This document shows, one piece after another, positions 1 to 64,000 of a DNA stretch of 64,000 nucleotides; position 1 is the stretch's first letter; each line of letters starts with the position of its first letter. Source of the stretch: Glaciibacter superstes DSM 21135 (GTDB lineage: Bacteria > Actinomycetota > Actinomycetes > Actinomycetales > Microbacteriaceae); assembly GCF_000421145.1 (NCBI RefSeq), contig NZ_ATWH01000011.1, forward strand, positions 124,001 through 188,000, given 5' to 3'. A program made the translations under genes and the position numbers. The notes below the pieces were generated by a model. The model made no database searches, was not told the DNA's origin, and saw nothing but the letters and a program-made list of their open reading frames with translations.

Positions 1-487
1 GACGACGACCGTGGCCGATGATGGCGGGCGCGACCACGAGGCGGAGTTCGTCGACCAGTTCAGCGGCCAGCAGGAATTGGGTGAGTCTGGCGCTTCCGTG
101 CACCTGGAGTTCTCGTCCGGGCTGCTCCTTGAGTTCTGCGACCTTGACCGCGACGTTGCCGGAGAGAATCGTCGTCGGGTTCCAGGTGACCGCTGTCAGA
201 GTGTTCGACGCGACAAACTTCGGCAGGCTGTTCATCAGCGCGGTGAAGGGGTCGTGTGGGTCGGTGATCTGCGGCCAGTCCCGTGCGAATGCTTCGTACG
301 TGCGCCGGCCGAGTAAGAGGGCATCGGCCTCGCCGAGCCAGTCCGCGGCCTGGCGGATGAACACCCCGTCCATGTGCGGGACGAGCCAGCCGCCCAGGGT
401 GAATCCGTCGCTCGTGTCTTCCTCCGGCGAACCAGGACCCTGCGATACGCCGTCGACACTGACGAACTCGGTTACGGTCAATTTCAC
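1..487 (-). CDS. DHFR-family (RibD C-terminal-like) reductase, 3' end missing
   Basis: Read from a GTG at 487 and still open at the left window edge, so the C-terminus is missing. The protein begins MKLTVTEFVSVDGV and carries the family signature LLLGRRTYEAFA followed by W and P residues, then a segment ending in HGSARLTQFLLAAELVDELRL. These are typical of the small RibD_C/DHFR-like reductases that bind NADPH; the substrate is usually unknown. It starts 25 nt after an SRPBCC gene and shares that gene's strand, so it is probably the third gene of an ArsR-SRPBCC-reductase operon. The family call is firm, the physiological role is not. Confidence 0.85.
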   Translation of the reverse strand, partial: MKLTVTEFVSVDGVSQGPGSPEEDTSDGFTLGGWLVPHMDGVFIRQAADWLGEADALLLGRRTYEAFARDWPQITDPHDPFTALMNSLPKFVASNTLTAVTWNPTTILSGNVAVKVAELKEQPGRELQVHGSARLTQFLLAAELVDELRLVVAPAIIGHGRR

Positions 488-512
488 GGTCGTCTCTCTT
501 CGCTCGGGGTTG

Positions 513-989
513 TTAGGCCAGTGGCTCGACGAGCTCGGCAAGTTGCCGGGTGACGGTGCCCCAGCCGTCGTGGAAGCCGAGCTTTTCGTGCTGGTCGCGG
601 TCGGCAATATTGCGGTGCATCGCGGTGGCCGTGTACTGGGTGCCGTCCGGATGATCCGCCATGGTGATCACGGCGGTCACGAATGATGCCTCGGCGGGAC
701 GCCAGCCGGTGATGAGAGCGTCGGTGAATATGATTCGCTCTAGCTCGTCAACGGCGAGGAAGCATCCGGTGATGTGCGGGCCGAACTCGGTGCCATCCTG
801 GCTGATCTCGGTGCGGAAGGATCCGCCCGGGCGCAGTTCCATGTCTCGCACGCGACAGACCTCAGGCGCTGGAACCCACCATTGCTCAAAGCTCGCAGGA
901 TCAGCCCACGCGTTCCAGACGGCCGAGCGCGGAGCTCTGATGATGCGGGAGACGGTCAGGTCGAGTTCGGGGTGACTGGCTATGCTCAT
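513..989 (-). CDS. SRPBCC (AHSA1-like) domain protein
   Basis: 158 residues, the usual length for a single SRPBCC/START-like fold. The N-terminus ('LDLTVSRIIRAPRSAVWNAWADP') and the 'FEQWWVP' motif followed by 'GGSFRTEI' are the standard signature of AHSA1 proteins that follow ArsR regulators. The fold forms a hydrophobic ligand cavity; no ligand can be read from the sequence. The start overlaps the ArsR stop by 4 nt (ATGA), so the two are translationally coupled. Pairing with an ArsR repressor and a DHFR-like protein is a recurrent actinobacterial cassette whose function is not settled. Confidence 0.88.
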   Translation of the reverse strand: MSIASHPELDLTVSRIIRAPRSAVWNAWADPASFEQWWVPAPEVCRVRDMELRPGGSFRTEISQDGTEFGPHITGCFLAVDELERIIFTDALITGWRPAEASFVTAVITMADHPDGTQYTATAMHRNIADRDQHEKLGFHDGWGTVTRQLAELVEPLA

Positions 990-1330
990 TCGGACGTTTC
1001 CTTATCGTTGGTGACGGTGACGAAGTGCTCGAGCCGGTCAGTGCGACCCGCCCAGATGTTTCGCTGTTCGCCCAGCCAGGTCTCGATCACGCCGAACGAC
1101 TTCTTCTCGAGCGTGCAGGTTCGCACCCGGCCGGTCTTGCGCGTCCTGATCCAACCGGTCTTCTCGAGGTAGCGGATGTGCTTCATGAACGACGGCAGCG
1201 CCATGTCGAACGGTGCCGCAAGTTCGCCGACGCTCGCCGGTCCGGAGCCCAGCCGGCCCAGCACGGCACGGCGCGTCGGATCGGTGAGTGCCTGAAAGGT
1301 TCCGTCCAGACGTGATACATACTGAGCCAT
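986..1330 (-). CDS. ArsR-family winged-helix repressor
   Basis: 114 residues. The HTH core runs from 'LDGTFQALTDPTRRAVLGRL' through 'ELAAPFDMALPSFMKHIRYLEKTGWI' to the wing 'RTRKTGRVRTC'. It is of the type paired with SRPBCC proteins and lacks an obvious metal-binding CxC motif in the recognition helix, so a metal sensor role is unlikely. It is the first gene of the operon. The ATG at 1330 lies only 6 nt after a TAACTT hexamer, so the mRNA is probably leaderless, and an inverted repeat sits in the promoter (see 1337-1374). Confidence 0.9.
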   Translation of the reverse strand: MAQYVSRLDGTFQALTDPTRRAVLGRLGSGPASVGELAAPFDMALPSFMKHIRYLEKTGWIRTRKTGRVRTCTLEKKSFGVIETWLGEQRNIWAGRTDRLEHFVTVTNDKETSE

Positions 1331-1336
1331 ATGGCT

Positions 1337-1374
1337 AAGTTACCGTCAAAATGATACCCATTGCAACAGGTATC
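1337..1374 (-). promoter_or_regulatory. Promoter and candidate ArsR operator
   Basis: On the minus strand a -35-like TTGCAA (1361-1366) and a -10-like TAACTT (1337-1342) are 18 nt apart, and the ArsR ATG begins 6 nt after the -10. An inverted repeat, GATACC (1353-1358) and GGTATC (1369-1374), spans the -35. That is where an autorepressor would act. The match to operator logic is inference from position and symmetry. Confidence 0.5.
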
Positions 1375-1410
1375 TGGTCGTTGCGCCCGCCACGATCCTG
1401 GCGGTGCGGC

Positions 1411-2568
1411 CTAGGCGCCCAGCCTGGCCACTGCGGCAACGGCGTCGGCGACGGATGCCGCGGCTTCGCTGAGCTCGTCGGTCGTCGTGGTCTGCGAGAG
1501 CGTGAAGCGCACTGCCGACTGCGCGACCTCGGCCGGGTAGCCGAGTGCCAGCAGCACGTGTGACGGGTCATCGCTTCCCGCGGCACAGGCGGAGCCGCTC
1601 GAGCAGACGACACCTCGGCGCTCCAGTTCGAGCAGCACCGCCTCGCCGCTCGTTCCGGGGAACACGAACGACGCACTCCCCGCCAGCCGATGCACCGAAT
1701 CTCCGGTCAGCTGCGCACCGGGAACGGTGCCGACCACCGCGGCGATGAATGAGTCGCGCAGCGCTGAGACCCGACGTGACGCCTCCTCGCGCTCCTGCTC
1801 CGCCAGCTCCAACGCCGTGGCCAGCGCGACGGCGCCCGCGACGTTCTCCGTGCCACTGCGCCTGCCCCGCTCCTGCCCACCACCGTGCACCAGCGGCTCG
1901 ACCGGCAGACGCCCGCGCAGATACAGCGCGCCGGTGCCTTGTGGTGCACCCAGCTTGTGGCCGGAGATGCTCAGCGCGTCCACACCCAAGCCACCGGAGT
2001 CCAGGGAGCCGACATCGAGCGGCAGCCAGCCCGAGGCCTGCACCGCATCGGTGTGGAACGGCACACCGCCCTCGCGCACGATTGCGGAAAGCTCCGCAAC
2101 CGGCTGCACCGTGCCGACCTCGTTGTTCGCGTACTGCACCGAGACGAGAGTGGAGTCCGCGCGCAGCGCCCGACGTAACTCCTCCGGGTTGACGCGGCCC
2201 GCGGCATCCGTCGCCAGCATCGTGATTTCGAACCCGTGCAACCGGTGCAGGTAGTCGACAGACTCGAGCACCGCCTCGTGTTCGATCGGCGTCGTGACGA
2301 TGTGCCGCCCCCGTGGGGCGCCGAGGGCGATTCCCTTGATGGCGAGATTGGCAGCCTCCGTGCCGCCGCTGGTGAAGATGACGTCTCCCGGGCGACAGCC
2401 GAGCACACGCGCAACCCTGCGCCGCGACTCGGCCAAAGCGGCGGCGGCGGCCTCGCCTACCTGATGGTGGCTCGAGGGATTGCCAAAACCGCCGGCCAGG
2501 TGCGGCCACAGTGCTTCGAGTACCTCCCGGCGAACCGGAGTGGTGGCGGCGCTGTCGAGGTAGATCAT
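1411..2568 (-). CDS. Cysteine desulfurase, NifS/IscS-like, NAD-operon type
   Basis: 385-residue class V PLP enzyme that takes sulfur from cysteine for Fe-S assembly. It begins MIYLDSAATTPV; the PLP lysine is K205 in SISGHKLGAPQG and the persulfide cysteine is C328 in the SSGSACAAG loop. HTDAVQ and SGTENV are also present. It follows nadC by 24 nt on the same strand. The gene position suggests that it supplies sulfur for the [4Fe-4S] cluster of NadA, which is oxygen sensitive; that partner assignment is inference from context. No frameshift or missing active residue is seen. Confidence 0.93.
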   Translation of the reverse strand: MIYLDSAATTPVRREVLEALWPHLAGGFGNPSSHHQVGEAAAAALAESRRRVARVLGCRPGDVIFTSGGTEAANLAIKGIALGAPRGRHIVTTPIEHEAVLESVDYLHRLHGFEITMLATDAAGRVNPEELRRALRADSTLVSVQYANNEVGTVQPVAELSAIVREGGVPFHTDAVQASGWLPLDVGSLDSGGLGVDALSISGHKLGAPQGTGALYLRGRLPVEPLVHGGGQERGRRSGTENVAGAVALATALELAEQEREEASRRVSALRDSFIAAVVGTVPGAQLTGDSVHRLAGSASFVFPGTSGEAVLLELERRGVVCSSGSACAAGSDDPSHVLLALGYPAEVAQSAVRFTLSQTTTTDELSEAAASVADAVAAVARLGA

Positions 2569-2592
2569 CGCGCGGACCGCACGGGCGTCAAC

Positions 2593-3453
2593 TCAGGCAT
2601 CGGCGACGATCTCGATGTCGAGTCCGAGGTCGAGCGAGCGAACGCTATGGGTGAGCGCGCCGACTGAGACCACATCGACCCCGGATGCCGCGATCGCACG
2701 CACGGTCTCCAGCGAGACACCGCCGCTGGCCTCCACGATCGCGCGCCCGTCGACGATGGCCACGCCGCGGCGCAGGTCTTCCATGCTGAAGTTGTCGAGC
2801 ATGATGGTGTCGATCTTCGCGGCGAGCACCGGCTCAATCTGATCGATGCGGTCGACCTCGACCTCAAAGTGTGCCGTGTGCGGGAGGCGGCCACGCGCTT
2901 CGAACAGGGCTTCGGTGAGGCTGAGCTCGCCGCTGGTCAAGATAGCGAGATGGTTGTCTTTGGCCATCACGGCGTCTGAGAGGCTGAACCGGTGGTTGTG
3001 ACCGCCGCCGTCGCGCACGGCCTTGCGCTCGAATGCACGGAGGCCCGGGGTGGTCTTTCTGGTGTCGACGATGCGGGCGCGGGTGTCGAGGGTCTCGGCG
3101 ACGTAGTGGGCCGTCAGGGTCGCGATGCCGCTCATGCGCTGCAGGAAGTTGAGCCCGATGCGTTCCGCCTGCAGGATTGCGCGCGCTGGACCGGTCACGA
3201 CGGCGAGAACGTCGCCGGCGTCGAAGGTCTCGCCGTCGTCGATCGCGAGGTCGACGGATATGTGTGCGTCCGTCAGGCGGAAGGCGGCTTCGAAGACCTC
3301 ACCGCCGCTGAGCACGCCGGGTTCGCGGGCGACCAGCCGCGCGGTGGCGACGGCGTCGACGGGAATGAGTGTCGCCGAGGTGAGGTCACCCCACGGGGCG
3401 TCCTCTTCCAGTGCGGCGCGCACGACAGTGTCGATGGTGTGGGTGGTCAGCAT
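2593..3453 (-). CDS. nadC: Nicotinate-nucleotide pyrophosphorylase (carboxylating)
   Basis: 286 residues, full length. It converts quinolinate and PRPP to nicotinate mononucleotide, CO2 and PPi. Visible family landmarks are EDAPWGDLTS at the N-terminus, LNFLQRMSGIAT, the RIVDTRKTTPGLR segment that binds quinolinate, GGGHNHR, and the ending 'GVDVVSVGALTHS' of the phosphate-binding barrel. Its ATG overlaps the 3' end of nadB by 7 nt, so translation is coupled. It is the third enzyme of the aspartate-to-NaMN route encoded here. Confidence 0.96.
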   Translation of the reverse strand: MLTTHTIDTVVRAALEEDAPWGDLTSATLIPVDAVATARLVAREPGVLSGGEVFEAAFRLTDAHISVDLAIDDGETFDAGDVLAVVTGPARAILQAERIGLNFLQRMSGIATLTAHYVAETLDTRARIVDTRKTTPGLRAFERKAVRDGGGHNHRFSLSDAVMAKDNHLAILTSGELSLTEALFEARGRLPHTAHFEVEVDRIDQIEPVLAAKIDTIMLDNFSMEDLRRGVAIVDGRAIVEASGGVSLETVRAIAASGVDVVSVGALTHSVRSLDLGLDIEIVADA

Positions 3454-5216
3454 GCGAGGGCCTCCTCAGCCTGGGAGCGGGATGTGGTGCGTGATTCCGG
3501 TCGGCTCCAGGCCATCGAGTGCGCCATGGCCGGGTGCGTGAGCGGGTAGTCATCGCGAAAGTGGGCGCCGCGAGACTCTTCCCGCGCCAGCGCCGCGGTC
3601 ACGGTGAGCCGACTGAGCAGCAGCAGGTTGGCGTCTTCCTGCGCGGTCAGCTGGTCGAGGTCTGACGGCGCGGACGAGCCTGCTTGAGGCGGGGCGACGG
3701 ATGCAGCACCAGCGTCGGTCCAGCCGGCCAGCGTTCCAGCCGCGGCGGCCAGGACCCCGCCGGAACGGAACACTCCCGCGGCATCCCACATCACCCGCTG
3801 CAGCGCCGCGCGACTGAACAGTGGCGCCGCAGCCGCAGCCGCATCCGGCGCCGCAGCCGCATCCGGCGCCGCAGCCGCATCCGCACTCCCCGTCGCAATC
3901 GCCCCACGCTGCCCACTCTCTTCCAATGGTTCTGCCAGGACGCGCAGTGGGTCGCCAGAGGTGGCTGTGCCAACAGTGCCGAGCGCCCGCACCGCGCGGT
4001 CCGCGAACACCGCGGCCTCAAGCAGCGAGTTCGACGCCAACCGGTTCGCGCCGTGTGCGCCGGTGCGTGCTACCTCGCCGACGGCGAAAAGCCCGGGCAG
4101 GGTGGTGCGGCCCCAGAGGTCGGTCACGACTCCGCCCATCCAGTAGTGCGCGGCAGGGGAGATCGGAACCGGCTCGCGGGTCCAGTCCAGCCCGGCGGCC
4201 ACGCACGCCGCGGTCACGGTCGGGAAACGCTCCTCCAGCTGATCGCGGCCGAGCCCGGAGGCATCCAGCAGCACCGGTTCGCCGCCCTGCTCGGCCATCT
4301 GCCTGGCGATGGCGCGAGCGACGACGTCGCGTGGCGCGAGCTCAGCATCGGGGTGCACAGCGGTCATGAAGCGCTCGCCGTTCGCGGAGAGCAACGTGGC
4401 GCCTTCACCTCGCACGGCCTCGGTCACGAGCGGGGTGCCGGGCACCGCCAGAGCGGTCGGGTGAAACTGGTAGAACTCCAGGTCGGCGAGGGATGCCCCG
4501 GCTCGCCACGCCGCCGCAACACCGTCACCGGTCGTGACCGCCGGGTTGGTCGTGAAGGGGTAGAGCGCACCGGCGCCGCCGGTCGCCAGAATCACGGTGT
4601 CTGCGTCGATCGTGCGATGAGACACGGCGCGGTGGGAGTCGGCTTTGCGAGCATGACGGTCAAGCAGAATCGCACCGGTGACCCGGCCGCCCTGAACAAT
4701 CAGGTCGGCCAACATCGTGTTCTCCAGGATGTCGAGACGGCCCTGGCCTGACGTACCCCGCTCTCGCCCCTTCTCAGCCCGCTGCCGCACGGTGGCAATC
4801 AGCGCCGTTTCGATGGCCGCCCCGGTCGCATCTCCGCCGGCGTGCAGCACCCTGGCGCGTGAATGGGCGGCTTCCCTGCCCCGCGTCAGGCCTGAACGAT
4901 CGCGATCGAAGGCGACCCCGAAACGGATGAGGTCGCGAACGCGCGCCGGTCCCTCGTCACAGAGTGCCCGCACGGCTGCCGCGTCGCACAGCCCGGCGCC
5001 CGCACGCAGCGTATCGAGCATGTGCGAGTCAGCTGAGTCGTCTGGAAACAACGCCGCCGCGATGCCACCCTGCGCGTAGCGGGTGTTGCTCTCGGCCAGA
5101 ACGGATTTGGTGACGAGCGTCACGTGATGTCCGGCATCCGTCGCACGGATGGCCGCCAGCAGCCCGGCGAGGCCACTTCCGACGATGAGCACACTGCTCG
5201 TGAGTCCGGATGCCAT
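3447..5216 (-). CDS. nadB: L-aspartate oxidase with Ala/Pro/Asp repeat insert
   Basis: 589-residue FAD flavoprotein oxidising L-aspartate to iminoaspartate, the substrate NadA condenses with DHAP. The dinucleotide-binding GSGLAGLLAAIRA is at residues 13-25, followed by ESNTRYAQGGIAAAL, TGGAGALYPFTTNP and GANRLASNSLLEA, which are diagnostic. Near residues 450-470 there is a run of AAAAPDAAAAPDAAAA, encoded by an 18-bp DNA repeat around 3827-3885. This low-complexity insert precedes the C-terminal helical domain and is not part of the family core. The ATG lies 2 nt after the nadA stop. Confidence 0.95.
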   Translation of the reverse strand: MASGLTSSVLIVGSGLAGLLAAIRATDAGHHVTLVTKSVLAESNTRYAQGGIAAALFPDDSADSHMLDTLRAGAGLCDAAAVRALCDEGPARVRDLIRFGVAFDRDRSGLTRGREAAHSRARVLHAGGDATGAAIETALIATVRQRAEKGRERGTSGQGRLDILENTMLADLIVQGGRVTGAILLDRHARKADSHRAVSHRTIDADTVILATGGAGALYPFTTNPAVTTGDGVAAAWRAGASLADLEFYQFHPTALAVPGTPLVTEAVRGEGATLLSANGERFMTAVHPDAELAPRDVVARAIARQMAEQGGEPVLLDASGLGRDQLEERFPTVTAACVAAGLDWTREPVPISPAAHYWMGGVVTDLWGRTTLPGLFAVGEVARTGAHGANRLASNSLLEAAVFADRAVRALGTVGTATSGDPLRVLAEPLEESGQRGAIATGSADAAAAPDAAAAPDAAAAAAPLFSRAALQRVMWDAAGVFRSGGVLAAAAGTLAGWTDAGAASVAPPQAGSSAPSDLDQLTAQEDANLLLLSRLTVTAALAREESRGAHFRDDYPLTHPAMAHSMAWSRPESRTTSRSQAEEALAC

Positions 5217-5218
5217 GG

Positions 5219-6628
5219 TCAGGCCCGGACCGGGGCAGGCTCGACCAGCGCTGCAGGCTCGACCAGCGCTGCAGGCTCGACCAGCGCTGCAGGCTCGACC
5301 AGTGGTGCCTCGACGACCGCCGGTGCTGCGGGCGGCCTGGCCGCCAGCATCCGTTCGAGGGCGACGCGGGCGTGGTCGGCTACGTCGCCCTCGACCGTGA
5401 TGCGGTTCAGGATCTCCCTCGGGGTGCCGTCCGCACCGACGAGCGCTTCGAGCACCCAGGCGAGGTAGCCCGGGTGAATGCGGTACATCGTCGAGCAGGG
5501 GCAGATCACCGGGTCGAGGCAGAAGATGGTGTGCTCAGGGTGCTCGGCGGCGAGCCGTTGCACCAGGTTGATCTCGGTGCCGACCGCAAAAGTGCTTCCG
5601 GCAGGTGCCGCGGCTATCGCCTTGCGAATGTAGTCCGTCGAGCCGTATTCATCGGCCGCGTCCACCACCGGCATCGGGCACTCCGGGTGCACGATCACGC
5701 GCACGCCGGGGTGGGAGACTCGTGCGGAAGTGATCTGGTCGACGGTGAACCGCTTGTGAACGCTGCAGAACCCGTGCCAGAGAACGACGCGGGCAGTGCC
5801 GAGAGCGTCGGCAGTGTTTCCACCGAGGGGCTTGTTAGGGTTCCACATCGGCATCTGCTCGAGCGGAACGCCCATCGCCTTCGCCGTGTTGCGGCCGAGG
5901 TGCTGGTCGGGGAAGAACAGCACTCGCTGTCCGCGTTCGAAGGCCCACTCGAGCACGGCCTCGGCATTCGATGAGGTGCAGACGATGCCGCCGTGTTCGC
6001 CGCAGAAACCCTTGAGCGCAGCGGAGGAATTCATATAGGTGACAGGGATGACGGGAACGCGGCCATCGGCATCCGGCTCGGTGCCATAGAGCTCCTCAAG
6101 CTGTTCCCAGCATTCGGTTACCGAATCGATGTCGGCCATGTCGGCCATCGAACAGCCGGCAGCGAGATTGGGCAGGATGACGGCCTGCTCTGGGCCGGAG
6201 AGCAGGTCGGCGGTTTCGGCCATGAAGTGCACGCCGCAGAAGATGATGGCCTCCGCGTCAGGCTTGTTCTTTGCCGCCTGCGCCAGCTGAAAGGAGTCAC
6301 CGACAAAGTCGGCGTACTGCAGCACCTCGCTGCGCTGGTAGAAGTGGCCAAGCATCACGACGCGGTCGCCGAGAACGGCCTTGGCCGAACGGATGCGTCG
6401 GTCGAGTTCATCCGCCGTGGCCGTGCGGTAGATGGCTGGCAACTCACCCTGCCGGGGCGATCCAGTGGGGATCACGTCGCCCATCGACGAACCAGGGCCG
6501 TACCCGGGCGTGCCGGCATCGAACTCCCAGGGCGCCGTGACCAGGTCGGGGCTGCAGGTGCTGCCCGCTGCGTCACCGGTGCCGATGAGGCGGATGGTGC
6601 GGTCAACCGATGCGATCGTTGTGCTCAT
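5219..6628 (-). CDS. nadA: Quinolinate synthase A
   Basis: 469-residue [4Fe-4S] enzyme condensing iminoaspartate and DHAP to quinolinate. Candidate cluster ligands are C159 in AAGCSMADM, C217 in IVCTSSNA, and C376 or C378 in VICPCSTM. Core motifs MLGHFYQR and HPECP are present. Residues 1-75 extend beyond the usual bacterial start. The C-terminus holds three copies of the hexapeptide LVEPAA, from an 18-bp tandem repeat, and appears dispensable. The ATG overlaps the nrtR stop by 4 nt. Confidence 0.96.
   Translation of the reverse strand: MSTTIASVDRTIRLIGTGDAAGSTCSPDLVTAPWEFDAGTPGYGPGSSMGDVIPTGSPRQGELPAIYRTATADELDRRIRSAKAVLGDRVVMLGHFYQRSEVLQYADFVGDSFQLAQAAKNKPDAEAIIFCGVHFMAETADLLSGPEQAVILPNLAAGCSMADMADIDSVTECWEQLEELYGTEPDADGRVPVIPVTYMNSSAALKGFCGEHGGIVCTSSNAEAVLEWAFERGQRVLFFPDQHLGRNTAKAMGVPLEQMPMWNPNKPLGGNTADALGTARVVLWHGFCSVHKRFTVDQITSARVSHPGVRVIVHPECPMPVVDAADEYGSTDYIRKAIAAAPAGSTFAVGTEINLVQRLAAEHPEHTIFCLDPVICPCSTMYRIHPGYLAWVLEALVGADGTPREILNRITVEGDVADHARVALERMLAARPPAAPAVVEAPLVEPAALVEPAALVEPAALVEPAPVRA
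5239..5308 (-). repeat. 18-bp in-frame tandem repeat at the 3' end of nadA
   Basis: Three exact copies of an 18-bp unit (5239-5256, 5257-5274, 5275-5292), the top-strand unit beginning GCTCGACCAGCG, plus a diverging fourth copy. Because the unit is a multiple of three it only adds LVEPAA hexapeptides to the NadA C-terminus. Copy number could vary between strains by slippage. Confidence 0.9.
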
Positions 6629-7407
6629 GCTGGTGCTCCAGGGGTGAAGTGTGGTTCTGGGATGGGCGAGCGTAGCGGCACCGTGTCAGCTGACGCGGTG
6701 TCGGGTGGCACGGTGTTGGGTGGAACGGTGTCGGGCGTCACGGTGTAGCGGTACAGCCGCGGCGGACGGTGTGGTGTGCCCGCCACACTTTCGCCGGTGT
6801 CGACGAGGGTTCCGGATGCCGTGACGGTGCGTCGGAAATTCGCTGGGTCGATCGCGCGCTGAAGCACTGCTTCGTGCACTTCGCGCAACTGGGCGAGCGT
6901 GAAGGTCTCGCCGAGGAAGGCGTGGGCGATGCGGGAGTACTCGACCTTGGTACGCAGTCGCCAGAGCGCGTAGTCGACGATGCTGTTGTGGTCGAATGCG
7001 AGAGGCGGGAGATGGTCGGCGGGAAACCAGCGCACGTTCTCGCCGACGGCGGCCAGCGCGGCTTCGTCTGACTGAACGAGCGCCCAGTACACGACGGATA
7101 CGACCCGCCCTTCCGGGGAACGGCCGAGGTCGCCGAATGTGTAGAGCTGCTCGAGATACTTCGGGGTGAGGCCCGTGGTCTCGCGCAGGGTGCGCGCGGC
7201 CGCCGTGGCGAGTTCCTCGTCTTCAGGGAGCCAGCCCCCTGGGAGCGCCCAAGAGTCGAGATACGGCTCGCGGGTGCGTCGAACAAGAGGGAGCCAGAGT
7301 GTCATGAGGGCGCCTTCCGGTGCGCCCGTGATGCCCGCCCCTGTTCCGGGGCGCAGCGCAAAGATCACCGTGGAGACGGCGAGCGTGGCCGAGGCGGTTG
7401 TGGGCAT
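6625..7407 (-). CDS. nrtR: NrtR-type Nudix-related transcriptional regulator of NAD genes
   Basis: About 260 residues. A Nudix-like domain includes WALPGGWLPEDEELATAAARTLRETTGL, a Nudix box lacking the full GX5EX7REUXEEXGU catalytic set, as in non-hydrolytic NrtR. It is followed by a winged-helix domain: FDHNSIVDYALWRLRTKVEYS then FTLAQLREVHEAVL. NrtR proteins repress NAD genes and respond to ADP-ribose. The ATG at 7407 was chosen because GGGAGG precedes it at a good distance; a longer frame reaches 7452 without an RBS. The C-terminal tail has DTVPP-type repeats. It is first in the operon nrtR-nadA-nadB-nadC-nifS, which implies autoregulation. Confidence 0.9.
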   Translation of the reverse strand: MPTTASATLAVSTVIFALRPGTGAGITGAPEGALMTLWLPLVRRTREPYLDSWALPGGWLPEDEELATAAARTLRETTGLTPKYLEQLYTFGDLGRSPEGRVVSVVYWALVQSDEAALAAVGENVRWFPADHLPPLAFDHNSIVDYALWRLRTKVEYSRIAHAFLGETFTLAQLREVHEAVLQRAIDPANFRRTVTASGTLVDTGESVAGTPHRPPRLYRYTVTPDTVPPNTVPPDTASADTVPLRSPIPEPHFTPGAPA

Positions 7408-7424
7408 CCGATCGGCCTCCCAGC

Positions 7425-7445
7425 TAAAGGTGAATATGACTCTAA
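7425..7445 (-). promoter_or_regulatory. Candidate NrtR operator in front of the NAD operon
   Basis: An imperfect inverted repeat on the minus strand, TTAGAGTCA and TCACCTTTA separated by 3 nt, lies just upstream of the nrtR ribosome-binding site (GGGAGG) and just downstream of a -10-like TAAGAT (7458-7463). Five of nine half-site positions are symmetric. The TTAG..GTCA half resembles published NrtR half-sites as I recall them. The placement is right for autorepression of the whole operon. Confidence 0.45.
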
Positions 7446-7507
7446 GTACCATTCGTCATCTTACAGTCGTCTTGACCTCAACCCGTAATCCGTGTCGCGT
7501 CGTGCTG

Positions 7508-7516
7508 TTATCCACA
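7508..7516 (+). promoter_or_regulatory. DnaA-box-like TTATCCACA
   Basis: An exact TTATCCACA nonamer in the divergent region between nrtR and the surface-protein gene, with a second near-match TTATCCCCA at 7535-7543. The same nonamer occurs on the other strand at 15843-15851 and 43338-43346, each time in a short upstream region. It may bind DnaA or simply be a shared promoter-region motif. Confidence 0.35.
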
Positions 7517-7594
7517 GGCTGCGGTGCTCGCGAGTTATCCCCAGATCGCCCCGTCTGCGAGTCGACGCAGTCCGCGTGCGGCCACGCTGGTGGC

Positions 7595-9514
7595 ATGAAA
7601 CCCCTGCTGCCCTCGTCGGCCACCCAGAGACCAGTCCTCGTATTCGGCCGCCGCCTGTTCGGCCGCCGGCTCCGTCTCGTGCTCGCCCTGGTGGCGCTCG
7701 CCGTTGCTGGACTCGCGGTCCTGTCGCTTGGCGGCACTCCGCCGGTCGAAGCCGCGGTGGCCGGCCGCCATGCCGGTCACACCTGGGCGGGTGACGGGCA
7801 AAGCTACCTCGGCAGCTATCGGCTCGACGACGGAACCGTCGCTTACTGCATCGACCAGCCGTCTGGACCGCCGATGGGCATCAACTACTCCGCTCCTGAC
7901 TTTGCTGCGGCGATAGCGGATGCCGACACCCAGGCCAGGCTCGCGTACCTGATGCGGCAGTGGGGTGCATCCGATGATCCCACCATCGCCGCGTCCGTCG
8001 CGCTGAACGTGTGGCGTTTGACGGGTCTTGGCGGGAACACCGATCGCTACTATGCGGCCAGGGCGAACGAGAGCACCGAAGCGGTCATGGCGACGGCAGA
8101 TGCACAGCTTGCGGAAGCCGGGAGCCAGGGCAGTCGCCAGGTGAGTGCATCCGTCGCTGTCGCGGTCAGCCCAGATGGAACGACCGGCACGGTGCAGGCC
8201 GACCTCACCATCGACGGCCTGGCCGGACCGTATACCGTGCCGCCCGGCACCCACGCGGCATCCGTCACCCTGGAAGGCGCCGTTTTCACCGAAACCGGAA
8301 GTGCGACCGCGCAGATTCCCAATGGAAGCGTGGCGGCCATCACCCCTGACACCCGCTCACTGGTCACTGTGGCTGCAACGGCGCACTTCGACTCGCTGCC
8401 ATATGGCGGCTCGATCGGGGTGCTGTATCCAGACGACTCTTCCCGGCAACGACTGATCGTCGCGTCGCCCGGAACGGCCGAGGCGACCAGCGAACGAGTG
8501 CAGACGCCGCCGGTCGTGCGCACCCTGCCGTTCCAGCCTGTTGTGCAGACCCAGACGGGTGCGACGACGGCCGAAGCCGGCCAGTTGATCGACGACATCC
8601 TTACCGTCGGCGCTACGGCCTCCGCCGACAATCCAGAGGGCGACTGGGGGATGAGAGGCGATCCGGCGGCGCCAGAGCCGGTGGCGCTGCTCGTGCGCTC
8701 AACGCTCTGGGGACCATTCGTCGACCCGATCGTTGAACTTCCCGCTGTGCCGGATGGAGCCGTTGCCGTGTGCGAGGTCTCCACCATGGTGGCCGGTCCG
8801 GGGGAATATCACACCGACTATTGCCAGCTCCCTGCCGCCGGCTACTTCGTCTGGACCGAAAGCATCGATCCGTCAGAGAGTCCGCACGAGGAAGGGCGGT
8901 CGCAGGCCGGCGCCTGGCAGTCTGCATTCGGTACCGCGACCGAGGTGACGCTCTCGCCCTGGCACCCGGCCGTGACGACGACGGCGTCTTCGCCGACCGC
9001 AGTCGTCGGTGACTGCCTGCACGACGCGATCACCGTCGTCGGTTCCCAGCCGGGTTATGAACTCGTCATCACGGCGAGCCTGTGGGGCCCATTCGCTGAG
9101 GCGCCGGAGCCTGGAACCCAGATCGACGAGGCGAGCGCGCCCCTGGTCGGCAGCGTCGACGTGCTCTTTGCCGGCGACGGCACCCTGGCCAGCGGATGCC
9201 TGCCGACCAGTGAGCCCGGCTCCTACGTCTGGACGTACGCATCGCCAGGCAATGCTGCGACCGGCGAGTTCGGTTCGATGGTCGTGCATGCAGAGGAGAC
9301 GACACTTGTCGAGATGCCCGTGGTTCCAGAGCAGCCGGAGGTGCCCGCCGCTCCGGCCTCGCCAGAGGTCAGCCCTCCGCACCTCGCCGAGACCGGCGTG
9401 AATGGCGCCACAATGAGCGGGCTGGGACTGCTGGGGTCGGCGTCGATCGTGATCGGTGCCGGGGCGGCCGGGCTATCCCTCGCGCGACGCGGCCGCGGGC
9501 GCCACCGTTCCTGA
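7595..9514 (+). CDS. LAETG cell-wall-anchored surface protein with thioester-domain-like N-region
   Basis: 639 residues from the ATG at 7595; the frame is open further upstream but without a signal peptide. A signal-anchor-like segment (about residues 26-46, LVLALVALAVAGLAVLSLGG) is followed by SYRLDDGTVAYCID, with C85, resembling the start of Gram-positive thioester domains. The later position that normally holds glutamine appears substituted, so a thioester may not form. Two related Ig-like repeats follow, each with a 'LWGPF' motif and a cysteine pair and ending 'YVWT'/'YFVWT'. The C-terminus has LAETG (597-601), a hydrophobic segment and an Arg-rich tail, the sorting signal used by class E sortases. 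No sortase is in the window. The last 42 nt overlap ppm1 convergently. Confidence 0.85.
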   Translation: MKPLLPSSATQRPVLVFGRRLFGRRLRLVLALVALAVAGLAVLSLGGTPPVEAAVAGRHAGHTWAGDGQSYLGSYRLDDGTVAYCIDQPSGPPMGINYSAPDFAAAIADADTQARLAYLMRQWGASDDPTIAASVALNVWRLTGLGGNTDRYYAARANESTEAVMATADAQLAEAGSQGSRQVSASVAVAVSPDGTTGTVQADLTIDGLAGPYTVPPGTHAASVTLEGAVFTETGSATAQIPNGSVAAITPDTRSLVTVAATAHFDSLPYGGSIGVLYPDDSSRQRLIVASPGTAEATSERVQTPPVVRTLPFQPVVQTQTGATTAEAGQLIDDILTVGATASADNPEGDWGMRGDPAAPEPVALLVRSTLWGPFVDPIVELPAVPDGAVAVCEVSTMVAGPGEYHTDYCQLPAAGYFVWTESIDPSESPHEEGRSQAGAWQSAFGTATEVTLSPWHPAVTTTASSPTAVVGDCLHDAITVVGSQPGYELVITASLWGPFAEAPEPGTQIDEASAPLVGSVDVLFAGDGTLASGCLPTSEPGSYVWTYASPGNAATGEFGSMVVHAEETTLVEMPVVPEQPEVPAAPASPEVSPPHLAETGVNGATMSGLGLLGSASIVIGAGAAGLSLARRGRGRHRS

Positions 9515-10228
9515 GCGGCTGACGCCCATGCCGCTGAAACCCCAGACCGTCACCCTGAGCATCGCTTCGAGCACAATGGAGCCGCTCATCTTCGAGGCCC
9601 CGAGAGTGCGCTCCGTGAAAGTGATCGGCACCTCAACGACGGTCAGGCCCGCGCGAACGGCGTGCAGCAGCATGTCGATCTGAAAGCAATACCCGTGGCT
9701 CTCGACATCGGAGAGATTCATGGCCTCGAGGGCCCGGGCGCTGTACACGCGGTATCCGCCGGTGGCATCGCGCTGCTGCAACCGCAGCATCAGGCGTGCG
9801 TAGGTCGAACCGCCCTTCGACAGTGCGCGACGATACCAGGGCCAGTTTTCTACGCGCCCGCCAGGCACCCACCGCGACCCGAGCACAACATCCGTCGACT
9901 CGGCCGCGGCCAGCAGGCTGGGAAGCTGTTCTGGCGCGTGGGAGCCATCGGCATCGAGTTGCACCAGCCGGTCGTAGCCGCGGGAGAGCGCCCAGCCGAA
10001 TGCCTCGAGGTAGGCTTCGCCGAGTCCGTTCTTCGACGCCCGGTGAAGCACCTGCACTCGCTTTTCGCGCGCGGCAATTTCGTCGGCCAGGGCACCGGTT
10101 CCATCGGGTAAGGAGTCGTCAACGACCAGCACGTCGACGGATGGATCGCAGGCCAGGACGCGCAGGGTGATGGGTTCGAGATTCTCGCGTTCGTTGAAGG
10201 TCGGGATGATCACCAGCGTCTTGGCCAT
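9473..10228 (-). CDS. ppm1: Polyprenol monophosphomannose synthase (GT2)
   Basis: 251-residue GT2 enzyme transferring mannose from GDP-mannose to polyprenyl phosphate at the inner face of the membrane. It starts MAKTLVIIPTFNERENL; the nucleotide-binding motif is VVDDSLPDGTG and the metal site is QLDADGSH. GSRWVPGG and ATGGYRVYSA are typical of Ppm1/DPM1 enzymes. The companion acyltransferase domain (Lnt-like), fused in some actinobacteria, is absent. The gene is the second of a pair: an integral GT-C transferase ends 7 nt upstream and is the natural consumer of polyprenyl-P-mannose. The 3' end overlaps the surface-protein gene convergently by 42 nt. Confidence 0.92.
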   Translation of the reverse strand: MAKTLVIIPTFNERENLEPITLRVLACDPSVDVLVVDDSLPDGTGALADEIAAREKRVQVLHRASKNGLGEAYLEAFGWALSRGYDRLVQLDADGSHAPEQLPSLLAAAESTDVVLGSRWVPGGRVENWPWYRRALSKGGSTYARLMLRLQQRDATGGYRVYSARALEAMNLSDVESHGYCFQIDMLLHAVRAGLTVVEVPITFTERTLGASKMSGSIVLEAMLRVTVWGFSGMGVSRSGTVAPAAASREG

Positions 10229-10235
10229 GCGCCTG

Positions 10236-11804
10236 TTACCTCGTCATTTCGGTGATCGTCGTGCGGTTGACCAGAGTGACGCTGGACTCGGTGAAGCCGA
10301 GACTCTTCAGAGTGGCGACATCGGTTCCGGCCTCTTCTTCTGAACTCCCCGAGTATTGCAGCAACCACACCCTGTTGGTGCCGACGAGTGAGTTCGTTGA
10401 TTCCTCAAGTGGAGCCACCCTGTCCCACAGCCCGTCGTTCTCCTGGTATGGGCTCGCCAGGGTGACATCCTTCAGGCCAGTGAAGGCGTCCGGGTAGAGG
10501 TGCATGGCGAGTCTGACGTTGCGCGATGGGCGATTGCTCTCGTCGAAGACGACTGCGTCGCCGTCGGTTGCCGACTGCGCAATGACGTCTGCTGCCTGTC
10601 GCCAGTCGCTGCCGAAGTTCTTGCCGAACTCACCGCGCTGGGAGAGGTAAGTCGGCACGGCGAGCACCACGACCAGCAGCAAGGCGCTGATGCGAAGCCA
10701 GCGGGAGCGGAAGCTCGCGATGCCGATGGCGATCGCAATCGCAGCGGCCGGTGCGCAGATGGAGAGGTAGCGGAGCGAGTACATCGGTGTGAGGAAGCGG
10801 GTGCCGAGGAAGAGTATGGCGCTCGGGATGAGCATCCACGCGAGAGCGATGATCAGGGTGGTCGCTGTGCTCGTCGTCGCGCTCCGACCGTACTCTCTGC
10901 GATGCCGGAGCACCCCGACCGCGACCACAACGACGGCGAGGGCGATGAGTGCCCAGGCCGCGACGGCCAATGGGCGGTTTCCGAACCACTGGTGCACGGC
11001 GGCGTCGGTCAGGCTGACGTCTGGGCGTCGGCCGATGAACGCGATCTGTTGGCGTTCATGCGCTCCAAACCAGAGCACGGGGATGGCCAGAACCAAACCT
11101 GCGGCGACGGATGCGGTCCAGCCGAACAGCGCCTCGCGCTTGCGGTTCATCAGGAGTACGGTGACGGCGTGCGCAGGGATCAGGAGCGCCACGTAGAGGA
11201 ACATGTAGATGCCGAAGGACAGCAGCACGGCATATCCGGTCCACCAGAGGAGGCGAACTCGCCGCTGGGCAGCGGACTGCGGAGGGGCCGAGCGGAGAAC
11301 GTGTACGAGGAGCACGGTCAGCCACACGCCGATCGCTGTGGCGATCGCCATGGACCGGGCTTCGGCGCCCATGTAGGTGACGCGGGGGAGTACTGCGAAG
11401 ACGAGACCGGCGATGACGGCGACGCGGGGATTGATGAGCGTGCGCACCAGGACCACGATTCCGGCCGCTGCGATGCCGACGGCAATTGCACTCGGAAGGC
11501 GAGTCGAGAACTCTGACGCACCGAAGGCTTCGATCCAGAAGTGCAGGAAAAGGTAGTAGGTGCCGTGCACGGCATCGATGTGGCCGAGCAGGTTGAAGAG
11601 CGAGCCGAGCGAGCGTTGCGCTGACATGACGCTCGCCGCCTCGTCGCCCCAATACGAGGGCTGCCACGACGCGGCAGCGGAGATTACGAAGGCAACGGCT
11701 CCAACGAGCACCGGTGGCAGTGTGGCGCTGCGCGCGGTCCCTTGTCGGGGCTCCGGAAGAACCCCGGTGACAGGTGGCGCAAGAACGGATGTCATCACCT
11801 TCAC
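10236..11804 (-). CDS. GT-C membrane mannosyltransferase (PMT/ArnT-like, GT39-type)
   Basis: About 520 residues with roughly a dozen hydrophobic segments. The first extracytoplasmic loop has 'SYWGDEAASV', the acidic pair that marks GT-C catalytic loops, and 'HGTYYLFLHFWIEAFG' follows as in the PMT/ArnT family. Such enzymes use polyprenyl-P-sugars to modify proteins or lipids outside the membrane. Direct linkage to ppm1 (7 nt) supports polyprenyl-P-mannose as donor; the acceptor is unknown. Start codon: a GTG at 11804 or an ATG at 11795; neither has a convincing RBS. Confidence 0.85.
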   Translation of the reverse strand: MKVMTSVLAPPVTGVLPEPRQGTARSATLPPVLVGAVAFVISAAASWQPSYWGDEAASVMSAQRSLGSLFNLLGHIDAVHGTYYLFLHFWIEAFGASEFSTRLPSAIAVGIAAAGIVVLVRTLINPRVAVIAGLVFAVLPRVTYMGAEARSMAIATAIGVWLTVLLVHVLRSAPPQSAAQRRVRLLWWTGYAVLLSFGIYMFLYVALLIPAHAVTVLLMNRKREALFGWTASVAAGLVLAIPVLWFGAHERQQIAFIGRRPDVSLTDAAVHQWFGNRPLAVAAWALIALAVVVVAVGVLRHRREYGRSATTSTATTLIIALAWMLIPSAILFLGTRFLTPMYSLRYLSICAPAAAIAIAIGIASFRSRWLRISALLLVVVLAVPTYLSQRGEFGKNFGSDWRQAADVIAQSATDGDAVVFDESNRPSRNVRLAMHLYPDAFTGLKDVTLASPYQENDGLWDRVAPLEESTNSLVGTNRVWLLQYSGSSEEEAGTDVATLKSLGFTESSVTLVNRTTITEMTR

Positions 11805-11920
11805 GCTACGTTCGGCGCCTTAACGGTTTCCGGCAGTTCCATGACAGTTGCCTGAGTGCCCGTGTCCGTAGTGGGGCGAGCGCCAGCGAGTGTCTCGAAA
11901 TCCCCCCCGCAACGAGTCAT

Positions 11921-11935
11921 TAGGCTGGCGGCATG
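11921..11935 (+). promoter_or_regulatory. Leaderless promoter of the nitrilase-family gene
   Basis: TAGGCT (11921-11926) is followed by exactly 6 nt and then the ATG at 11933. A transcript starting the usual 7 nt after the -10 would begin at the A of the start codon. No Shine-Dalgarno sequence is possible. No good -35 match is seen. Confidence 0.6.
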
Positions 11936-12742
11936 GCTGAAACCCCTGTCGGCATCGCCGTCGCCCAGTTCGCCCCCGGCGCAGATCGGGCACAGAACCT
12001 CGCTGCGATGCACACTCTCGCAGCGACAGCTGTGCGGCGTGGAGCATCCCTCGTCGTGTTCCCCGAGTACTCGGCCTTCTTCGAACCGAGGCTCGGCGCG
12101 TCATTCGTGGAGGCGGCGGAGCATCTCGACGGCGACTTTGTTGACGGCCTGAAGGAGATCGCGCACTCGAACGGCGTGTATGCCGTTGCCGGCATGATCG
12201 AGAAGACGGATGACACGGTGCGGTTCTCGAACACTCTGGTCGCGGTCAGCCCGGCGGGTGAGGTGATTGCGACCTATCGAAAGCTGCACCTCTATGACGC
12301 GTTCGGAGAGCGCGAATCGGAGTGGGTGCTCGCGGGAACGATCGCTGAGCCTGAGACGTTCGAGTTTGCTGGACTCACGGTCGGCCTGCAGACCTGCTAC
12401 GACATCCGTTTTCCCGAGGTGACCCGTCGCCTGGTTGATGCGGGGGCGAATCTGGTGCTGGTGCCTGCTGAGTGGGTGCGCGGTCCGCTGAAAGAGCAGC
12501 ATTGGCGAACGTTGGTGACGGCTCGCGCTCTCGAGAACACGGTGTACGTGGCGGCGGCAGACCACGCGCCTCCGATCGGGGCCGGCAACAGCATGGTTGT
12601 CGACCCGATGGGCGTTGAACTGGCCACCATTGGCGAAGTAACGGATGTCGCAGTCGCCTGGGTGTCCACTGAACGACTGGCCGCAGTGCGGGCGACCAAT
12701 CCAGCCCTCGTTCTTCGTCGCTTCGCCGTCGTTCCGCGCTAA
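11933..12742 (+). CDS. Carbon-nitrogen hydrolase (nitrilase superfamily amidase)
   Basis: 269 residues, a complete single-domain CN hydrolase. The catalytic triad is readable: E45 in VVFPEYS, K117 in TYRKLHLYDAF and C155 in LQTCYDIRFPE. The pattern (KLHLYDAFGE, CYDIRFPE) is closest to the Nit/omega-amidase branch that hydrolyses amides of alpha-keto acids such as deaminated glutathione or ketoglutaramate; the exact substrate cannot be fixed. It is divergent from the GT-C gene and probably expressed from a leaderless promoter. Confidence 0.92.
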   Translation: MAETPVGIAVAQFAPGADRAQNLAAMHTLAATAVRRGASLVVFPEYSAFFEPRLGASFVEAAEHLDGDFVDGLKEIAHSNGVYAVAGMIEKTDDTVRFSNTLVAVSPAGEVIATYRKLHLYDAFGERESEWVLAGTIAEPETFEFAGLTVGLQTCYDIRFPEVTRRLVDAGANLVLVPAEWVRGPLKEQHWRTLVTARALENTVYVAAADHAPPIGAGNSMVVDPMGVELATIGEVTDVAVAWVSTERLAAVRATNPALVLRRFAVVPR

Positions 12743-12751
12743 CCAGCCCCC

Positions 12752-12925
12752 GTTTTTAGCGATGCACGCGCCGCCTTCCTTGCGCTCGCGCTCGTCGACA
12801 CCGGTCGACTGGACGAAGCCGCGTCGGTCGCGCTTGCCGCACTCGCGCCGCACGTGCCGGAGTATTCCCGGGCGATTTCCCATTACGCTGCTGAAATCAT
12901 CACCAGGCCCGACCCCGGGGTGTAG
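12752..12925 (+). pseudogene. Remnant C-terminus of a TPR_5-type tetratricopeptide protein
   Basis: Directly after the nitrilase stop, the same frame stays open for 57 codons to a TAG at 12923. The peptide contains FLALALVDTGRLDEAASVALAAL and SRAISHYAAEI, recognisable as the end of small actinobacterial TPR_5 proteins, which are normally about 160-170 residues. There is no start codon and no N-terminal part, because the nitrilase gene occupies that place. It is read as a deletion remnant that was left behind. Confidence 0.65.
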
Positions 12926-12938
12926 GCCCGGCAGGCAA

Positions 12939-12973
12939 AAGCCGGGACAACGATCGCGATCGCGTCCCGGCTT
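12939..12973. terminator. Hairpin between convergent genes
   Basis: Perfect 10-bp inverted repeat, AAGCCGGGAC (12939-12948) and GTCCCGGCTT (12964-12973), with a 15-nt loop that is itself rich in GATCGC. It sits between the rightward nitrilase/TPR remnant and the leftward hydrolase and can serve both strands. It has no clear U-tract. Confidence 0.65.
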
Positions 12974-12983
12974 CACCACCCGG

Positions 12984-13893
<910 letters not shown>

Positions 13894-13913
13894 AGCGCAA
13901 GTAGAATAGTGAA

Positions 13914-14471
13914 ATGAGTCAAACAGACCTGCGTGAACACGTGGTGAAAACTGCGGACCGCCTGTACTACGCACGGGGAATCCAGTCAGTCGGAATGGAC
14001 GACCTGCGCGCCGAAGCCGGCGTGCCGCTCAAGCGCCTCTACTCGATGTTTCCCTCGAAGAACGCGATCGTGCTCGAAGTCCTGCAGAGGCGACACCGCA
14101 TCTGGACCGACGGCGTCAGCGCCCGCGTCGCAACCGTGACGAGCCCGCGTGACAAGCTCCTGGCCGTGTACGACTACCTTGCCGACTGGTTCGCCGACGA
14201 CTCGTTTCGCGGTTGTGGATTCATCAACGCCTTCGCGGAGATGGGCGCGGTGACTCCCGAGGTGGCGCAACTCGCTCGCGAACACAAGGAATCCTTCCAG
14301 CGGTTCGTATCCGACCTGGTCGCACAGGCAGGGGCTCCTGCCGATCTCGCACCCCAGCTCGCGATCCTCGCAGAGGGCGCGCAGACGACCGCTGCAATCT
14401 CCGGCACGACCGAAGCAGCGGGTCAGGCCAGGCGAGCTGCAGAGGTCCTGATCGACGCGGCAGCCCGGTAG
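13914..14471 (+). CDS. TetR/AcrR-family repressor
   Basis: 185 residues. The N-terminal HTH is 'VKTADRLYYARGIQSVGMDDLRAEAGVPLKRLYSMFPSKNAIVLEVL', the canonical TetR pattern (AD.LFY..G...VGMD.I...AGV....LY..F.SK..L). The C-terminal ligand domain contains RGCGFINAFAEMG, seen in regulators paired with hydrolases or reductases. Divergent from the alpha/beta hydrolase, with shared operators between them. The inducer is unknown. The mRNA is probably leaderless (TAGAAT six bases before the ATG). Confidence 0.92.
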   Translation: MSQTDLREHVVKTADRLYYARGIQSVGMDDLRAEAGVPLKRLYSMFPSKNAIVLEVLQRRHRIWTDGVSARVATVTSPRDKLLAVYDYLADWFADDSFRGCGFINAFAEMGAVTPEVAQLAREHKESFQRFVSDLVAQAGAPADLAPQLAILAEGAQTTAAISGTTEAAGQARRAAEVLIDAAAR

Positions 14472-14480
14472 CCCTCTGAG

Positions 14481-14503
14481 TGAGGCCACTGGGACTGGCC
14501 TCA
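14481..14503. terminator. Hairpin between convergent tetR and aminotransferase genes
   Basis: TGAGGCCA (14481-14488) and TGGCCTCA (14496-14503), a perfect 8-bp stem with a 7-nt loop. It lies 10 nt after the tetR stop in a convergent gap. No U-tract follows, so termination strength is uncertain. Confidence 0.5.
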
Positions 14504-14574
14504 GTCGTTGCGCTTCCACCGCCGTCTGAGAACGGATGCGCGACGGCCGCCTGAACTCACGCCATCTGTTGCTG

Positions 14575-15771
14575 TCATGATGCTATCCCCGCGAGTTGGC
14601 TGGCTGCTTGTTCGAGAAGCGTGGCCTTCTTGCAGTAGGCGAAACGCACCAGCGAGGCAAACTGCGGCTTGTGCTGCGGCGAACAGAATGCCGAGATCGG
14701 CACAGCGACGACTCCGGTGAGGCCGGGAAGTCGGCGACAGAATTCGACTCCGTCTTCGAAACCGAGCCCAGCGGCATCCGCCACGATGAAATACGACCCT
14801 TGCGGAACGCTGATCGCGAACCCGGCGGCGGTGAGACCCCCGGCGAGCACGTCGCGTTTGTGCTGGAGATCGGCAGCGACCCCGGCGAAGAACGAATCGG
14901 GGAGCCCAAGACCGAGCGCGATCGCCGGCTGGAACGGTGCGCCGTTCACGTAGGTGAGAAACTGCTTGACGGCAAGAATGGCCGTGACGATCTCAGCGGG
15001 AGCAGTGAGCCAGCCGATCTTCCACCCGGTGGTGTTGAACGTCTTGCCGCCGGAAGAGATCGTGACCGTGCGCTCGCGTGCACCCGGCAGGGTGGCGACA
15101 GGGATGTGGGCGACACCGAAAGTGAGGTGCTCGTACACCTCGTCGGTGACGATGATGGCGTCGTGGCGGTGCGCGAGTGCAACGACGTGCTCGAGGGTTT
15201 CTCGGGGAAAGACGGCGCCGGTCGGATTGTGCGGGTTGTTCACGATGATCAACCGGGTGCGGTCGGTGACGGCATTGGTGAGTTCGTCGAGATCGGGCTG
15301 GAAATCAGGAGCGCGAAGCGGAACAGTGCGATGGATGCCGCCTGCGAGCGAAATCAGCGCACCGTAGGCATCGTAGAAGGGCTCGAAGGTGACGACTTCG
15401 TCACCGGGCTCGATGAGCGCGAGAATCGTGGCGGCGAGGGCTTCGGTGGCGCCGGCGGTGACCAGCACCTCGGTGCCTGGATCGACGGCGAGTCCGTAAA
15501 AGCGCTGCTGGTGTGCCGAGATCGCGTCAAGGAGAACAGGCATGCCGCGACCGGGCGGGTACTGGTTGACGCCGTCGGCGATGGCCTGGCGGGCGGCCTC
15601 TCGCACCTCGACCGGTGCGTCTTCGTCTGGAAAACCCTGGCCAAGGTTGATGGCGCCGGTGGAGACGGCGAGGGCACTCATCTCAGCGAAGATCGTGGCG
15701 GCTACCGTGCCGTCATCGGCGAGCAGCCCCGCCCCGCGTGCGGCGCGCTGCCAGCCGCCGGAAATCATCAT
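14575..15771 (-). CDS. dapC: Class I aminotransferase, DapC-like (N-succinyldiaminopimelate aminotransferase family)
   Basis: 398 residues from an ATG at 15771 (a second in-frame ATG follows immediately). The fold-type I PLP signatures are VNNPHNPTGAVF, VTDEVYEHL and SSGGKTFNTTGWKIGW with the Schiff-base lysine. The N-terminal 'TVAATIFAEMSALA..GAINLGQGFPDED' matches my memory of the Mycobacterium DapC/kynurenine-aminotransferase-like group. The likely role is lysine/diaminopimelate synthesis, but broad methionine/kynurenine transaminases look alike, so substrate is less sure than family. The frame is open upstream to 16077 but that part overlaps the lipoprotein gene and is shadow. Confidence 0.85.
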   Translation of the reverse strand: MMISGGWQRAARGAGLLADDGTVAATIFAEMSALAVSTGAINLGQGFPDEDAPVEVREAARQAIADGVNQYPPGRGMPVLLDAISAHQQRFYGLAVDPGTEVLVTAGATEALAATILALIEPGDEVVTFEPFYDAYGALISLAGGIHRTVPLRAPDFQPDLDELTNAVTDRTRLIIVNNPHNPTGAVFPRETLEHVVALAHRHDAIIVTDEVYEHLTFGVAHIPVATLPGARERTVTISSGGKTFNTTGWKIGWLTAPAEIVTAILAVKQFLTYVNGAPFQPAIALGLGLPDSFFAGVAADLQHKRDVLAGGLTAAGFAISVPQGSYFIVADAAGLGFEDGVEFCRRLPGLTGVVAVPISAFCSPQHKPQFASLVRFAYCKKATLLEQAASQLAGIAS

Positions 15772-15891
15772 CGTTTTGCCTGCATAACTCCACGCTACGA
15801 CACCGGCCGGTTCGCGCCTGTCAGCGTCGAGTTCGTGTGGCCTGTGGATAACTTCGGCGACGAAGGGGCGTTTTGTTCTACGGTGGGCTGC

Positions 15892-16449
15892 ATGCGCATG
15901 AAGAAACGTGGCCTCGTCGTCGCGATTCTGGCGTGCACGCTCGTTCTCGCCGCTCTGTCTGGTTGCACACCGACGCCCGCGCCGACACCGATTCCCACGT
16001 CGACGACGGATGCCCCGGTGTTCGAGTCCGACGAAGAAGCCCTCGCCGCCGCCACCGAGGCCTATGCCGCGTACCAAGCGATGTCGAACACGATCGCCCA
16101 GGAAGGCGGTAGAGCGCCGGAACGCATATCCGAATTCTCGACAGGTGCGGTCTTGAAATCGGAAGTGGAGTCATTCTCCAAAATGGAGGAGAACGGATTT
16201 CACGGTACTGGCGACCTGTCGTTCGATTCATTTTCCATTCAGTCTGCTGATCTCGTAGATGGCATAATTCAGGCCTACTTATGTCTGGACGTTTCGGGGA
16301 CTGACGTCGTGGATTCGACTGGGGCAAGTGTTGTACCGGTCGATAGGCCATTGCGATTGCCACTACAGGTCGGCCTGGTGAATTCGGACGATGCTAAGCA
16401 ACTTCTTATCGAGGAATCAGAATCATGGTCTGGCGAAAACTTCTGTTGA
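15892..16449 (+). CDS. Small secreted lipoprotein of unknown function
   Basis: 185 residues. A lipoprotein signal (MRMKKRGLVVAILACTLVLA then LSGC) gives a lipidated cysteine near residue 25, followed by a Thr/Pro linker. No domain is recognised in the rest. The ATG at 15892 lies 7 nt after TACGGT, suggesting a leaderless mRNA. The 3' half (about 16140-16440) is visibly richer in A/T than its neighbours and has less biased third positions, which hints at foreign or fast-evolving origin. The last 25 nt overlap the next gene, so the two form a pair. Confidence 0.8.
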   Translation: MRMKKRGLVVAILACTLVLAALSGCTPTPAPTPIPTSTTDAPVFESDEEALAAATEAYAAYQAMSNTIAQEGGRAPERISEFSTGAVLKSEVESFSKMEENGFHGTGDLSFDSFSIQSADLVDGIIQAYLCLDVSGTDVVDSTGASVVPVDRPLRLPLQVGLVNSDDAKQLLIEESESWSGENFC

Positions 16450-17261
16450 CTACTGCGGTGCTGTCGTTGGCATTGTCACCCGCGCTGGTGAGCGCTGCGT
16501 ATGCCTCCGATGGAACTTGCGTTGGGTGGGGTGCGTCGCAAGGTGAATGTGACGATCCCGGTGAGGCCACCGGCAACATCGGCGACGGCGGAGTCAACGT
16601 TTCCGTCGACTTCGAGAATGGGGGAGGTGGCGGCGACAGCAACGGCGAGGGCGGCGGGGAGAGTGACGGTGACATCAACATCGACGGCGGTGGGCCGGGA
16701 ACGAGTGGGAACGGCACCATCGACCGGCCGTGGTACACGATCAACTGTGAGCCGGGCAGTCCGTGTGATCCCAATCTCGTCGTGCGTATCAGCGATCTGG
16801 TGAACTTCAAGGCGGCGACGCCGTCCCAGGGAATGGAACCAGCTGGCTGGGCGGTCGTCGGCCTGTCGACCAACTTCTTTGCAGCGGCATCCGTTCACAC
16901 GGTCTCATCGACACTCCTGGGATTCCCGGCAGACGTGCGCTTCACGCCAGCCGGCTATCACTGGAACTACGGTGACGGCGAAAGCAGCAGTTTGCGCGAT
17001 GGCGGTGCGAGCTGGGCCGCGCTTGGTCTCCCCGAGTTCTCGCCCACCTTCACCAGCCACGTGTATCGATCGAGCGGAACCCGAATCATCACGCTCGATG
17101 TGCAGTACACGGCCGAGTACCGCTTCGCGGGTCAGGGTTGGCGAAACGTGCAGGGCTCGATCGCTGTTCCGGCAGATCCGATGAACGCAACGGCAGGCGA
17201 TTCCAAAACCGTTCTCGTGACCCGGGAATGCACCGCGAACCCGCGTGGCCCCGGCTGCTGA
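16425..17261 (+). CDS. Secreted PKD-like protein, partner of the upstream lipoprotein
   Basis: 278 residues with a Sec signal peptide (VWRKLLLTTAVLSLALSPALVSA, cleavage near AYAS). A Gly/Asp/Asn-rich linker (about residues 60-95) follows, then a C-terminal region with 'GYHWNYGDGES' and 'FTSHVYRSSGTRIITLDVQYTAEYRF', a PKD-like beta-sandwich signature. Several cysteines could form disulfides. It starts 25 nt inside the upstream lipoprotein gene, so co-translation is likely. Function unknown; a surface structural or adhesive role would fit the PKD region. Confidence 0.8.
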   Translation: MVWRKLLLTTAVLSLALSPALVSAAYASDGTCVGWGASQGECDDPGEATGNIGDGGVNVSVDFENGGGGGDSNGEGGGESDGDINIDGGGPGTSGNGTIDRPWYTINCEPGSPCDPNLVVRISDLVNFKAATPSQGMEPAGWAVVGLSTNFFAAASVHTVSSTLLGFPADVRFTPAGYHWNYGDGESSSLRDGGASWAALGLPEFSPTFTSHVYRSSGTRIITLDVQYTAEYRFAGQGWRNVQGSIAVPADPMNATAGDSKTVLVTRECTANPRGPGC

Positions 17262-17379
17262 CGAGCGCCGATTCGTCGATCCAAGCAAGATCACGGCTTC
17301 GCCATTGAATGCTCTCAGGCTGCCCATAGAAAACCTTCAGGTTGGGGGGTGAAGCTGACAACGCTTGGAAGGAGCAACC

Positions 17380-19212
17380 ATGACTGACAACACTCAACCC
17401 GGTAACACGCCAGACTCCGCGAGCGACCCCACAGCTCCGGAACCCACCACGCCGACGGCACCGCAGACTCCGGCACCGCAGACTCCGGTCGAGCCCACTG
17501 CTCCGACCCCGCACGAGCCGACGGCGCCGACGCCGGACGAACCGACAGTTCCGACGCCCGCCGAGCCGACGGTGCCTACGCCGGCCGAGCCGACGGTGCC
17601 TGGTCCCGCCCCGACTCCAACCCCTGGTCCGACGCCGGGTGCTCCGACTCCGGATGCACCGACGCCCGGCACTCCGGCTCCCGGTGCGCCGACGCCACCA
17701 GCACCCCCCAGCACGCCGGCCGCGCAGCAACAGGCCGCACAGCAACAGTCGCCGGCAGATCAGGCGCGCGCACGCCAGGACCAGTACCCGACCGAGCAGT
17801 TCGAGAACGCGCAGTTCGAGAACGCGCAGCACCAGAACGCGCAGCACCAGCAGTCGCAGCACCCGGGCGCGCAGCACACTGCCGCCTACCCGACGGACGC
17901 CTTCGGTCGCCCGCTTCACGCCACCGAGAACGGTGCCGATCAGAACGGTGCAGCCCAGAACGCCGCGCACAACCCATACGCGAGCCCGCCGAAGGCTCCG
18001 AAAGACCCTGCCAAGCGCCGGGGGAGCGTTGCGCTGGTCGCCGCGCTCGCCATCGGCGCACTCGTCGGTGGCGCATCCGGAGCCGGCGTCACCGCCCTCG
18101 TCGTCGCCAACCAGGGCTCCGGCACGTCGGTCAACGAGGCGCAGGGTCCGAGCAACGTGGTGATCAACGACACCGACTCCGTCAACCAGATCTCGGCCGT
18201 CGCAGAGAAGGCCTCGCCGAGCGTGGTCACGATCAATGTGACCGGAACCGACCAGGCAGGCACCGGGTCGGGCGTCATCCTCACCGAAGACGGCTATGTG
18301 CTCACCAACACCCACGTCGTGACCCTCGACGGCGCTGCCGGTGAGGCCACCATCCAGGTGAAGGGCAACGACGGCAAGCTCTACGACGCCACGATCGTCG
18401 GCACAGACCCGATCTCTGACCTCGCGGTCATCAAGCTGACGGATGTCTCCGGCCTCACGCCCATCGATTGGGCAGACTCTGGCAAGCTCAACGTCGGCGA
18501 CACCACCATCGCCATCGGAGCGCCGCTTGGGCTCTCCGGGAGCGTCACCAACGGAATCGTGAGCGCGCTCAACCGCAGCATCACGGTCGCGTCCTCCGAA
18601 GCGCCGGCGACGCCTAACGAAGAAGCACCTGACGAAGAAGGCGGCCAGAGCCCGTTCAAGTTCTGGGACGACGCCCCGGGCTCCGAGCAGCAGCAACAGC
18701 AGGCGCCGACCGGCACCATTGCGCTACCGGTGATCCAGACGGATGCCGCCATCAACCACGGCAACTCCGGCGGTCCGCTGCTCAACGGCAAGGGTGAACT
18801 CATCGGCATCAACGTGGCGATCGCGAACGGCGGTGACGAGACGGCCGGAAGCATCGGAGTCGGGTTCGCCATCCCGTCGAACCTCGCCAAGCGTGTCTCC
18901 GACGAGCTCATCGCCAATGGCAAGGCGACCCACGGCCTGCTCGGAGCAACAGTGACCAGCGCCGCCAGCGACAAGGACAGCGCAACGGTCGGCGCGCTCA
19001 TCAAGGAGCTCACGTCGGGCGGCGCTGCGGAGAAGGCCGGCTTGAAGGAGGGTGACGTGATCACCAACTTCAACGGTGTTCCGATCACCGACGCGAACGA
19101 CCTCACCGCCCAGGTGCGCGCACTCGCAGCCGGCGGAGACGCCGAGCTCACGTACGTGCGAGGCGGAGAGTCGACCACCGTGTCCGTCACGGTCGGAGAA
19201 CTCACCAGCTGA
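17380..19212 (+). CDS. htrA: HtrA/DegP-type serine protease with Pro-rich cytoplasmic tail and PDZ domain
   Basis: 610 residues from the ATG at 17380, preceded by GGAAGGAG. Residues 1-110 are Pro/Thr repeats of the PTVPTPAEP type and 130-165 are Gln/Asn repeats (FENAQ, HQNAQ). A transmembrane segment lies near 213-240, so the protease domain is outside the cell. The catalytic triad is H312 (TNTHVV), D347 (ISDLAVIKL) and S463 (NHGNSGGPLL). A PDZ domain occupies about 520-605. Such proteases degrade misfolded envelope proteins under stress. A 32-bp palindrome just after the gene should terminate transcription. Confidence 0.95.
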   Translation: MTDNTQPGNTPDSASDPTAPEPTTPTAPQTPAPQTPVEPTAPTPHEPTAPTPDEPTVPTPAEPTVPTPAEPTVPGPAPTPTPGPTPGAPTPDAPTPGTPAPGAPTPPAPPSTPAAQQQAAQQQSPADQARARQDQYPTEQFENAQFENAQHQNAQHQQSQHPGAQHTAAYPTDAFGRPLHATENGADQNGAAQNAAHNPYASPPKAPKDPAKRRGSVALVAALAIGALVGGASGAGVTALVVANQGSGTSVNEAQGPSNVVINDTDSVNQISAVAEKASPSVVTINVTGTDQAGTGSGVILTEDGYVLTNTHVVTLDGAAGEATIQVKGNDGKLYDATIVGTDPISDLAVIKLTDVSGLTPIDWADSGKLNVGDTTIAIGAPLGLSGSVTNGIVSALNRSITVASSEAPATPNEEAPDEEGGQSPFKFWDDAPGSEQQQQQAPTGTIALPVIQTDAAINHGNSGGPLLNGKGELIGINVAIANGGDETAGSIGVGFAIPSNLAKRVSDELIANGKATHGLLGATVTSAASDKDSATVGALIKELTSGGAAEKAGLKEGDVITNFNGVPITDANDLTAQVRALAAGGDAELTYVRGGESTTVSVTVGELTS

Positions 19213-19232
19213 TCGGAAGCCTCCTTTCAGGC

Positions 19233-19264
19233 CTGCGCCGCCGGTGTCGACACCGGCGGCGCAG
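19233..19264. terminator. 32-bp perfect palindrome after htrA
   Basis: A perfect palindrome of 32 bp centred on TCGA, with arms beginning CTGCGCCGCCGG and nearly all G/C, begins 20 nt after the htrA stop. It should form a very stable hairpin and act as terminator; no U-tract follows. Confidence 0.65.
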
Positions 19265-19410
19265 CCATGTGCGCACGACGTGCACAGCGGCCCGCTGGCA
19301 GTGACCGGCTGACAGCAACCGGCTGACCAGGATCGTTATGCCCCGGATCGGTGTGCACCGGCTGGTAGGCTCAATCAACCTGACCCACAAGCGGAAAGAC
19401 GGCAAACCAG

Positions 19411-20454
19411 GTGCCCCGAACCGGAGACGAATCGCTCACCGGCGTCTCCTACGTGATGCCTGTGTTGAACGAAGTCACACATGTGCGCGCAGCCGTCGAC
19501 AGTCTCCTTCACCAGGACTACGACGGTCCGTTCGAGGTCACCCTCGCGCTCGGACCGAGCATCGACGGAACCACAGAACTCGTCGAAGACATGGCCGCGA
19601 TCGATCCACGGATCCGCGTGGTCGACAACGAGATCGGCTCCACTCCGGCCGGCCTGAACACGGCGATCCTGGCATCCACATTTCCCGTGGTGATCCGCGT
19701 CGACGCCCACTCCGTGCTTCCCCCCGACTACGCACGCATCGCCGTCGAGACCCTCGACCGAACGGGAGCCGACAACGTCGGCGGGATCATGGATGCGCAG
19801 GGTGAGAGCCCATTCCAGAAGTCGGTGGCCCGCGCATACGGCACCAAGGTCGGGCTCGGCGGCACTCCGTTTCACGTCGGTGGACAGGAAGGCGAAGCCG
19901 AAACCGTTTACCTCGGCTGTTTCCGCAAGGAGAGCCTCATCCGGGTCGGACTGTTCGACGAGACCATCAAGCGCGGCCAGGATTGGGAACTCAATCGGCG
20001 TCTTCGCAAAGCGGGCGGACTGGTCTGGTTCACCCCCCAGCTCAAGGTGACCTACCGGCCGAGGCCGAGCCTGTCGCGCCTGGCCAGGCAGATGCTGTCG
20101 ACCGGCCTGTGGCGTGGAGAACTGGCCAGGCGGTTCCCCGCGGCCAACGGCATCCGTTATTTCATTCCACCGCTCATGGTGCTCGGCGTCACCGTCGGCG
20201 TTCTCCTCGGTCTGGGTGGCCTCGTTCAGCTTGCGGTCGGCGCACTGCCCTGGCTCCTGGCCGGTTTTGTCATCCCGGCCGTCTACCTGGTCTTCGTCAT
20301 TGCAGCCACAATCGCGGTGGCGCGCCCCGACGGGTTTCGTTCCGCGCTCTGGTTTCTCGTAGTCTTGCCCTGCATTCACTTCTGCTGGGGGATCGGCTTC
20401 GTGCTGGGCTATCTCAAGCTCACCAGCAATATCACGGCACACACGGGAAGGTGA
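19411..20454 (+). CDS. GT2 glycosyltransferase with C-terminal membrane segments (ExoA-like)
   Basis: 347 residues from GTG. The GT-A core has SYVMPVLNE, the metal-binding region 'VIRVDAHS', and an acceptor/catalytic GQDWELNRRLR. Three or four hydrophobic segments close the protein (about 250-340). This layout is that of ExoA/succinoglycan-type GT2 enzymes adding sugars to lipid-linked intermediates. It heads a run of four genes (19411-23533) on the same strand that look like a wall-polymer pathway; the next start lies 3 nt after this stop. Confidence 0.88.
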   Translation: MPRTGDESLTGVSYVMPVLNEVTHVRAAVDSLLHQDYDGPFEVTLALGPSIDGTTELVEDMAAIDPRIRVVDNEIGSTPAGLNTAILASTFPVVIRVDAHSVLPPDYARIAVETLDRTGADNVGGIMDAQGESPFQKSVARAYGTKVGLGGTPFHVGGQEGEAETVYLGCFRKESLIRVGLFDETIKRGQDWELNRRLRKAGGLVWFTPQLKVTYRPRPSLSRLARQMLSTGLWRGELARRFPAANGIRYFIPPLMVLGVTVGVLLGLGGLVQLAVGALPWLLAGFVIPAVYLVFVIAATIAVARPDGFRSALWFLVVLPCIHFCWGIGFVLGYLKLTSNITAHTGR

Positions 20455-20456
20455 GC

Positions 20457-21284
20457 ATGACAACAGGTTCACCGGATGCCGGGGGCGCACGTTTGACCCG
20501 GCCGCGCGACATTGCCGAACTGCGGCGCGTTGCGCAGCCGCCCGAGGTGCGCCTGCGCGCCAACGCCGAACACTGGACCGCATCGCTCTACCTGCGCGAC
20601 CTGTCGCCGTACATCACCTGGATGCTGCTGAAGACGCGCATTTCGGCCAACGGCGTCACCGGGCTGATGATCCTCGTCGGCTGGTCGACGGCCGCCGCCC
20701 TGTTGATCCCCGGCATCTGGGGCGCACTGCTCGCACTGGTGCTCGGCCAGTTCCAGATGCTGGTCGACTGCTGCGACGGTGAGGTCGCCCGCTGGCGCCG
20801 CACCTCATCGCCCGCCGGTGTGTTCCTCGACAAGGTCGGGCACTACACGACAGAGGCGCTGATCCCGATTGCGCTCGGCATTCGAGCTGCCGGCTACCCG
20901 TTCGAGTCGCCCGACGACTACCTGTGGACCACCCTGGCCATGGCCCTTGCGCTGCTCATCGTGCTGAACAAGGCGCTGAACGACATGGTGCACGTTGCGA
21001 GGGCCAACGCCGGCCTGACCAAGCTGGCCGACACTCACGGAGAAAAGGCACCGACGTCGAGCCTGCTGGCGCGGGCACGCAGTTTCGCGCGTTTTGTTCC
21101 GTTCCACCGCCTCTACCACTCGGTGGAGATGACCATCCTGATCTTCGCCGCGGCCCTCGTCGGCTTGTTCACGGGCCAGCCGCAGACCGACCGCGTGCTG
21201 CTCATCGTGCTGGTACCCCTCGCATTCCTGGCGACGCTCGGGCACTTCGTCGCAATTATGGCTTCCAAGCGTGTCCGTTCCTGA
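20457..21284 (+). CDS. CDP-alcohol phosphatidyltransferase-family enzyme with a variant active site
   Basis: 275 residues from the ATG at 20457. The family motif is D104-CC-D107-G108-EV-A111-R112-(8)-G121-VFL-D125-KVG-H129. The fourth position, normally the catalytic aspartate, is H129 here. About six transmembrane segments are visible. The family moves a phospho-alcohol from a CDP carrier to a second alcohol. Position among teichoic-acid-like genes suggests transfer of a polyol or inositol phosphate during polymer synthesis rather than bulk phospholipid synthesis; this is inference. The start is 3 nt after the upstream stop and the 3' end overlaps the next gene by 14 nt. Confidence 0.85.
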   Translation: MTTGSPDAGGARLTRPRDIAELRRVAQPPEVRLRANAEHWTASLYLRDLSPYITWMLLKTRISANGVTGLMILVGWSTAAALLIPGIWGALLALVLGQFQMLVDCCDGEVARWRRTSSPAGVFLDKVGHYTTEALIPIALGIRAAGYPFESPDDYLWTTLAMALALLIVLNKALNDMVHVARANAGLTKLADTHGEKAPTSSLLARARSFARFVPFHRLYHSVEMTILIFAAALVGLFTGQPQTDRVLLIVLVPLAFLATLGHFVAIMASKRVRS

Positions 21285-22173
21285 CCCGATGGCGTCGGGC
21301 CCGGCCGCGATTCCGACGGTCGGAGTTGTGGTACTCACCCAGGGGACCAGGCCACAAGACCTCGAACGCGGCATCCGGAGCCTGCTCGCCCAGCGTGGAG
21401 TGAGTCTCGACATCATCTGCGTCGGCAACGGCTGGCAGCCGACCGGTCTGCCCGCCGGGGTGCGGTCGCTGGGCCTGCCGACGAACCTGGGGATTCCGGC
21501 CGGCCGCAACCGTGGGGTGTCACAGGTCGCGGGGGAGTGCCTGTTCTTCCTCGACGACGATGCGAGCATCCCCGATCCGGGCTTTCTCATCGAGGCCATC
21601 GGCACGCTGCGTGATGACCCGTCGATCGGCCTCCTGCAGCCACGCGTCGTCGATCCGACCGGAACGGCTTCTCCGAGACGCTGGGTGCCGCGCATCCTCA
21701 AGGGCAAGGCGACTCGTTCGAGCGCTGTCTTCTCCGTGTGGGAGGGCGCGGTGCTGCTTCCACGCGCCGTGTTCGATGCCACCGGCGGCTGGGCAGAGCC
21801 GTTCTTCTATGCGCACGAGGGCATCGAGCTGGCCTGGCGGGTCTGGGACCAAGGGCGACGCACCTGGTACGCCGGCGACCTCGTGGCCAACCATCCGGTG
21901 ATTCAGCAGACCAGGCACGCGGACTACTACCGGCTGAACGCTCGCAACCGGGTGTGGCTCGCCAGGCGCAACCTGCCCGCCGTGCTAGTGCCCTTCTACG
22001 TCGGTTCCTGGACCGCGATCCAGCTCCTGCGCTGGGCACGTAACCGGCCCGCTCTGCGAGCCTGGTTCGGCGGCTGGCGAGAAGGCTGGGCAGAGGACCC
22101 GGGCGAACGCCGCCCCATGAAAGCGCGCACGATCTGGCGGATGACGCTGGCCGGCCGGCCGCCCATCGTCTAA
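21271..22173 (+). CDS. GT2 glycosyltransferase (rhamnosyl/galactofuranosyl-type)
   Basis: 300 residues. GT-A signatures: VGVVVLTQGTRP at the N-terminus, LGIPAGRNRGVSQVAGECLFFLDDDASIPDP with the DDD metal site, and 'AHEGIELAWRVWDQGRRTWY' as the ED/catalytic region. The AGRNRG and LDDD pattern is common in rhamnosyl and furanosyl transferases of wall polysaccharide clusters. The GTG start lies inside the upstream CDP-alcohol gene (14-nt overlap), so the genes are coupled. Donor and acceptor cannot be read. Confidence 0.87.
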   Translation: MSVPDPMASGPAAIPTVGVVVLTQGTRPQDLERGIRSLLAQRGVSLDIICVGNGWQPTGLPAGVRSLGLPTNLGIPAGRNRGVSQVAGECLFFLDDDASIPDPGFLIEAIGTLRDDPSIGLLQPRVVDPTGTASPRRWVPRILKGKATRSSAVFSVWEGAVLLPRAVFDATGGWAEPFFYAHEGIELAWRVWDQGRRTWYAGDLVANHPVIQQTRHADYYRLNARNRVWLARRNLPAVLVPFYVGSWTAIQLLRWARNRPALRAWFGGWREGWAEDPGERRPMKARTIWRMTLAGRPPIV

Positions 22174-22234
22174 CGATTCGCTACCGGTGCGACTGTTTGG
22201 CCCCCATCCCCGGTACACGGTCAGGCCTGCTGGG

Positions 22235-22249
22235 TAGTCTGGAATCGTG
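22235..22249 (+). promoter_or_regulatory. Leaderless promoter of the polymerase-like gene
   Basis: TAGTCT (22235-22240), 6 nt, then the GTG start at 22247. The gene therefore seems to have its own promoter in addition to read-through from the upstream genes. Confidence 0.5.
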
Positions 22250-23533
22250 GGTATCAAAGGAGACGTCAGGCGCGCACTCAAGCTGGTGAAAGACGTCAGG
22301 GCGTCGCGGCAGGCGCAGCGGGCGGTCGCGGGTCGACTGGCGACGCAGGCGCCGCACCCCGTCCGCCACTTCAAAATCGCCGTCTACTTTGCCGACGGCC
22401 CTGTCAACATCTACCAGATGCGGCAGTGGTACAAACCACTGGTGAGGCTCGCCGAAACCTGGCCGGTCCTGGTGCTCAGCCGCACCGGAGGCGGAACGCT
22501 GAAGCTCTTCGAGGAGTCGCCGCTGCCGGTGGCATACGTGCGGAAGGTCATCGACCTGGAGCGCGTGATCGCCGAACAGGACATCCGTATCGTGTTCTAC
22601 GTCAACCAGAACGCGAAGAACTTCCAGATGATGCGCTACGGGCGTCGCTGGCACGTTTTCATCAATCACGGTGAGAGCGACAAGATGTATATGACGACCA
22701 ATCAGTTCAAGGCCTACGACTACTCATTCGTCGCAGGCGAGGCCGCATTGACGCGACTGCACAAGGTTCTGTGGGACTACGACTTCGACAAGCGCGCTAT
22801 CGCCATCGGGCGTCCGCAGGCCGACTACTACACGGGCTCGCTGCCCTACACTCCGGATGAACGCCAGGTGGTGCTCTACGCACCAACCTGGGAGGGCGAC
22901 CGGCCTGCTGCCGCCTATGGCTCCATCGCAACACATGGCGTTGCGCTGGTGAACTCTCTGCTGGCAACCGGTCGGCACCGGGTCATCTACCGCCCGCATC
23001 CACGCAGCGGCGTCGTCGATCATGATTATGGCGCGGCGAACAAGCAGATCATCGCTGCCATTGCTGCCGCAAACGCGCGCGACCCTGCGGCCCAGCACGT
23101 GTACGACACCGGCGCCGAACTCGGCTGGCAGCTGTCGGTACCGGATGTCGCGATCGTCGACATTTCGGCGATGGTCTATGACCGTCTCGCGGCGGGCAAA
23201 CCCCTCATGGTGACACGGCCGTTGAACGCGGCGGCCGAGATCGACATGGCCGGCTATCTGTCTGACTGCGAGTGGCTGACCGCTGAAGAAGCCGCGGACA
23301 TGTCCGGCGTGCTTGACGACCTCACGGACGACGATGCTGCTCGGATGCGTTTGGCGGCGTGGGTGGAGAGGTACTTCGGGGACACGACTCCCGGAGCGGC
23401 AACGGCTCGGTTCCATGCCGCGGTGACACAGCTCATGGTCGAATGGGACCGCAATGCACTTTTGCACGCGAACGACGGCGAAGTGGACGAACACGACGTG
23501 TACCACGACCGCAACGACGACTCAGACGACTGA
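22247..23533 (+). CDS. CDP-glycerol glycerophosphotransferase-family (TagB/TagF-like) enzyme
   Basis: 428 residues. The C-terminal half has the GT-B-like signature of the family: VVLYAPTWEGDRPAAAYGS, HRVIYRPHPRSG, 'VPDVAIVDISAMVYDRLAAGKPLMVTRP'. The NHGESDK segment in the middle matches the conserved NHG(x)SDK. These enzymes transfer glycerol-phosphate (or similar polyol-phosphate) from a CDP carrier onto a growing teichoic-acid chain at the membrane. The C-terminus is acidic and rich in Asp/His/Asn (HDVYHDRNDDSDD). A leaderless GTG start is preferred. Confidence 0.9.
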   Translation: MGIKGDVRRALKLVKDVRASRQAQRAVAGRLATQAPHPVRHFKIAVYFADGPVNIYQMRQWYKPLVRLAETWPVLVLSRTGGGTLKLFEESPLPVAYVRKVIDLERVIAEQDIRIVFYVNQNAKNFQMMRYGRRWHVFINHGESDKMYMTTNQFKAYDYSFVAGEAALTRLHKVLWDYDFDKRAIAIGRPQADYYTGSLPYTPDERQVVLYAPTWEGDRPAAAYGSIATHGVALVNSLLATGRHRVIYRPHPRSGVVDHDYGAANKQIIAAIAAANARDPAAQHVYDTGAELGWQLSVPDVAIVDISAMVYDRLAAGKPLMVTRPLNAAAEIDMAGYLSDCEWLTAEEAADMSGVLDDLTDDDAARMRLAAWVERYFGDTTPGAATARFHAAVTQLMVEWDRNALLHANDGEVDEHDVYHDRNDDSDD

Positions 23534-23601
23534 GTCGGCGCAAGCACCCAGGCGGCCGAGAAGACTCGGGCGACTGAGACGACTCGGGCAACTGGAAGGT
23601 C

Positions 23602-24561
23602 TCAGACGAGAGTCGTGTTTCCCTGCTCGGCTGAATCCGGCAACTGGTCCGTAGAAGTCGCAACCGTTGCTGCCGTGGGCGCGTCGAGGACTTCTGGCTC
23701 GTCTGCAACCTGTCGTTTGCGGCGGAGCTTTGACGGTATGGCTTTTGGCAGGGTAGTTGCGACTCCGCGGGTGATTCCGGAGAGGCGGCGACCGGTGGCC
23801 TCGCGTACCGTGATCTCGCGAATGCGCGGGTTCAACTCTTCGCGGAACCACGCCGGCGGCTGTCCGAAGGCGAGTCGCGATTGCTGCACGACACGCTTGC
23901 CGAGGATGTGGTTGCCTGCCCCGCCGATGACGGCGCCCACTCCGAACGGAACGGCCTTCCCGATGAAACTGGCTCCGCCGCGTACGGCGAACTGCCTGAT
24001 GAAGACACTCTTGAGTCGCTCTGTGAGCGGGCCAATGATGACACGCGGAATGCTGGTGGTGACGAGTTCGCCCCAATACGCATTTCTGGCGATGCCGCTG
24101 CCGGAGACCTGGCCGGCAAGCTGGCGAACCAGGTCTGAGCCCTCACGCCCGAGCATCATGGTCATGACGAGTGCCCGTGCACGCTCCGGGTCGTCGACGG
24201 CGATGCCGTGAACCTCGCTGATCGACTGTGCGAAGAGTGAGGTCGCCTCGAGGAAGCCGGCTGTCTCGACACCAGACAGTGCCAGGGTGATACCAGTGCC
24301 GACGCCGGGAATGATGGCGGTGGCGCCAACCGCAGCACCGCCGGTCGTGACGGCGGCGAGGTAGCGACGTTCGAGTATGCGGACTATTTCGTCTGGAGTG
24401 GCATTCGGGTGGCGGTGACGGATGCCGCGGATGTGCGCGAGGACAACCGGTCTCTGGATCGCCATCACTCGGTCGAAGCCCCGAACCACGCCGGACGGGA
24501 GCGAACCGCCCTGCCCTGAACCGCCGGTGCTGGATACGATCGCCTTGGGTTTTCTGGCCAT
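23602..24561 (-). CDS. Conserved hypothetical protein with glycine-zipper hydrophobic segments
   Basis: 319 residues, not assigned to a family with confidence. It has two Gly/Ala-rich hydrophobic stretches (about residues 70-110 and 205-230) resembling EcsC-type membrane-associated proteins, and a basic, Thr/Ala-rich C-terminus. No signal peptide and no catalytic motif are seen. It is convergent with the polymerase gene and divergent from the XRE regulator; the 68-nt gap to its left is filled with imperfect GACTCGGG-type repeats. Confidence 0.7.
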   Translation of the reverse strand: MARKPKAIVSSTGGSGQGGSLPSGVVRGFDRVMAIQRPVVLAHIRGIRHRHPNATPDEIVRILERRYLAAVTTGGAAVGATAIIPGVGTGITLALSGVETAGFLEATSLFAQSISEVHGIAVDDPERARALVMTMMLGREGSDLVRQLAGQVSGSGIARNAYWGELVTTSIPRVIIGPLTERLKSVFIRQFAVRGGASFIGKAVPFGVGAVIGGAGNHILGKRVVQQSRLAFGQPPAWFREELNPRIREITVREATGRRLSGITRGVATTLPKAIPSKLRRKRQVADEPEVLDAPTAATVATSTDQLPDSAEQGNTTLV

Positions 24562-24606
24562 GGTCAGAGTGTACGTGTTCAGGCTCCGAGCGCCCCGAAC
24601 ACTGCA

Positions 24607-24618
24607 GGCATATATGCC
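24607..24618. promoter_or_regulatory. Candidate operator, palindrome GGCATATATGCC
   Basis: A perfect 12-bp palindrome in the divergent region between the hypothetical gene (start 24561) and the XRE regulator (start 24670). Short AT-centred palindromes are common XRE operators. No other copy was noticed nearby. Confidence 0.35.
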
Positions 24619-24669
24619 CGAGTGCTATACGCTCTGGTATCCAATGAGCAGGGCAAGTACACATGAGGA

Positions 24670-24984
24670 ATGCCTGAGCCCAAGTCTGAAGCGTCCAAAG
24701 TGCTCGGGCTCAGACTCCGCGAACAGCGGTTGACCGCAGCCATGAGCCAGGAACAGGTCGCACACCTCGCGGGCCTCAACTCCTCGAATTACGCACGAAT
24801 CGAGCGTGGCCACGGCAACCCGACCTTCTACACGCTGATCAGACTCGCTGAGGTGCTCGGGCTCGAACCACAATCACTTCTTGTGGATATCACCTCGAAG
24901 CAACTCCCGCCCACACGTGACACCTACACAGCCATGGACTATCGGCGGGAGCAAGAGGATCGAGCGCGCCGCCGCAGAGCCTAA
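24670..24984 (+). CDS. XRE-family helix-turn-helix regulator
   Basis: 104 residues. The HTH is 'LGLRLREQRLTAAMSQEQVAHLAGLNSSNYARIERGHGNPTFYTLIRLAEVLGL', a full Cro/CI pattern, followed by a short basic tail (RREQEDRARRRRA). There is no ligand domain. Its TAA stop shares bases with the TAG of the convergent hypothetical gene (24981-24984). Target genes are unknown; the adjacent divergent gene and the palindrome at 24607 are the first candidates. Confidence 0.9.
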   Translation: MPEPKSEASKVLGLRLREQRLTAAMSQEQVAHLAGLNSSNYARIERGHGNPTFYTLIRLAEVLGLEPQSLLVDITSKQLPPTRDTYTAMDYRREQEDRARRRRA

Positions 24985-25316
24985 AGGGTCACTCGCCAGA
25001 GATACTCGTCTCCGTTCTGGCGGAACCACCGCACGATCAGCACAGTGTCTCGTTGGATGTCTCGGCCGCGAACAGTGACGGCCAGGCACTCGCCCGGCTT
25101 CAGCCGACGAGGCGCCGTGGCATGGATCACCGCCGCGCCGGAGACACTGAGCGACACTCCCCAGAGGGGCTCCGTGCTCCTGTTCACCAGTCGGTAGGTG
25201 GGTGCGAGCCTCCGGTCGACATGCCAGGGAATGCGGTACGCGGCAGGCGAGAGAACACTAGTGCGACGGACGGTGGATTTCGAATCGATGGTTGTCATGT
25301 GCAGGACGCTAACCAC
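24981..25316 (-). CDS. Hypothetical protein, about 111 residues
   Basis: I do not recognise the family. The protein, starting at M1 or M7 (MTTIDSKST), reads as an all-beta domain: 'PTYRLVNRSTEPLWGVSLSVSG', 'LKPGECLAVTVRGRDIQRDTVLIVRWFRQNGDEYLWRVTL'. No signal peptide or membrane segment. Codon use matches the neighbours. It converges on the XRE gene with a 4-nt overlap of stop codons. Confidence 0.65.
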   Translation of the reverse strand: MVSVLHMTTIDSKSTVRRTSVLSPAAYRIPWHVDRRLAPTYRLVNRSTEPLWGVSLSVSGAAVIHATAPRRLKPGECLAVTVRGRDIQRDTVLIVRWFRQNGDEYLWRVTL

Positions 25317-25452
25317 GACCTCCGACGACAGGCGCCCCCTGAGCGCTGCGCGTCGACTTTCTGTGGAGAAGTCGTAAAATCCTCTGCTGTGGAGGGCGAG
25401 AACGGCTGAACGGTTCCGCGGAGCAGCTCAGGCGTGCAGGCCGGCGTGCGGC

Positions 25453-26229
25453 TCAGGCCGGCTTGACGCCGTAATCCGCGTTGTAGTGCGCGAGTACCTC
25501 TTCGATCGGCGCATCAAGCACCAGGGCGCCCTTGTCGAGGTAGAGGCCGCGCGTGCAGAACCGTTTGAGGTCGCGTTCGTTGTGCGAGACGAAAAACAGC
25601 GTTCGACCGCCCTCGAGGAGCTCCTCAATGCGCCGATAGCACTTCTCCCGGAACGCCTTGTCACCAACGGCCAGCACCTCGTCGACCAGGATGATCGGCT
25701 CCTCGAGGCGAGAGATCACCGCGAACGCGATGCGCACCTTCATCCCGCTGGAGAGGTGCTTGTACGGCGTGTCGATGAAATCGCCGATCTCAGCGAAGTC
25801 GATGATGTCGTCGAATCGAGACTCGATCTGCCGTTTTGTCATGCCGTGCAGGCCCGCGGTGAGGAATACATTGTCCCGAACACTCAGATCATCGACGAAA
25901 CCTCCGGTGATCTCGATCAGCGGCGCAACTCCCTCGGTCACGTGCACGGCGCCCTCGTCTGGCAGTACGACGCCTGTGACGAGCTTCAGGAGGGTCGACT
26001 TGCCCTGCCCGTTCCTCCCGACGACACCGATCGCCTCGCCACGCTGCACGGTGAACGACACGTTCCGCAGCGCCCAGAACTCGCCTGGGCGGCTGCGGCG
26101 CTTTCGTCCGGCGAAGAGATCCTTGAACGTCCGGCGACCGCGCCGATTCCTGCGAAAGCGGATGCCGACATCCGTCAGCCTGATCACCGGGGGAGCGATG
26201 ACCGCGGGCGCGACGCTCTGCTGGGTCAT
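25453..26229 (-). CDS. ABC exporter ATPase, TagH/Wzt-like (no carbohydrate-binding tail)
   Basis: 258 residues. Walker A is GRNGQGKST (71-79), the signature is LSSGMKVRIAF, and Walker B reads IILVDEVLAVGD, all typical of the Wzt/TagH group (ABC-2 polysaccharide exporters). The long C-terminal carbohydrate-binding domain of O-antigen Wzt proteins is absent. It overlaps the permease by one base. Together they export a lipid-linked polymer across the membrane, presumably the product of the genes at 19.4-23.5 kb. Confidence 0.92.
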   Translation of the reverse strand: MTQQSVAPAVIAPPVIRLTDVGIRFRRNRRGRRTFKDLFAGRKRRSRPGEFWALRNVSFTVQRGEAIGVVGRNGQGKSTLLKLVTGVVLPDEGAVHVTEGVAPLIEITGGFVDDLSVRDNVFLTAGLHGMTKRQIESRFDDIIDFAEIGDFIDTPYKHLSSGMKVRIAFAVISRLEEPIILVDEVLAVGDKAFREKCYRRIEELLEGGRTLFFVSHNERDLKRFCTRGLYLDKGALVLDAPIEEVLAHYNADYGVKPA

Positions 26230-27029
26230 CAGATCTCCTTCAGCACAGAACGCTCGGTGCGACTGAAGACGAACGCCCCGAGCGCAAGGAAGGCAACCGA
26301 GACCGTGACGCCGATGCCCACCACGGACCAGTCGAGCTGTTCGGGGAAGAACGCAGCGCGGTACAGGCTGAAAATGCCACTGAGCGGATTGAACGCCGCC
26401 CAGAAATGCAGCTCAGACGGCAAGTCTGCTGTGCCGTAGATGATCGGAGACGCGTAGAACAGGAATCGAAGAATGAGTTTCACCGCGCGCTCGAGGTCCC
26501 GGAAGAACACCACCAGCGGTGCCACCAGCAGGCCGACGCCCGCCGTCAGGACCAGCTGGATGAGGATGGCGAGCGGGAAATAGAGCACTTCGATGTGCAG
26601 TTCGGCTCCGAAGATGATCGCGAACAGGGCGAGAACCGGAATCGACGCCAGAAACTCGATCCCCTTCGAGAGCACCAGGCGATTGACCCAGATCGTGCGG
26701 GGGATCCTCGTCGACCGGATCAGTTTCGCCTCGCGCAGGAACGCGCGGGTACTGTCCGAGACAGCCCCGTTGAACCACATCCACGGGAGAAGCGCAGAGA
26801 GCAGGAACACGATGTACGGCGGTTCACCCACCGTTCGCTGGAACACCTGGGTGAAGACGAACCAGTAGATCCCCGCCATCACCAGCGGGTCGAGGATTGA
26901 CCAGAAGTAACCGAGAAGCGACGTCGAGTAGCGAACCCGCAGATCCCGTTGCGTGAGCAGCCAGAGGGAATGACGGTAGCGCGCAAATGGGGTGCGCTGT
27001 TCGGGGCGCACTGCGGCGTAACTACTCAC
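26229..27029 (-). CDS. ABC-2 exporter permease, TagG/Wzm-like
   Basis: 266 residues from a GTG at 27029, with about six transmembrane segments. The N-terminal 'LLTQRDLRVRYSTSLLGYFWSILDPLVMAGIYWFVF' is the hallmark of ABC-2 polysaccharide permeases, and 'NPLSGIFSLYRAAFFPE' near the end is also conserved. It pairs with the ATPase that follows (one-base overlap) and comes 57 nt after the nucleotidyltransferase gene. Confidence 0.92.
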   Translation of the reverse strand: MSSYAAVRPEQRTPFARYRHSLWLLTQRDLRVRYSTSLLGYFWSILDPLVMAGIYWFVFTQVFQRTVGEPPYIVFLLSALLPWMWFNGAVSDSTRAFLREAKLIRSTRIPRTIWVNRLVLSKGIEFLASIPVLALFAIIFGAELHIEVLYFPLAILIQLVLTAGVGLLVAPLVVFFRDLERAVKLILRFLFYASPIIYGTADLPSELHFWAAFNPLSGIFSLYRAAFFPEQLDWSVVGIGVTVSVAFLALGAFVFSRTERSVLKEI

Positions 27030-27086
27030 GAGGTCTATCGTACGGTCGCGCAGCCTGCCGACGTGTCAGGCGGCACGGCCCGCATC

Positions 27087-27779
27087 TCAGACGTACAGGT
27101 TGGCGCGTTCGAGGTCTTCGGCGAAGTCAACCTCGACGGCGTACAGGTCGGAGATGTCGACCGGCTCGACCAGGATTCGGTTCTTCTCGATCGCCAGCTC
27201 GATGCCGCGCTCGAAATAGTCCTGGTCGCCGACCTTGGCGAGGTGGTGAAGCAGGGTCGCCTTGTCGGCGGACGAGATGTAGTTGATCCCGACGGCCTCA
27301 CCGAGTCCGCCCTTGACGGTCTTGGAGAGTTCCTTGATGTAGCCTTCGGCGCTGGTCGTGTACTTGACCTCTTCGTCGGAGACCTTCGCCGTGTTGACGG
27401 TCACGAAGGACTGGTCGCGGGCGATCATCGCCGCTGCACGGTCGAGCACGGTCGGATCGAAGACAACGTCACCGTTCATCCAGAGAACGCCACCGGGAGC
27501 GGATGACTGCAGGGCGCGCATCAGGCTCTTCGACGTGTTCGTCTGGTCATACTGCTCGTTGTACACGAACGACGCCTGCGGAAACGCCTCGATGATGTGC
27601 TCGAGCTTGTAGCCGACAACCACTGTCACCTTGGCGTTGTTGCCGAAGGCGTGCTCGATGTTCTCGAACTGCTGGCCCATGATGGTGCGGCCGTCGCTGA
27701 GTTCGGTCAGGGGCTTCGGCAGGGATCGACCGAGTCGGCTTCCCATGCCTGCTGCGAGAATGACTACCTGGGTGGTCAC
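27087..27779 (-). CDS. Nucleotidyltransferase, choline/polyol-phosphate cytidylyltransferase-like
   Basis: 230 residues from a GTG at 27779, chosen because AAGGAG precedes it by about 7 nt; a TTG six codons upstream would place this RBS inside the frame. The N-terminal loop is VILAAGMGSRLGRSLPKPL (activated-phosphate binding), and LWMNGDVVFDP holds a metal-binding Asp. This is the GT-A-like fold of LicC-type and sugar-phosphate nucleotidyltransferases. With a CDP-alcohol enzyme and a CDP-glycerol-type polymerase nearby, CTP as donor is plausible, but the substrate is not shown. Confidence 0.83.
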   Translation of the reverse strand: MTTQVVILAAGMGSRLGRSLPKPLTELSDGRTIMGQQFENIEHAFGNNAKVTVVVGYKLEHIIEAFPQASFVYNEQYDQTNTSKSLMRALQSSAPGGVLWMNGDVVFDPTVLDRAAAMIARDQSFVTVNTAKVSDEEVKYTTSAEGYIKELSKTVKGGLGEAVGINYISSADKATLLHHLAKVGDQDYFERGIELAIEKNRILVEPVDISDLYAVEVDFAEDLERANLYV

Positions 27780-28038
27780 GATTATCTCCTTTGTCAAGGT
27801 CTGGGTGTGTACTGCAGTCCAACGCCGCCAGATCTACTTCGCCTGGCGAGTTTGCATACAGTTCACCCATAAGTTCACGTCAAGACACACCGTTATGTCA
27901 TGATCCACCATAACCCGGCGCCCATTTGGGGGGAAGGGCAGACTGCCCTGCGTGTCCGTTTCGTAATGGCTTATTCGGTGTTTTCACAGGCAACTCGGAA
28001 CATTTCGCCGCAAGCAGCCGATGTCTGACGGTCCTTGG

Positions 28039-28053
28039 TAGGTTAGCGAGGTG
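28039..28053 (+). promoter_or_regulatory. Leaderless promoter of the tailed ABC ATPase
   Basis: TAGGTT (28039-28044), 6 nt, then the GTG at 28051, following a 250-bp divergent region from the nucleotidyltransferase. A leftward -35-like TTGACG is at 27878-27883 with a weak -10 17 nt away, possibly serving the exporter operon. Nothing else is recognised in 27798-28038. Confidence 0.5.
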
Positions 28054-29805
28054 ACTTCTGTGCCGCCGAATTCCCAGCCCGACGAGACGACAATCGCCTC
28101 GCGTGGAGACGACGCCCCGACACCGGAGGAAGTCGCCGCTGCACCGAAGAGAACGCCGCGGAAACCTCCCGTCCGAAAGACCCAGGCGAAGAGCGCCGAG
28201 AACACTGCGATTACAGCGAACGCCGCGAGCACAGCAGATGTCACTGACGACGAATCGGCTGGGCCGGCGGCAGCACGGCCCGCGGCCGCGTCGAAAACTG
28301 CTGCATCCCGGACGACGCCCTCCAAGACGGCTGCCTCCAAAACGGCCGCCTCCAAAGCAGCCGCCGCGAAGGCTGCCACCGCAAAGTCGGCTGCGGCGAC
28401 GGCAGGCGCAGCGAAGACTGCGGCATCAAAATCAGAAGCAACAAAGTCGACCACCGCACGATTGACGGCCGCGAAGTCGACAGCTGCCAAGACAGCCGCT
28501 GCCAAGACGACCGCCGCGAAGGCCGCCTCTCTGAAATCTGCGGCCGAGAAGTCCACTGCGGCCAGGGCGAACGCCGCAAAGTCCGCCGAGGCGCGCAACA
28601 CGTCGGCTGAGAAGTCGACGGCGGCACGGAGTGCGGCAGCCAAGGCAGCGGCTGCTGCACGGGCACGAACGGACAAGACCGCCCGATCCGTTGCAGACTC
28701 TGCCGCTGCAGCGGAACCGCAGCGGACAGCCGCACTTGCCGAGGCGCCTGGGCGAACTGTTGCAGAGCGCCACGGGCCAGAGGCGACGACGATGCCGAAG
28801 GTTGCCGAAACGAAGGCTGCCGAAACGAAGTTCGCAGAACTCGAGTTCGCAGAACCCGAGATCTTCGAGCCGAACATCGCGGCCACAGAAACTGCAGTGC
28901 TGAAAATTGCAGAGCCGGATATTGCAGAGCCGAGGACTTCAGAGCCGACGGCGGCTCCCGACGTCAAGCCCGCTCTCAAGCCGGTTGCAAAGCGCACTCC
29001 TCGCGCTGCGGCCAGGAAGAAACCGGCGCCAGTCGATAAGTCCGCTCCTGTTGTGCTATCGGTGTCGAACCTGGAGAAGCGCTTCGGGCAGAACGTCGCG
29101 GTCGCGGGTGTCGACCTTGAGGTACGCGCCGGTTCGTTCTTCGGCATCGTGGGTCCGAACGGCGCCGGAAAGACCACGACGCTCTCGATGATCACCGGCC
29201 TGCTGCGCCCGGACACCGGCAGCATCCGCGTACACGGCATCGATGTGTGGGCAGACCCGCTGGCCGCCAAGCGCATCATCGGCGTGCTTCCAGACCGGCT
29301 CCGTCTGTTCGACCGGCTGACCGGCGCACAGTTGCTCTATTACGCCGGCATCCTTCGCGGACTCGACGACGAGACGGTGCGCTCGCGCTCGGCAGACCTT
29401 GCGGCGGCTTTCGGGCTCGACGATGCTCTGGGCCGGCTTGTCGCTGATTACTCGGCAGGCATGACGAAGAAGATTGCCCTGGCCTGCGCGATGATCCATT
29501 CACCGCGGGTACTGGTTCTCGATGAGCCGTTCGAATCGGTCGACCCGGTCTCTGCCGTCAACGTCACGGAGATCCTGCAGAAGTACGTGGCGAGCGGCGG
29601 CACCGTGGTGCTCTCCAGTCACGGCATGGACCTCATTCAACGCGTCTGCGATAACGTTGCGATCATCGTTCAGGGTTCCGTGCTCGCCAGCGGCACCATC
29701 GACGAGGTCAGGGGCGCGATGTCGCTGGAAGAGAAGTTCGTTGAACTCGCAGGAGGGCGAAAAGTCGCGGAAGGCATGGAGTGGTTGCACAGTTTCTCGG
29801 ACTGA
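28051..29805 (+). CDS. ABC transporter ATPase with a 330-residue histone-H1-like N-terminal tail
   Basis: 584 residues. Residues from about 332 form an ordinary ABC ATPase: LEKRFGQNVAVAGVDLEVRAG, Walker A GPNGAGKTT (367-375), signature DYSAGMTKKIALA, Walker B VLVLDEPFESVDP. Residues 60-235 are almost only Ala, Lys, Ser, Thr and Arg (KTAAAKTTAAKAA, KSTAARANAAKSA), like histone H1 or HupB tails. Residues 245-310 are acidic pseudo-repeats (AETKFAELEFAEPEI). The tail reads as continuous coding sequence with no stop. The 3' end overlaps the permease gene by 25 nt. Transport substrate is unknown. Confidence 0.88.
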   Translation: MTSVPPNSQPDETTIASRGDDAPTPEEVAAAPKRTPRKPPVRKTQAKSAENTAITANAASTADVTDDESAGPAAARPAAASKTAASRTTPSKTAASKTAASKAAAAKAATAKSAAATAGAAKTAASKSEATKSTTARLTAAKSTAAKTAAAKTTAAKAASLKSAAEKSTAARANAAKSAEARNTSAEKSTAARSAAAKAAAAARARTDKTARSVADSAAAAEPQRTAALAEAPGRTVAERHGPEATTMPKVAETKAAETKFAELEFAEPEIFEPNIAATETAVLKIAEPDIAEPRTSEPTAAPDVKPALKPVAKRTPRAAARKKPAPVDKSAPVVLSVSNLEKRFGQNVAVAGVDLEVRAGSFFGIVGPNGAGKTTTLSMITGLLRPDTGSIRVHGIDVWADPLAAKRIIGVLPDRLRLFDRLTGAQLLYYAGILRGLDDETVRSRSADLAAAFGLDDALGRLVADYSAGMTKKIALACAMIHSPRVLVLDEPFESVDPVSAVNVTEILQKYVASGGTVVLSSHGMDLIQRVCDNVAIIVQGSVLASGTIDEVRGAMSLEEKFVELAGGRKVAEGMEWLHSFSD

Positions 29806-31355
29806 AGCTCCGACTCCTCGCCAACCTGTTCCGGCGGAGCCCATGGCGGGTTGTCGGCCTGGCGATCGGCCTTCTCTATGGTCTTGCCGTCGCCATTGCC
29901 GTCGTCGTCTTCCTGATCACGTTGCGCTTTGTCGGTGACGTCGAGGTCATTCGCACCTGGATGATCCTCGTCGGCTCGCTGGTCGTTCTCGGCTTCTTCG
30001 TCGTGCCCCTTGTGCTCGGAATCGACGACAGCATGGATCCTCGGAAATTCGCCCTCTTCGGCGTCCCAAACCGCAGCCTGTCGTTCGCGCTCGCCGTGTC
30101 GGCACTCATCGGAGTGCCGGCGGTCATGCTCGCCCTTGTGCTGATCGGCACCGTCGTCACCTGGTCGCGTGGTTTCGGCGAGACCATCCTCGCGCTCGTC
30201 GCCGCAGCGATTCTCCTTGCCACCTGCCTTCTGGCGTCACGGGTCAGTACGGGGTTGGCGGGGCTGCTGCTGTCCACCCGTCGCTCCCGTGAGTTCTCCG
30301 GGGTCATCGGCATCCTCCTGCTCGTACTCGCGGCGCCGATCGTGGTCGTGATTCTCACGATCGACTGGGGCACAGAAGGCGCTGGCATTCTCACAGACGT
30401 GGCCGGGGTGCTCGGCTGGACGCCCCTCGGCGCCGCGTGGGCGGTGCCCGCCGATGCATCGTCTGGCGACTGGGGGCCGGCCATACTCAAGCTGCTCATC
30501 GCCACACTGACCCTGGGTGTGCTCTGGCTTTGGTGGCAGGGACTGGTCGCGCGCATGCTGGTCACACCGGGGCGTGAAGCGAATCTGAAGCAGTACTCCG
30601 GACTCGGCTGGTTCGACCGGATGCCGCACAACGCGCTCGGTGCCATCGCGGCACGCAGCATCACCTACTGGGGCAGGGATTCGCGTTACTGGGTCGCGCT
30701 CATCATGATCCCGATCGTTCCGGTGCTCGTTGTGCTTCCGCTGACCATTGCCGGAATACCGGCCAACTATCTCGCCCTGTTGCCGGTACCGCTGATGTGT
30801 GTGTTCCTGGGATGGACGATGCACAACGATGTCGCCTACGACAACACGGCAATCTGGCTACACGTCGCATCCGGAACCCGAGGTGTCGCCGACCGCATCG
30901 GCCGTCTGGTTCCTGCTTTGTTCGCCGGCATCCTGGTCATCGGCCTCGGATCGGCCATCAGCGTGTATTTCTTCGGCGACTGGGCGGCCCTCGCGTCTGT
31001 ACTTGGTGTCAGCACCTGCATCCTGCTCGCTGGCCTCGGGTTCTCCAGCTACACCTCCGCGCGCTTCCCGTACCCCGCGACCAAACCGGGTGACAGCCCG
31101 TTCGCCCAACCACAGGCCACCGATACGGCAGCGGCCATCGTGCAGTCCCTCAGCTTCGCCGGAACGATCATCCTGTCTCTCCCGGCGCTCATCTTCGCCA
31201 TCCTCGGAATCTTCTCAGACCCAGCGTGGCACCTGGCCGCCCTGTATGCAGGGGTCGGCGTGGGACTGCTGGCTGTGTGTGCCGGAATCTGGCTCGGTTC
31301 GCGCGCCTTCGAACGACGCGGCCCCGAGATGCTCGCCTCCGCCGTACGCGCGTAG
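29781..31355 (+). CDS. ABC transporter permease, large integral membrane protein
   Basis: 524 residues from a GTG at 29781, preceded by GGAAGG. About twelve hydrophobic segments, and no periplasmic domain. It overlaps the ATPase gene by 25 nt and is clearly its partner. The paired segments and lack of FtsX or ABC-2 consensus recall large actinobacterial permeases of undefined transporters. Substrate and direction are not readable. Confidence 0.85.
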   Translation: MVAQFLGLKLRLLANLFRRSPWRVVGLAIGLLYGLAVAIAVVVFLITLRFVGDVEVIRTWMILVGSLVVLGFFVVPLVLGIDDSMDPRKFALFGVPNRSLSFALAVSALIGVPAVMLALVLIGTVVTWSRGFGETILALVAAAILLATCLLASRVSTGLAGLLLSTRRSREFSGVIGILLLVLAAPIVVVILTIDWGTEGAGILTDVAGVLGWTPLGAAWAVPADASSGDWGPAILKLLIATLTLGVLWLWWQGLVARMLVTPGREANLKQYSGLGWFDRMPHNALGAIAARSITYWGRDSRYWVALIMIPIVPVLVVLPLTIAGIPANYLALLPVPLMCVFLGWTMHNDVAYDNTAIWLHVASGTRGVADRIGRLVPALFAGILVIGLGSAISVYFFGDWAALASVLGVSTCILLAGLGFSSYTSARFPYPATKPGDSPFAQPQATDTAAAIVQSLSFAGTIILSLPALIFAILGIFSDPAWHLAALYAGVGVGLLAVCAGIWLGSRAFERRGPEMLASAVRA

Positions 31356-31368
31356 GATTACGGCTATG
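31353..31368 (+). promoter_or_regulatory. Leaderless promoter of the DUF3039 gene
   Basis: TAGGAT (31353-31358) lies 7 nt before the ATG at 31366 and overlaps the permease stop codon, so the DUF3039 gene can be expressed separately and without a 5' UTR. Confidence 0.55.
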
Positions 31369-31653
31369 ACCAACGACTTCCGTGTGAGCATTGCCGAGCC
31401 AGGAGCGCCAGGCGGCGGTACGTCGACCCTCGACAGCGAGCTCGAAGAACTGCTCGAACAGGAGCAGATCGAACCCGGTGACCACGAGCGGTTCTCGCAC
31501 TACGTGCCCAAAGACAAGATTCTCCAGTCGGCCATCAGCGGCAAGCCCGTGCGCGCACTGTGCGGCAAAAAATGGCTGCCTGGCCGCGACCCGGAGAAGT
31601 TTCCGGTGTGCCCGACCTGCAAAGCCATCTACGAGAAGATGAAGGGCGAGTAG
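31366..31653 (+). CDS. DUF3039 protein, small putative zinc-binding protein
   Basis: 95 residues, family DUF3039, widespread in actinobacteria. H45, C66 (RALCGKKW), C82 and C85 (VCPTC) are placed to bind one zinc. The acidic first half (LDSELEELLEQEQIEPGDHERFSHYV) is typical. Function is unknown. It stands next to pncB here, a neighbourhood I recall from other actinobacteria. Confidence 0.9.
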   Translation: MTNDFRVSIAEPGAPGGGTSTLDSELEELLEQEQIEPGDHERFSHYVPKDKILQSAISGKPVRALCGKKWLPGRDPEKFPVCPTCKAIYEKMKGE

Positions 31654-31669
31654 CCTCGCTCGCCCTGGC

Positions 31670-33004
31670 TCACCGGTAGATGGTGGGGATGACCGCCTCG
31701 CCGCGGCCGAGACGGAACGCCTGGGCAGGCAGTTCCCGCATGACGGATGCGTGGTGTGCGCGAGCGCGTTCGGTTCCGGATGCGCCGAGGAATCGCTCGT
31801 CGATCGTGCCGTTGGTGACTAGCGGCACGAGGAGTTCTCGTTCCGTAGCCTGGCCTGGTGCCGTTTCCGGCTCCCCATCAGGGCCATCGCCGACCAACAC
31901 CACTTCCAGGGCCGCCAGGCCGTCCGCACCGATCCGGCGCACGGCATCCTTCCGGCCACCGATCGAGACCTTCGACGTCGAGGTCTTGGCGACCGGAACC
32001 CACGCTCCATCGTCATCCGTGTGTGCGACCAGCTTGTAGACCATGCCGGCCGCCGGCGAGCCCGACCCGGTGACAACGGATGTGCCGACGCCGAACGAGT
32101 CGACAGGGGAACCGGAAAGGGCGGCGATCGCGTACTCGTCTAGGTCGCTGGTGACCGTGATCTTCGTGTTCACGGCGCCGAGGTCGTCGAGCTGGGCGCG
32201 TGCGGCGGCGACCACTGTCGGCAGGTCGCCGGAGTCGATGCGGATGGAGCCGAGACCGGTTCCTGCGACTTTCACCGCCAGTTCGATGCCGTGTGCGATG
32301 TCGTAGGTGTCGACCAGGAGAGTGGTGTCGGTACCGAAAGCCTTCACCTGCGCACGGAAGGCGTCTTCTTCGCTGTCGTGAAGGAGGGTGAACGAATGGG
32401 CGGCTGTGCCCATCGTTGGAACACCCCAGCTGCGACCCGCCTCGAGGTTGCTGGTTGCCGCGAAACCAGCGATGTAGGCGGCTCGTGCGGCGGCCACCGC
32501 GGCGTACTCGCTGGTGCGCCGGGAGCCCATCTCCGCGATCGGTCGTCCGAGGCTCACCGAGACCATGCGGGCAGCGGCACTGGCGACGGAGGTGTCGTAG
32601 TTGAGCACACTGAGCACGATCGTCTCCAGGATCACCCCTTCGGCGAAGGTGCCTTCGACCACCAGTAACGGCGAACCGGGGAAGTACGCCTCGCCCTCCT
32701 GGTAGCCCCAGATGTTCCCTGCGAAGGAATAGTCCGCCAGCCAGTCAAGGGTCGGCTGTCGAACGACGTCGTTGTCCCTCAGCCAGGTGAGTTCGGCGTC
32801 TGTGAACCTGAACTGCCTGATCTGCTCGAGCAGGCGGCCGGTGCCGGCCACCACGCCGTACCTGCGGCCGTTCGGGAGCCGCCTGGCGAAGGCCTCGAAC
32901 ATGCACCGGCGATCAGCAGTGCCGCTCTCGATGGCGGCATCCACCATGGTGAGCTCGTAGCGATCGGTGCGAAGGGCTGAGGATTCGGTCACGCCAGAAA
33001 GCAT
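31670..33004 (-). CDS. pncB: Nicotinate phosphoribosyltransferase
   Basis: 444 residues. It salvages nicotinate to nicotinate mononucleotide with PRPP and ATP. Landmarks: ALRTDRYELTMVDAA near the N-terminus, 'GSRRTSEYAAVAAARAAYIAGFAATSN', GTAAHSF and SIRIDSGDLP (phosphate and PRPP binding). Start is an ATG at 33004 or a GTG at 32992 (VTESSALRT); no RBS decides. With nadABC in the same window the organism has both routes to NaMN. No NrtR-like box was recognised in front of this gene. Confidence 0.95.
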   Translation of the reverse strand: MLSGVTESSALRTDRYELTMVDAAIESGTADRRCMFEAFARRLPNGRRYGVVAGTGRLLEQIRQFRFTDAELTWLRDNDVVRQPTLDWLADYSFAGNIWGYQEGEAYFPGSPLLVVEGTFAEGVILETIVLSVLNYDTSVASAAARMVSVSLGRPIAEMGSRRTSEYAAVAAARAAYIAGFAATSNLEAGRSWGVPTMGTAAHSFTLLHDSEEDAFRAQVKAFGTDTTLLVDTYDIAHGIELAVKVAGTGLGSIRIDSGDLPTVVAAARAQLDDLGAVNTKITVTSDLDEYAIAALSGSPVDSFGVGTSVVTGSGSPAAGMVYKLVAHTDDDGAWVPVAKTSTSKVSIGGRKDAVRRIGADGLAALEVVLVGDGPDGEPETAPGQATERELLVPLVTNGTIDERFLGASGTERARAHHASVMRELPAQAFRLGRGEAVIPTIYR

Positions 33005-33083
33005 ATCCGGCGCATGGGTTGTCGTACGTCGGCTGTCGAAGGTCGGCTGTCGTAGGTTCGCTGACGTAGGTCGGGCAGCACCA

Positions 33084-36000
33084 CTATCGCAGTGCCGAGA
33101 TGCGCAGCACGATCGACTTCAGGTTCTGGATGCGCTGTTCATAGCGCGCCGCGAGCACGATCAACAGGACGCCGCCGGCGCCGAGCCATAGCCACCACGG
33201 AACCGCGCCGTAGGCGACGGAGATCCACGGCCACAACTGGGCGACGGCGTGAATCAGAAGAACAACGGCACCGATGAGGAATGGCGCCTGGAGCCTGCGC
33301 ACAGCGCCCACCACGAGCACGGCGATGGCGAGCACGCCCAGTGCGACCACCCGCCAAAGCGGGTTCGAGTCCAGATCGAGCAGGAGGGAGGGCGCAAGCA
33401 GGACGAGGAGCCCCGGTGCCAGCCACGGCCAGCTGCGCGCCTTCACAGCGGCGTCCAGGTGCAACCATCCTGTTGTGAGGAGTGCCAGCGCGATGGGAAC
33501 GGTGACGATCTCCAGCGGATCGGGTGCCCCACGGGTGAAGCCGGCAACCGCAGCGGCGGCAGCTGATGCAATGGCCACCCACGCGACAGGTACCGTCCAC
33601 GGTCGCCGGTTGTACCAGAAGGCGCACACGTGCAGAGCGGCGAAGAGCCACGCTAGCAGGCCGATACGGATCGTGGTCAGCTGCGAGTAATCGAGAGCGC
33701 CGATCTCGACGATGAGAATGCCGAGGATGGACGCGATCACGAGCACGGTTGCGACGACTGTCCTGGTGTCTCGTGTCGCTCGGGCGTCTCCAGGCTCGCC
33801 ATCGTCTTGCGCGGTGCCGGTGCGTACGATCAGCGTCGCGGCAATCATGACGAGGAATGCGGCCGGGAGCAGCCAGCCCTCCACCCGGGCATCCGCCTCG
33901 GTGCCGGGAGCAGACAACAGCGGCAGAAGCTGGCCCGCTGCGGTGACAACGACGGCGATGAGCCCGACAACAAAGGCCGGCCAGGCGAAGGACTGCCAGC
34001 GCGGTCGGTTGCAAAGCAGCGCGCCGGCAATGGTGACCAGTCCACCGACAATGAGCACGAGCACGGGCCTGAGCACTGTGCCGTCTGATGCGACTGTGCC
34101 GTCTGATGCGACCGTGCCGTCTGACGAGACGAGAGCGCTCGGCACCAGCCCGATCACGAGGGCAATGGATGCGAGCGCCGTGCTCGCGCGTGAGCGCAAC
34201 CGCGTGCTCTGTGCATCCGTGCTCTGTGCATCCGTACTCTGGGCATCCGTGTGCCTGACCAGCAGAACGGCCGCCACGATCGCCACCAACGCGGGTGCGG
34301 CGAGCCAGGCGTCGAAGCGGAGATCCGTTGTGCCACCCAGGTCTGCGGTGCTGAACAAGCGACTTGACTGGCTGATCGAGACTGCGAGGAGGCCGATCGC
34401 GCCCGCCAGACCTGCGGCTCCGAGATAGTGCGACCGGCTAGGCGTCCACCGCACCGCGCAGGCAACAAGCAGAAGCACGCCGGCAACAACCCCGACGACC
34501 AGGGCTTTGAATGGTGGTTCGATCGGCGCAAGTACGGCGATCGGCACGAGGGCCAGCACCAGCGCGACGAAGACCAGCAACGCTGCGACCGGACTGGTCG
34601 CCGCGTTGCGATCGACACGACCGAAGCGGCGGATCAGGTACGCCACGATGAGCAGAAGCGCTGCCACCGGCAGCACATACGCCTCGACAGCTTCGGTGCC
34701 GCTACTGTCAAGACCCATCCAGAGCGCTGCAGTTGCCAGAACGATTGAGACCCAACCGAGGTGACGACGGGGTGACCGGGAAGCGAACAATCCGTCGTCC
34801 GCACACGCTGCGACCAGGGCCGTCAGAGCGGCCATCAGGAGTACCAACCAGGCCAGAGTCGAATCGGTTACCACGATGAGAGAAGACATCGCTGCGAAGA
34901 ACACAGCGGGAACGAGCACGAGCGCGGCGCCGATCTCCAGAGCGATGCGGATGCGCACGCCCTGCTCTGGGCCGCTGTGGCTCTCATCACTCGGTCTCGT
35001 ATCGCTTCGGGATGCGAATCGGCCCACAAGCGCCGCGACAACAACAAGAAGGGCAACGGCCGGTGCGACGACGACACGCACTTCTGTCGTCGTACCCAAC
35101 GCGTCGGCTACCGAGTCCGCGAGTAGCAGCGCGGCGAAGGCGACGGCGGCGGCCGCGACCAGGCGCTCCACTTTGAGTGCGTACAGGGCGCCACGGAGAA
35201 CCCACACGATCGCCGCGGCCAGGAGAAGGGCGGCGCGCACTATTGAGGCGACAGGTTCAGGCTGTAGCAGCCCTGCCTGTTCCTGTGCATCCAGATTGGG
35301 TACGAGGGCGCCGACGTCCACAGTGAGGGCCACGATTGTGGGCAGGAGCAACGTCCAGAAGGCCCACCGGCGTTCTAGGGGTGTGAGCGCTCCACGCGCC
35401 ACGATCGCAATGATGAGCTGAAGGATGCCGGTGGCCAGAGCGAGGCCCGCAACACTGTTGACCAGGCTTGCGTCCACCCCAGGGTGAGCGGCCAGCATCA
35501 GCGCCAATGGCGCGTACGCGGCAGCGATCATGGTGAGGACAATGGCAACGGAAAGCAGGATCGCTCGCGCTGGGCCGGCAGGCCCCGCGAGATACCTCGC
35601 ACAGAATGCGGCGACAACCGCAGACACCGATCCGATCCACCACGTATCCGTGCTGGCCCAACTGACGAGGTAGCCGATGGCAACCGCGCCGGCAAAAAGA
35701 GCGATGAGGTGCGGTCGGAAGCTGCCGATCTCCACGCGTCGAATGAGGGCTGTCAGAAGCACGATGAGAGCGGCAGCGCCGAGCAGCAGGTAGCCGGCCA
35801 GTACCAGGACAAGTACTCCGGCCAGGGCAGGGAGCAGCAGAATGACGACCACGGCCAGCCAACCGACCCAACCACGCCTGGGCGCGAGTAGCCGCGCGGC
35901 GCCCCAGAACAGAATGGTCAGGGCGCCGACTGCGGCGAGGGCCAGGACGGCCCAGATGTTCTCAGCACGGGGTTCCGAGACCGGGCTGCCTGCGCCCGTC

Positions 36001-37580
36001 ACTCCTCGTGCAACGGACTCCGCCAACGGAAACACTGCGTAACCAGCGGTGAGCAGGGCGAAAAGCCCCGCGAAGGCCGCCGCGGTGATGCCGGCGCTCA
36101 TCGTCGGGGCGCGAAGTCGACCATTCGATTGCCGCCTGACGAGCGCCTCAGCCGAGAGCGCAAGCACGACGGCGACGACGATCGGGGCAGTGACGGCGAG
36201 GGTCACATCCTCCAGACGCGTTGCGAGAGCGGGGGCGACGGCAACCAGGGCGAACGCGCCCAGTGCTGCGGCAGCCGACGCGAAGAAGCGCGCTGCGCCA
36301 CCAGGGGCTTGGCCGACTCTCAGCACTGACCGTTCGACGGAGATAGTGGGTGAAATCGGCCGAATCGATCCTGATTCGCCCAGAATCTCCGTCGAACGGT
36401 CGTGAACGGGGCCAGCGAGTGCCACCCGGACATGGGCAAAGGCGACCAGGCCAACGACCAGCAGTGACCAGAGTGGCGCCCAGTCGGATTCCGATTCCAC
36501 AGCGAAGGCAACCAGCACCGCCCCGACCAGGGAGAACCCTCCGATGGAGTACAGAATGACGCGTTCCGCCTTCTGCCCCGTGTGGGTGAAGCGATGCAGC
36601 AACGCCGCAATCGCAGCACCGGCAAAGAGCAGGAACCAGCGTGTGGTGGTGTCGAGGTTCGGGGTGAGCCCAGCGAAGAGCAGACCGAGTCCGGGCGGAG
36701 CAGCGGCGAATCCGGCCACGCTGGCCACCCGGAGACCAGAAAGCGCGTGCCAGCCGAGGAACAGGGCGGCGCAGACGAGCAGGGCAATTCCCCAGTACAG
36801 TGGCCCGTCGGTGTCACCCAGCCCGAACATGTTGTTCTGCCTGATCGCCCAGGCGTCGAGCACCACCAGCACAACGGCGAGTGCGCCGATGCCCTCCGCC
36901 GTTGCGACGAGGTGTTTGCGGCGCAGGACGGCGGCGGTCGCGAGGGCGGCAGCGGTGAGCAGCCCGACGATCGCGGAGCGGAACTCAAGACCGGCGAGCA
37001 GCCAGGCGACCGTGAGGAAGAAGATAGCGGCAATGCTGACCAGAGAGACTCCGACGATGAGCAGCACGATCTGCACGCTGGAGCGCTTCGACTGGCGCGC
37101 GGTCCCGGTGGGTATGGCGGGCTGCGCGGCTGGCAGAGCAGCAGGAGCAGGTGGTGATGCAAGAGGCGCGGCCAGCGGGGGAGCCGCTACCTGCGACGCT
37201 TCCTGCGGCGCGCCGGCAGCGGGCGGGATCGGAAGCGGGGCCGGAGCCTGGATGGCACGTCCCGGTGCCTGCTTCTCGGCGTACGCGCGCTGCGCGTGCG
37301 CGACATCAAAACGGATGCGTCCGATGATCGACGCGCGCTCGTTCAGCGACGCCGCGGCATCCGTCGACGCTTTCAACAGCTGTGCTGCCGCCGGATGACG
37401 CAGGTCGAGCCCGCACGACGTGCAGACCTGGCCTGGAAGCGTCGTGAAGCAGGCAGGGCAGAGTGCGGAATCGGTGAGCGCGGCGGCGTTCTCCGGCCAG
37501 ATGATTCGACCGACGTACCTCGCATAACCGTCGTCAGATGGTGTTTCCGGCAACGCTTCCCCCGATCGGCCCGTGATCAC
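33084..37580 (-). CDS. Giant multi-pass membrane protein with N-terminal zinc ribbon (SCO7613-type)
   Basis: 1498 residues. The N-terminus has a zinc ribbon (C41xxC44 and C53xxC56: CPACFTTL, VCTSCGLD), then a short helical region, an Ala/Pro linker (about 115-165) and some forty hydrophobic segments to the end. I recognise the layout of the actinobacterial SCO7613 C-terminal-domain membrane proteins, whose function is unknown. Start: a GTG at 37580, or a TTG at 37553 preceded by GGGGGAA, which looks better. Internal short repeats (TDAQS and SDGTVA) are tandem DNA duplications. It lies between pncB and murI. Confidence 0.85.
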   Translation of the reverse strand: MITGRSGEALPETPSDDGYARYVGRIIWPENAAALTDSALCPACFTTLPGQVCTSCGLDLRHPAAAQLLKASTDAAASLNERASIIGRIRFDVAHAQRAYAEKQAPGRAIQAPAPLPIPPAAGAPQEASQVAAPPLAAPLASPPAPAALPAAQPAIPTGTARQSKRSSVQIVLLIVGVSLVSIAAIFFLTVAWLLAGLEFRSAIVGLLTAAALATAAVLRRKHLVATAEGIGALAVVLVVLDAWAIRQNNMFGLGDTDGPLYWGIALLVCAALFLGWHALSGLRVASVAGFAAAPPGLGLLFAGLTPNLDTTTRWFLLFAGAAIAALLHRFTHTGQKAERVILYSIGGFSLVGAVLVAFAVESESDWAPLWSLLVVGLVAFAHVRVALAGPVHDRSTEILGESGSIRPISPTISVERSVLRVGQAPGGAARFFASAAAALGAFALVAVAPALATRLEDVTLAVTAPIVVAVVLALSAEALVRRQSNGRLRAPTMSAGITAAAFAGLFALLTAGYAVFPLAESVARGVTGAGSPVSEPRAENIWAVLALAAVGALTILFWGAARLLAPRRGWVGWLAVVVILLLPALAGVLVLVLAGYLLLGAAALIVLLTALIRRVEIGSFRPHLIALFAGAVAIGYLVSWASTDTWWIGSVSAVVAAFCARYLAGPAGPARAILLSVAIVLTMIAAAYAPLALMLAAHPGVDASLVNSVAGLALATGILQLIIAIVARGALTPLERRWAFWTLLLPTIVALTVDVGALVPNLDAQEQAGLLQPEPVASIVRAALLLAAAIVWVLRGALYALKVERLVAAAAVAFAALLLADSVADALGTTTEVRVVVAPAVALLVVVAALVGRFASRSDTRPSDESHSGPEQGVRIRIALEIGAALVLVPAVFFAAMSSLIVVTDSTLAWLVLLMAALTALVAACADDGLFASRSPRRHLGWVSIVLATAALWMGLDSSGTEAVEAYVLPVAALLLIVAYLIRRFGRVDRNAATSPVAALLVFVALVLALVPIAVLAPIEPPFKALVVGVVAGVLLLVACAVRWTPSRSHYLGAAGLAGAIGLLAVSISQSSRLFSTADLGGTTDLRFDAWLAAPALVAIVAAVLLVRHTDAQSTDAQSTDAQSTRLRSRASTALASIALVIGLVPSALVSSDGTVASDGTVASDGTVLRPVLVLIVGGLVTIAGALLCNRPRWQSFAWPAFVVGLIAVVVTAAGQLLPLLSAPGTEADARVEGWLLPAAFLVMIAATLIVRTGTAQDDGEPGDARATRDTRTVVATVLVIASILGILIVEIGALDYSQLTTIRIGLLAWLFAALHVCAFWYNRRPWTVPVAWVAIASAAAAAVAGFTRGAPDPLEIVTVPIALALLTTGWLHLDAAVKARSWPWLAPGLLVLLAPSLLLDLDSNPLWRVVALGVLAIAVLVVGAVRRLQAPFLIGAVVLLIHAVAQLWPWISVAYGAVPWWLWLGAGGVLLIVLAARYEQRIQNLKSIVLRISALR
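34078..34250 (-). repeat. In-frame tandem duplications inside the giant membrane protein gene
   Basis: Two clusters. Around 34078-34128 an 18-bp unit (top strand near GTGCCGTCTGATGCGAC) is present three times, giving SDGTVA repeats. Around 34205-34250 a 15-bp unit near GTGCTCTGTGCATCC occurs three times, giving TDAQS repeats. Both keep the frame and sit in predicted loops. Confidence 0.75.
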
Positions 37581-37617
37581 AGGTTAGCGGGAGATGGCGC
37601 GACTAAGCTTGCTCAAC

Positions 37618-38457
37618 GTGACTGACGCACCGATTGGGATCTTCGACTCCGGGGTCGGTGGGCTCACTGTCGCCCGTGCAATCAAGGATCAGTTGCCGAA
37701 CGAATCCCTTCTCTACATCGGCGATACGGCGCACTCGCCATACGGACCGAAGAAGATCGCTGACGTGCGAGGGTACGCACTCGAGGTGCTCGACGACCTG
37801 GTGGCGCAAGACGTGAAGCTCCTCGTGATTGCTTGCAATACGGCGTCGGCGGCGATGCTCCGCGATGCACGTGAGCGCTACAGCGTTCCGGTGATCGAGG
37901 TTATCCAGCCGGCCGTGCGGCGTGCTGTCGGCTCCACCAGAAACAACCGGGTCGGCGTGATCGGCACGGCAGGCACCGTCAATTCGCGCGCCTATGAAGA
38001 TGCATTCGCCGCGGCCACCAACCTGAGCCTCTTCACTCAGGCCTGCCCCCGATTTGTCGAATTCGTCGAGGCCGGGGTCACCACCGGTGATGAGGTGCTC
38101 GCTGTCGCCGAGACCTATCTCGCACCGCTGCGGGAGGCCGGCGTCGACACACTGGTGCTTGGCTGCACCCACTACCCGTTCCTGAAGGGTGCCATCTCCT
38201 ATGTGATGGGCGATGACGTCACCCTGGTTTCGAGCGACACTGAGACGGCGAACGACGTGTACCGGGTGCTCGTGAGCCAGAACCTGCTGCGCACCGTCGA
38301 CGCCCCACCCACCTATCGTTATGAGGCGACAGGGGACAGCGCAACGGAGTTCCTGCGCCTGGCCCATCGTTTGATCGGCCCGGAGGTCGACGTCGTAGAC
38401 CTCGTGCACACCGGTGCCATTTCATTACCAACCCGAAAACTCAGGGAGAACGCGTGA
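37618..38457 (+). CDS. murI: Glutamate racemase
   Basis: 279 residues from a GTG at 37618; an upstream in-frame ATG at 37594 would add eight residues but has no RBS. It makes D-glutamate for peptidoglycan. Landmarks: [27 protein letters not shown], the two catalytic cysteines C73 (ACNTAS) and C183 (LGCTHYPFL). A TAAGCT hexamer 8 nt before the GTG suggests a very short or absent leader. The 3' end overlaps rph by 4 nt. Confidence 0.96.
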
Positions 38458-39221
38458 CCGACCCCCAGCCATCCGCCGTCAACCAGCCGGCGGAAATCGT
38501 GCGCAGCGACGGCCGCGCCACAGACCAGCTTCGTGCAATCACCATCGAACGAGGGTGGAGCGACCAGGCAGAGGGGTCTGCACTGATCTCCTTCGGCCGC
38601 ACCAAAGTTCTGTGCACGGCATCCTTCACCAACGGTGTTCCACGGTGGATGGCTGGAAAGGGCAAAGGGTGGGTCACTGCCGAATACGCGATGCTGCCTC
38701 GCTCGACGAACGAACGTATGGGGCGCGAGTCGGTCAAGGGGAAGATCGGCGGGCGCACCCATGAGATCAGCCGCCTGATCGGGCGCAGTCTTCGCGCCGT
38801 GGTCGACATGAAGGCCCTCGGCGAGAACACCATCGTCATCGACTGCGACGTTCTGCAGGCCGACGGCGGCACGCGCACGGCGGCCATCACCGGGGCCTAC
38901 GTCGCACTTGCCGATGCGCTCGAATGGGGCAGGGCCAAGAAGTTCATCGGCCAGAAGGCCACACCGCTTATCGACAGCGTCGCCGCTGTCTCGGTCGGGA
39001 TCATCGATGGCACACCCATGCTCGATCTGGCATATGTCGAGGACGTCAGGGCCGAGACTGACATGAATGTGGTCGTCACCGGGCGCGGCCTGTTCGTTGA
39101 AGTGCAGGGCACAGCAGAAGGTGCGCCGTTCGACCGCCGCGAACTGGACTCGCTGCTCGACCTCGCGGTCGGTGGCGCGGCAACGCTGACCGGGCTCCAG
39201 ACCACCGCTCTCGAGGCCTGA
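38454..39221 (+). CDS. rph: Ribonuclease PH
   Basis: 255 residues from a GTG that overlaps the murI stop. A phosphate-dependent 3'-exonuclease that trims tRNA precursors. Signatures: [40 protein letters not shown], and the catalytic/phosphate region '[23 protein letters not shown]'. Full length, no unusual features. Part of the coupled murI-rph-rdgB run seen in many actinobacteria. Confidence 0.97.
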
Positions 39222-39224
39222 CCG

Positions 39225-39815
39225 GTGCAGGTCGTCCTCGCCACTCACAACGCCGGCAAAGTCGAAGAACTCCGCCGCATCCTGGACGGCACACTCCCGG
39301 GCCTCGAGGTTCTGTCGTACGACGGCTCAGAGCCGGTGGAGAGCGGCGCGACGTTCGCCGAGAACTCACTGCTCAAAGCCAGGGCCGCTGCTGCGTTCAC
39401 CGGGCTCCCGGCCATCGCCGATGACTCCGGCATCTGCGTCGATGTCCTAGGAGGGTGTCCAGGGATCTTCTCCGCCCGCTGGGCGGGCCCGGCCCGAGAC
39501 GCCGGAGACAACCTGCACCTGCTGCTCTGGCAGATCAGCGACCTAACCGAGGAACACCGCGCCGCACACTTCACCTGCGTTGCCGCCATCGCACTGCCAG
39601 ACGGCACTGAGCGATACGTGACCGGTGAGTGGCCTGGGCGAATCCTGCCGGAGCCCGCCGGCACTGGTGGTTTCGGTTACGACCCGATCTTCCTCCCAGA
39701 CGGTCACAGTGTGTCGGCAGCGGAACTGCCTGACGGTGAGAAAGACCGGATCAGCCACCGGGCCAGGGCGTTCGGCCAGCTCATTCCGGTACTTGAGGAG
39801 CTTCTCGGCAGCTGA
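39225..39815 (+). CDS. rdgB: Non-canonical purine NTP pyrophosphatase (RdgB/Ham1)
   Basis: 196 residues from a GTG 3 nt after rph. It hydrolyses ITP, dITP and XTP to keep damaged purines out of nucleic acids. Motifs: VVLATHNAGKVEELR at the N-terminus, AIADDSGICVDVLGGCPGIFSARWAG, and GGFGYDPIFLPDG. Last gene of the run; a strong symmetrical hairpin follows 10 nt after the stop. Confidence 0.97.
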   Translation: MQVVLATHNAGKVEELRRILDGTLPGLEVLSYDGSEPVESGATFAENSLLKARAAAAFTGLPAIADDSGICVDVLGGCPGIFSARWAGPARDAGDNLHLLLWQISDLTEEHRAAHFTCVAAIALPDGTERYVTGEWPGRILPEPAGTGGFGYDPIFLPDGHSVSAAELPDGEKDRISHRARAFGQLIPVLEELLGS

Positions 39816-39825
39816 GCGCCCTGTT

Positions 39826-39854
39826 AATCAACCCGGCGACACACCGGGTTGATT
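39826..39854. terminator. Hairpin terminator after rdgB
   Basis: AATCAACCCGG (39826-39836) and CCGGGTTGATT (39844-39854), an 11-bp perfect stem with a 7-nt loop. It starts 10 nt after the rdgB stop and ends the murI-rph-rdgB unit. No long U-tract. Confidence 0.75.
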
Positions 39855-39941
39855 CAGACGCATGCTGCAGCTGAGAATGGCACTCATTCCTATCTGGCGG
39901 TCACGCTGGCTATCGCGCTCCGGCGCTCGTACGGTGGAGTC

Positions 39942-40853
39942 ATGGGACACGATCACGGCCACGCAACACAGGCGAATCGCACGCGCCTGTCGATCGCGAT
40001 CGGCATTATCGGCGTCTCCCTTGTGGTCGAAATCGTCGGCGCCTGGTTGTCTGGTTCGCTCGCGCTGCTCGCCGACGCCGGGCACATGTTCTCCGACCTC
40101 GCCGGTCTTATCATCGCTCTGACCGCCACCGTGGTCGCTGCGCGCCCGGCAACGGACCGCCAGACCTTCGGCTACCAGCGAGCCGAAGTGTTCGCCGCAC
40201 TCATCAACGGCCTGATCCTGATTGCCGTCGCGATCTCCGTCGTCATCGGAGCTGTGATTCGGCTGACGGGGCAGTCCGAGACCGAGGTTCATGCGAGCCC
40301 GCTGCTGATCGTTGCGATCATCGGACTCGTTGCCAACATCTGTGCCCTGCTGCTGTTGCGGCCCGCCGCCGGCAACTCCATCAACATGCGCGGCGCCTAC
40401 CTCGAAGTCCTTGGCGACACCATCGGCTCGCTGGCGGTGATAGGAGCGGCCATCGTAATCCTCACCACGGGCTTCGTGCAGGCGGATGCCATCGCCTCGC
40501 TGGCCATCGCCGTCATGATCGCCCCGCGCGCATTTTCACTCCTGCGCGATGTGGTGCGCGTACTGAGCGAATCTGCGCCTGCAGACACCGATGTCGCCGA
40601 GATCCGGAAGCACATCCTCGGCACCGCAGGCGTCGTCGATGTGCACGATGTGCACGTCTGGGCGATCACCTCAGGAGCACCGGTGTTCACTGCCCACGTG
40701 GTGGTCGAGCCTGCCGTGCTCCGCGGGGGTGGCGCCGGAAAGCTACTCGATGACCTGGGCGGATGCCTGTCAGATCACTTCGACGTTGCGCATTCCACGT
40801 TCCAGATCGAACCTGCTGAGCACGCGGCGCATGAGGATCAGGCCCACAACTGA
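39942..40853 (+). CDS. Cation diffusion facilitator (CzcD/ZitB-like) metal exporter
   Basis: 303 residues from the ATG at 39942. The His-rich start MGHDHGHATQ and six transmembrane segments are typical. Metal site residues are in LALLADAGHMFSDLAGL (HxxxD) in TM2 and LEVLGDTIGSLAV in TM5 (again with D at the family position). The C-terminal cytoplasmic domain (VVDVHDVHVWAITSG) is the usual ferredoxin-like metal sensor. Zinc is the most likely substrate (family knowledge). The promoter is probably leaderless: TACGGT six bases before the ATG. Confidence 0.93.
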   Translation: MGHDHGHATQANRTRLSIAIGIIGVSLVVEIVGAWLSGSLALLADAGHMFSDLAGLIIALTATVVAARPATDRQTFGYQRAEVFAALINGLILIAVAISVVIGAVIRLTGQSETEVHASPLLIVAIIGLVANICALLLLRPAAGNSINMRGAYLEVLGDTIGSLAVIGAAIVILTTGFVQADAIASLAIAVMIAPRAFSLLRDVVRVLSESAPADTDVAEIRKHILGTAGVVDVHDVHVWAITSGAPVFTAHVVVEPAVLRGGGAGKLLDDLGGCLSDHFDVAHSTFQIEPAEHAAHEDQAHN

Positions 40854-40862
40854 AACGCCCGG

Positions 40863-41597
40863 CTACTCGTGCTTTCCGTCGTGTTCCGTGCTGAAGACCT
40901 CTGGGTCAAGCACCAGCTTGTCTGTTTCGACCTGTGCGTTCCGCGCTGAACGCTTCGCCTTGATGGTCGACTGCACGTAGTGATACACGGTCGGCACGAG
41001 CGTCACAACCACAGCGCCGAGCAGGATCACGTCGATGTACGACTTCACAAATTCAGCGACGGGTGGAATCAAGTTGAGCATGTACCCGGCAAAAGTGAGG
41101 CCCGCACCCCAGATCATTGCGCCGATGAAGTTGTAGAGCGAGTACTTTTTGTAGTTCATGTGCCCGACGCCCGCGGCGACAGGAGCGAAGGTGCGCACGA
41201 TGGGCACAAAGCGGGCGAGGATGACGGCGATACCACCGAACCGTTCGAAGAACGAGTTGGTGCGGCGCACGTTCTCAACGCTGAAGATGCCGGACTCCTT
41301 GCGTTCGAAGACGCGGGGTCCGAGCTTGTGGCCGATCAGATAACCGACCTCACCACCCAGGAAGGCGGCCGCTCCGATTGCGAGGCAGACCCACCAGATG
41401 TCGATCATGATGAGGCTCCCGGTCACCAAGCCCGTGATGACGAGCAGCGTGTCGCCCGGAAGCAGGAATCCGACGAGCAGCCCGGTTTCGGCAAAGACGA
41501 TCGCGCACACCACAACGAGGGCCCAGGGGCCAGCCGAGTTGATGATCAGTTCCGGGTCGAGCCAGGGAATGAGTGCGGTGTGGATGGCGAGCTCCAG
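40863..41597 (-). CDS. DedA-family membrane protein, probable CTG start
   Basis: 244 residues if read from a CTG at 41597. The first ATG/GTG/TTG in frame is a GTG at 41513, which would cut off the conserved leading segment ELAIHTALIPWLDPELII and most of the first helix; the frame closes with TGA three codons before the CTG. DedA signatures: FAETGLLVGFLLPGDTLL, 'FFERFGGIAVILARFVPIVRTFAPVAAGVGHMNY' with the conserved arginines, and NFIGAMIWG. DedA proteins act in lipid-carrier (undecaprenyl phosphate) or phospholipid flipping. Convergent with the CDF gene, 9 nt apart. Confidence 0.85.
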   Translation of the reverse strand: MELAIHTALIPWLDPELIINSAGPWALVVVCAIVFAETGLLVGFLLPGDTLLVITGLVTGSLIMIDIWWVCLAIGAAAFLGGEVGYLIGHKLGPRVFERKESGIFSVENVRRTNSFFERFGGIAVILARFVPIVRTFAPVAAGVGHMNYKKYSLYNFIGAMIWGAGLTFAGYMLNLIPPVAEFVKSYIDVILLGAVVVTLVPTVYHYVQSTIKAKRSARNAQVETDKLVLDPEVFSTEHDGKHE

Positions 41598-41681
41598 TCG
41601 TCGTCAGATAGCGTGGCGGTGGCGGCAGCAAGTCGGATGCCGCGTTCCAGAGTAACGTGCCTCACCGAGATTGTGCCGGGA

Positions 41682-42371
41682 TTATTCGGGGGGATTCCCC
41701 CCGAATTCGTGGGGCTGCGCGACGACGGATTCTCGCTTTTTGATCGTCTCCGCTCGGTCGGCGCGCCAGGTGCGATACCCGAACACGATGGAGGCGACGA
41801 TGAAGAATCCGGCAATGATGTACGCCGCGTTCTTCACCCCGGGAATCGAAGCGGCGTAGAACCCGGTGAGGGTGATGCCGACTCCCCAGGCCAGCGCGCC
41901 GACGAGGTTGCTGCTGAGAAACCTGTAGTAGTTCATACGGCCCACCCCGGCGATGACCGGGACGAGCACCCGCGCCCACGGCATGAAGCGGGCGATCACC
42001 ACAGACCACCAGCCGAACTTCCGGTAGAACGATTCGGTTTTCACGATCGCGAGTTGGGTGCGCCGCCCGCCGTGGCGGTCGAGGTAGCCGCGGCCGTACC
42101 GTCGGCCGAGGAGGAAGCCGACCTGGTCGCCGAGGAACGCCGCGATTCCGGTTCCGGTGGCAAGGATGACGATACTGAGGTTCGACGTTGATGCCGCGAC
42201 GAGCCCGGAAGCGAAGAGCAGTGAGTCGCCGGTCACGAAGGGGATGAAGACCCCGAGGAGGAGCGCGGTGCCGGCGAAGACGAGACCCCAGATGACCACG
42301 TAGAACACGATGACGCCGGCCTGGGCGAACACATCATTCAGTTGGTTGCTGAGCGCCGAGGAGTGGAGCAC
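41682..42371 (-). CDS. DedA-family membrane protein, second copy
   Basis: 229 residues from a GTG 2 nt after the heme oxygenase stop. It contains LLLGVFIPFVTGDSLLFASGLVA, the 'FYRKFGWWSVVIARFMPWARVLVPVIAGVGRMNYYRF' DedA core with the two conserved arginines, and LVGALAWGVGITLTGF. Sequence similarity to the neighbouring DedA gene is moderate, so this is an old duplication or independent acquisition. Likely a flippase-type lipid transporter. Co-transcribed with the heme oxygenase. Confidence 0.87.
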   Translation of the reverse strand: MLHSSALSNQLNDVFAQAGVIVFYVVIWGLVFAGTALLLGVFIPFVTGDSLLFASGLVAASTSNLSIVILATGTGIAAFLGDQVGFLLGRRYGRGYLDRHGGRRTQLAIVKTESFYRKFGWWSVVIARFMPWARVLVPVIAGVGRMNYYRFLSSNLVGALAWGVGITLTGFYAASIPGVKNAAYIIAGFFIVASIVFGYRTWRADRAETIKKRESVVAQPHEFGGNPPE

Positions 42372-42373
42372 TC

Positions 42374-43069
42374 CTAGGCCGCCAGTTCGTCGAATATTGC
42401 CCCGTTGAAGGTGAATGCGGCGTCTACTTCAGCAACGAGGTCGTCTACCTCCTCCTTCGACAGGGTGAGGGCGTTCAGGCCGTCGCGGTAGGCGCGCTTG
42501 TATTTGACGATGTCGCCGATGTCGTCGAAACGGTAGAACGAGAGCTGTTCCGCGGTTGCTCCGTAGTGGCGTGCGACCAGGCGCGAGATGGCCTGGCCGC
42601 CAGAGAGATCGCCGAGGTACCTGGTGTAGTGGTGGGCCAGGCAGCGAAGGTTGTCAGATTGGGCAAGTGCGCGCAGATGAGTGACATACGCCACGGTGGC
42701 TGGCAGCGGGGGATGTTCACGTCGCCAGTCACTCACGCCGAGGGCGGTGAGGTCATTTTCGATGGTGGCCAGGCGGGCGAGTGTCGGATCGAACAGGTCG
42801 AGTGACTTCACTCTGACCACGAGTTCTTCGAGTGCTTCGTAGACCCAGGCATACTGCGCGAGATAGCGGGTGTAGTCGGCCAGTGACCGCTGGCCGCGCA
42901 TCAGTTCGGTGATAAAGGTGCGCTGTTCGGTGCTGCGGTGCTGTTCGGCCGAGCTTGACCGGATGTGGTCGGCCAGATCGACTGGTGTGTCGGTGATCGT
43001 TGCCTCGGTGATCATCGGGTCGGAGTTCGTCGGCTCCGTGATCGTCAGGTCGGTGATCGTCGGGTTCAT
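42374..43069 (-). CDS. Heme oxygenase (biliverdin-producing, HmuO type)
   Basis: 231 residues from an ATG at 43069; the frame continues upstream through tRNA-Leu, which is shadow. Heme is cleaved to biliverdin, CO and iron. The proximal heme ligand is H44 (SSSAEQHRSTEQRTF) and the distal helix is YLGDLSGGQAISRL. Before the domain, residues 1-30 are Thr/Ile repeats (TITDLTITEPT, TEATITDT) from a duplicated DNA stretch. A DtxR-like iron box precedes the gene, matching a role in iron recovery from heme. Confidence 0.93.
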   Translation of the reverse strand: MNPTITDLTITEPTNSDPMITEATITDTPVDLADHIRSSSAEQHRSTEQRTFITELMRGQRSLADYTRYLAQYAWVYEALEELVVRVKSLDLFDPTLARLATIENDLTALGVSDWRREHPPLPATVAYVTHLRALAQSDNLRCLAHHYTRYLGDLSGGQAISRLVARHYGATAEQLSFYRFDDIGDIVKYKRAYRDGLNALTLSKEEVDDLVAEVDAAFTFNGAIFDELAA

Positions 43070-43092
43070 TGGCTCGCGTCCGTCTGGGTAAG

Positions 43093-43111
43093 GTTGGTAA
43101 GGCAATCCTAA
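43093..43111 (-). promoter_or_regulatory. DtxR/IdeR-type iron box upstream of heme oxygenase
   Basis: Read on the minus strand, the 19-mer begins TTAGGATTG and continues CCTTACCAAC. It matches the DtxR/IdeR consensus at 14 of 19 positions. It lies 24 to 42 nt before the heme oxygenase ATG. Iron-loaded repressor bound here would shut off heme degradation when iron is ample. Confidence 0.65.
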
Positions 43112-43166
43112 CTCACCCCAGTCGTCCAGGACCAGCGCGAAGCGCATTCCCCGTGGCCGTGCGATG

Positions 43167-43248
43167 TGCGGGAGAGGGGACTTGAACCCCCACGCTCGAA
43201 AGCACAGGAACCTAAATCCTGCGTGTCTGCCAATTTCACCACTCCCGC
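43167..43248 (-). tRNA. tRNA-Leu (anticodon UAG)
   Basis: 82 nt without encoded CCA. The acceptor stem is GCGGGAG with CTCCCGC, discriminator A. The anticodon arm CAGGA-TTTAGGT-TCCTG gives UAG, reading CUA. A long variable arm (GTGCTTTCGAGCGT region) marks a class II tRNA as expected for Leu, and the T-loop is GGTTCAAGTCC. Confidence 0.96.
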
Positions 43249-43385
43249 GAGTGCCGTACCAGTGTACTTTGCGACATTGACTCTGACGCCAGAGTGCCAA
43301 TCGCCAGGTCGCGAGCTTCTCGGCAGAAGTCGGCGCCTGTGGATAACTTAAACGCGACGAGGGCGAATAGGGGCATCATGCTTTC

Positions 43386-44618
43386 ATGAGTGAGGCCGTC
43401 CGCATCATCACCGAACAGGTGCGGCTGCGCGTGCGCAGAGACGGTGTCGATCTCGCCGCCGACAACGCGCTCGCAGAACAATACGTGCGCGACGAGGTGC
43501 AGCGCTACAGCGAGCGCGCCCTCGGCGGTTCGCTTCCCCTGATCGCCGATGAGCACCAGGCGGCCAGGGAGGTCGTGGCATCCCTGACCGGCTTCGGCGC
43601 GCTCCAGCCGCTTCTCGATGACCCGGGTATAGAAGAGATCTGGATCAACGCGCCGTCCCGCGTGTTCATCGCACGTGACGGTGTTTCTGAGCTCACTACG
43701 ATGGTGCTCACCGAGCGTGAAGTGCGAGACCTGGTCGAACGGATGCTGCAGGCATCCGGTCGTCGTGTTGACCTGTCGTCGCCGTTCGTCGATGCATCGT
43801 TGCCAGACGGGTCGCGGCTCCATGTCGTGATTCCCGATATCACGCAGAAGCACTGGGCAGTCAATATTCGCAAGTTCACCCGTCGCATCCGTGACCTGAA
43901 CCAGTTGGTGGGGCTCGGGTCGCTGAGCCAGCAGGCGGCGGAGTTTCTGCGTATGTGCGTGCTCGCCGGGCAGAACATCCTCGTTTCCGGTGCGACGCAG
44001 ACCGGAAAGACGACGATGCTGAACGCGCTGCTCTCGGCCTCAAGGCAGAACGAGCGCATCGTCACGGTGGAGGAGACCTTCGAGCTCGACCTCAGCGCCC
44101 GCGACGTCGTCGCCATGCAGTGTCGCCAGCCCAGCTTGGAGGGAACGGGGGAGATCACGCTCCGCAGGCTGATCAAGGAAGCCATGCGGATGCGACCGGA
44201 CCGCATCGTTGTCGGTGAGGTGCGCGAAGCGGAGAGCCTCGACCTGCTGATCGCGCTTAATAGCGGATTGCCAGGAGCCTGCTCGATTCACGCCAACAGC
44301 GCACGTGACGCGCTCTCAAAACTCTCCACGCTGCCGCTTCTGGCCGGGCGCAACATTGACTCGGCGTTTGTGCTGCCGACGGTTGCCGGCTGCATCGACA
44401 TCGTTGTGCACTGTGAACTCGATCGCCACGGACGGCGCCGGGTCGGCGAGATCATCGCGCCGAGCGGGCAGTTGTCAGGGGTGACGATCGAGGCCAGCCC
44501 GATCTTCCGTTCGACTGGAGGCGTTCTCGAGCCGACTGGCGGTTACCCGACCAAGCTCGCCAAGTTTCATGCGGCTGGGCTGGATCCGGCGGTTGTGCTT
44601 CGGCAGGGGGCGGCATGA
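43386..44618 (+). CDS. tadA: TadA/CpaF-type secretion ATPase
   Basis: 410 residues. The hexameric ATPase that powers Flp-pilus assembly. Motifs: GFGALQPLLDDPGIEEIWIN (typical CpaF), Walker A GATQTGKTT (202-210), Asp box, and RMRPDRIVVGEVREAE (Walker B/His region) with GLPGACSIHANSARDAL. No TadZ/septum-site-like gene precedes it, unlike many actinobacterial tad loci. It overlaps tadB by 4 nt. Confidence 0.93.
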   Translation: MSEAVRIITEQVRLRVRRDGVDLAADNALAEQYVRDEVQRYSERALGGSLPLIADEHQAAREVVASLTGFGALQPLLDDPGIEEIWINAPSRVFIARDGVSELTTMVLTEREVRDLVERMLQASGRRVDLSSPFVDASLPDGSRLHVVIPDITQKHWAVNIRKFTRRIRDLNQLVGLGSLSQQAAEFLRMCVLAGQNILVSGATQTGKTTMLNALLSASRQNERIVTVEETFELDLSARDVVAMQCRQPSLEGTGEITLRRLIKEAMRMRPDRIVVGEVREAESLDLLIALNSGLPGACSIHANSARDALSKLSTLPLLAGRNIDSAFVLPTVAGCIDIVVHCELDRHGRRRVGEIIAPSGQLSGVTIEASPIFRSTGGVLEPTGGYPTKLAKFHAAGLDPAVVLRQGAA

Positions 44619-45478
44619 CGCTCGCCCTTGGGTGCCTGCTGGCCGCAGGGATTCTGCTCGTGGCGTCGCCATTTCTCTGGCCGGCCACTACCGGTTCCGT
44701 TCCGACGAAGCCGGGCATCCGCGACCGGGCCAGAACCCACCTGGTGCAGGCGGGGCTTGGCGCGGTTCCCGTTCCTGCCTTTCTGGCGATCTCCATTGTT
44801 CTCGGCGTGGCCGGCGGAGCATTCGTTCAGGCCGTGCTCGGGGTGTTCGCGCTCGCCGTTGTGACCGCCATCGGCGGAATTCTGCTGCCGAGCCTCCTGG
44901 TGCGGTGGCGCGCGATGTCGAAGCGCCGGGCAAACCGTACGGTGTGGCCTGACGTCGTTGACCACCTGGTTGCGGCCGTGCGGTCAGGGCTGGCGCTTCC
45001 CGACAGCGTCAGCAGCCTGGCCCAGGCTGGGCCGGTCGGGACCCGTGCTGCATTCGCCGAGTTCGAACGCGAGTACCGTGCGACCGGCAGTTTCACCCGA
45101 AGTCTCGATCAATTGAAGGATGCCATGGCCGATCCGATCGCGGATCGCATCCTGGAGACACTCCGCATGGCGCGAGAGGTCGGTGGCAGCGACTTGACGG
45201 TTGTGCTCCGCAGTCTTGCCGCCTGGCTTCGCCAGGACGCCGCCATCCGCCAGGAGGTCGAAGCCAGGCAATCCTGGATCCTGAACGCGGCGAAACTCGG
45301 AGTCGCAGCGCCGTGGATCATCCTCCTGCTGCTCGCCACCCGACCTGAGGCCGCGCTTGCGTACAACACGCCGGCGGGGCTCGCCGTCATCCTCGGTGGC
45401 CTGGTGATCTCGGTCGTTGCCTATCGGGTCATGCTCGCCCTCGGCAAGTTGCCGCAGGAACGCCGGTGGTTCCAATGA
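44615..45478 (+). CDS. tadB: TadB-like inner-membrane pilus assembly protein
   Basis: 287 residues with a T2SSF domain ('VVDHLVAAVRSGLALPDSVSSLA', 'ADRILETLRMAREVGGSDLTVVLRSLAAWLRQDAAIR', then 'EARQSWILNAAKLGVAAPWIILLLL'). Two N-terminal and two C-terminal transmembrane segments. ATGA overlaps join it to tadA and tadC, so the three are translated together. Confidence 0.9.
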   Translation: MTLALGCLLAAGILLVASPFLWPATTGSVPTKPGIRDRARTHLVQAGLGAVPVPAFLAISIVLGVAGGAFVQAVLGVFALAVVTAIGGILLPSLLVRWRAMSKRRANRTVWPDVVDHLVAAVRSGLALPDSVSSLAQAGPVGTRAAFAEFEREYRATGSFTRSLDQLKDAMADPIADRILETLRMAREVGGSDLTVVLRSLAAWLRQDAAIRQEVEARQSWILNAAKLGVAAPWIILLLLATRPEAALAYNTPAGLAVILGGLVISVVAYRVMLALGKLPQERRWFQ

Positions 45479-46413
45479 GCGCGTCGCTCGCCTGGGGCGT
45501 TTTTCTGGGGACGGCATTGGGGGTCGGGCTCTGGTCACTGGTCAGCCTGATGCCCCGCCTGCAACGGCCGCGGTTGGCGGACCGAGTTGCACCGTACGTG
45601 CAGGGCGTCTCGGCCGAGGCGCGAGCATTCGTTGGACGACGCACGGTCGACCCGCTTCCCGTGCTCGGAAGCCTCTTCGCACCCGCATTCGGGCGCCTGA
45701 CCACCCTGCTCGCCGCTCTCCTCGGCGGTACGGATGTCGTGGAGAGACGACTGAGACAGTCCGGTTCATCGAAGACTGCCCTGCAATTCCGAGCGGAGCA
45801 GCTCCTGTGGGCGCTCGCGGCGCTGGCCGGCGGCATCATCGTGGTGATTGCCGTTCCGGCTTTCCGCACCCTGCCGATGATCGCGCAAGTGGTGTTTCCC
45901 GTCGTGGTCGGCGTGTGCGGTGCGCTGCTTCGCGATTGGCGGCTGAAGCGAGTGGCGAACGCCCGCCTCGACAGAATGCAGAGTGAATTGCCGACCATCC
46001 TCGAATTCATCACGCTGTCGTTGTCGGCGGGCGAGGGCATCCTCGATTCGTTACGCAGGGTGTCAGCGACCAGCTCAGGGGAGTTGTCGAGGGAGTTGGC
46101 GATTGTCGTGGCGGAGGTGCGCACCGGCGTGCCGCTCGCTGACGCCCTGCAGACATTGGCCGGGCGCATCCGTCTCGCACCCCTCACTCGATGTGTCGAG
46201 CAGATCAACGGAGCGCTGGAGCGTGGATCACCGCTGGCCGAGATTCTGCGGGCACAGGCGCAGGACGCCCGCGACGAAGCGAAGCGCGGGCTGCTTGAAC
46301 TCTCGGGCAAAAAAGAGGTGGCGATGCTGGTTCCGCTGGTTTTCCTCATCCTGCCGCTCACTATCGCCTTCGCCGTATTTCCGGGAATCTTCGTACTGCA
46401 GGCAGGTTTCTGA
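45475..46413 (+). CDS. tadC: TadC-like inner-membrane pilus assembly protein
   Basis: 312 residues from the ATG at 45475 (coupled to tadB). The T2SSF domain reads 'LPTILEFITLSLSAGEGILDSLRRVSATSSGELSRELAIVVAEVRTG' and the C-terminus 'KKEVAMLVPLVFLILPLTIAFAVFPGIFVLQAG' is diagnostic for TadC. Works with TadB as the membrane platform of the pilus machine. Confidence 0.9.
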   Translation: MSASLAWGVFLGTALGVGLWSLVSLMPRLQRPRLADRVAPYVQGVSAEARAFVGRRTVDPLPVLGSLFAPAFGRLTTLLAALLGGTDVVERRLRQSGSSKTALQFRAEQLLWALAALAGGIIVVIAVPAFRTLPMIAQVVFPVVVGVCGALLRDWRLKRVANARLDRMQSELPTILEFITLSLSAGEGILDSLRRVSATSSGELSRELAIVVAEVRTGVPLADALQTLAGRIRLAPLTRCVEQINGALERGSPLAEILRAQAQDARDEAKRGLLELSGKKEVAMLVPLVFLILPLTIAFAVFPGIFVLQAGF

Positions 46414-46436
46414 CAACCACAACGGAAGGATCGTCC

Positions 46437-46628
46437 ATGAAAACACACCGACAGAGGCTCACGGCCTGGTTCCTGCATCGCTTCTATTCCGACGAAACCG
46501 GCGACGTTCCCGGCTGGGTTCTCATCACGCTGATGACAGCAGGCCTGGTGATCATCATCTGGGGTCTCGCCGGACCGGCGCTCAGCGGCGTATTCCAACA
46601 GGCGATAGACCGGGTCAGCGGGTTCTGA
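46437..46628 (+). CDS. Small Flp-pilin-like protein
   Basis: 63 residues with one hydrophobic helix: 'WVLITLMTAGLVIIIWGLAGPALSGVF', preceded by a charged segment (HRFYSDETGDVPG). Position between tadC and tadE and the size suggest the pilin subunit. The usual Flp prepilin cleavage motif (G-AxxxEY) is not clear; DETGDVPGWV may be its diverged form. It is preceded by GGAAGGA. No prepilin peptidase is in the window. Confidence 0.7.
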   Translation: MKTHRQRLTAWFLHRFYSDETGDVPGWVLITLMTAGLVIIIWGLAGPALSGVFQQAIDRVSGF

Positions 46629-46667
46629 TCCGCGCTGGCCGGCTCGACCGAAATCACTGGACAGATC

Positions 46668-47072
46668 ATGAAACGGATGCGCCTGCGCGCTGTTCTGCGC
46701 GATGAGAGCGGTTCTGCCGTGGCCGAGTTCGTCATGGTCGTGTCGTTGCTCACGGTTCTGACACTCTCGGTGCTGCAACTCGGCCTGGCCCTGCACGTGC
46801 GCAACACTGTGCTCGATGCTGCCGCAGAAGGTGCTCGCCTGGCGTCCCTCGCCGACAGCGGACTCGCCGATGGTGCTGCTCGCACTCGCGACCTGATCAC
46901 CGTGGCACTCGGTCCGTCGTATGCCGGCCAGGTCGAGGCGAGTTATGGCGATTTCGGCGGGCACTCCAGCGCACAGGTGCACGTGGTTGCGCCGTTGCCA
47001 CTTCTGGGACTCATCGGCCCAGGCCGCGGGCTGGAGGTCACCGGCCATGCCGCCGTTGAAACGCTGGAGTAG
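46668..47072 (+). CDS. tadE: TadE-like pseudopilin
   Basis: 134 residues. A short basic N-terminus and 'RDESGSAVAEFVMVVSLLTVLTLSVLQLGLALHVRNTVLDAAAEGARLAS' form the TadE signature (ESGSAxxEF, helix, then DAAxxGAR). The C-terminal part is extracellular. Minor pilin of the Tad pilus. The 3' end overlaps the next gene by 26 nt. Confidence 0.88.
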   Translation: MKRMRLRAVLRDESGSAVAEFVMVVSLLTVLTLSVLQLGLALHVRNTVLDAAAEGARLASLADSGLADGAARTRDLITVALGPSYAGQVEASYGDFGGHSSAQVHVVAPLPLLGLIGPGRGLEVTGHAAVETLE

Positions 47073-47541
47073 CGCGTCACTCAGGTGTGGGCCCCTGCGG
47101 TGGAAGCGTTGGAAGAAGGACGACGGTTCCGCCTCGCTGGAGTTCATCACCGCCGGCATGATCCTGCTGGTACCGATCGTGTACCTGATCCTGGCGATGG
47201 CGTCGATCCAGGCCGGGGCGTTCGCCGTCGAAGGCGCGGCCAGGCAAGCGGCCAGGGTCTACGTGCAGGCTCCGGACGAGACCGCCGCCCAGGCGATGGT
47301 TGCCCGTGCCGTTGAGGTGGGGCTCGCCGATTACGGCCTTGAGTCTGCTGACGCGAATGTGGAGATCACCTGTGAGACTCCGGCGGCCTGCCTGACCAGG
47401 CAGAGCGCGGTGACCGTGACCGTTCGCCTGTCGGTCACCCTCCCGCTGGTGCCAGACGTGCTGTCGCTCCAGAGCGCGGCCGCCATCCCGCTCCAGGCCA
47501 CCGCAACCCAGACCGTCTCCCGCTTCTGGGGCTCCGAATGA
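47047..47541 (+). CDS. TadE/F-like pseudopilin, second
   Basis: 164 residues from the ATG at 47047, preceded by GGAGG at a suitable distance; the open frame upstream is shadow of tadE. The pattern 'DDGSASLEFITAGMILLVPIVYLILAMASIQAGAFAVEGAARQAARVY' is again TadE-like. Two cysteines (ITCETPAACL) may form a disulfide. Overlaps neighbours on both sides (26 and 4 nt). Confidence 0.85.
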   Translation: MPPLKRWSSASLRCGPLRWKRWKKDDGSASLEFITAGMILLVPIVYLILAMASIQAGAFAVEGAARQAARVYVQAPDETAAQAMVARAVEVGLADYGLESADANVEITCETPAACLTRQSAVTVTVRLSVTLPLVPDVLSLQSAAAIPLQATATQTVSRFWGSE

Positions 47542-47996
47542 GCGCTCCCCGCCAGACACCGAGCAGAAGGGTGACGGATGACGAGGGTTCGACGCTGCTG
47601 CTGACGATTTTCTACGGATTCCTCGCGCTGGTTCTCGTGCTGGTCGTTGTCGCGGCGAGTTCGTTGTACCTGGAACGGAAACGCCTATTCACCCTGGCAG
47701 ACGGTGCGGCGCTCGCCGGAGCGGAAGCATTTGAGCTCGACTCCGTCGCCGTGGAAGGCGACCTGTTGCGACCGGTGTTGACCTCGACAGACGTCGACGC
47801 GGCTGTCGCCGAGTACCTGGCCACCGCCCCACACGCGGCGTTCGAGGGATTAACCGTGACGCAGGCGGCATCCGTCGACGGCCAAAGCGCAACGGTATCG
47901 CTCGCGGCATTCTGGCGACCACCCGTGTTGACCCTGGTCATACCAGACGGTGTTCCGCTCGAGGTGACCGCTGTGGCGCGCTCGGTGTTTTGGTGA
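47538..47996 (+). CDS. TadG/Rv3654c-like pilus-locus protein
   Basis: 152 residues. 'DDEGSTLLLTIFYGFLALVLVLVVVAASSLYLERKRLFTLADGAALAGAE' is the pattern of the actinobacterial TadE/G-like proteins (putative Flp pilus-assembly, Rv3654c-like). One membrane helix and an extracellular remainder. Last gene of the tad operon; no terminator is seen before the convergent reductase. Confidence 0.83.
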   Translation: MSAPRQTPSRRVTDDEGSTLLLTIFYGFLALVLVLVVVAASSLYLERKRLFTLADGAALAGAEAFELDSVAVEGDLLRPVLTSTDVDAAVAEYLATAPHAAFEGLTVTQAASVDGQSATVSLAAFWRPPVLTLVIPDGVPLEVTAVARSVFW

Positions 47997-48030
47997 GCGC
48001 GCCCATTCAGCCGTGCCTATTCAACCGTGC

Positions 48031-48474
48031 CTACTCGGCCGTGAGCGGCTCCAGCACAAACAGCGGAATCTCCCTGTCAGTCTTCGTCTGGTAGTCGGCG
48101 TACGGGGGATACGCGGCCAATGCCCGCTCCCACCACTGGGCCTTCTCGTCGCCGGTGACCTCGCGGGCCGTCATGTCCCACTTGTCAGCGCCGTCCTGCA
48201 GCTCAACGTGTGGGTGCGCGACGACGTTGAAATACCAGACCGGATGCTTCGGGGCGCCGCCGAGGGAGGCGACGACGGCATAGCGCCCATCGTGCTCGAC
48301 ACGCATGAGCGCGGCCTTCCGCAGGTTGCCTGACTTGGCGCCTTTCGAGGTCAACACAACGACGGGCATTCCGTTCATCGTTGTGCCCTTCGTGCCGCCT
48401 GAACTTTCAATGAGGTCGACCTGATCGCGTGACCAGGTGGATGGACTGGGTTCGTATTCTCCGCTGAGTGGCAT
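48031..48474 (-). CDS. Deazaflavin (F420)-dependent nitroreductase-family protein
   Basis: 147 residues, the Ddn/Rv3547 family of F420H2-dependent quinone reductases. Motifs: [22 protein letters not shown] and [28 protein letters not shown], which hold the F420 phosphate and ring-binding residues. Its presence implies that the organism makes or uses F420. Convergent with the tad operon; the MFS gene lies upstream on the same strand. Confidence 0.92.
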
Positions 48475-48492
48475 GTTCTGGGCAACGCGACC

Positions 48493-48526
48493 GTCATCGA
48501 AAAGATTCCGTCATCGAAAAGATTCC
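48493..48526. repeat. 17-bp tandem direct repeat
   Basis: Two exact copies of GTCATCGAAAAGATTCC (48493-48509 and 48510-48526), lying between the MFS stop and the F420-reductase start. It is AT-richer than its surroundings. No function is evident. Confidence 0.85.
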
Positions 48527-48528
48527 GC

Positions 48529-49809
48529 TCAGCTGCGCCGGGGGCGTTTCGGCGTCTTCACGTGCGGAATGTACCGCGGCAGGTAGCGCCAGAGCAGTCC
48601 GGCACCGAGCAGCCCCAGAACTCCCATCACCCCGCTGGCGACCGAGAGCGACACCAAGGCGGTTACCCCGGAGACCGCCAGCGGAGCCGCTGCGCTGCCC
48701 AGGTCGCCGGTGAACCGCCACGCGCCGAGGAAGGGCGCCGGATTGTTCTTGGGCGCCAGGTCGGCACCGGTGGTCATCAGCAGCCCACTGCCGATGCCGT
48801 TCGCGAGCGAGAGGAACATGGCGACACCGATGAACCACTCCACGTTCGCGGGCTGGTCTGCGGTGACGGAGAGCACCAGGTGACCGATGCCGAGGCCGAT
48901 CATCGAAGGCAGGGCGGTCCAGATTCGGCCGAAGCGGTCCATGATCTGGCCACTGGCGTAGAACAGCGCGAAGTCGATCGCGCCGGCGATGCCGATGATC
49001 AGCGCGGTGTCCGGTTCGCTGATGCCGATGCTCACGGCCCAGAGCGGAATGATGACCATGCGGCTGGCCCTCATCGCTCCGATCAGTCCGGCTCCCGTTC
49101 CCAATCGCACGAGAACCGCCCGGTAGCTCCAAATCGTGCGGAACAGGCCCTGGGCTTCTTCTGCAGCGAGTTCCTCGCCGGCACTTCGTACCGAACCGTC
49201 CGGCGCCACCGCGACCTGTGCTGGGCCGAAGGTGCTCTCAGGGTCTGGCAGTAGCAGGAGTGTCACCGCCGCAGCCAGGCAACACGCCACGAACACCCAG
49301 AACACAATCTGGGTCCCCCCGGTGAGGTGGATCAGGCCGGCAGCGATGAACGGCCCAATGAACCAGCCGGCGCGGAAGATGCCGCCGAGGGTGGAGAGTG
49401 CGCGCGCCCGGTAGGCGACGGGAACATAACTGGTCATGAACGCGTGCCTCGCCAGGGCGAAGACGGCCGTGGCCAGCCCCACCAGGAAGATGCCGATTCC
49501 CAGCACGAGCGGGTTCGGCGCAATGATGCAGACGATGATCGCGACGATCGCCAGCAGCGACGCCCAGATCATCGAGCTCCGCTCCCCGATGCGCGACACC
49601 ACCCAGCCGCTGGGGATGTCTCCGACCAGTTCGCCGACCAGAACCATCGCGGCAACGAGTCCGGCAACCGCGAGTGACGCACCGAGGTTGTGGGCGACGA
49701 TCGGGATGAGAGGGATGATGGCGCCCTCACCGATCGAGAACAGCAGCGTGGGAAGGAAGGCGGCGAGTGCGACGGAGCGCAGGCTGAAGGGGCGCTCTGA
49801 CTCACTCAT
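48529..49809 (-). CDS. MFS transporter
   Basis: 426 residues from an ATG at 49809 (the frame runs on to 50085 without a plausible start and overlaps prfB). Twelve hydrophobic segments. The A-motif-like loop 'GELVGDIPSGWVVSRIGERSSM' between TM2 and TM3 and 'ASGQIMDRFGRIWT' between TM8 and TM9 mark the drug/metabolite MFS group. Substrate unknown. Divergent from prfB by about 90 nt. Confidence 0.88.
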   Translation of the reverse strand: MSESERPFSLRSVALAAFLPTLLFSIGEGAIIPLIPIVAHNLGASLAVAGLVAAMVLVGELVGDIPSGWVVSRIGERSSMIWASLLAIVAIIVCIIAPNPLVLGIGIFLVGLATAVFALARHAFMTSYVPVAYRARALSTLGGIFRAGWFIGPFIAAGLIHLTGGTQIVFWVFVACCLAAAVTLLLLPDPESTFGPAQVAVAPDGSVRSAGEELAAEEAQGLFRTIWSYRAVLVRLGTGAGLIGAMRASRMVIIPLWAVSIGISEPDTALIIGIAGAIDFALFYASGQIMDRFGRIWTALPSMIGLGIGHLVLSVTADQPANVEWFIGVAMFLSLANGIGSGLLMTTGADLAPKNNPAPFLGAWRFTGDLGSAAAPLAVSGVTALVSLSVASGVMGVLGLLGAGLLWRYLPRYIPHVKTPKRPRRS

Positions 49810-49902
49810 CGCGTTCGATGCTACGCCAGCGCGTTGCCACGCCTGGCGCCCGACCTGGCGCCCGACCTTCCTCCCAGCACGGGCCAGTAGGCTGGTGCCG
49901 AT

Positions 49903-51012
49903 ATGGATGAGCTGGATTTCTCGGAACAGATCGCCGCATTGCGGGCCACGTTTGGCGACATCCGGTCGGTGATCGACGTCGACCGGCTGCGCGCGGACAT
50001 CGCCGACCTCAGCGAGCAAGCCGGCGTGCCCGATCTCTGGGACGACACCGATCGCGCCCAGAAAGTCACCAGCGCGCTCAGCCACCGGCAGTCGGAGCTC
50101 GCCCGCGTCGAGAGCATCGAGTCACGGCTCGATGACCTCGAGGTGTTGGTCGAACTCGCCAACGGCGAGCACGACCAGGAGTCAGCGGATGAGGCGGTCG
50201 TTGAACTCAAGGGCATTCAGAAGGTCATCGGCAACCTCGAGGTGCAGACCCTGCTGAACGGAGAGTTCGACCCTCGTCCGGCGGTCGTCACGATTCGGGC
50301 AGGGGCCGGGGGAGTGGATGCCGCCGACTTCGCCGAGATGCTCATGCGCATGTACCTGCGCTGGGCTGAACAGCACAACTACTCCGCGACCGTGCTCGAC
50401 ACGAGCTATGCGGAGGAGGCCGGCATCAAGTCGGCCACTTTCGAGATCGACGCCCCCTATGCCTTCGGCACTCTGAGCGTTGAGGCAGGCACGCATCGGC
50501 TGGTGCGGATGAGCCCCTTCAACTCTGCCGGCAAACGCCAGACGTCGTTCGCCGCAGTCGAGGTCGTGCCCCTGATCGAACAGACGGATGTCATCGAGGT
50601 GCCCGACAACGACATCCGCATCGACGTGTTCCGCTCAAGCGGTCCAGGCGGCCAGTCGGTCAACACGACGGACTCCGCCGTGCGCATCACCCACCTGCCG
50701 ACCGGAATCGTGGTGAGCTGCCAGAACGAGAAGAGCCAGATCCAGAACCGGGCGGCAGCCCTGCGCGTTCTGCAGTCGCGCCTCCTTCTGCTGCAGCGTG
50801 AACAGGAGGCCGCCACCAAGAAGGAACTCGCCGGCAACATCACGGCAAGCTGGGGCGATCAGATGCGCAGTTATGTGCTTGCGCCGTACCAGATGGTCAA
50901 GGACCTGCGCACAGATTATGAGGTGAACAACCCGACGCACGTTTTCGACGGTGACCTCGATGGGTTTATCGCCGCCGGCATCCGTTGGCGTAAGCAGAAG
51001 CCCGCAGCCTAA
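49903..51012 (+). CDS. prfB: Peptide chain release factor 2
   Basis: 369 residues. It ends translation at UGA and UAA. The tripeptide anticodon SPF is at 204-206 ([12 protein letters not shown]) and the catalytic GGQ at 249-251 ([11 protein letters not shown]). The gene is one continuous frame with no internal UGA and no programmed frameshift, unlike E. coli prfB. A TAGGCT hexamer is 9 nt before the ATG. It heads the conserved prfB-ftsE-ftsX-smpB-ssrA block. Confidence 0.97.
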
Positions 51013-51116
51013 TGCACGCATTCACTCTGATCGGATTGGGCTCTCTGGCACCGGTGCCCGAATTGGGGCATGTCGCTCTCGATAAAACACGGAAGCCTGC
51101 TTAGGCTCAAAACGCC

Positions 51117-52265
51117 ATGATCCGCTTTGATCACATCACCAAAAAATATCCGGGTACGAACCGACCGGCCCTGAACTCCATCGACGTCGAAATCCTTCGC
51201 GGGGAGTTCGTCTTCCTGGTCGGCGCATCCGGCTCCGGGAAGTCCAGCTGCCTGAGGCTCGTGTTGAAGGAAGAGAAACCGACCAGCGGCAGCATTCACG
51301 TGCTCGGCCAGGACCTGCGGTCGATCTCCAATCGCAAAGTTCCGTACTTTCGCCGCAATCTCGGCGTGGTCTTCCAGGACTTTCGGCTGTTGCCGAACAA
51401 AAACGTCTACGACAATGTCGCATTCAGCCTCCAGGTCATCGGAAAGTCGCGCGGCTTCATCCAGGAAGCAGTGCCAGACACCCTCAAGATGGTGGGGCTC
51501 GCCGAGAAGGCGCAGCGGTTGCCGCACGAGCTCTCCGGTGGAGAGCAGCAGCGCGTCGCGATCGCCCGTGCCATCGTGAACAAGCCGCAGATCCTGTTGG
51601 CGGACGAGCCGACCGGAAACCTCGACCCGACGACCAGTGCCGGAATCATGGCGCTGTTGGAACGGATCAACGCGGGCGGCACCACGGTGATGATGGCGAC
51701 CCACGAGGCCGGCATCGTCGACCAGATGCAGCGTCGTGTGATCGAACTGGTGAGTGGCGAGATCGTGCGTGACGAGCGACAGGGCGGTTACGGCCGCACC
51801 AGCGCCATCCCATTGCCGATCCCGGAAGACGCGCTCGCAGCATCCGCTCGCCGTGTTGGTGTACCCGTACATGAGGAGGCCGCCAGGGCAACGCCCGTCG
51901 CCGCGGAACTCCCGGTGCGGTCGGCGGTCGATGAGACCGCGCAGCAGTCTTTCGCGCCTCCGACGTTCGCGCCTCAGGCATTTGCGCCGCCGGCTCCGGC
52001 CAGCGCCGAAGAACCGACGGTCATGACCACCGCGGCAGACTCTGGAATGCCGATCGCCGTGCCCGCCCACGAAGCTGAGGCCGAGAAGCCGGTTCCGGAT
52101 GACGCGGCGGAAGTCGAGCAGGAAGCAGCAATGCCTCGTCCAGTGCTGCCGGTCACGCAACAAGACGTTCCCGAACAACTCACTCTCGCGGAGAAACTCG
52201 GCTTGCGGGCTCCGGGGGAGAAACCGGACCAGACCGGTGAGCAGAATGTGGGGCCAACCCGATGA
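51117..52265 (+). CDS. ftsE: Cell-division ATPase FtsE with long C-terminal extension
   Basis: 382 residues. The first 225 or so are Fts[15 protein letters not shown], Walker [10 protein letters not shown] (39-47), '[19 protein letters not shown]', Walker [14 protein letters not shown]. The rest (about 155 residues) is Ala/Pro/Glu-rich ([17 protein letters not shown]) and unlike the compact FtsE of most bacteria (about 230 residues). With FtsX it activates peptidoglycan hydrolases. It overlaps ftsX by 4 nt. Confidence 0.95.
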
Positions 52266-53176
52266 GACTCGGACTTGTCCTTTCTGAAGCCGCGAACGGC
52301 CTGCGGCGCAATGCGTCGATGGTGGTTTCCGTCGTTCTGGTTACCTTCATTTCACTGACATTCGTCGGCGCGGCAATCCTGATGCAGATGCAGATTGGCC
52401 AGATGAAGAACTTCTGGTACGACCGCGCGCAGGTCGGCATCTACATGTGCACGGCCATCTCACCTGGCGAGACCTGCACGGCAGGAGAAGCGAACGAGGA
52501 ACAGATCGCGGCCGTTGAAGCGCAGTTGAAGTCTCCGACGCTCGCCCAGTTCGTCGACAAGTACTACTTCGAGACCCACGAGCAGGCATTCGAGAACTTC
52601 AAGAAGCAGTTCGAGGGGAACCCGGTTGCCGACTATGTGACGCCTGACCAGCTGAACCAGACGTTCTGGGTGAATCTCACTGATCCGTCGCAGTCCGACG
52701 TGATGGTGGAGAGCTTCTCCGGTGTGGCCGGAGTGGAGAACGTGACGGATCAGCGAAAATACCTCGACCAGATCTTCTCCGTACTGAACGCCGCGAGCTT
52801 CACGGCCATCGGCATCGCTGTGCTTATGTTGGTCGCCGCAGCCCTGCTCATCGCCACCACGATCCGCCTCTCTGCCTATTCGCGGCGTCGTGAGCTCGGC
52901 ATCATGCGGCTCGTCGGGGCATCGAACCGATTCATCCAGACCCCGTTCGTGCTGGAAGGCGTGTTTGCTGCCCTTCTTGGCTCCCTCCTGGCGGGAGGGG
53001 CGATCGTGGCGATCGTGCAGTGGTTCGTGCAGGGGTACCTCGGGGCGCGGTTCAGCGGGTTCGCACTAATCGGCATGGAAGATGCCCTGGTGGTGGTGCC
53101 GATCCTGCTTGTCGTCGGCGCCGTGCTGGCGGCGTTCTCCGCGAACTTCGCGATCAGCCGTTATCTGAGGGTCTGA
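52262..53176 (+). CDS. ftsX: Cell-division membrane protein FtsX
   Basis: 304 residues, four transmembrane segments and a large extracellular loop between TM1 and TM2 (about 55-175) that contacts hydrolase partners. '[35 protein letters not shown]' and '[34 protein letters not shown]' are characteristic. The loop carries a cysteine pair ([14 protein letters not shown]). ATGA overlap with ftsE. Confidence 0.95.
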
Positions 53177-53271
53177 GCTCCGCCGCGTCACGGTCATCAT
53201 CCACCCACTAGACTGATGGGCTGCGTGCCATGCAGGCGCCAGAGCTAAACAGTCAGAGCGAGGAGTATGCC

Positions 53272-53748
53272 GTGCCAAGGGAACGAGGCGAGAAGGTCGT
53301 TGCGACCAATCGCAAGGCGCGACACGACTACACGATCGAGGACACCTTCGAGGCCGGGATGGTCTTGAGTGGCACCGAGGTGAAGTCGTTGCGCGCCGGT
53401 CGAGCCTCCCTCGTCGACGGATATGCCTTCATCGAAGCCGGGGAGGCGTGGCTCGATGCCGTGCACATCCCGGAGTACACCGCAGGCACCTGGACGAACC
53501 ACCCGCCGCGACGTAAGCGCAAGCTGTTGCTGCACAAAAAAGAGATTCTCAAGATCAGCCACAAGACGAAAGAGGGTGGGTACACCCTCGTTCCGTTGAA
53601 GATCTACTTCAGCGATGGTCGGGCCAAGGTCGAGATCGCCGTCGCCAAGGGTAAGAAGGAATACGACAAGCGCCAGACGCTGCGCGAGCGCCAAGACAAG
53701 CGTGAGTCAGACAGGGCGATGTCCGCGCGAAAGCACCTCGGCGAATAA
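53272..53748 (+). CDS. smpB: SsrA-binding protein
   Basis: 158 residues from a GTG at 53272, preceded by GAGGAG with 7-nt spacing. It delivers tmRNA to stalled ribosomes. Motifs: [44 protein letters not shown], '[17 protein letters not shown]' and the basic C-terminal tail ([23 protein letters not shown]). A TAGACT hexamer at 53209-53214 suggests a promoter with a leader of about 50 nt. ssrA itself lies 900 nt downstream. Confidence 0.97.
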
Positions 53749-53762
53749 GGCAGTGGTACTCG

Positions 53763-54509
53763 ATGCCCGTCTCCCCTCGAATCCCGGTGCCCGGCACCTA
53801 CAACTTCAGGGAGCCGGGCGGCTACCCTGCGGAGGCCGGGATGGTGCGGCCTGGCAAGCTCTTTCGCTCCGACGGTCTGCACAGCCTCGGGGACGACGGA
53901 CGGGCAGAGCTCTCCCTCCTTGGCGTGCGAACGGTGATCGACCTGCGTGACGATTTCGAAGCATCCGCTCAGCCAGACGCGCTCGACGGTCTTGACCTTG
54001 AGGTCGTGCGTCTTCCGGTGTTCGAAGGGCGCGGTTCGTCTGACGGTACCAACGCGATTGCCCTGTCGTCGCTGTACGAGCGTGTGGTGACCGAGCACTC
54101 TGAGGTGGTTGTCGAAGCGCTCCGTCGGATTGCCGGCAGCGGCGACGCCGCCGTGCTGGTGCATTGCACGGCTGGAAAGGACCGCACCGGGATCGTCGTG
54201 GCTCTTGCCCTGCTCGCCGTTGGCGTGGATCGTGCGCTGGTGGTTGAGGACTACGCGGCGTCACAGTCGAATCTCGACGGCGCCTGGCTGAACGAGATGC
54301 TGGCACTCATCGCCCGCTACGGAGTCGAAGAGACGCCGGAGTTGCGGGTGCTGCTGGGTGGGAGTCCGCCAGAGGTGCTCGACGACATGCTCGATGTGAT
54401 CGAGGAGCGCCACGGGTCGATCCACAAGTACCTGCTGGCGTCTGGGCTGAGCCAGGGCGATCTCGCCCGGCTGCAGCGGGTGCTTGTCGAAACGCCCGAT
54501 TTGACGTAG
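53763..54509 (+). CDS. Tyrosine-protein phosphatase (Y_phosphatase3 / MptpB-like)
   Basis: 248 residues. The active-site loop is HCTAGKDRTG with C135 and R141. 'NFREPGGYPAEAGMVRPGKLFRSDGLHSL' and VIDLRDDFE at the N-terminus are typical of this family, which acts on phosphotyrosine and, in relatives, phosphoinositides. It sits 14 nt after smpB and before ssrA; whether it shares a function with trans-translation is unknown. Its last codons contain the promoter of the tmRNA leader. Confidence 0.92.
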   Translation: MPVSPRIPVPGTYNFREPGGYPAEAGMVRPGKLFRSDGLHSLGDDGRAELSLLGVRTVIDLRDDFEASAQPDALDGLDLEVVRLPVFEGRGSSDGTNAIALSSLYERVVTEHSEVVVEALRRIAGSGDAAVLVHCTAGKDRTGIVVALALLAVGVDRALVVEDYAASQSNLDGAWLNEMLALIARYGVEETPELRVLLGGSPPEVLDDMLDVIEERHGSIHKYLLASGLSQGDLARLQRVLVETPDLT

Positions 54510-54512
54510 AAT
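54484..54512 (+). promoter_or_regulatory. Strong sigma-70 promoter upstream of ssrA
   Basis: TTGTCG (54484-54489) and TAGAAT (54507-54512) with the ideal 17-nt spacer, within the 3' end of the phosphatase gene. Transcription would begin near 54519, about 130 nt before mature tmRNA. Confidence 0.7.
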
Positions 54513-54574
54513 AAAAGGCTGCACCGGGTACAGTCGTGGTTCTTCGATCATGGTTGTTGGCGGGTGCGGATTTG

Positions 54575-54591
54575 GAAACTCAACAGCGTGT
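54575..54591 (+). promoter_or_regulatory. rRNA-leader-like element in the pre-tmRNA leader
   Basis: GGAAACTCAACAGCGTG lies between the strong promoter and tmRNA. It closely resembles the GAGAACTCAACAGTGTG element that I recall in actinobacterial rRNA-operon leaders. A shared role in processing or antitermination is inference. Confidence 0.45.
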
Positions 54592-54651
54592 GACAGTGAC
54601 CCACCTCAAATCAGCCAGACCTCAATCGGTCAGTCTGATGCAGGTGCGCAT

Positions 54652-55026
54652 GGGGATGATCGGTTTCGACATTGCCTGCGCAATTATGAGAAGCGGGTCG
54701 AGGATGCAGGGTTATCTCGTAAACGATCTCTGCAAACTATAAGTGCCAATTCAAAGCGCACTGACTTCGCTCTCGCTGCCTAAGCGAGCGCACTAAAGAA
54801 GTCCGTCAGACCGGGAATGCTCTCTACCCGGATCCTGGCGCCAACTAGAGAGCTTGCTTCTACATTGAGCCGCGGGGTGTAGAGGGACTCTAACGAGGGC
54901 TGGGCTTGTCGGATTAGGTGCCAGTGGCAAATTCCGGAGCCGAGTAGAACGATTTCACTGGATATACCCGTAGAAGGCATATGACCACAGCAGTGGACGG
55001 GGGTTCAATTCCCCCCATCTCCACCA
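54652..55026 (+). ncRNA. ssrA: tmRNA (transfer-messenger RNA)
   Basis: About 375 nt. It starts GGGGATGATCGGTTTCGAC, the standard tmRNA 5' end, and closes with the tRNA-like T-arm GGGTTCAATTCCCCCC and CATCTCCACCA, where the acceptor stem GGGGATG pairs with CATCTCC and CCA is encoded. The resume frame at 54745 encodes ANSKRTDFALAA and then TAA, a normal actinobacterial proteolysis tag. It frees stalled ribosomes together with SmpB. Confidence 0.97.
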
Positions 55027-55055
55027 TCGTCGCTGTCACACGTTGTCGAACGAAA

Positions 55056-55086
55056 GAGGTCACCCGTCACGGGTGGCCTCTTTTTT
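55056..55086 (+). terminator. Intrinsic terminator of ssrA
   Basis: GAGGTCACCCG pairs with CGGGTGGCCTC around a TCA loop (one G-U pair), followed by six T residues at 55081-55086. It is the clearest intrinsic terminator in the window. Confidence 0.93.
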
Positions 55087-55222
55087 CGGGACTCAGTCGT
55101 CTCGGAGCGCACCGCTGCTTTGGCGCCCCGAGAACTGAGGTGATCTATTCTGTTTCGTTCGCAAAAGCCGTACATTAATTGCGTGACCCCGGCAAAGTCG
55201 CCGAGCCCGCGAATGGCGGAAC

Positions 55223-56770
55223 ATGACCGAATCATCTGGAGTAAGGGGGCGCAGGAGCAGGCGGCCTGCGGTGGCTGTCATCGGCGCGGTCTCCATCGCT
55301 CTCCTTGCAGGTGGCTGCACGGCGGAAACTGTAGCTACGCCCTCCGACGAGAGCACGACGGTCGCCTGGACGAGTTGCGGTGAGCGTCTCGAATGCGCCA
55401 CTGTCCCTGTGCCCCTGGACTGGGGCGACGTGAATGGCGAGACAATTGACCTCGCGGTGATCAAACACGCGGCGAGCAAGCCTGACCAGAAGATCGGAAC
55501 GATCTTCACCGACCCCGGCGGACCGGGCGACACCGGCGTCGGCTTCGTCAAGGACGCCGGCGATGAACTCGACGGGTGGGGCGACGGGCGATTCGACTGG
55601 ATCGGTTGGGACCCCAGAGGCACATACGGCAGTACCCCGGTGAAATGCTTTCGAACGGACGCCGAGGAGGCCGAGTTCTGGGACGGCGTTCGGGTCCGAC
55701 CACGACGGCCGAGCCTGAGGCATTCACGGTGCTGACCACCGAACTCGCCCAGCGGTGCGACGAAGTCATGGGACCGGTCCTCTCGCACATTTCAACGGCC
55801 GACACCGCGCGAGACCTCGATCGGCTTCGCCAACTCGTTGGCGAGGAGAAGCTGACCTACGTCGGTCTCTCGTATGGCACGATGATCGGCCAGACCTACG
55901 CCAAACATGTTTCCTGAACACGTTCGCGCCATGTACCTCGACGGCCTTGTCGATCCGGTCGCATACACGACAGACGCCGAGACGCGGTCCGCCAGTGGTG
56001 CGTCGGGCACCGACGAGGTGTTCGCCCAGTTCCTCGCGACCTGCGACACGGCAGGACCCGATCGGTGCGCACTCGCCGGTCACGGTGAGACCGCCGCCGA
56101 ACGGGTCGACGGGCTCTTCGAGCGGGCGAGGCAAGGGCCGATCCCGGCACCGAACGCCAGCCCTGCCGGCGATCTCACCTACAGCGACCTGGTGGTCTCG
56201 TCGTACGCGGCACTCCGGAGACCCGAGCTCTGGCCCGACTACGCCGAGCAGCTGAACGCCGCAGCCGAAGGCGATGCCTCGGCTCTGGCCACTGCTGCTG
56301 CTCCATCCCGCGGCCCCGGAATGTGGGCAGAGGCGACGAAGTCCTCCGCCATTTCCTGCCTCGACGGACCCGCTTCCAAGCCGGTGAGCGACTGGCCGAC
56401 GGTGATCGACGATCTCACCGATGTCAGCAGCCTGAGCGGGCCGATCCAGGGTTGGTGGTTGTGGGCTCCCTGTGCCTCTGACTGGCCGGCGAGTAGCGCC
56501 GATCGCTACACAGGCCCGTGGGACGCCGAAACCGAGGTTCCGATCCTGCTCGTCGGCACGCGGTACGACCCGGCGACCAGTTATCAGAACGCAGTGCGTT
56601 CAGAGAAACTCCTCGGCAACGCGATCCTGCTCACTCATGAAGGGTATGGTCACCTGAGTTTCCAAGACCCGAGCCAGTGCATTGAAGAAGCAAAGACGCG
56701 CTACCTCGTCGACCTCGAAACACCGGCACCAGGCACGGTGTGCCAGTCCGACAAGAAGCCGTTCATGTGA
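55223..56770 (+). pseudogene. Secreted alpha/beta-hydrolase peptidase (tripeptidyl aminopeptidase-like), two frameshifts
   Basis: Three overlapping frames together make one roughly 515-residue S33-type peptidase. Part 1 (55223 to about 55695) has a lipoprotein signal ending LLAGGC, then FTDPGGPGDTG and WIGWDPRGTYGS. Part 2 (about 55695-55908) carries the nucleophile motif YVGLSYGTMIGQTYA. Part 3 (from about 55907) has the acid in GTRYDPATSY and the histidine in GYGHLSF. The first shift fits a lost G in CGGGTCC near 55693, the second an extra A in CCAAACATG near 55908. Both are in homopolymers and cancel, so either two mutations or two read errors. All catalytic residues survive in the virtual protein. 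Confidence 0.85.
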
Positions 56771-56797
56771 CGTGACGCCCACACCCTTCGCGCCCCC

Positions 56798-56881
56798 AGA
56801 GGAAAGAACTCAGAGGAAAGAACTCAGAGGAAAGAACTCAGAGGAAAGAACTCAGAGGAAAGAACTCAGAGGAAAGAACTC
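56798..56881. repeat. 14-bp tandem repeat, six exact copies
   Basis: The unit AGAGGAAAGAACTC repeats six times without error from 56798 to 56881. The top strand is purine-rich, in sharp contrast to the GC-rich surroundings. It starts 28 nt after the peptidase stop and ends 10 nt before the stop of the convergent lipoprotein gene. The unit is not a multiple of three, so it is not coding. Confidence 0.97.
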
Positions 56882-56891
56882 AGACTGGGAC

Positions 56892-57410
56892 CTAACGGGC
56901 GGCACCCTGGAGGGTGCCACTGACCTGACCGTCCATGTCCAGGATGAGGCAGCTCACCACGTGGTCGTCCATTTCTGTCCAGCTCTGTTCGGTCGGAGTT
57001 AGATAACTGTAGTTCAGCGCCGATGAGTCGTATGGAATCCCGGCGAACGCTTCGAACTGCGCGGCGCAGCCTTGTTCGGCAGCGGCTGTCACAGCATCTT
57101 CACCCGGAAACTCTGCGCCGGGCAGTTCGAGTTCGTAATACACCTCGTAGTCGTGACTTTCGCTGCACGGGACGATGGGCACGCTCGAGACGGTCTCAGC
57201 GGTGACGTCGTTCATGCAGTCTCCGACGGCGAGGTCGTAGACATCCGTTTCGCTGCCCTCGCCGGCACCAGGCGTCGCCGTCTCCTGGTCGGACTGCTTC
57301 GGGAAGAGATCGCTGATGGCACTGCAGCCGGCCAGTACGCCGCCGGCGATGGCCAACGCGGCGACGGTGAGGGAAATGCGTCGCACACGGGTGGATCGAA
57401 GTGACGTCAC
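56892..57410 (-). CDS. Septum_form-family lipoprotein
   Basis: 172 residues from a GTG at 57410 (upstream frame to 57536 is shadow of the phosphatase gene). A lipoprotein signal ends LAGC (about residue 25). The domain has 'DLAVGDCMNDVT...VPIVPCSESHDYEVYYELELPG' and TEQSWTEMDDHVVSCLIL, the pattern of the actinobacterial septum-formation family (PF13845), with conserved cysteines. Role in the cell envelope is assumed from the family name only. It lies 10 nt after the upstream phosphatase. Confidence 0.88.
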   Translation of the reverse strand: MTSLRSTRVRRISLTVAALAIAGGVLAGCSAISDLFPKQSDQETATPGAGEGSETDVYDLAVGDCMNDVTAETVSSVPIVPCSESHDYEVYYELELPGAEFPGEDAVTAAAEQGCAAQFEAFAGIPYDSSALNYSYLTPTEQSWTEMDDHVVSCLILDMDGQVSGTLQGAAR

Positions 57411-57420
57411 TGGGATCTCT

Positions 57421-58266
57421 CTAGGTTCTCGGCGTGCGGTTCGTCGGCGCCCGGTTCGTCGGTGCCTGGAGTGCGGCCAGCGTCGCCTGGTGGAGGATGC
57501 CGTTGGTTGCCAGTGCGCTTCCGTGCCATGGCCCATCCTGCCCGTCGACCGAGGTGAAGCGTCCGCCGGACTCTTCGACGATGGGCGCCAGCGCAGCCAT
57601 ATCGTACGGCTGCAGGTCGAACTCGCCCGCGATGTCTATGAGTCCCTCTGCGAGCAGCATGTACGACCACATGTCGCCGTATGCGCGAGTGCGCCAGACC
57701 TGGCGGCTGAGGGCTACGAGCTGATCGAGGTGGCCTGCCTGATCCCACTGCTGGATGCTGTTGTAGCTGAGGGAAGCATCGGTGAGATCGGAAACCCGGG
57801 ACACTTGCAGGCGTATCGGGGCTGCGCCGGGTGTGCGTTCGTCGGTCATCCAGGCGCCGCCTCCTGTGGTCGCCCACCAGCGCTTCCCGAGGGCGGGAGC
57901 ACTGACAACGCCAAGAACGGGTACACCGTCGATTGCCAGTGAGATGAGAGTGGCCCAGATCGGTACGCCGCGCAGGAAGTTCGCCGTGCCGTCGATGGGG
58001 TCGATGATCCACTGTCGGTCTGTCGGCCCTTCTGTTCCGTACTCCTCGCCCAGGATGCCGTCCGATGGGCGAGAGTCGGCGAGACCGGAGCGGATGACAC
58101 GCTCAACGGCCTGATCGGCATCCGTCACCGGAGTGCGGTCTGGCTTGGTGGTCACGACGAGGTCGAGGGCGCGGAACCGATCGCGGGAGATTGTGTCTGC
58201 GGCATCAGCAAGCCGGATCGCGACCGCGAGGTCGTCGTCGAGAGAGTACGAAGCGGGAGGAGTCAT
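57421..58266 (-). CDS. hisN: Inositol monophosphatase-family phosphatase, HisN-like
   Basis: 281 residues from an ATG at 58266. Metal site 1 is GEEYG (E74, E75) and the signature DPIDGTANF (D89, D92) with GVPIWATLISLA; the second motif is PYDMAALAPIVEESGG. The sequence pattern fits the actinobacterial histidinol-phosphatase HisN (histidine step 9), but inositol or PAP phosphatases look similar. GTGAGG abuts the ATG with no spacing, so the start may be the GTG two codons upstream. Confidence 0.85.
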   Translation of the reverse strand: MTPPASYSLDDDLAVAIRLADAADTISRDRFRALDLVVTTKPDRTPVTDADQAVERVIRSGLADSRPSDGILGEEYGTEGPTDRQWIIDPIDGTANFLRGVPIWATLISLAIDGVPVLGVVSAPALGKRWWATTGGGAWMTDERTPGAAPIRLQVSRVSDLTDASLSYNSIQQWDQAGHLDQLVALSRQVWRTRAYGDMWSYMLLAEGLIDIAGEFDLQPYDMAALAPIVEESGGRFTSVDGQDGPWHGSALATNGILHQATLAALQAPTNRAPTNRTPRT

Positions 58267-58467
58267 CCTCACAAGAATACTGATGTTCGCCACTGTTGAG
58301 CGTGCGCCGTCCTGAGCTTGTCGAAGGGTCGAAACCACGGTTCTTATCACGCCCAGACCGTCGCTGCGAGTTACGAATTCTGTGTGCCATGACCGATTCG
58401 CATCGAGCGCTTCCGTGATGCTAATGTTGGTCCTCGGCTCGGGGTATTCGAAACCGAGGCCAGCCAC

Positions 58468-58543
<76 letters not shown>

Positions 58544-58552
58544 GTCACTGGG

Positions 58553-58597
58553 CCTGAGCCCCGTAGTTACCTAACAACTACGGGGCTCAGGTGTTTT
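58553..58597 (+). terminator. Intrinsic terminator of tRNA-Lys
   Basis: CCTGAGCCCCGTAGTT (58553-58568) and AACTACGGGGCTCAGG (58576-58591), a perfect 16-bp stem with a 7-nt loop, followed by TGTTTT. Nine nt after the tRNA CCA. Confidence 0.88.
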
Positions 58598-58746
58598 CAC
58601 ACATACCCACAGCGACACTCAAGTCGTCAGAAACTCGTCAAAAACCCCCGCAGACTCGCCCTCCGCGAGCCTCGTCACCCGGTTGTTTCGGGGTATTCCC
58701 CGTTGACCTCCGGGTGGTGCCGGGAGTCCGGTCCTACCTACGAGGT

Positions 58747-58953
58747 ATGAACGATCCTCGCCCCTTCGCAGAGCTGCCGAGCCGTCTTGAGCGACTGCTT
58801 ACGGTGCAGCAGCTTTCGGACTACCTCGGCGTGCCGGTCAAGACGCTCTACGAGTGGCGCACACAGAAGGTCGGTCCTCGCGCGGTCAAGGTGGGGCGTA
58901 CGCTGCGCTATCCCGAGAGTCACGTGATCGACTGGCTGGAGGAGCAGTCGTGA
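58747..58953 (+). CDS. xis: Excisionase-like helix-turn-helix protein
   Basis: 68 residues from an ATG at 58747. 'LLTVQQLSDYLGVPVKTLYEWRTQKVGPRAVKVGRTLRYPESHVIDWLEEQ' is the standard MerR/Xis-type HTH_17 domain that guides integrase for excision. It overlaps the integrase start by 4 nt. The frame is open upstream to 58591 but that part runs through the terminator. Confidence 0.9.
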   Translation: MNDPRPFAELPSRLERLLTVQQLSDYLGVPVKTLYEWRTQKVGPRAVKVGRTLRYPESHVIDWLEEQS

Positions 58954-60185
58954 GCCGCCCCGTTCAGCCGCTGGGCACCTACGGGTCGATTTCGGTGAGA
59001 AAGCTCGGTGCGAAGTATGCGGCCACCACGCGCTACCGCGACATGGACGGCGACTACCTCCGCATTCAGGCCGCGGCAACCAGCGAGACAAAGGCCACGA
59101 ATGCGCTCAAGGCGAAGATCGCCGAGCAAGTGGACACAGCGGGCGATAGTGACCTGGATCGCAACACCAGCCTGCGCGACCTCGCGAGCTACTGGCTGGA
59201 GGAGGTTCGCGTTACCGGCCGGCAGGCTCCGCAGACGCTCGATGCCTACGAGCGCAGTCTGGAGGTGGTCGTGCTCCCGGCGCTCGGTCAGTTGCGGCTA
59301 CGGGAGCTGACCGTCGGCCGCGTCGATCGGTTCCTGAAGGCACTGGCACCCCAACACCCGTCGCGCGCCCGTCGGGCCAAGATCGTGCTCGCGCTGGTCT
59401 TTGACCTCGCCGTGCGACACGACGCGGTAGGCAAGAACCCGGTGCGCGACACCGCGCCCGTTCCGCGCGGACGCAAGGAGATTCGCAGCCTCGACCACGC
59501 CGAACTTGCGCGGCTGCGTGACGCCGTGGCGAAGTGGCGCACGGGCGAGAAGGTGCACGGTCCCAAGCCCGATGGTCAGCTCGCCGACGTCATCGAAACG
59601 ATCCTTGGTACCTCTGCGCGCATCGGCGAAGCGCTGGCGATCCGCAAGTGCGACGTCGACATGACCGTCTCGCCGCCGGAGGTCACGATCAGCGGAACAC
59701 TCGTGCAGCGCAGGGGGCACAGTCTGTACCGGCAGCCTCAGGTCAAGCACTCGAAGGACTGGCGAATCATCGCCGTGCCGAGCTACACGGCCCAAGCCAT
59801 TCGCTCACGGCTCGCGATGCTGGGCAACGTGCCTGACGATCACCCGATCTTCAGCACCCGCAATGGCACGTTTATCTCCCCGAACAACCTGCGCCGCCAG
59901 CTTCGCGCCGTGCTCGCGTCAGCGGGGCTGCCGGAGGACCTCGACCTGAGCGATATCACCCCGCACACATTCCGCAAGACCGTAGCCCCGACGATTGACC
60001 AGGCAGCCTCCATAGACCTCGCCGCAGAACTGCTCGGCCACGCCTCGAAGGAGGTCACCGAGACCTACTACGTTCAGCCTACGAAGCGGGTGAACCCGGT
60101 CACGGCGGAGATTCTCGAACGATTAGCTCCCGACGGCGGCGGGTCGACGCTCGGCAGCGCTGAGCTGGACGGCGACGGCGTGTGA
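58950..60185 (+). CDS. int: Tyrosine site-specific integrase
   Basis: 411 residues from a GTG at 58950. An N-terminal Arm-type region, a SAM-like core-binding domain (about 75-165), and the catalytic domain: R224 (GTSARIGEALAI), K266 or K269 (VKHSKDW), H339 and R342 (PHTFRKT), H364 (LLGHASKEV) and the nucleophile Y373 or Y374 (ETYYVQP). All are intact, so the enzyme should be active. It recombines attP with the tRNA-Lys attB. Confidence 0.95.
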   Translation: MSRPVQPLGTYGSISVRKLGAKYAATTRYRDMDGDYLRIQAAATSETKATNALKAKIAEQVDTAGDSDLDRNTSLRDLASYWLEEVRVTGRQAPQTLDAYERSLEVVVLPALGQLRLRELTVGRVDRFLKALAPQHPSRARRAKIVLALVFDLAVRHDAVGKNPVRDTAPVPRGRKEIRSLDHAELARLRDAVAKWRTGEKVHGPKPDGQLADVIETILGTSARIGEALAIRKCDVDMTVSPPEVTISGTLVQRRGHSLYRQPQVKHSKDWRIIAVPSYTAQAIRSRLAMLGNVPDDHPIFSTRNGTFISPNNLRRQLRAVLASAGLPEDLDLSDITPHTFRKTVAPTIDQAASIDLAAELLGHASKEVTETYYVQPTKRVNPVTAEILERLAPDGGGSTLGSAELDGDGV

Positions 60186-60199
60186 GGGCTTGGGGATGC

Positions 60200-61192
60200 T
60201 CAGACGTCGAGTAACTTTGCGTCGGCGTGTACCTGAGCGAGCACGTCATCGAAGGTCGGTGGTTGCTCGGTGCCGTAGTAGAGGTCGCGCATGGCGGCAT
60301 CGTGTTCTGCCTGGAGGCGCTCGGCGAGTGGCGAGGCGGCATCGAAGGCGGGCGATGCGGCGAACCCGCCCTCGGGCAGGGGCAGATCGGGCTTGCCGAA
60401 CGCGGCGGAGACCTCGCGGGCGCTGTTGAGGATCTCGGCCACGAGGCTCCTGTCGGCGAACAGGTCGCGCACGGCGGGCGTGAGTAGCAGAGCGTGGATG
60501 TCGTAGAGCTGGCGTCCGATGCGCGGCCAGCCGTGGGGGCCTGTGGTTGCGTCGGGATTGCCGGCGAAGTTATTGACGCGCAGCAGCTTCTCCAGCAGCG
60601 TGCGGCCAGGGTGCAGGATCGGGACGTCGAAGGATGCCAGGTCGTTCCACGTGCTGGTGTCGAAGCGCGCGGCGTCGAGTTCTCGGCTGAGCAGCGACGT
60701 CACCGGGTGGTTGGCGTGCGGGTTCGGCCCGCCGGACTGCCCCAGCTCGACGAGGATCGCGGCGGGGTCGGCGATCGCGCCCGGTGTGCCGCGGTGTTCC
60801 AGCGGCGGATTCAGGTAGCCCGCGCGATGGAACGTGCCGGAGTTGCCGCCCGCGGTGACGTCCGACGGTTCCGCGCCGGTGGCTGCAGCAGCACTGGCGA
60901 GGATGTTACGTAGCGCGCGTTGCTCGGCGTTCTTCGACGGGTACTGGCCGATGACGAGCAGGTCGAGGTCTTCGGAGAATCGGCGGATGATCCGCAGCTT
61001 CTCCAGACTTGTACCGCCCTTAAAAACGATCTCGTCGGGGTGCGCGGTTGTGATCGAGCGCAGCGCCTCGCAAACCCAGTAGTCCTTCTCTACGGCGAGT
61101 GGCTGCACCCCGAGGCGTTCCGCGGCGGCGAGGATCGTGTCGCGGAACACCCCCGGATCGTCATCCCGCCACAGTGTCGCCTCTTCGTTCAT
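60200..61192 (-). CDS. abiEii: AbiEii-type nucleotidyltransferase toxin
   Basis: 330 residues. The nucleotidyltransferase motif is FKGGTSLEKL (GGTS, 59-62) with FSEDLDLLV (D75 and D77) as metal ligands; QLYDIHALL belongs to the C-terminal part. These toxins of type IV TA and abortive-infection systems modify tRNA or other targets with NTPs and stop growth after phage infection. It overlaps the AbiEi gene by 4 nt, the usual order antitoxin then toxin. Confidence 0.92.
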   Translation of the reverse strand: MNEEATLWRDDDPGVFRDTILAAAERLGVQPLAVEKDYWVCEALRSITTAHPDEIVFKGGTSLEKLRIIRRFSEDLDLLVIGQYPSKNAEQRALRNILASAAAATGAEPSDVTAGGNSGTFHRAGYLNPPLEHRGTPGAIADPAAILVELGQSGGPNPHANHPVTSLLSRELDAARFDTSTWNDLASFDVPILHPGRTLLEKLLRVNNFAGNPDATTGPHGWPRIGRQLYDIHALLLTPAVRDLFADRSLVAEILNSAREVSAAFGKPDLPLPEGGFAASPAFDAASPLAERLQAEHDAAMRDLYYGTEQPPTFDDVLAQVHADAKLLDV

Positions 61193-61893
61193 GCGAACGC
61201 CAGCGTCGCCAGTGCGGCGGATTCGGTGCGGCGGTCGGCGGCGGGCACCCGGTCGGCAAGGTCCGACCGGCCCGCGGCGGTCAGCAGCGCCCTGAGCCGT
61301 GCGCGCGTCTGCCCCGGCTCCGTCGTGGCAGCATCCGCGAGCCGCTCTGCGCGTACGATGCCGGAGCGCAGCAGCTCGGTGAGCTGCCGGGTAGCCTGCG
61401 CGAGCTCTACCTCGACCAGGGCAGGCCAGTCATCGAGCACTTCGAGCATGGCAACCTCAGTCGGGGTCAGGCGCGTCGCGGCCCGTCCGGTGCGGGCAGC
61501 GCGGGAGACGAACATGACGGCACCGGCATCCGAGGGCGCACGGTCGGGAACGGCGATCTGCGCACGCCGGGGAACCTGCGTCGACAGTCGAAGCGCATTC
61601 GCCGCGGACAGGCCCGCTGGCCCGACGCCAGCGCCGGGCGTGAGAGCCTCGACCAGGCGTTCCGGGGAAGGCGGTGCCATCCCGAGCGGGGTCTTCGTTC
61701 CGCGCCAGTACAGGCCGCGGCGGATGCGCCGGAGTTCGCCTCGGTCTTCCAAGTCACCGAGCAGGTGGTGCACGGTCGACGGGCTGAGCTGGAGGTCGGA
61801 GGGCTGCCAGAACCGATCGCGCGAGGCAAGCACGGCCTGCCGCGCGCGCGCCGCACCCTGACGGTCACGATGGGGTGCAAGTGCAGTTGTCAC
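61189..61893 (-). CDS. abiEi: AbiEi-type antitoxin/transcriptional repressor
   Basis: 234 residues from a GTG at 61893 with GGGAGG 6 nt upstream. N-terminal winged helix ('QPSDLQLSPSTVHHLLGDLEDRGELRRIRRGLYW') and the C-terminal antitoxin region (PTEVAMLEVLDDWPALVEV). AbiEi neutralises AbiEii and represses its own promoter; two inverted repeats lie in that promoter (61915-61966). Confidence 0.88.
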   Translation of the reverse strand: MTTALAPHRDRQGAARARQAVLASRDRFWQPSDLQLSPSTVHHLLGDLEDRGELRRIRRGLYWRGTKTPLGMAPPSPERLVEALTPGAGVGPAGLSAANALRLSTQVPRRAQIAVPDRAPSDAGAVMFVSRAARTGRAATRLTPTEVAMLEVLDDWPALVEVELAQATRQLTELLRSGIVRAERLADAATTEPGQTRARLRALLTAAGRSDLADRVPAADRRTESAALATLAFA

Positions 61894-61914
61894 GTCGACC
61901 CTCCCTTCTGGTAA

Positions 61915-61972
61915 CAGGATACGAGATCCTGCGGTAGTCCAGTTTACATAGTGATACGGGAAACTGCACTAA
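61915..61972 (-). promoter_or_regulatory. Promoter and candidate AbiEi operators
   Basis: On the minus strand TTAGTG (61967-61972) and TATGTA (61945-61950) are 16 nt apart. One inverted repeat, CAGTTT and AAACTG (61940-61966), spans the promoter; another, CAGGAT and ATCCTG around 5 nt (61915-61931), lies just downstream. The arrangement fits AbiEi autorepression. Nothing else is recognised up to 62068. Confidence 0.5.
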
Positions 61973-62068
61973 TTGTCGTACTGTTCGGCAAGACGCGCAA
62001 TGATTCTGGCTTGGGATGGCATCCCAGTCTCGCGCTATGGACGATCGAAGCTCACATCCACGCGAAAA

Positions 62069-62668
62069 CTACGGCCTAGGATCCACGGCGAGCTGTGCGT
62101 AGAAGGCGTCCTCCGCAGCGCGACGCCGAGCGATGTCGTCACGGACAAACTGCACGAAGTCCTCGTCCCGATTGGTGATCGCCGATTCCTCGACAGTCGG
62201 GGCGGGGTCTTCGCCCGGCCACGCGGCCTGCCGCGTTGGCCGGTCGCTGTCGAGGCGGGTGCCGCAGGCGGCGACCCAGTCATGCAGCCGTTGCTTGGCG
62301 TCAGCGAAGTCGCGGTGCCAGCCGATCGGGGCCGAACCGTGCTGCTTCGGCTCGTATGCGCTCAGCCAGTGTTGGCGCAACGCCGACAGCTCCCAGATGA
62401 GTTCGGGATGCCGGTGCCACAGCGGTGGGATGACGCCCACGCTGAGCCCGTAGGTGTGCCGCAGCCAGTTGATCCAGGCGTTCAGCTCCAGCCATTCGAC
62501 CTGCGCCTCCTCGGCGGTGAGCAGGTTCCAGTTGATTGGTCGCGGGGGCTCCGGGGTGTGCGCATCGTCTTCGCCGGGTGCGGCCATCGGCTCGGGCTCG
62601 GGTTCATCGGCCGGCGGCGGCTCGAAGTCGAAGCCGGGGATGGCGAGCGTGTTGTCGTCGAGTGGCAT
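62069..62668 (-). CDS. DUF4913-family protein
   Basis: 199 residues. The core 'WLELNAWINWLRHTYGLSVGVIPPLWHRHPELIWELSALRQHWLSAY' and WHRDFADAKQRLHDW match DUF4913, found on actinobacterial mobile elements and plasmids beside conjugation genes. The N-terminus is acidic and Pro-rich. TGAGGT precedes the ATG. Follows ssb by 9 nt. Function unknown. Confidence 0.82.
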   Translation of the reverse strand: MPLDDNTLAIPGFDFEPPPADEPEPEPMAAPGEDDAHTPEPPRPINWNLLTAEEAQVEWLELNAWINWLRHTYGLSVGVIPPLWHRHPELIWELSALRQHWLSAYEPKQHGSAPIGWHRDFADAKQRLHDWVAACGTRLDSDRPTRQAAWPGEDPAPTVEESAITNRDEDFVQFVRDDIARRRAAEDAFYAQLAVDPRP

Positions 62669-62677
62669 CGCCGGACC

Positions 62678-63112
62678 TCACAGCGTGATCGGGCGGCTCG
62701 GCTTCGCCGCCGCCGCGGCGTCCGGGGCAGTTTGCTCGATCCCCGCGCCCTGACCGCGGCTGCGGTCGATGGCGTAGATCGACCGGGCTGCATCATGTCC
62801 GAGGCGCTTGGCGACGAACTCCTCACCGGTGATCGTTTGTCCATCGCGCTCGTAGGTGTACGGGTGCACGTAGCCCTCGGCGACGAAATTGTCACCCTTG
62901 GCGAGCTGCGCGAAGGCCCGCTCCGCACTCCGGCGGTACATCACGAGGTCGTGAAACGTCGTCTCCTGCTGCGTGAAGCTGCCGTCGGGATTGCGCTCGA
63001 AATGCTCCTGGCCGATACGCACGTGCAGACGTGCTTCGCCGTTGGCATTGAACGAGAGCTGCGGATCAGTGGCGATGAATCCCGAAAGGGATTGCTGGGT
63101 GTGGATCGCCAT
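62678..63112 (-). CDS. ssb: Single-stranded DNA-binding protein (element-encoded)
   Basis: 144 residues from an ATG at 63112 with AAGGAG 8 nt upstream. An OB-fold of the SSB type: SLSGFIATDPQLSFNANGEARLHVRIGQEH, YRRSAERAFAQLAKGDNFVAEGYVHPYTYERDG. It lacks the acidic DDDIPF-like tail of chromosomal Ssb. Such copies protect single-stranded DNA during conjugal transfer. Located between the coupling ATPase and DUF4913 genes on one strand. Confidence 0.87.
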   Translation of the reverse strand: MAIHTQQSLSGFIATDPQLSFNANGEARLHVRIGQEHFERNPDGSFTQQETTFHDLVMYRRSAERAFAQLAKGDNFVAEGYVHPYTYERDGQTITGEEFVAKRLGHDAARSIYAIDRSRGQGAGIEQTAPDAAAAAKPSRPITL

Positions 63113-63177
63113 CAGAGATGCTCCTTGTCTAGTCAGGTGACCCAAATGGGTCTCGGCTTGCTAGACAGGTGCGCGCG

Positions 63178-64000
63178 TCATCCCCGGCGGAGCAGCCTCT
63201 CGACCCCGGCTCGTTGCGCGCTCAGCTCGGCGGCGTCGGGGCGCGCAGTCCACTCGCGCATCCGGGTCACGATGGGCGGCGCGGAGCGCAGCAGCACGAG
63301 CGCCGTGCCGTAGGGCAGTGTGCGGATGACGTCGGGCGGCATGATCGGCACGCGCCGCGTCGAGCGCTGGTTCGAGCGCAACCCGCGCTCGCCGATGGTC
63401 ACGGAGTCGGTGGTTTCATCACGGTCGCCGATGAGGGTGGAGAGATCCTGGAGGTCGCGGGAGCCGGATGCGCCGCCGAGCACGATCTTGGCGATGCTGG
63501 CATCCCAAATGGCTGTCGCCGCATTCTCGCCCCAGCGTTCGCGCGCCTGGGCCATTGATTGCAAGACGGGCATCACCGTCAGCCCGGTGCCCCCTCCCTC
63601 GGCCATGAGTACCGGGAGTGACGGCAGGGGTGCGAGGTTGCCGATCTCATCGAGCGCGAGCAGCACCGGCGGGTCGAGTCGCGCGCCGGGTGAGCGCGCG
63701 GCGAGACGGCGCGCGGTTTCCACGAGGTCTTCGACGAAGGCTGCGACGAGCGCCGACGATGCACCGGCACCGGCACCCGTTGCCAGCAGGTAGAGCGTGC
63801 CCGAGTCACGGAGAAATGCCTCGGGATCGAACTGCTCGTCCTCGCTCGGGCTGACTGCTTCGAGTACTCGCGGGTCGGCGAGCGCTGCCAGAGCCAACGA
63901 GACCCCCTGCCAAATCGAGTCGCGCGTGCGCGGGTCGGAGTGGAGCATCGCGTCGAGCGACTCCGCCCAGCCGGTCGCTGCACCTGAGGAGGCGGACAGG
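63178..64000 (-). CDS. TraG/VirD4-like coupling ATPase, N-terminal part outside the window
   Basis: The frame is open to the right edge (about 273 C-terminal residues seen). 'PPVLLALDEIGNLAPLPSLPVLMAEGGGTGLTVMPVLQSMAQARERWGENAATAIWDAS' is the TraM-recognition/TraG-type Walker B region (LALDEIGN) and Q/R motif of T4SS coupling proteins, followed by 'SIAKIVLGGASGSRDLQDLSTLIGDRDE'. The Walker A motif would be beyond the edge. It brings DNA to the conjugation channel, which implies the element is or was self-transmissible. Confidence 0.9.
   Translation of the reverse strand, partial: LSASSGAATGWAESLDAMLHSDPRTRDSIWQGVSLALAALADPRVLEAVSPSEDEQFDPEAFLRDSGTLYLLATGAGAGASSALVAAFVEDLVETARRLAARSPGARLDPPVLLALDEIGNLAPLPSLPVLMAEGGGTGLTVMPVLQSMAQARERWGENAATAIWDASIAKIVLGGASGSRDLQDLSTLIGDRDETTDSVTIGERGLRSNQRSTRRVPIMPPDVIRTLPYGTALVLLRSAPPIVTRMREWTARPDAAELSAQRAGVERLLRRG

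Follow-up and report, generated by a model that had tools for sequence, protein, structure and literature searches.

Lysine-rich, low-complexity tails of actinobacterial proteins are described on proteins that bind DNA: In the accessible part of a review, lysine repeats are listed on Streptomyces TopA, HrdB, Ku and HupS, and no transporter is named in that text (PMC7398561); the tail of HupB is reported, in the portion of the paper available, to increase DNA affinity (PMC5676037). As far as these texts go, the tails of HupB/HupS, TopA and Ku are Ala/Lys-rich, histone-H1-like extensions at the C-terminus of DNA-binding proteins and carry PAKK/KAAK motifs (PMC5676037, PMC7398561). The tail treated here has the same Ala/Lys-rich, low-complexity character, whereas it is N-terminal, resides on a transport ATPase, follows a five-residue step and is usually accompanied by an acidic block. 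In the literature searched, which was limited in scope and partly represented by titles and the beginnings of abstracts, no description of a tailed ABC transporter was found; within these bounds, no earlier report of a lysine-repeat tail on such a protein was encountered.

The gene lies in a window of 64,000 nucleotides (the whole stretch of DNA that was analysed; Glaciibacter superstes DSM 21135, contig NZ_ATWH01000011.1, positions 124,001 to 188,000). Its open reading frame is a single gene encoding a tail (residues 1–333) that is predicted to be disordered and an ABC ATPase (residues 334–584; Table 1). The initial annotation had described a basic tail and an acidic block on a genuine ABC ATPase, and this architecture is borne out by the composition, the PF00005 match and the clade-wide start box; the basic part, however, comprises about 135–155 residues instead of about 175, and the acidic block is only mildly acidic (12 D/E versus 5 K/R in residues 245–303, arranged in AEP/AET steps). 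Within residues 70–222 (153 aa), A/K/S/T/R account for 89% (28 K/R, 7 D/E), as in the Ala/Lys-rich low-complexity tails of lysine-repeat proteins, and basic residues recur at a step of five (21 K/R pairs five apart in residues 79–222 versus 4.8 expected from shuffles). The globular part, in contrast, is not a DNA-binding protein but an ABC ATPase, with ABC_tran and the overlapping AAA_21 as its only Pfam matches. DNA-level duplication as the sole source of the five-residue step was rejected, given that just four 15-bp patches with 2–3 copies each were present in the tail DNA of the window. A search of Rfam gave no match.

Table 1. Features of the tailed ATPase locus (window coordinates)
Feature	Position	Strand	Description or basis
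NTP_transf_3 gene, divergent	27087..27797	-	conserved neighbour, not claimed in the mechanism; Pfam, synteny
Extended -10 box (TGG TAGGTT)	28036..28044	+	12 nt upstream of the start codon
Tailed ABC ATPase gene	28051..29805	+	584 aa, GTG, most likely leaderless start; ORF list and translation
N-terminal leader, residues 1–69	28051..28257	+	first ~12 residues conserved (MTxVPPxSEPDE in the genus), mixed charge
Basic Ala/Lys/Ser/Thr arm, residues 70–222	28258..28716	+	K/R every five residues, densest in 79–212
Mildly acidic AEP/AET block, residues 245–303	28783..28959	+	composition count
Short second basic piece, residues 304–333	28960..29049	+	adjoins the ATPase; composition count
ABC ATPase domain, residues 334–584	29050..29802	+	Pfam, alignment, structure model
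Partner permease	29781..31355	+	524 aa, overlaps the end of the ATPase gene; all-helical in the model
DUF3039 gene	31366..31653	+	conserved neighbour, not claimed in the mechanism; synteny

The ATPase domain is conventional in its sequence: Pfam ABC_tran (PF00005) matches residues 353–494 with 91.3 bits (gathering threshold 25), and the Walker A, signature, Walker B and H-loop positions are occupied by the motifs GPNGAGKT, SAGM, LDEPF and SSHG, most of which does not vary across 12 aligned members of the family; what we take to be the usual Q-loop position reads Asp in all 12. The match to the DrrA subfamily TIGR01188 (201.4 bits) remains below the curated cut-off of 312.45, and no NCBIfam name was obtained for the ATPase. 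In the structure model (alignment of 31 rows), block pLDDT values were 40–65 over residues 1–320, where a single short helix (191–207) was formed in the tail, whereas most values of the domain exceeded 88.

A permease match was located downstream of the ATPase in 142 of 143 loci overall. The window permease, modeled as an all-helical protein (mean pLDDT 85.8), gave no Pfam match and no sequence match in the PDB, and among 49 members only two stray Pfam matches were obtained. Its fold comparison with the PDB yielded no match at 0.001 or better; chain 8k1m_B ranked first (E 0.08), together with 8k1p, NosY chains (E 0.15–0.32) and, close behind, MATE proteins. The pair resembles the mycobacterial efflux pump 8k1m–8k1p both in its ATPase (Rv1218c, E 4.6e-35) and in the top-ranked permease fold, although the likeness of the permease to this pump and to NosDFY is weak (E 0.08–0.15) and the ATPase is better matched by ABCA proteins, its best PDB matches (E 1.7e-59). 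The ATPase–permease pair may, with reserve, be regarded as ABC-2-like. A second ABC ATPase (258 aa) with an ABC2_membrane permease (266 aa) is encoded at 25453–27029 on the minus strand, beside the NTP_transf_3 gene; this pair presumably belongs to the exporters of cell-envelope glycans. A further gene of the window (33084–37580, minus strand) encodes a hydrophobic protein of 1498 aa that had no Pfam match.

According to the sequence comparison, the tail is a trait of a Microbacteriaceae clade and not an oddity of one genome. All 57 genomes searched of the genus, most likely Cryobacterium, contained an ATPase match at E<=1e-70, the window genome included: Three of these loci were truncated by contig ends, one was frameshifted (L090), and the 53 others (of 54 complete ones) had an assigned tail of 120–571 aa. 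Of the 299 genomes of the family, 236 gave a match at E<=1e-90, representing 70 genera with the own genus counted; the 20 listed of the 63 genomes without match are mostly small. For the family sample, one high-scoring listed match was taken per genus from 40 of the 69 remaining genera that gave a match, and 11 further loci were added (L165 was removed as a copy of L080); this provided 50 complete tails of 35–722 aa. Outside the clade, all 34 homologous loci had a possible start no more than 45 codons away from the domain, some of them with long open frames upstream; the loci, one of which is a duplicate (L169 is the same gene as L115), include Streptomyces, Micromonospora, Nonomuraea, Glutamicibacter and a second Microbacteriaceae paralogue, among them that of the window genome itself.

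A tree of 100 rows was built with the genus reduced to the window locus and 14 of its 56 relatives; the best-supported split of this tree (branch support 100/99) divides all 66 clade rows that were sampled from the other 34. The tail-less homologues, which share the ATPase family and the permease with the tailed pair, were found on the opposite side of it, among them eight tail-less Microbacteriaceae paralogues (L116 included) that formed one group (100/98) near Micrococcaceae and other families, a placement that is weak (92/67) and relies on a midpoint root only. The paralogue of the window genome belongs to a second ATPase–permease pair (G000:C9:112027-112761; L002, L116), its ATPase being 67% identical and without tail; such a second, tail-less pair was present at E<=1e-70 in 6 of 57 genus genomes. 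The neighbourhood follows the same division: DUF3039 was found in 104 of 108 clade loci versus 2 of 34 others, nicotinate phosphoribosyltransferase in 102 versus 1, and the divergent nucleotidyltransferase in 98 versus 0, with flank lengths that vary between loci. In the accessible literature, DUF3039 appeared as a table entry among actinobacterial genes and gave no functional clue. The simplest reading of this distribution would be one gain of the tail in an ancestor within the Microbacteriaceae. That tails are a general habit of the ABC ATPases of the window genome was rejected on the basis of three further long-frame loci, which proved to be a fused permease–ATPase, an ATPase with a non-coding-looking upstream frame and a two-domain ATPase.

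Translation most likely begins at position 28051 on a leaderless mRNA, since the start box is clade-wide and nearly absent from control starts, and since there is a mycobacterial precedent: In mycobacteria, as given in the accessible text, TANNNT is centred 7–12 bp before most mapped transcription starts and one quarter of the genes are leaderless (PMC3898074). The tailed ATPase gene shows this spacing, here taken relative to the start codon. Starts were analysed in 108 clade loci (97 and 11 added ones), of which four truncated at contig ends (L069, L070, L076, L148) did not enter the counts of starts and tails. Of the 104 complete loci, 103 had a TANNNT box positioned 12–13 nt upstream of an in-frame start (96 GTG, 7 ATG); TGN preceded it in 101 of 104, and the start assigned by the box was the first in-frame start in 84. 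Clade starts having been assigned by the box itself, the informative control is given by the other in-frame start codons within the tails: among 934 of them, TANNNT occurred before one and TGN-TANNNT before none. In the initial 97 loci, the box directly preceded an in-frame start in 93, including the truncated L076, whose match is evidently due to chance. In the sole exception, L090, this box and start are preserved but belong to a different reading frame, which points to a frameshift within its tail; it is the only complete genus locus with the conserved start out of the ATPase frame, and its genome (G008) is rated 83% complete. A generic -35/-10 promoter scan, which is blind to -10-only promoters, indicated nothing at this spot. 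By the same comparison, the conserved start is probably leaderless throughout the clade. Translation from near codon 320, which the initial annotation had considered fatal to its reading, is contradicted by the comparison of starts and was rejected: The near-domain GTG codons of the window have no Shine-Dalgarno-like site upstream (5 of 281 near-domain starts across the set have one), and 8 of 101 orthologues with a tail of more than 60 aa possess no start codon anywhere between the 60th codon before the domain and the fifth codon within it.

The tails hardly align, with just the first dozen residues alike among genus members: Their median identity in the genus was 0.39 (120 random pairs) compared with 0.32 for tail against shuffled tail (60 pairs) and 0.85 for the domain. 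What persists is the distribution of charge. All 53 genus tails and 45 of the 50 family tails contained a basic 40-aa window with a net charge of at least +8 (98 of 103; the exceptions are L134, L150, L158, L172 and L254), and an acidic one (-5 or lower) was present in 42 of 53 and 38 of 50, respectively. Charges were segregated (p<0.05, 1000 residue shuffles) in 50 of 53 genus tails and in 41 of 43 family tails of at least 100 aa; with the first 25 residues excluded, 52 of 53 and 37 of 43 tails, respectively, had their acidic centre on the C-terminal side of the basic one. With a cruder measure, the position of the windows in tails having both, basic preceded acidic in 34 of 42 genus and 30 of 36 family tails. 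K/R pairs were in excess at lag 5 (observed/expected 3.18 in the genus, n=52, and 2.42 in the family, n=39) and at lag 10 (2.28 and 1.68), and depleted at lags 2, 3 and 7. The lag-5 excess reached p<0.01 in 78 of 91 tails when whole tails were shuffled and, with shuffles within 30-aa stretches, in 51 of 52 genus but only 21 of 39 family tails. The order of the charges and the step of five residues are maintained beyond mere composition, with the reservation that the species are related, so that the tail counts are not independent and overstate the evidence. Both windows were present in 20 of 20 tails of at least 400 aa. Because short tails retain the basic window more than the acidic one (of 10 tails below 125 aa, 7 had the former, while an acidic window reached -5 in 3 and -8 in none), the basic arm is suggested to be the core of the tail. 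Ten Cryobacterium loci (L061–L068, L071, L072) carry an RRPFWRLPR-like aromatic-basic motif and two family loci (L121, L128) a WPF-containing one; these motifs are located in the C-terminal part of tails that are otherwise almost free of aromatic residues.

In the window genome, the basic block had one other match among the best 150 of 631 candidates, the N-terminal tail of an RpoD-type sigma factor (E 0.002, 44%); further low-complexity relatives may escape such a search. This sigma factor (L266:1501-2874, G000:C2; NF004561 and TIGR02393 RpoD_Cterm, both over cut-off) has a K/R fraction of 0.19 and 10 lag-5 pairs versus 3.1 expected in its first 95 residues, and its basic region is succeeded by a stretch with 34% D/E. 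The tail of this HrdB/SigA/RpoD-type protein is therefore like that of the ATPase in being a basic Ala/Lys/Thr arm with a five-residue step, followed by acidic residues, whereas its globular part is a sigma factor and the weak similarity of the tails may reflect composition and not ancestry; a common build is shown by the sequences, and shared ancestry is not implied. The likeness to tails of DNA-binding proteins seen in the initial annotation holds for the build, as indicated by the sigma factor match and by the lysine repeats in the accessible part of the review, while the likeness to HupB is loose. HupB as the closest relative was rejected for the window genome, where the sole PF00216 match (HU) lies in a 107-aa open frame without long tail.

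Judging from the sequences, the clade protein is the ATPase of an ABC transporter pair with a conserved start and an N-terminal tail that is predicted to be disordered. As a tentative but preferred interpretation, the tail may be an electrostatic arm that binds a cytoplasmic polyanion, with nucleic acid as the best guess because similarly built tails of known role bind DNA. Transporters of this class hold two ATPase copies, and two arms would therefore reach into the cytoplasm, each binding its polyanion electrostatically, most likely nucleic acid in the form of nucleoid DNA or RNA. The acidic block would serve as spacer and competitor that holds the arm off the ATPase and the membrane and weakens its binding, with the net effect of a loose tether or positioning device for the transporter instead of a step in the transport cycle. 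The evidence for the start and its translation, the basic window and its retention in many short tails, the charge segregation, the lag-5 excess, the disorder, the sigma factor parallel and, as far as the accessible texts go, the lysine repeats on DNA-binding proteins are in favor of such an arm. Against nucleic acid as its partner speak the modest K/R density of the window arm (0.19), the net negative charge of 9 of 9 Microbacterium-type tails (-5 to -66; a basic window is nonetheless present in 8 of these), and the 5 of 103 tails without such a window; the aromatic-basic motifs of 12 of 103 tails would suit docking to membrane or protein equally well, and kinship inflates the counts, with the lag-5 excess significant at p<0.01 in only the said 21 family tails.

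It is somewhat unlikely, by comparison, that the tail has no specific partner and acts as a disordered bristle, a spacer or an autoinhibitor of its own ATPase, selected on composition and charge order only. The near-complete turnover of sequence and the range of tail lengths (35–722 aa) would agree with this proposal, and the acidic block might, as proposed in the initial annotation, fold back on the basic one; yet charge order and five-residue step are maintained beyond composition, and the ATPase in general needs no tail, because a possible start lies within 45 codons of the domain in all 34 outside loci. It is likewise unlikely that the tail attaches to the membrane at its anionic inner face, or to a membrane-bound partner, and in this way clusters or regulates the transporter there. 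The ATPase is located at the membrane, which would make the latter the nearest polyanion, and the RRPFWRLPR-like and WPF motifs fit such docking; these are, however, missing from the window and the other 91 of 103 tails, and the closest compositional relative among the best 150 of 631 candidates in the genome is a sigma factor and not a membrane protein. A more specific form of the preferred electrostatic arm, namely a sigma-factor-like arm that was acquired by the transporter and anchors it to the nucleoid or to RNA polymerase engaged in transcription, appears doubtful. Finally, an artefact, i.e. a true start near the ABC domain, the frame of an antisense gene or two genes joined in assembly, is scarcely credible: although the window has an antisense frame of 431 aa without a stop, and 45 of 91 tails of at least 150 aa have one antisense frame open throughout, the remaining 46 do not, and an antisense gene as the true gene was rejected; the start box and the orthologues without near-domain start contradict a start at the domain, and the assembly error that the initial annotation had named as refuting its reading was rejected on the identical join found in separate assemblies. 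The antisense frame over the tail (27984–29279, minus strand) is probably a by-product of codon bias.

The locus shows how a conserved leaderless promoter can stand in for proteomics in locating the start of a protein of low complexity. Much of the family Microbacteriaceae has retained a charge-ordered arm, predicted to be disordered, on a transport ATPase in spite of a near-complete turnover of the arm's sequence, and tails of 35–722 aa, accompanied in the window genome and a few relatives by a tail-less paralogue within one cell, offer a natural series for the function of the tail. Should nucleic acid be the partner of the arm, membrane transport would be linked to the nucleoid, a connection that was not found described in the literature searched, as far as its accessible text goes; and if the arm indeed holds the transporter to the nucleoid or to RNA polymerase, the ABC ATPase would constitute a physical link from the membrane to the chromosome.
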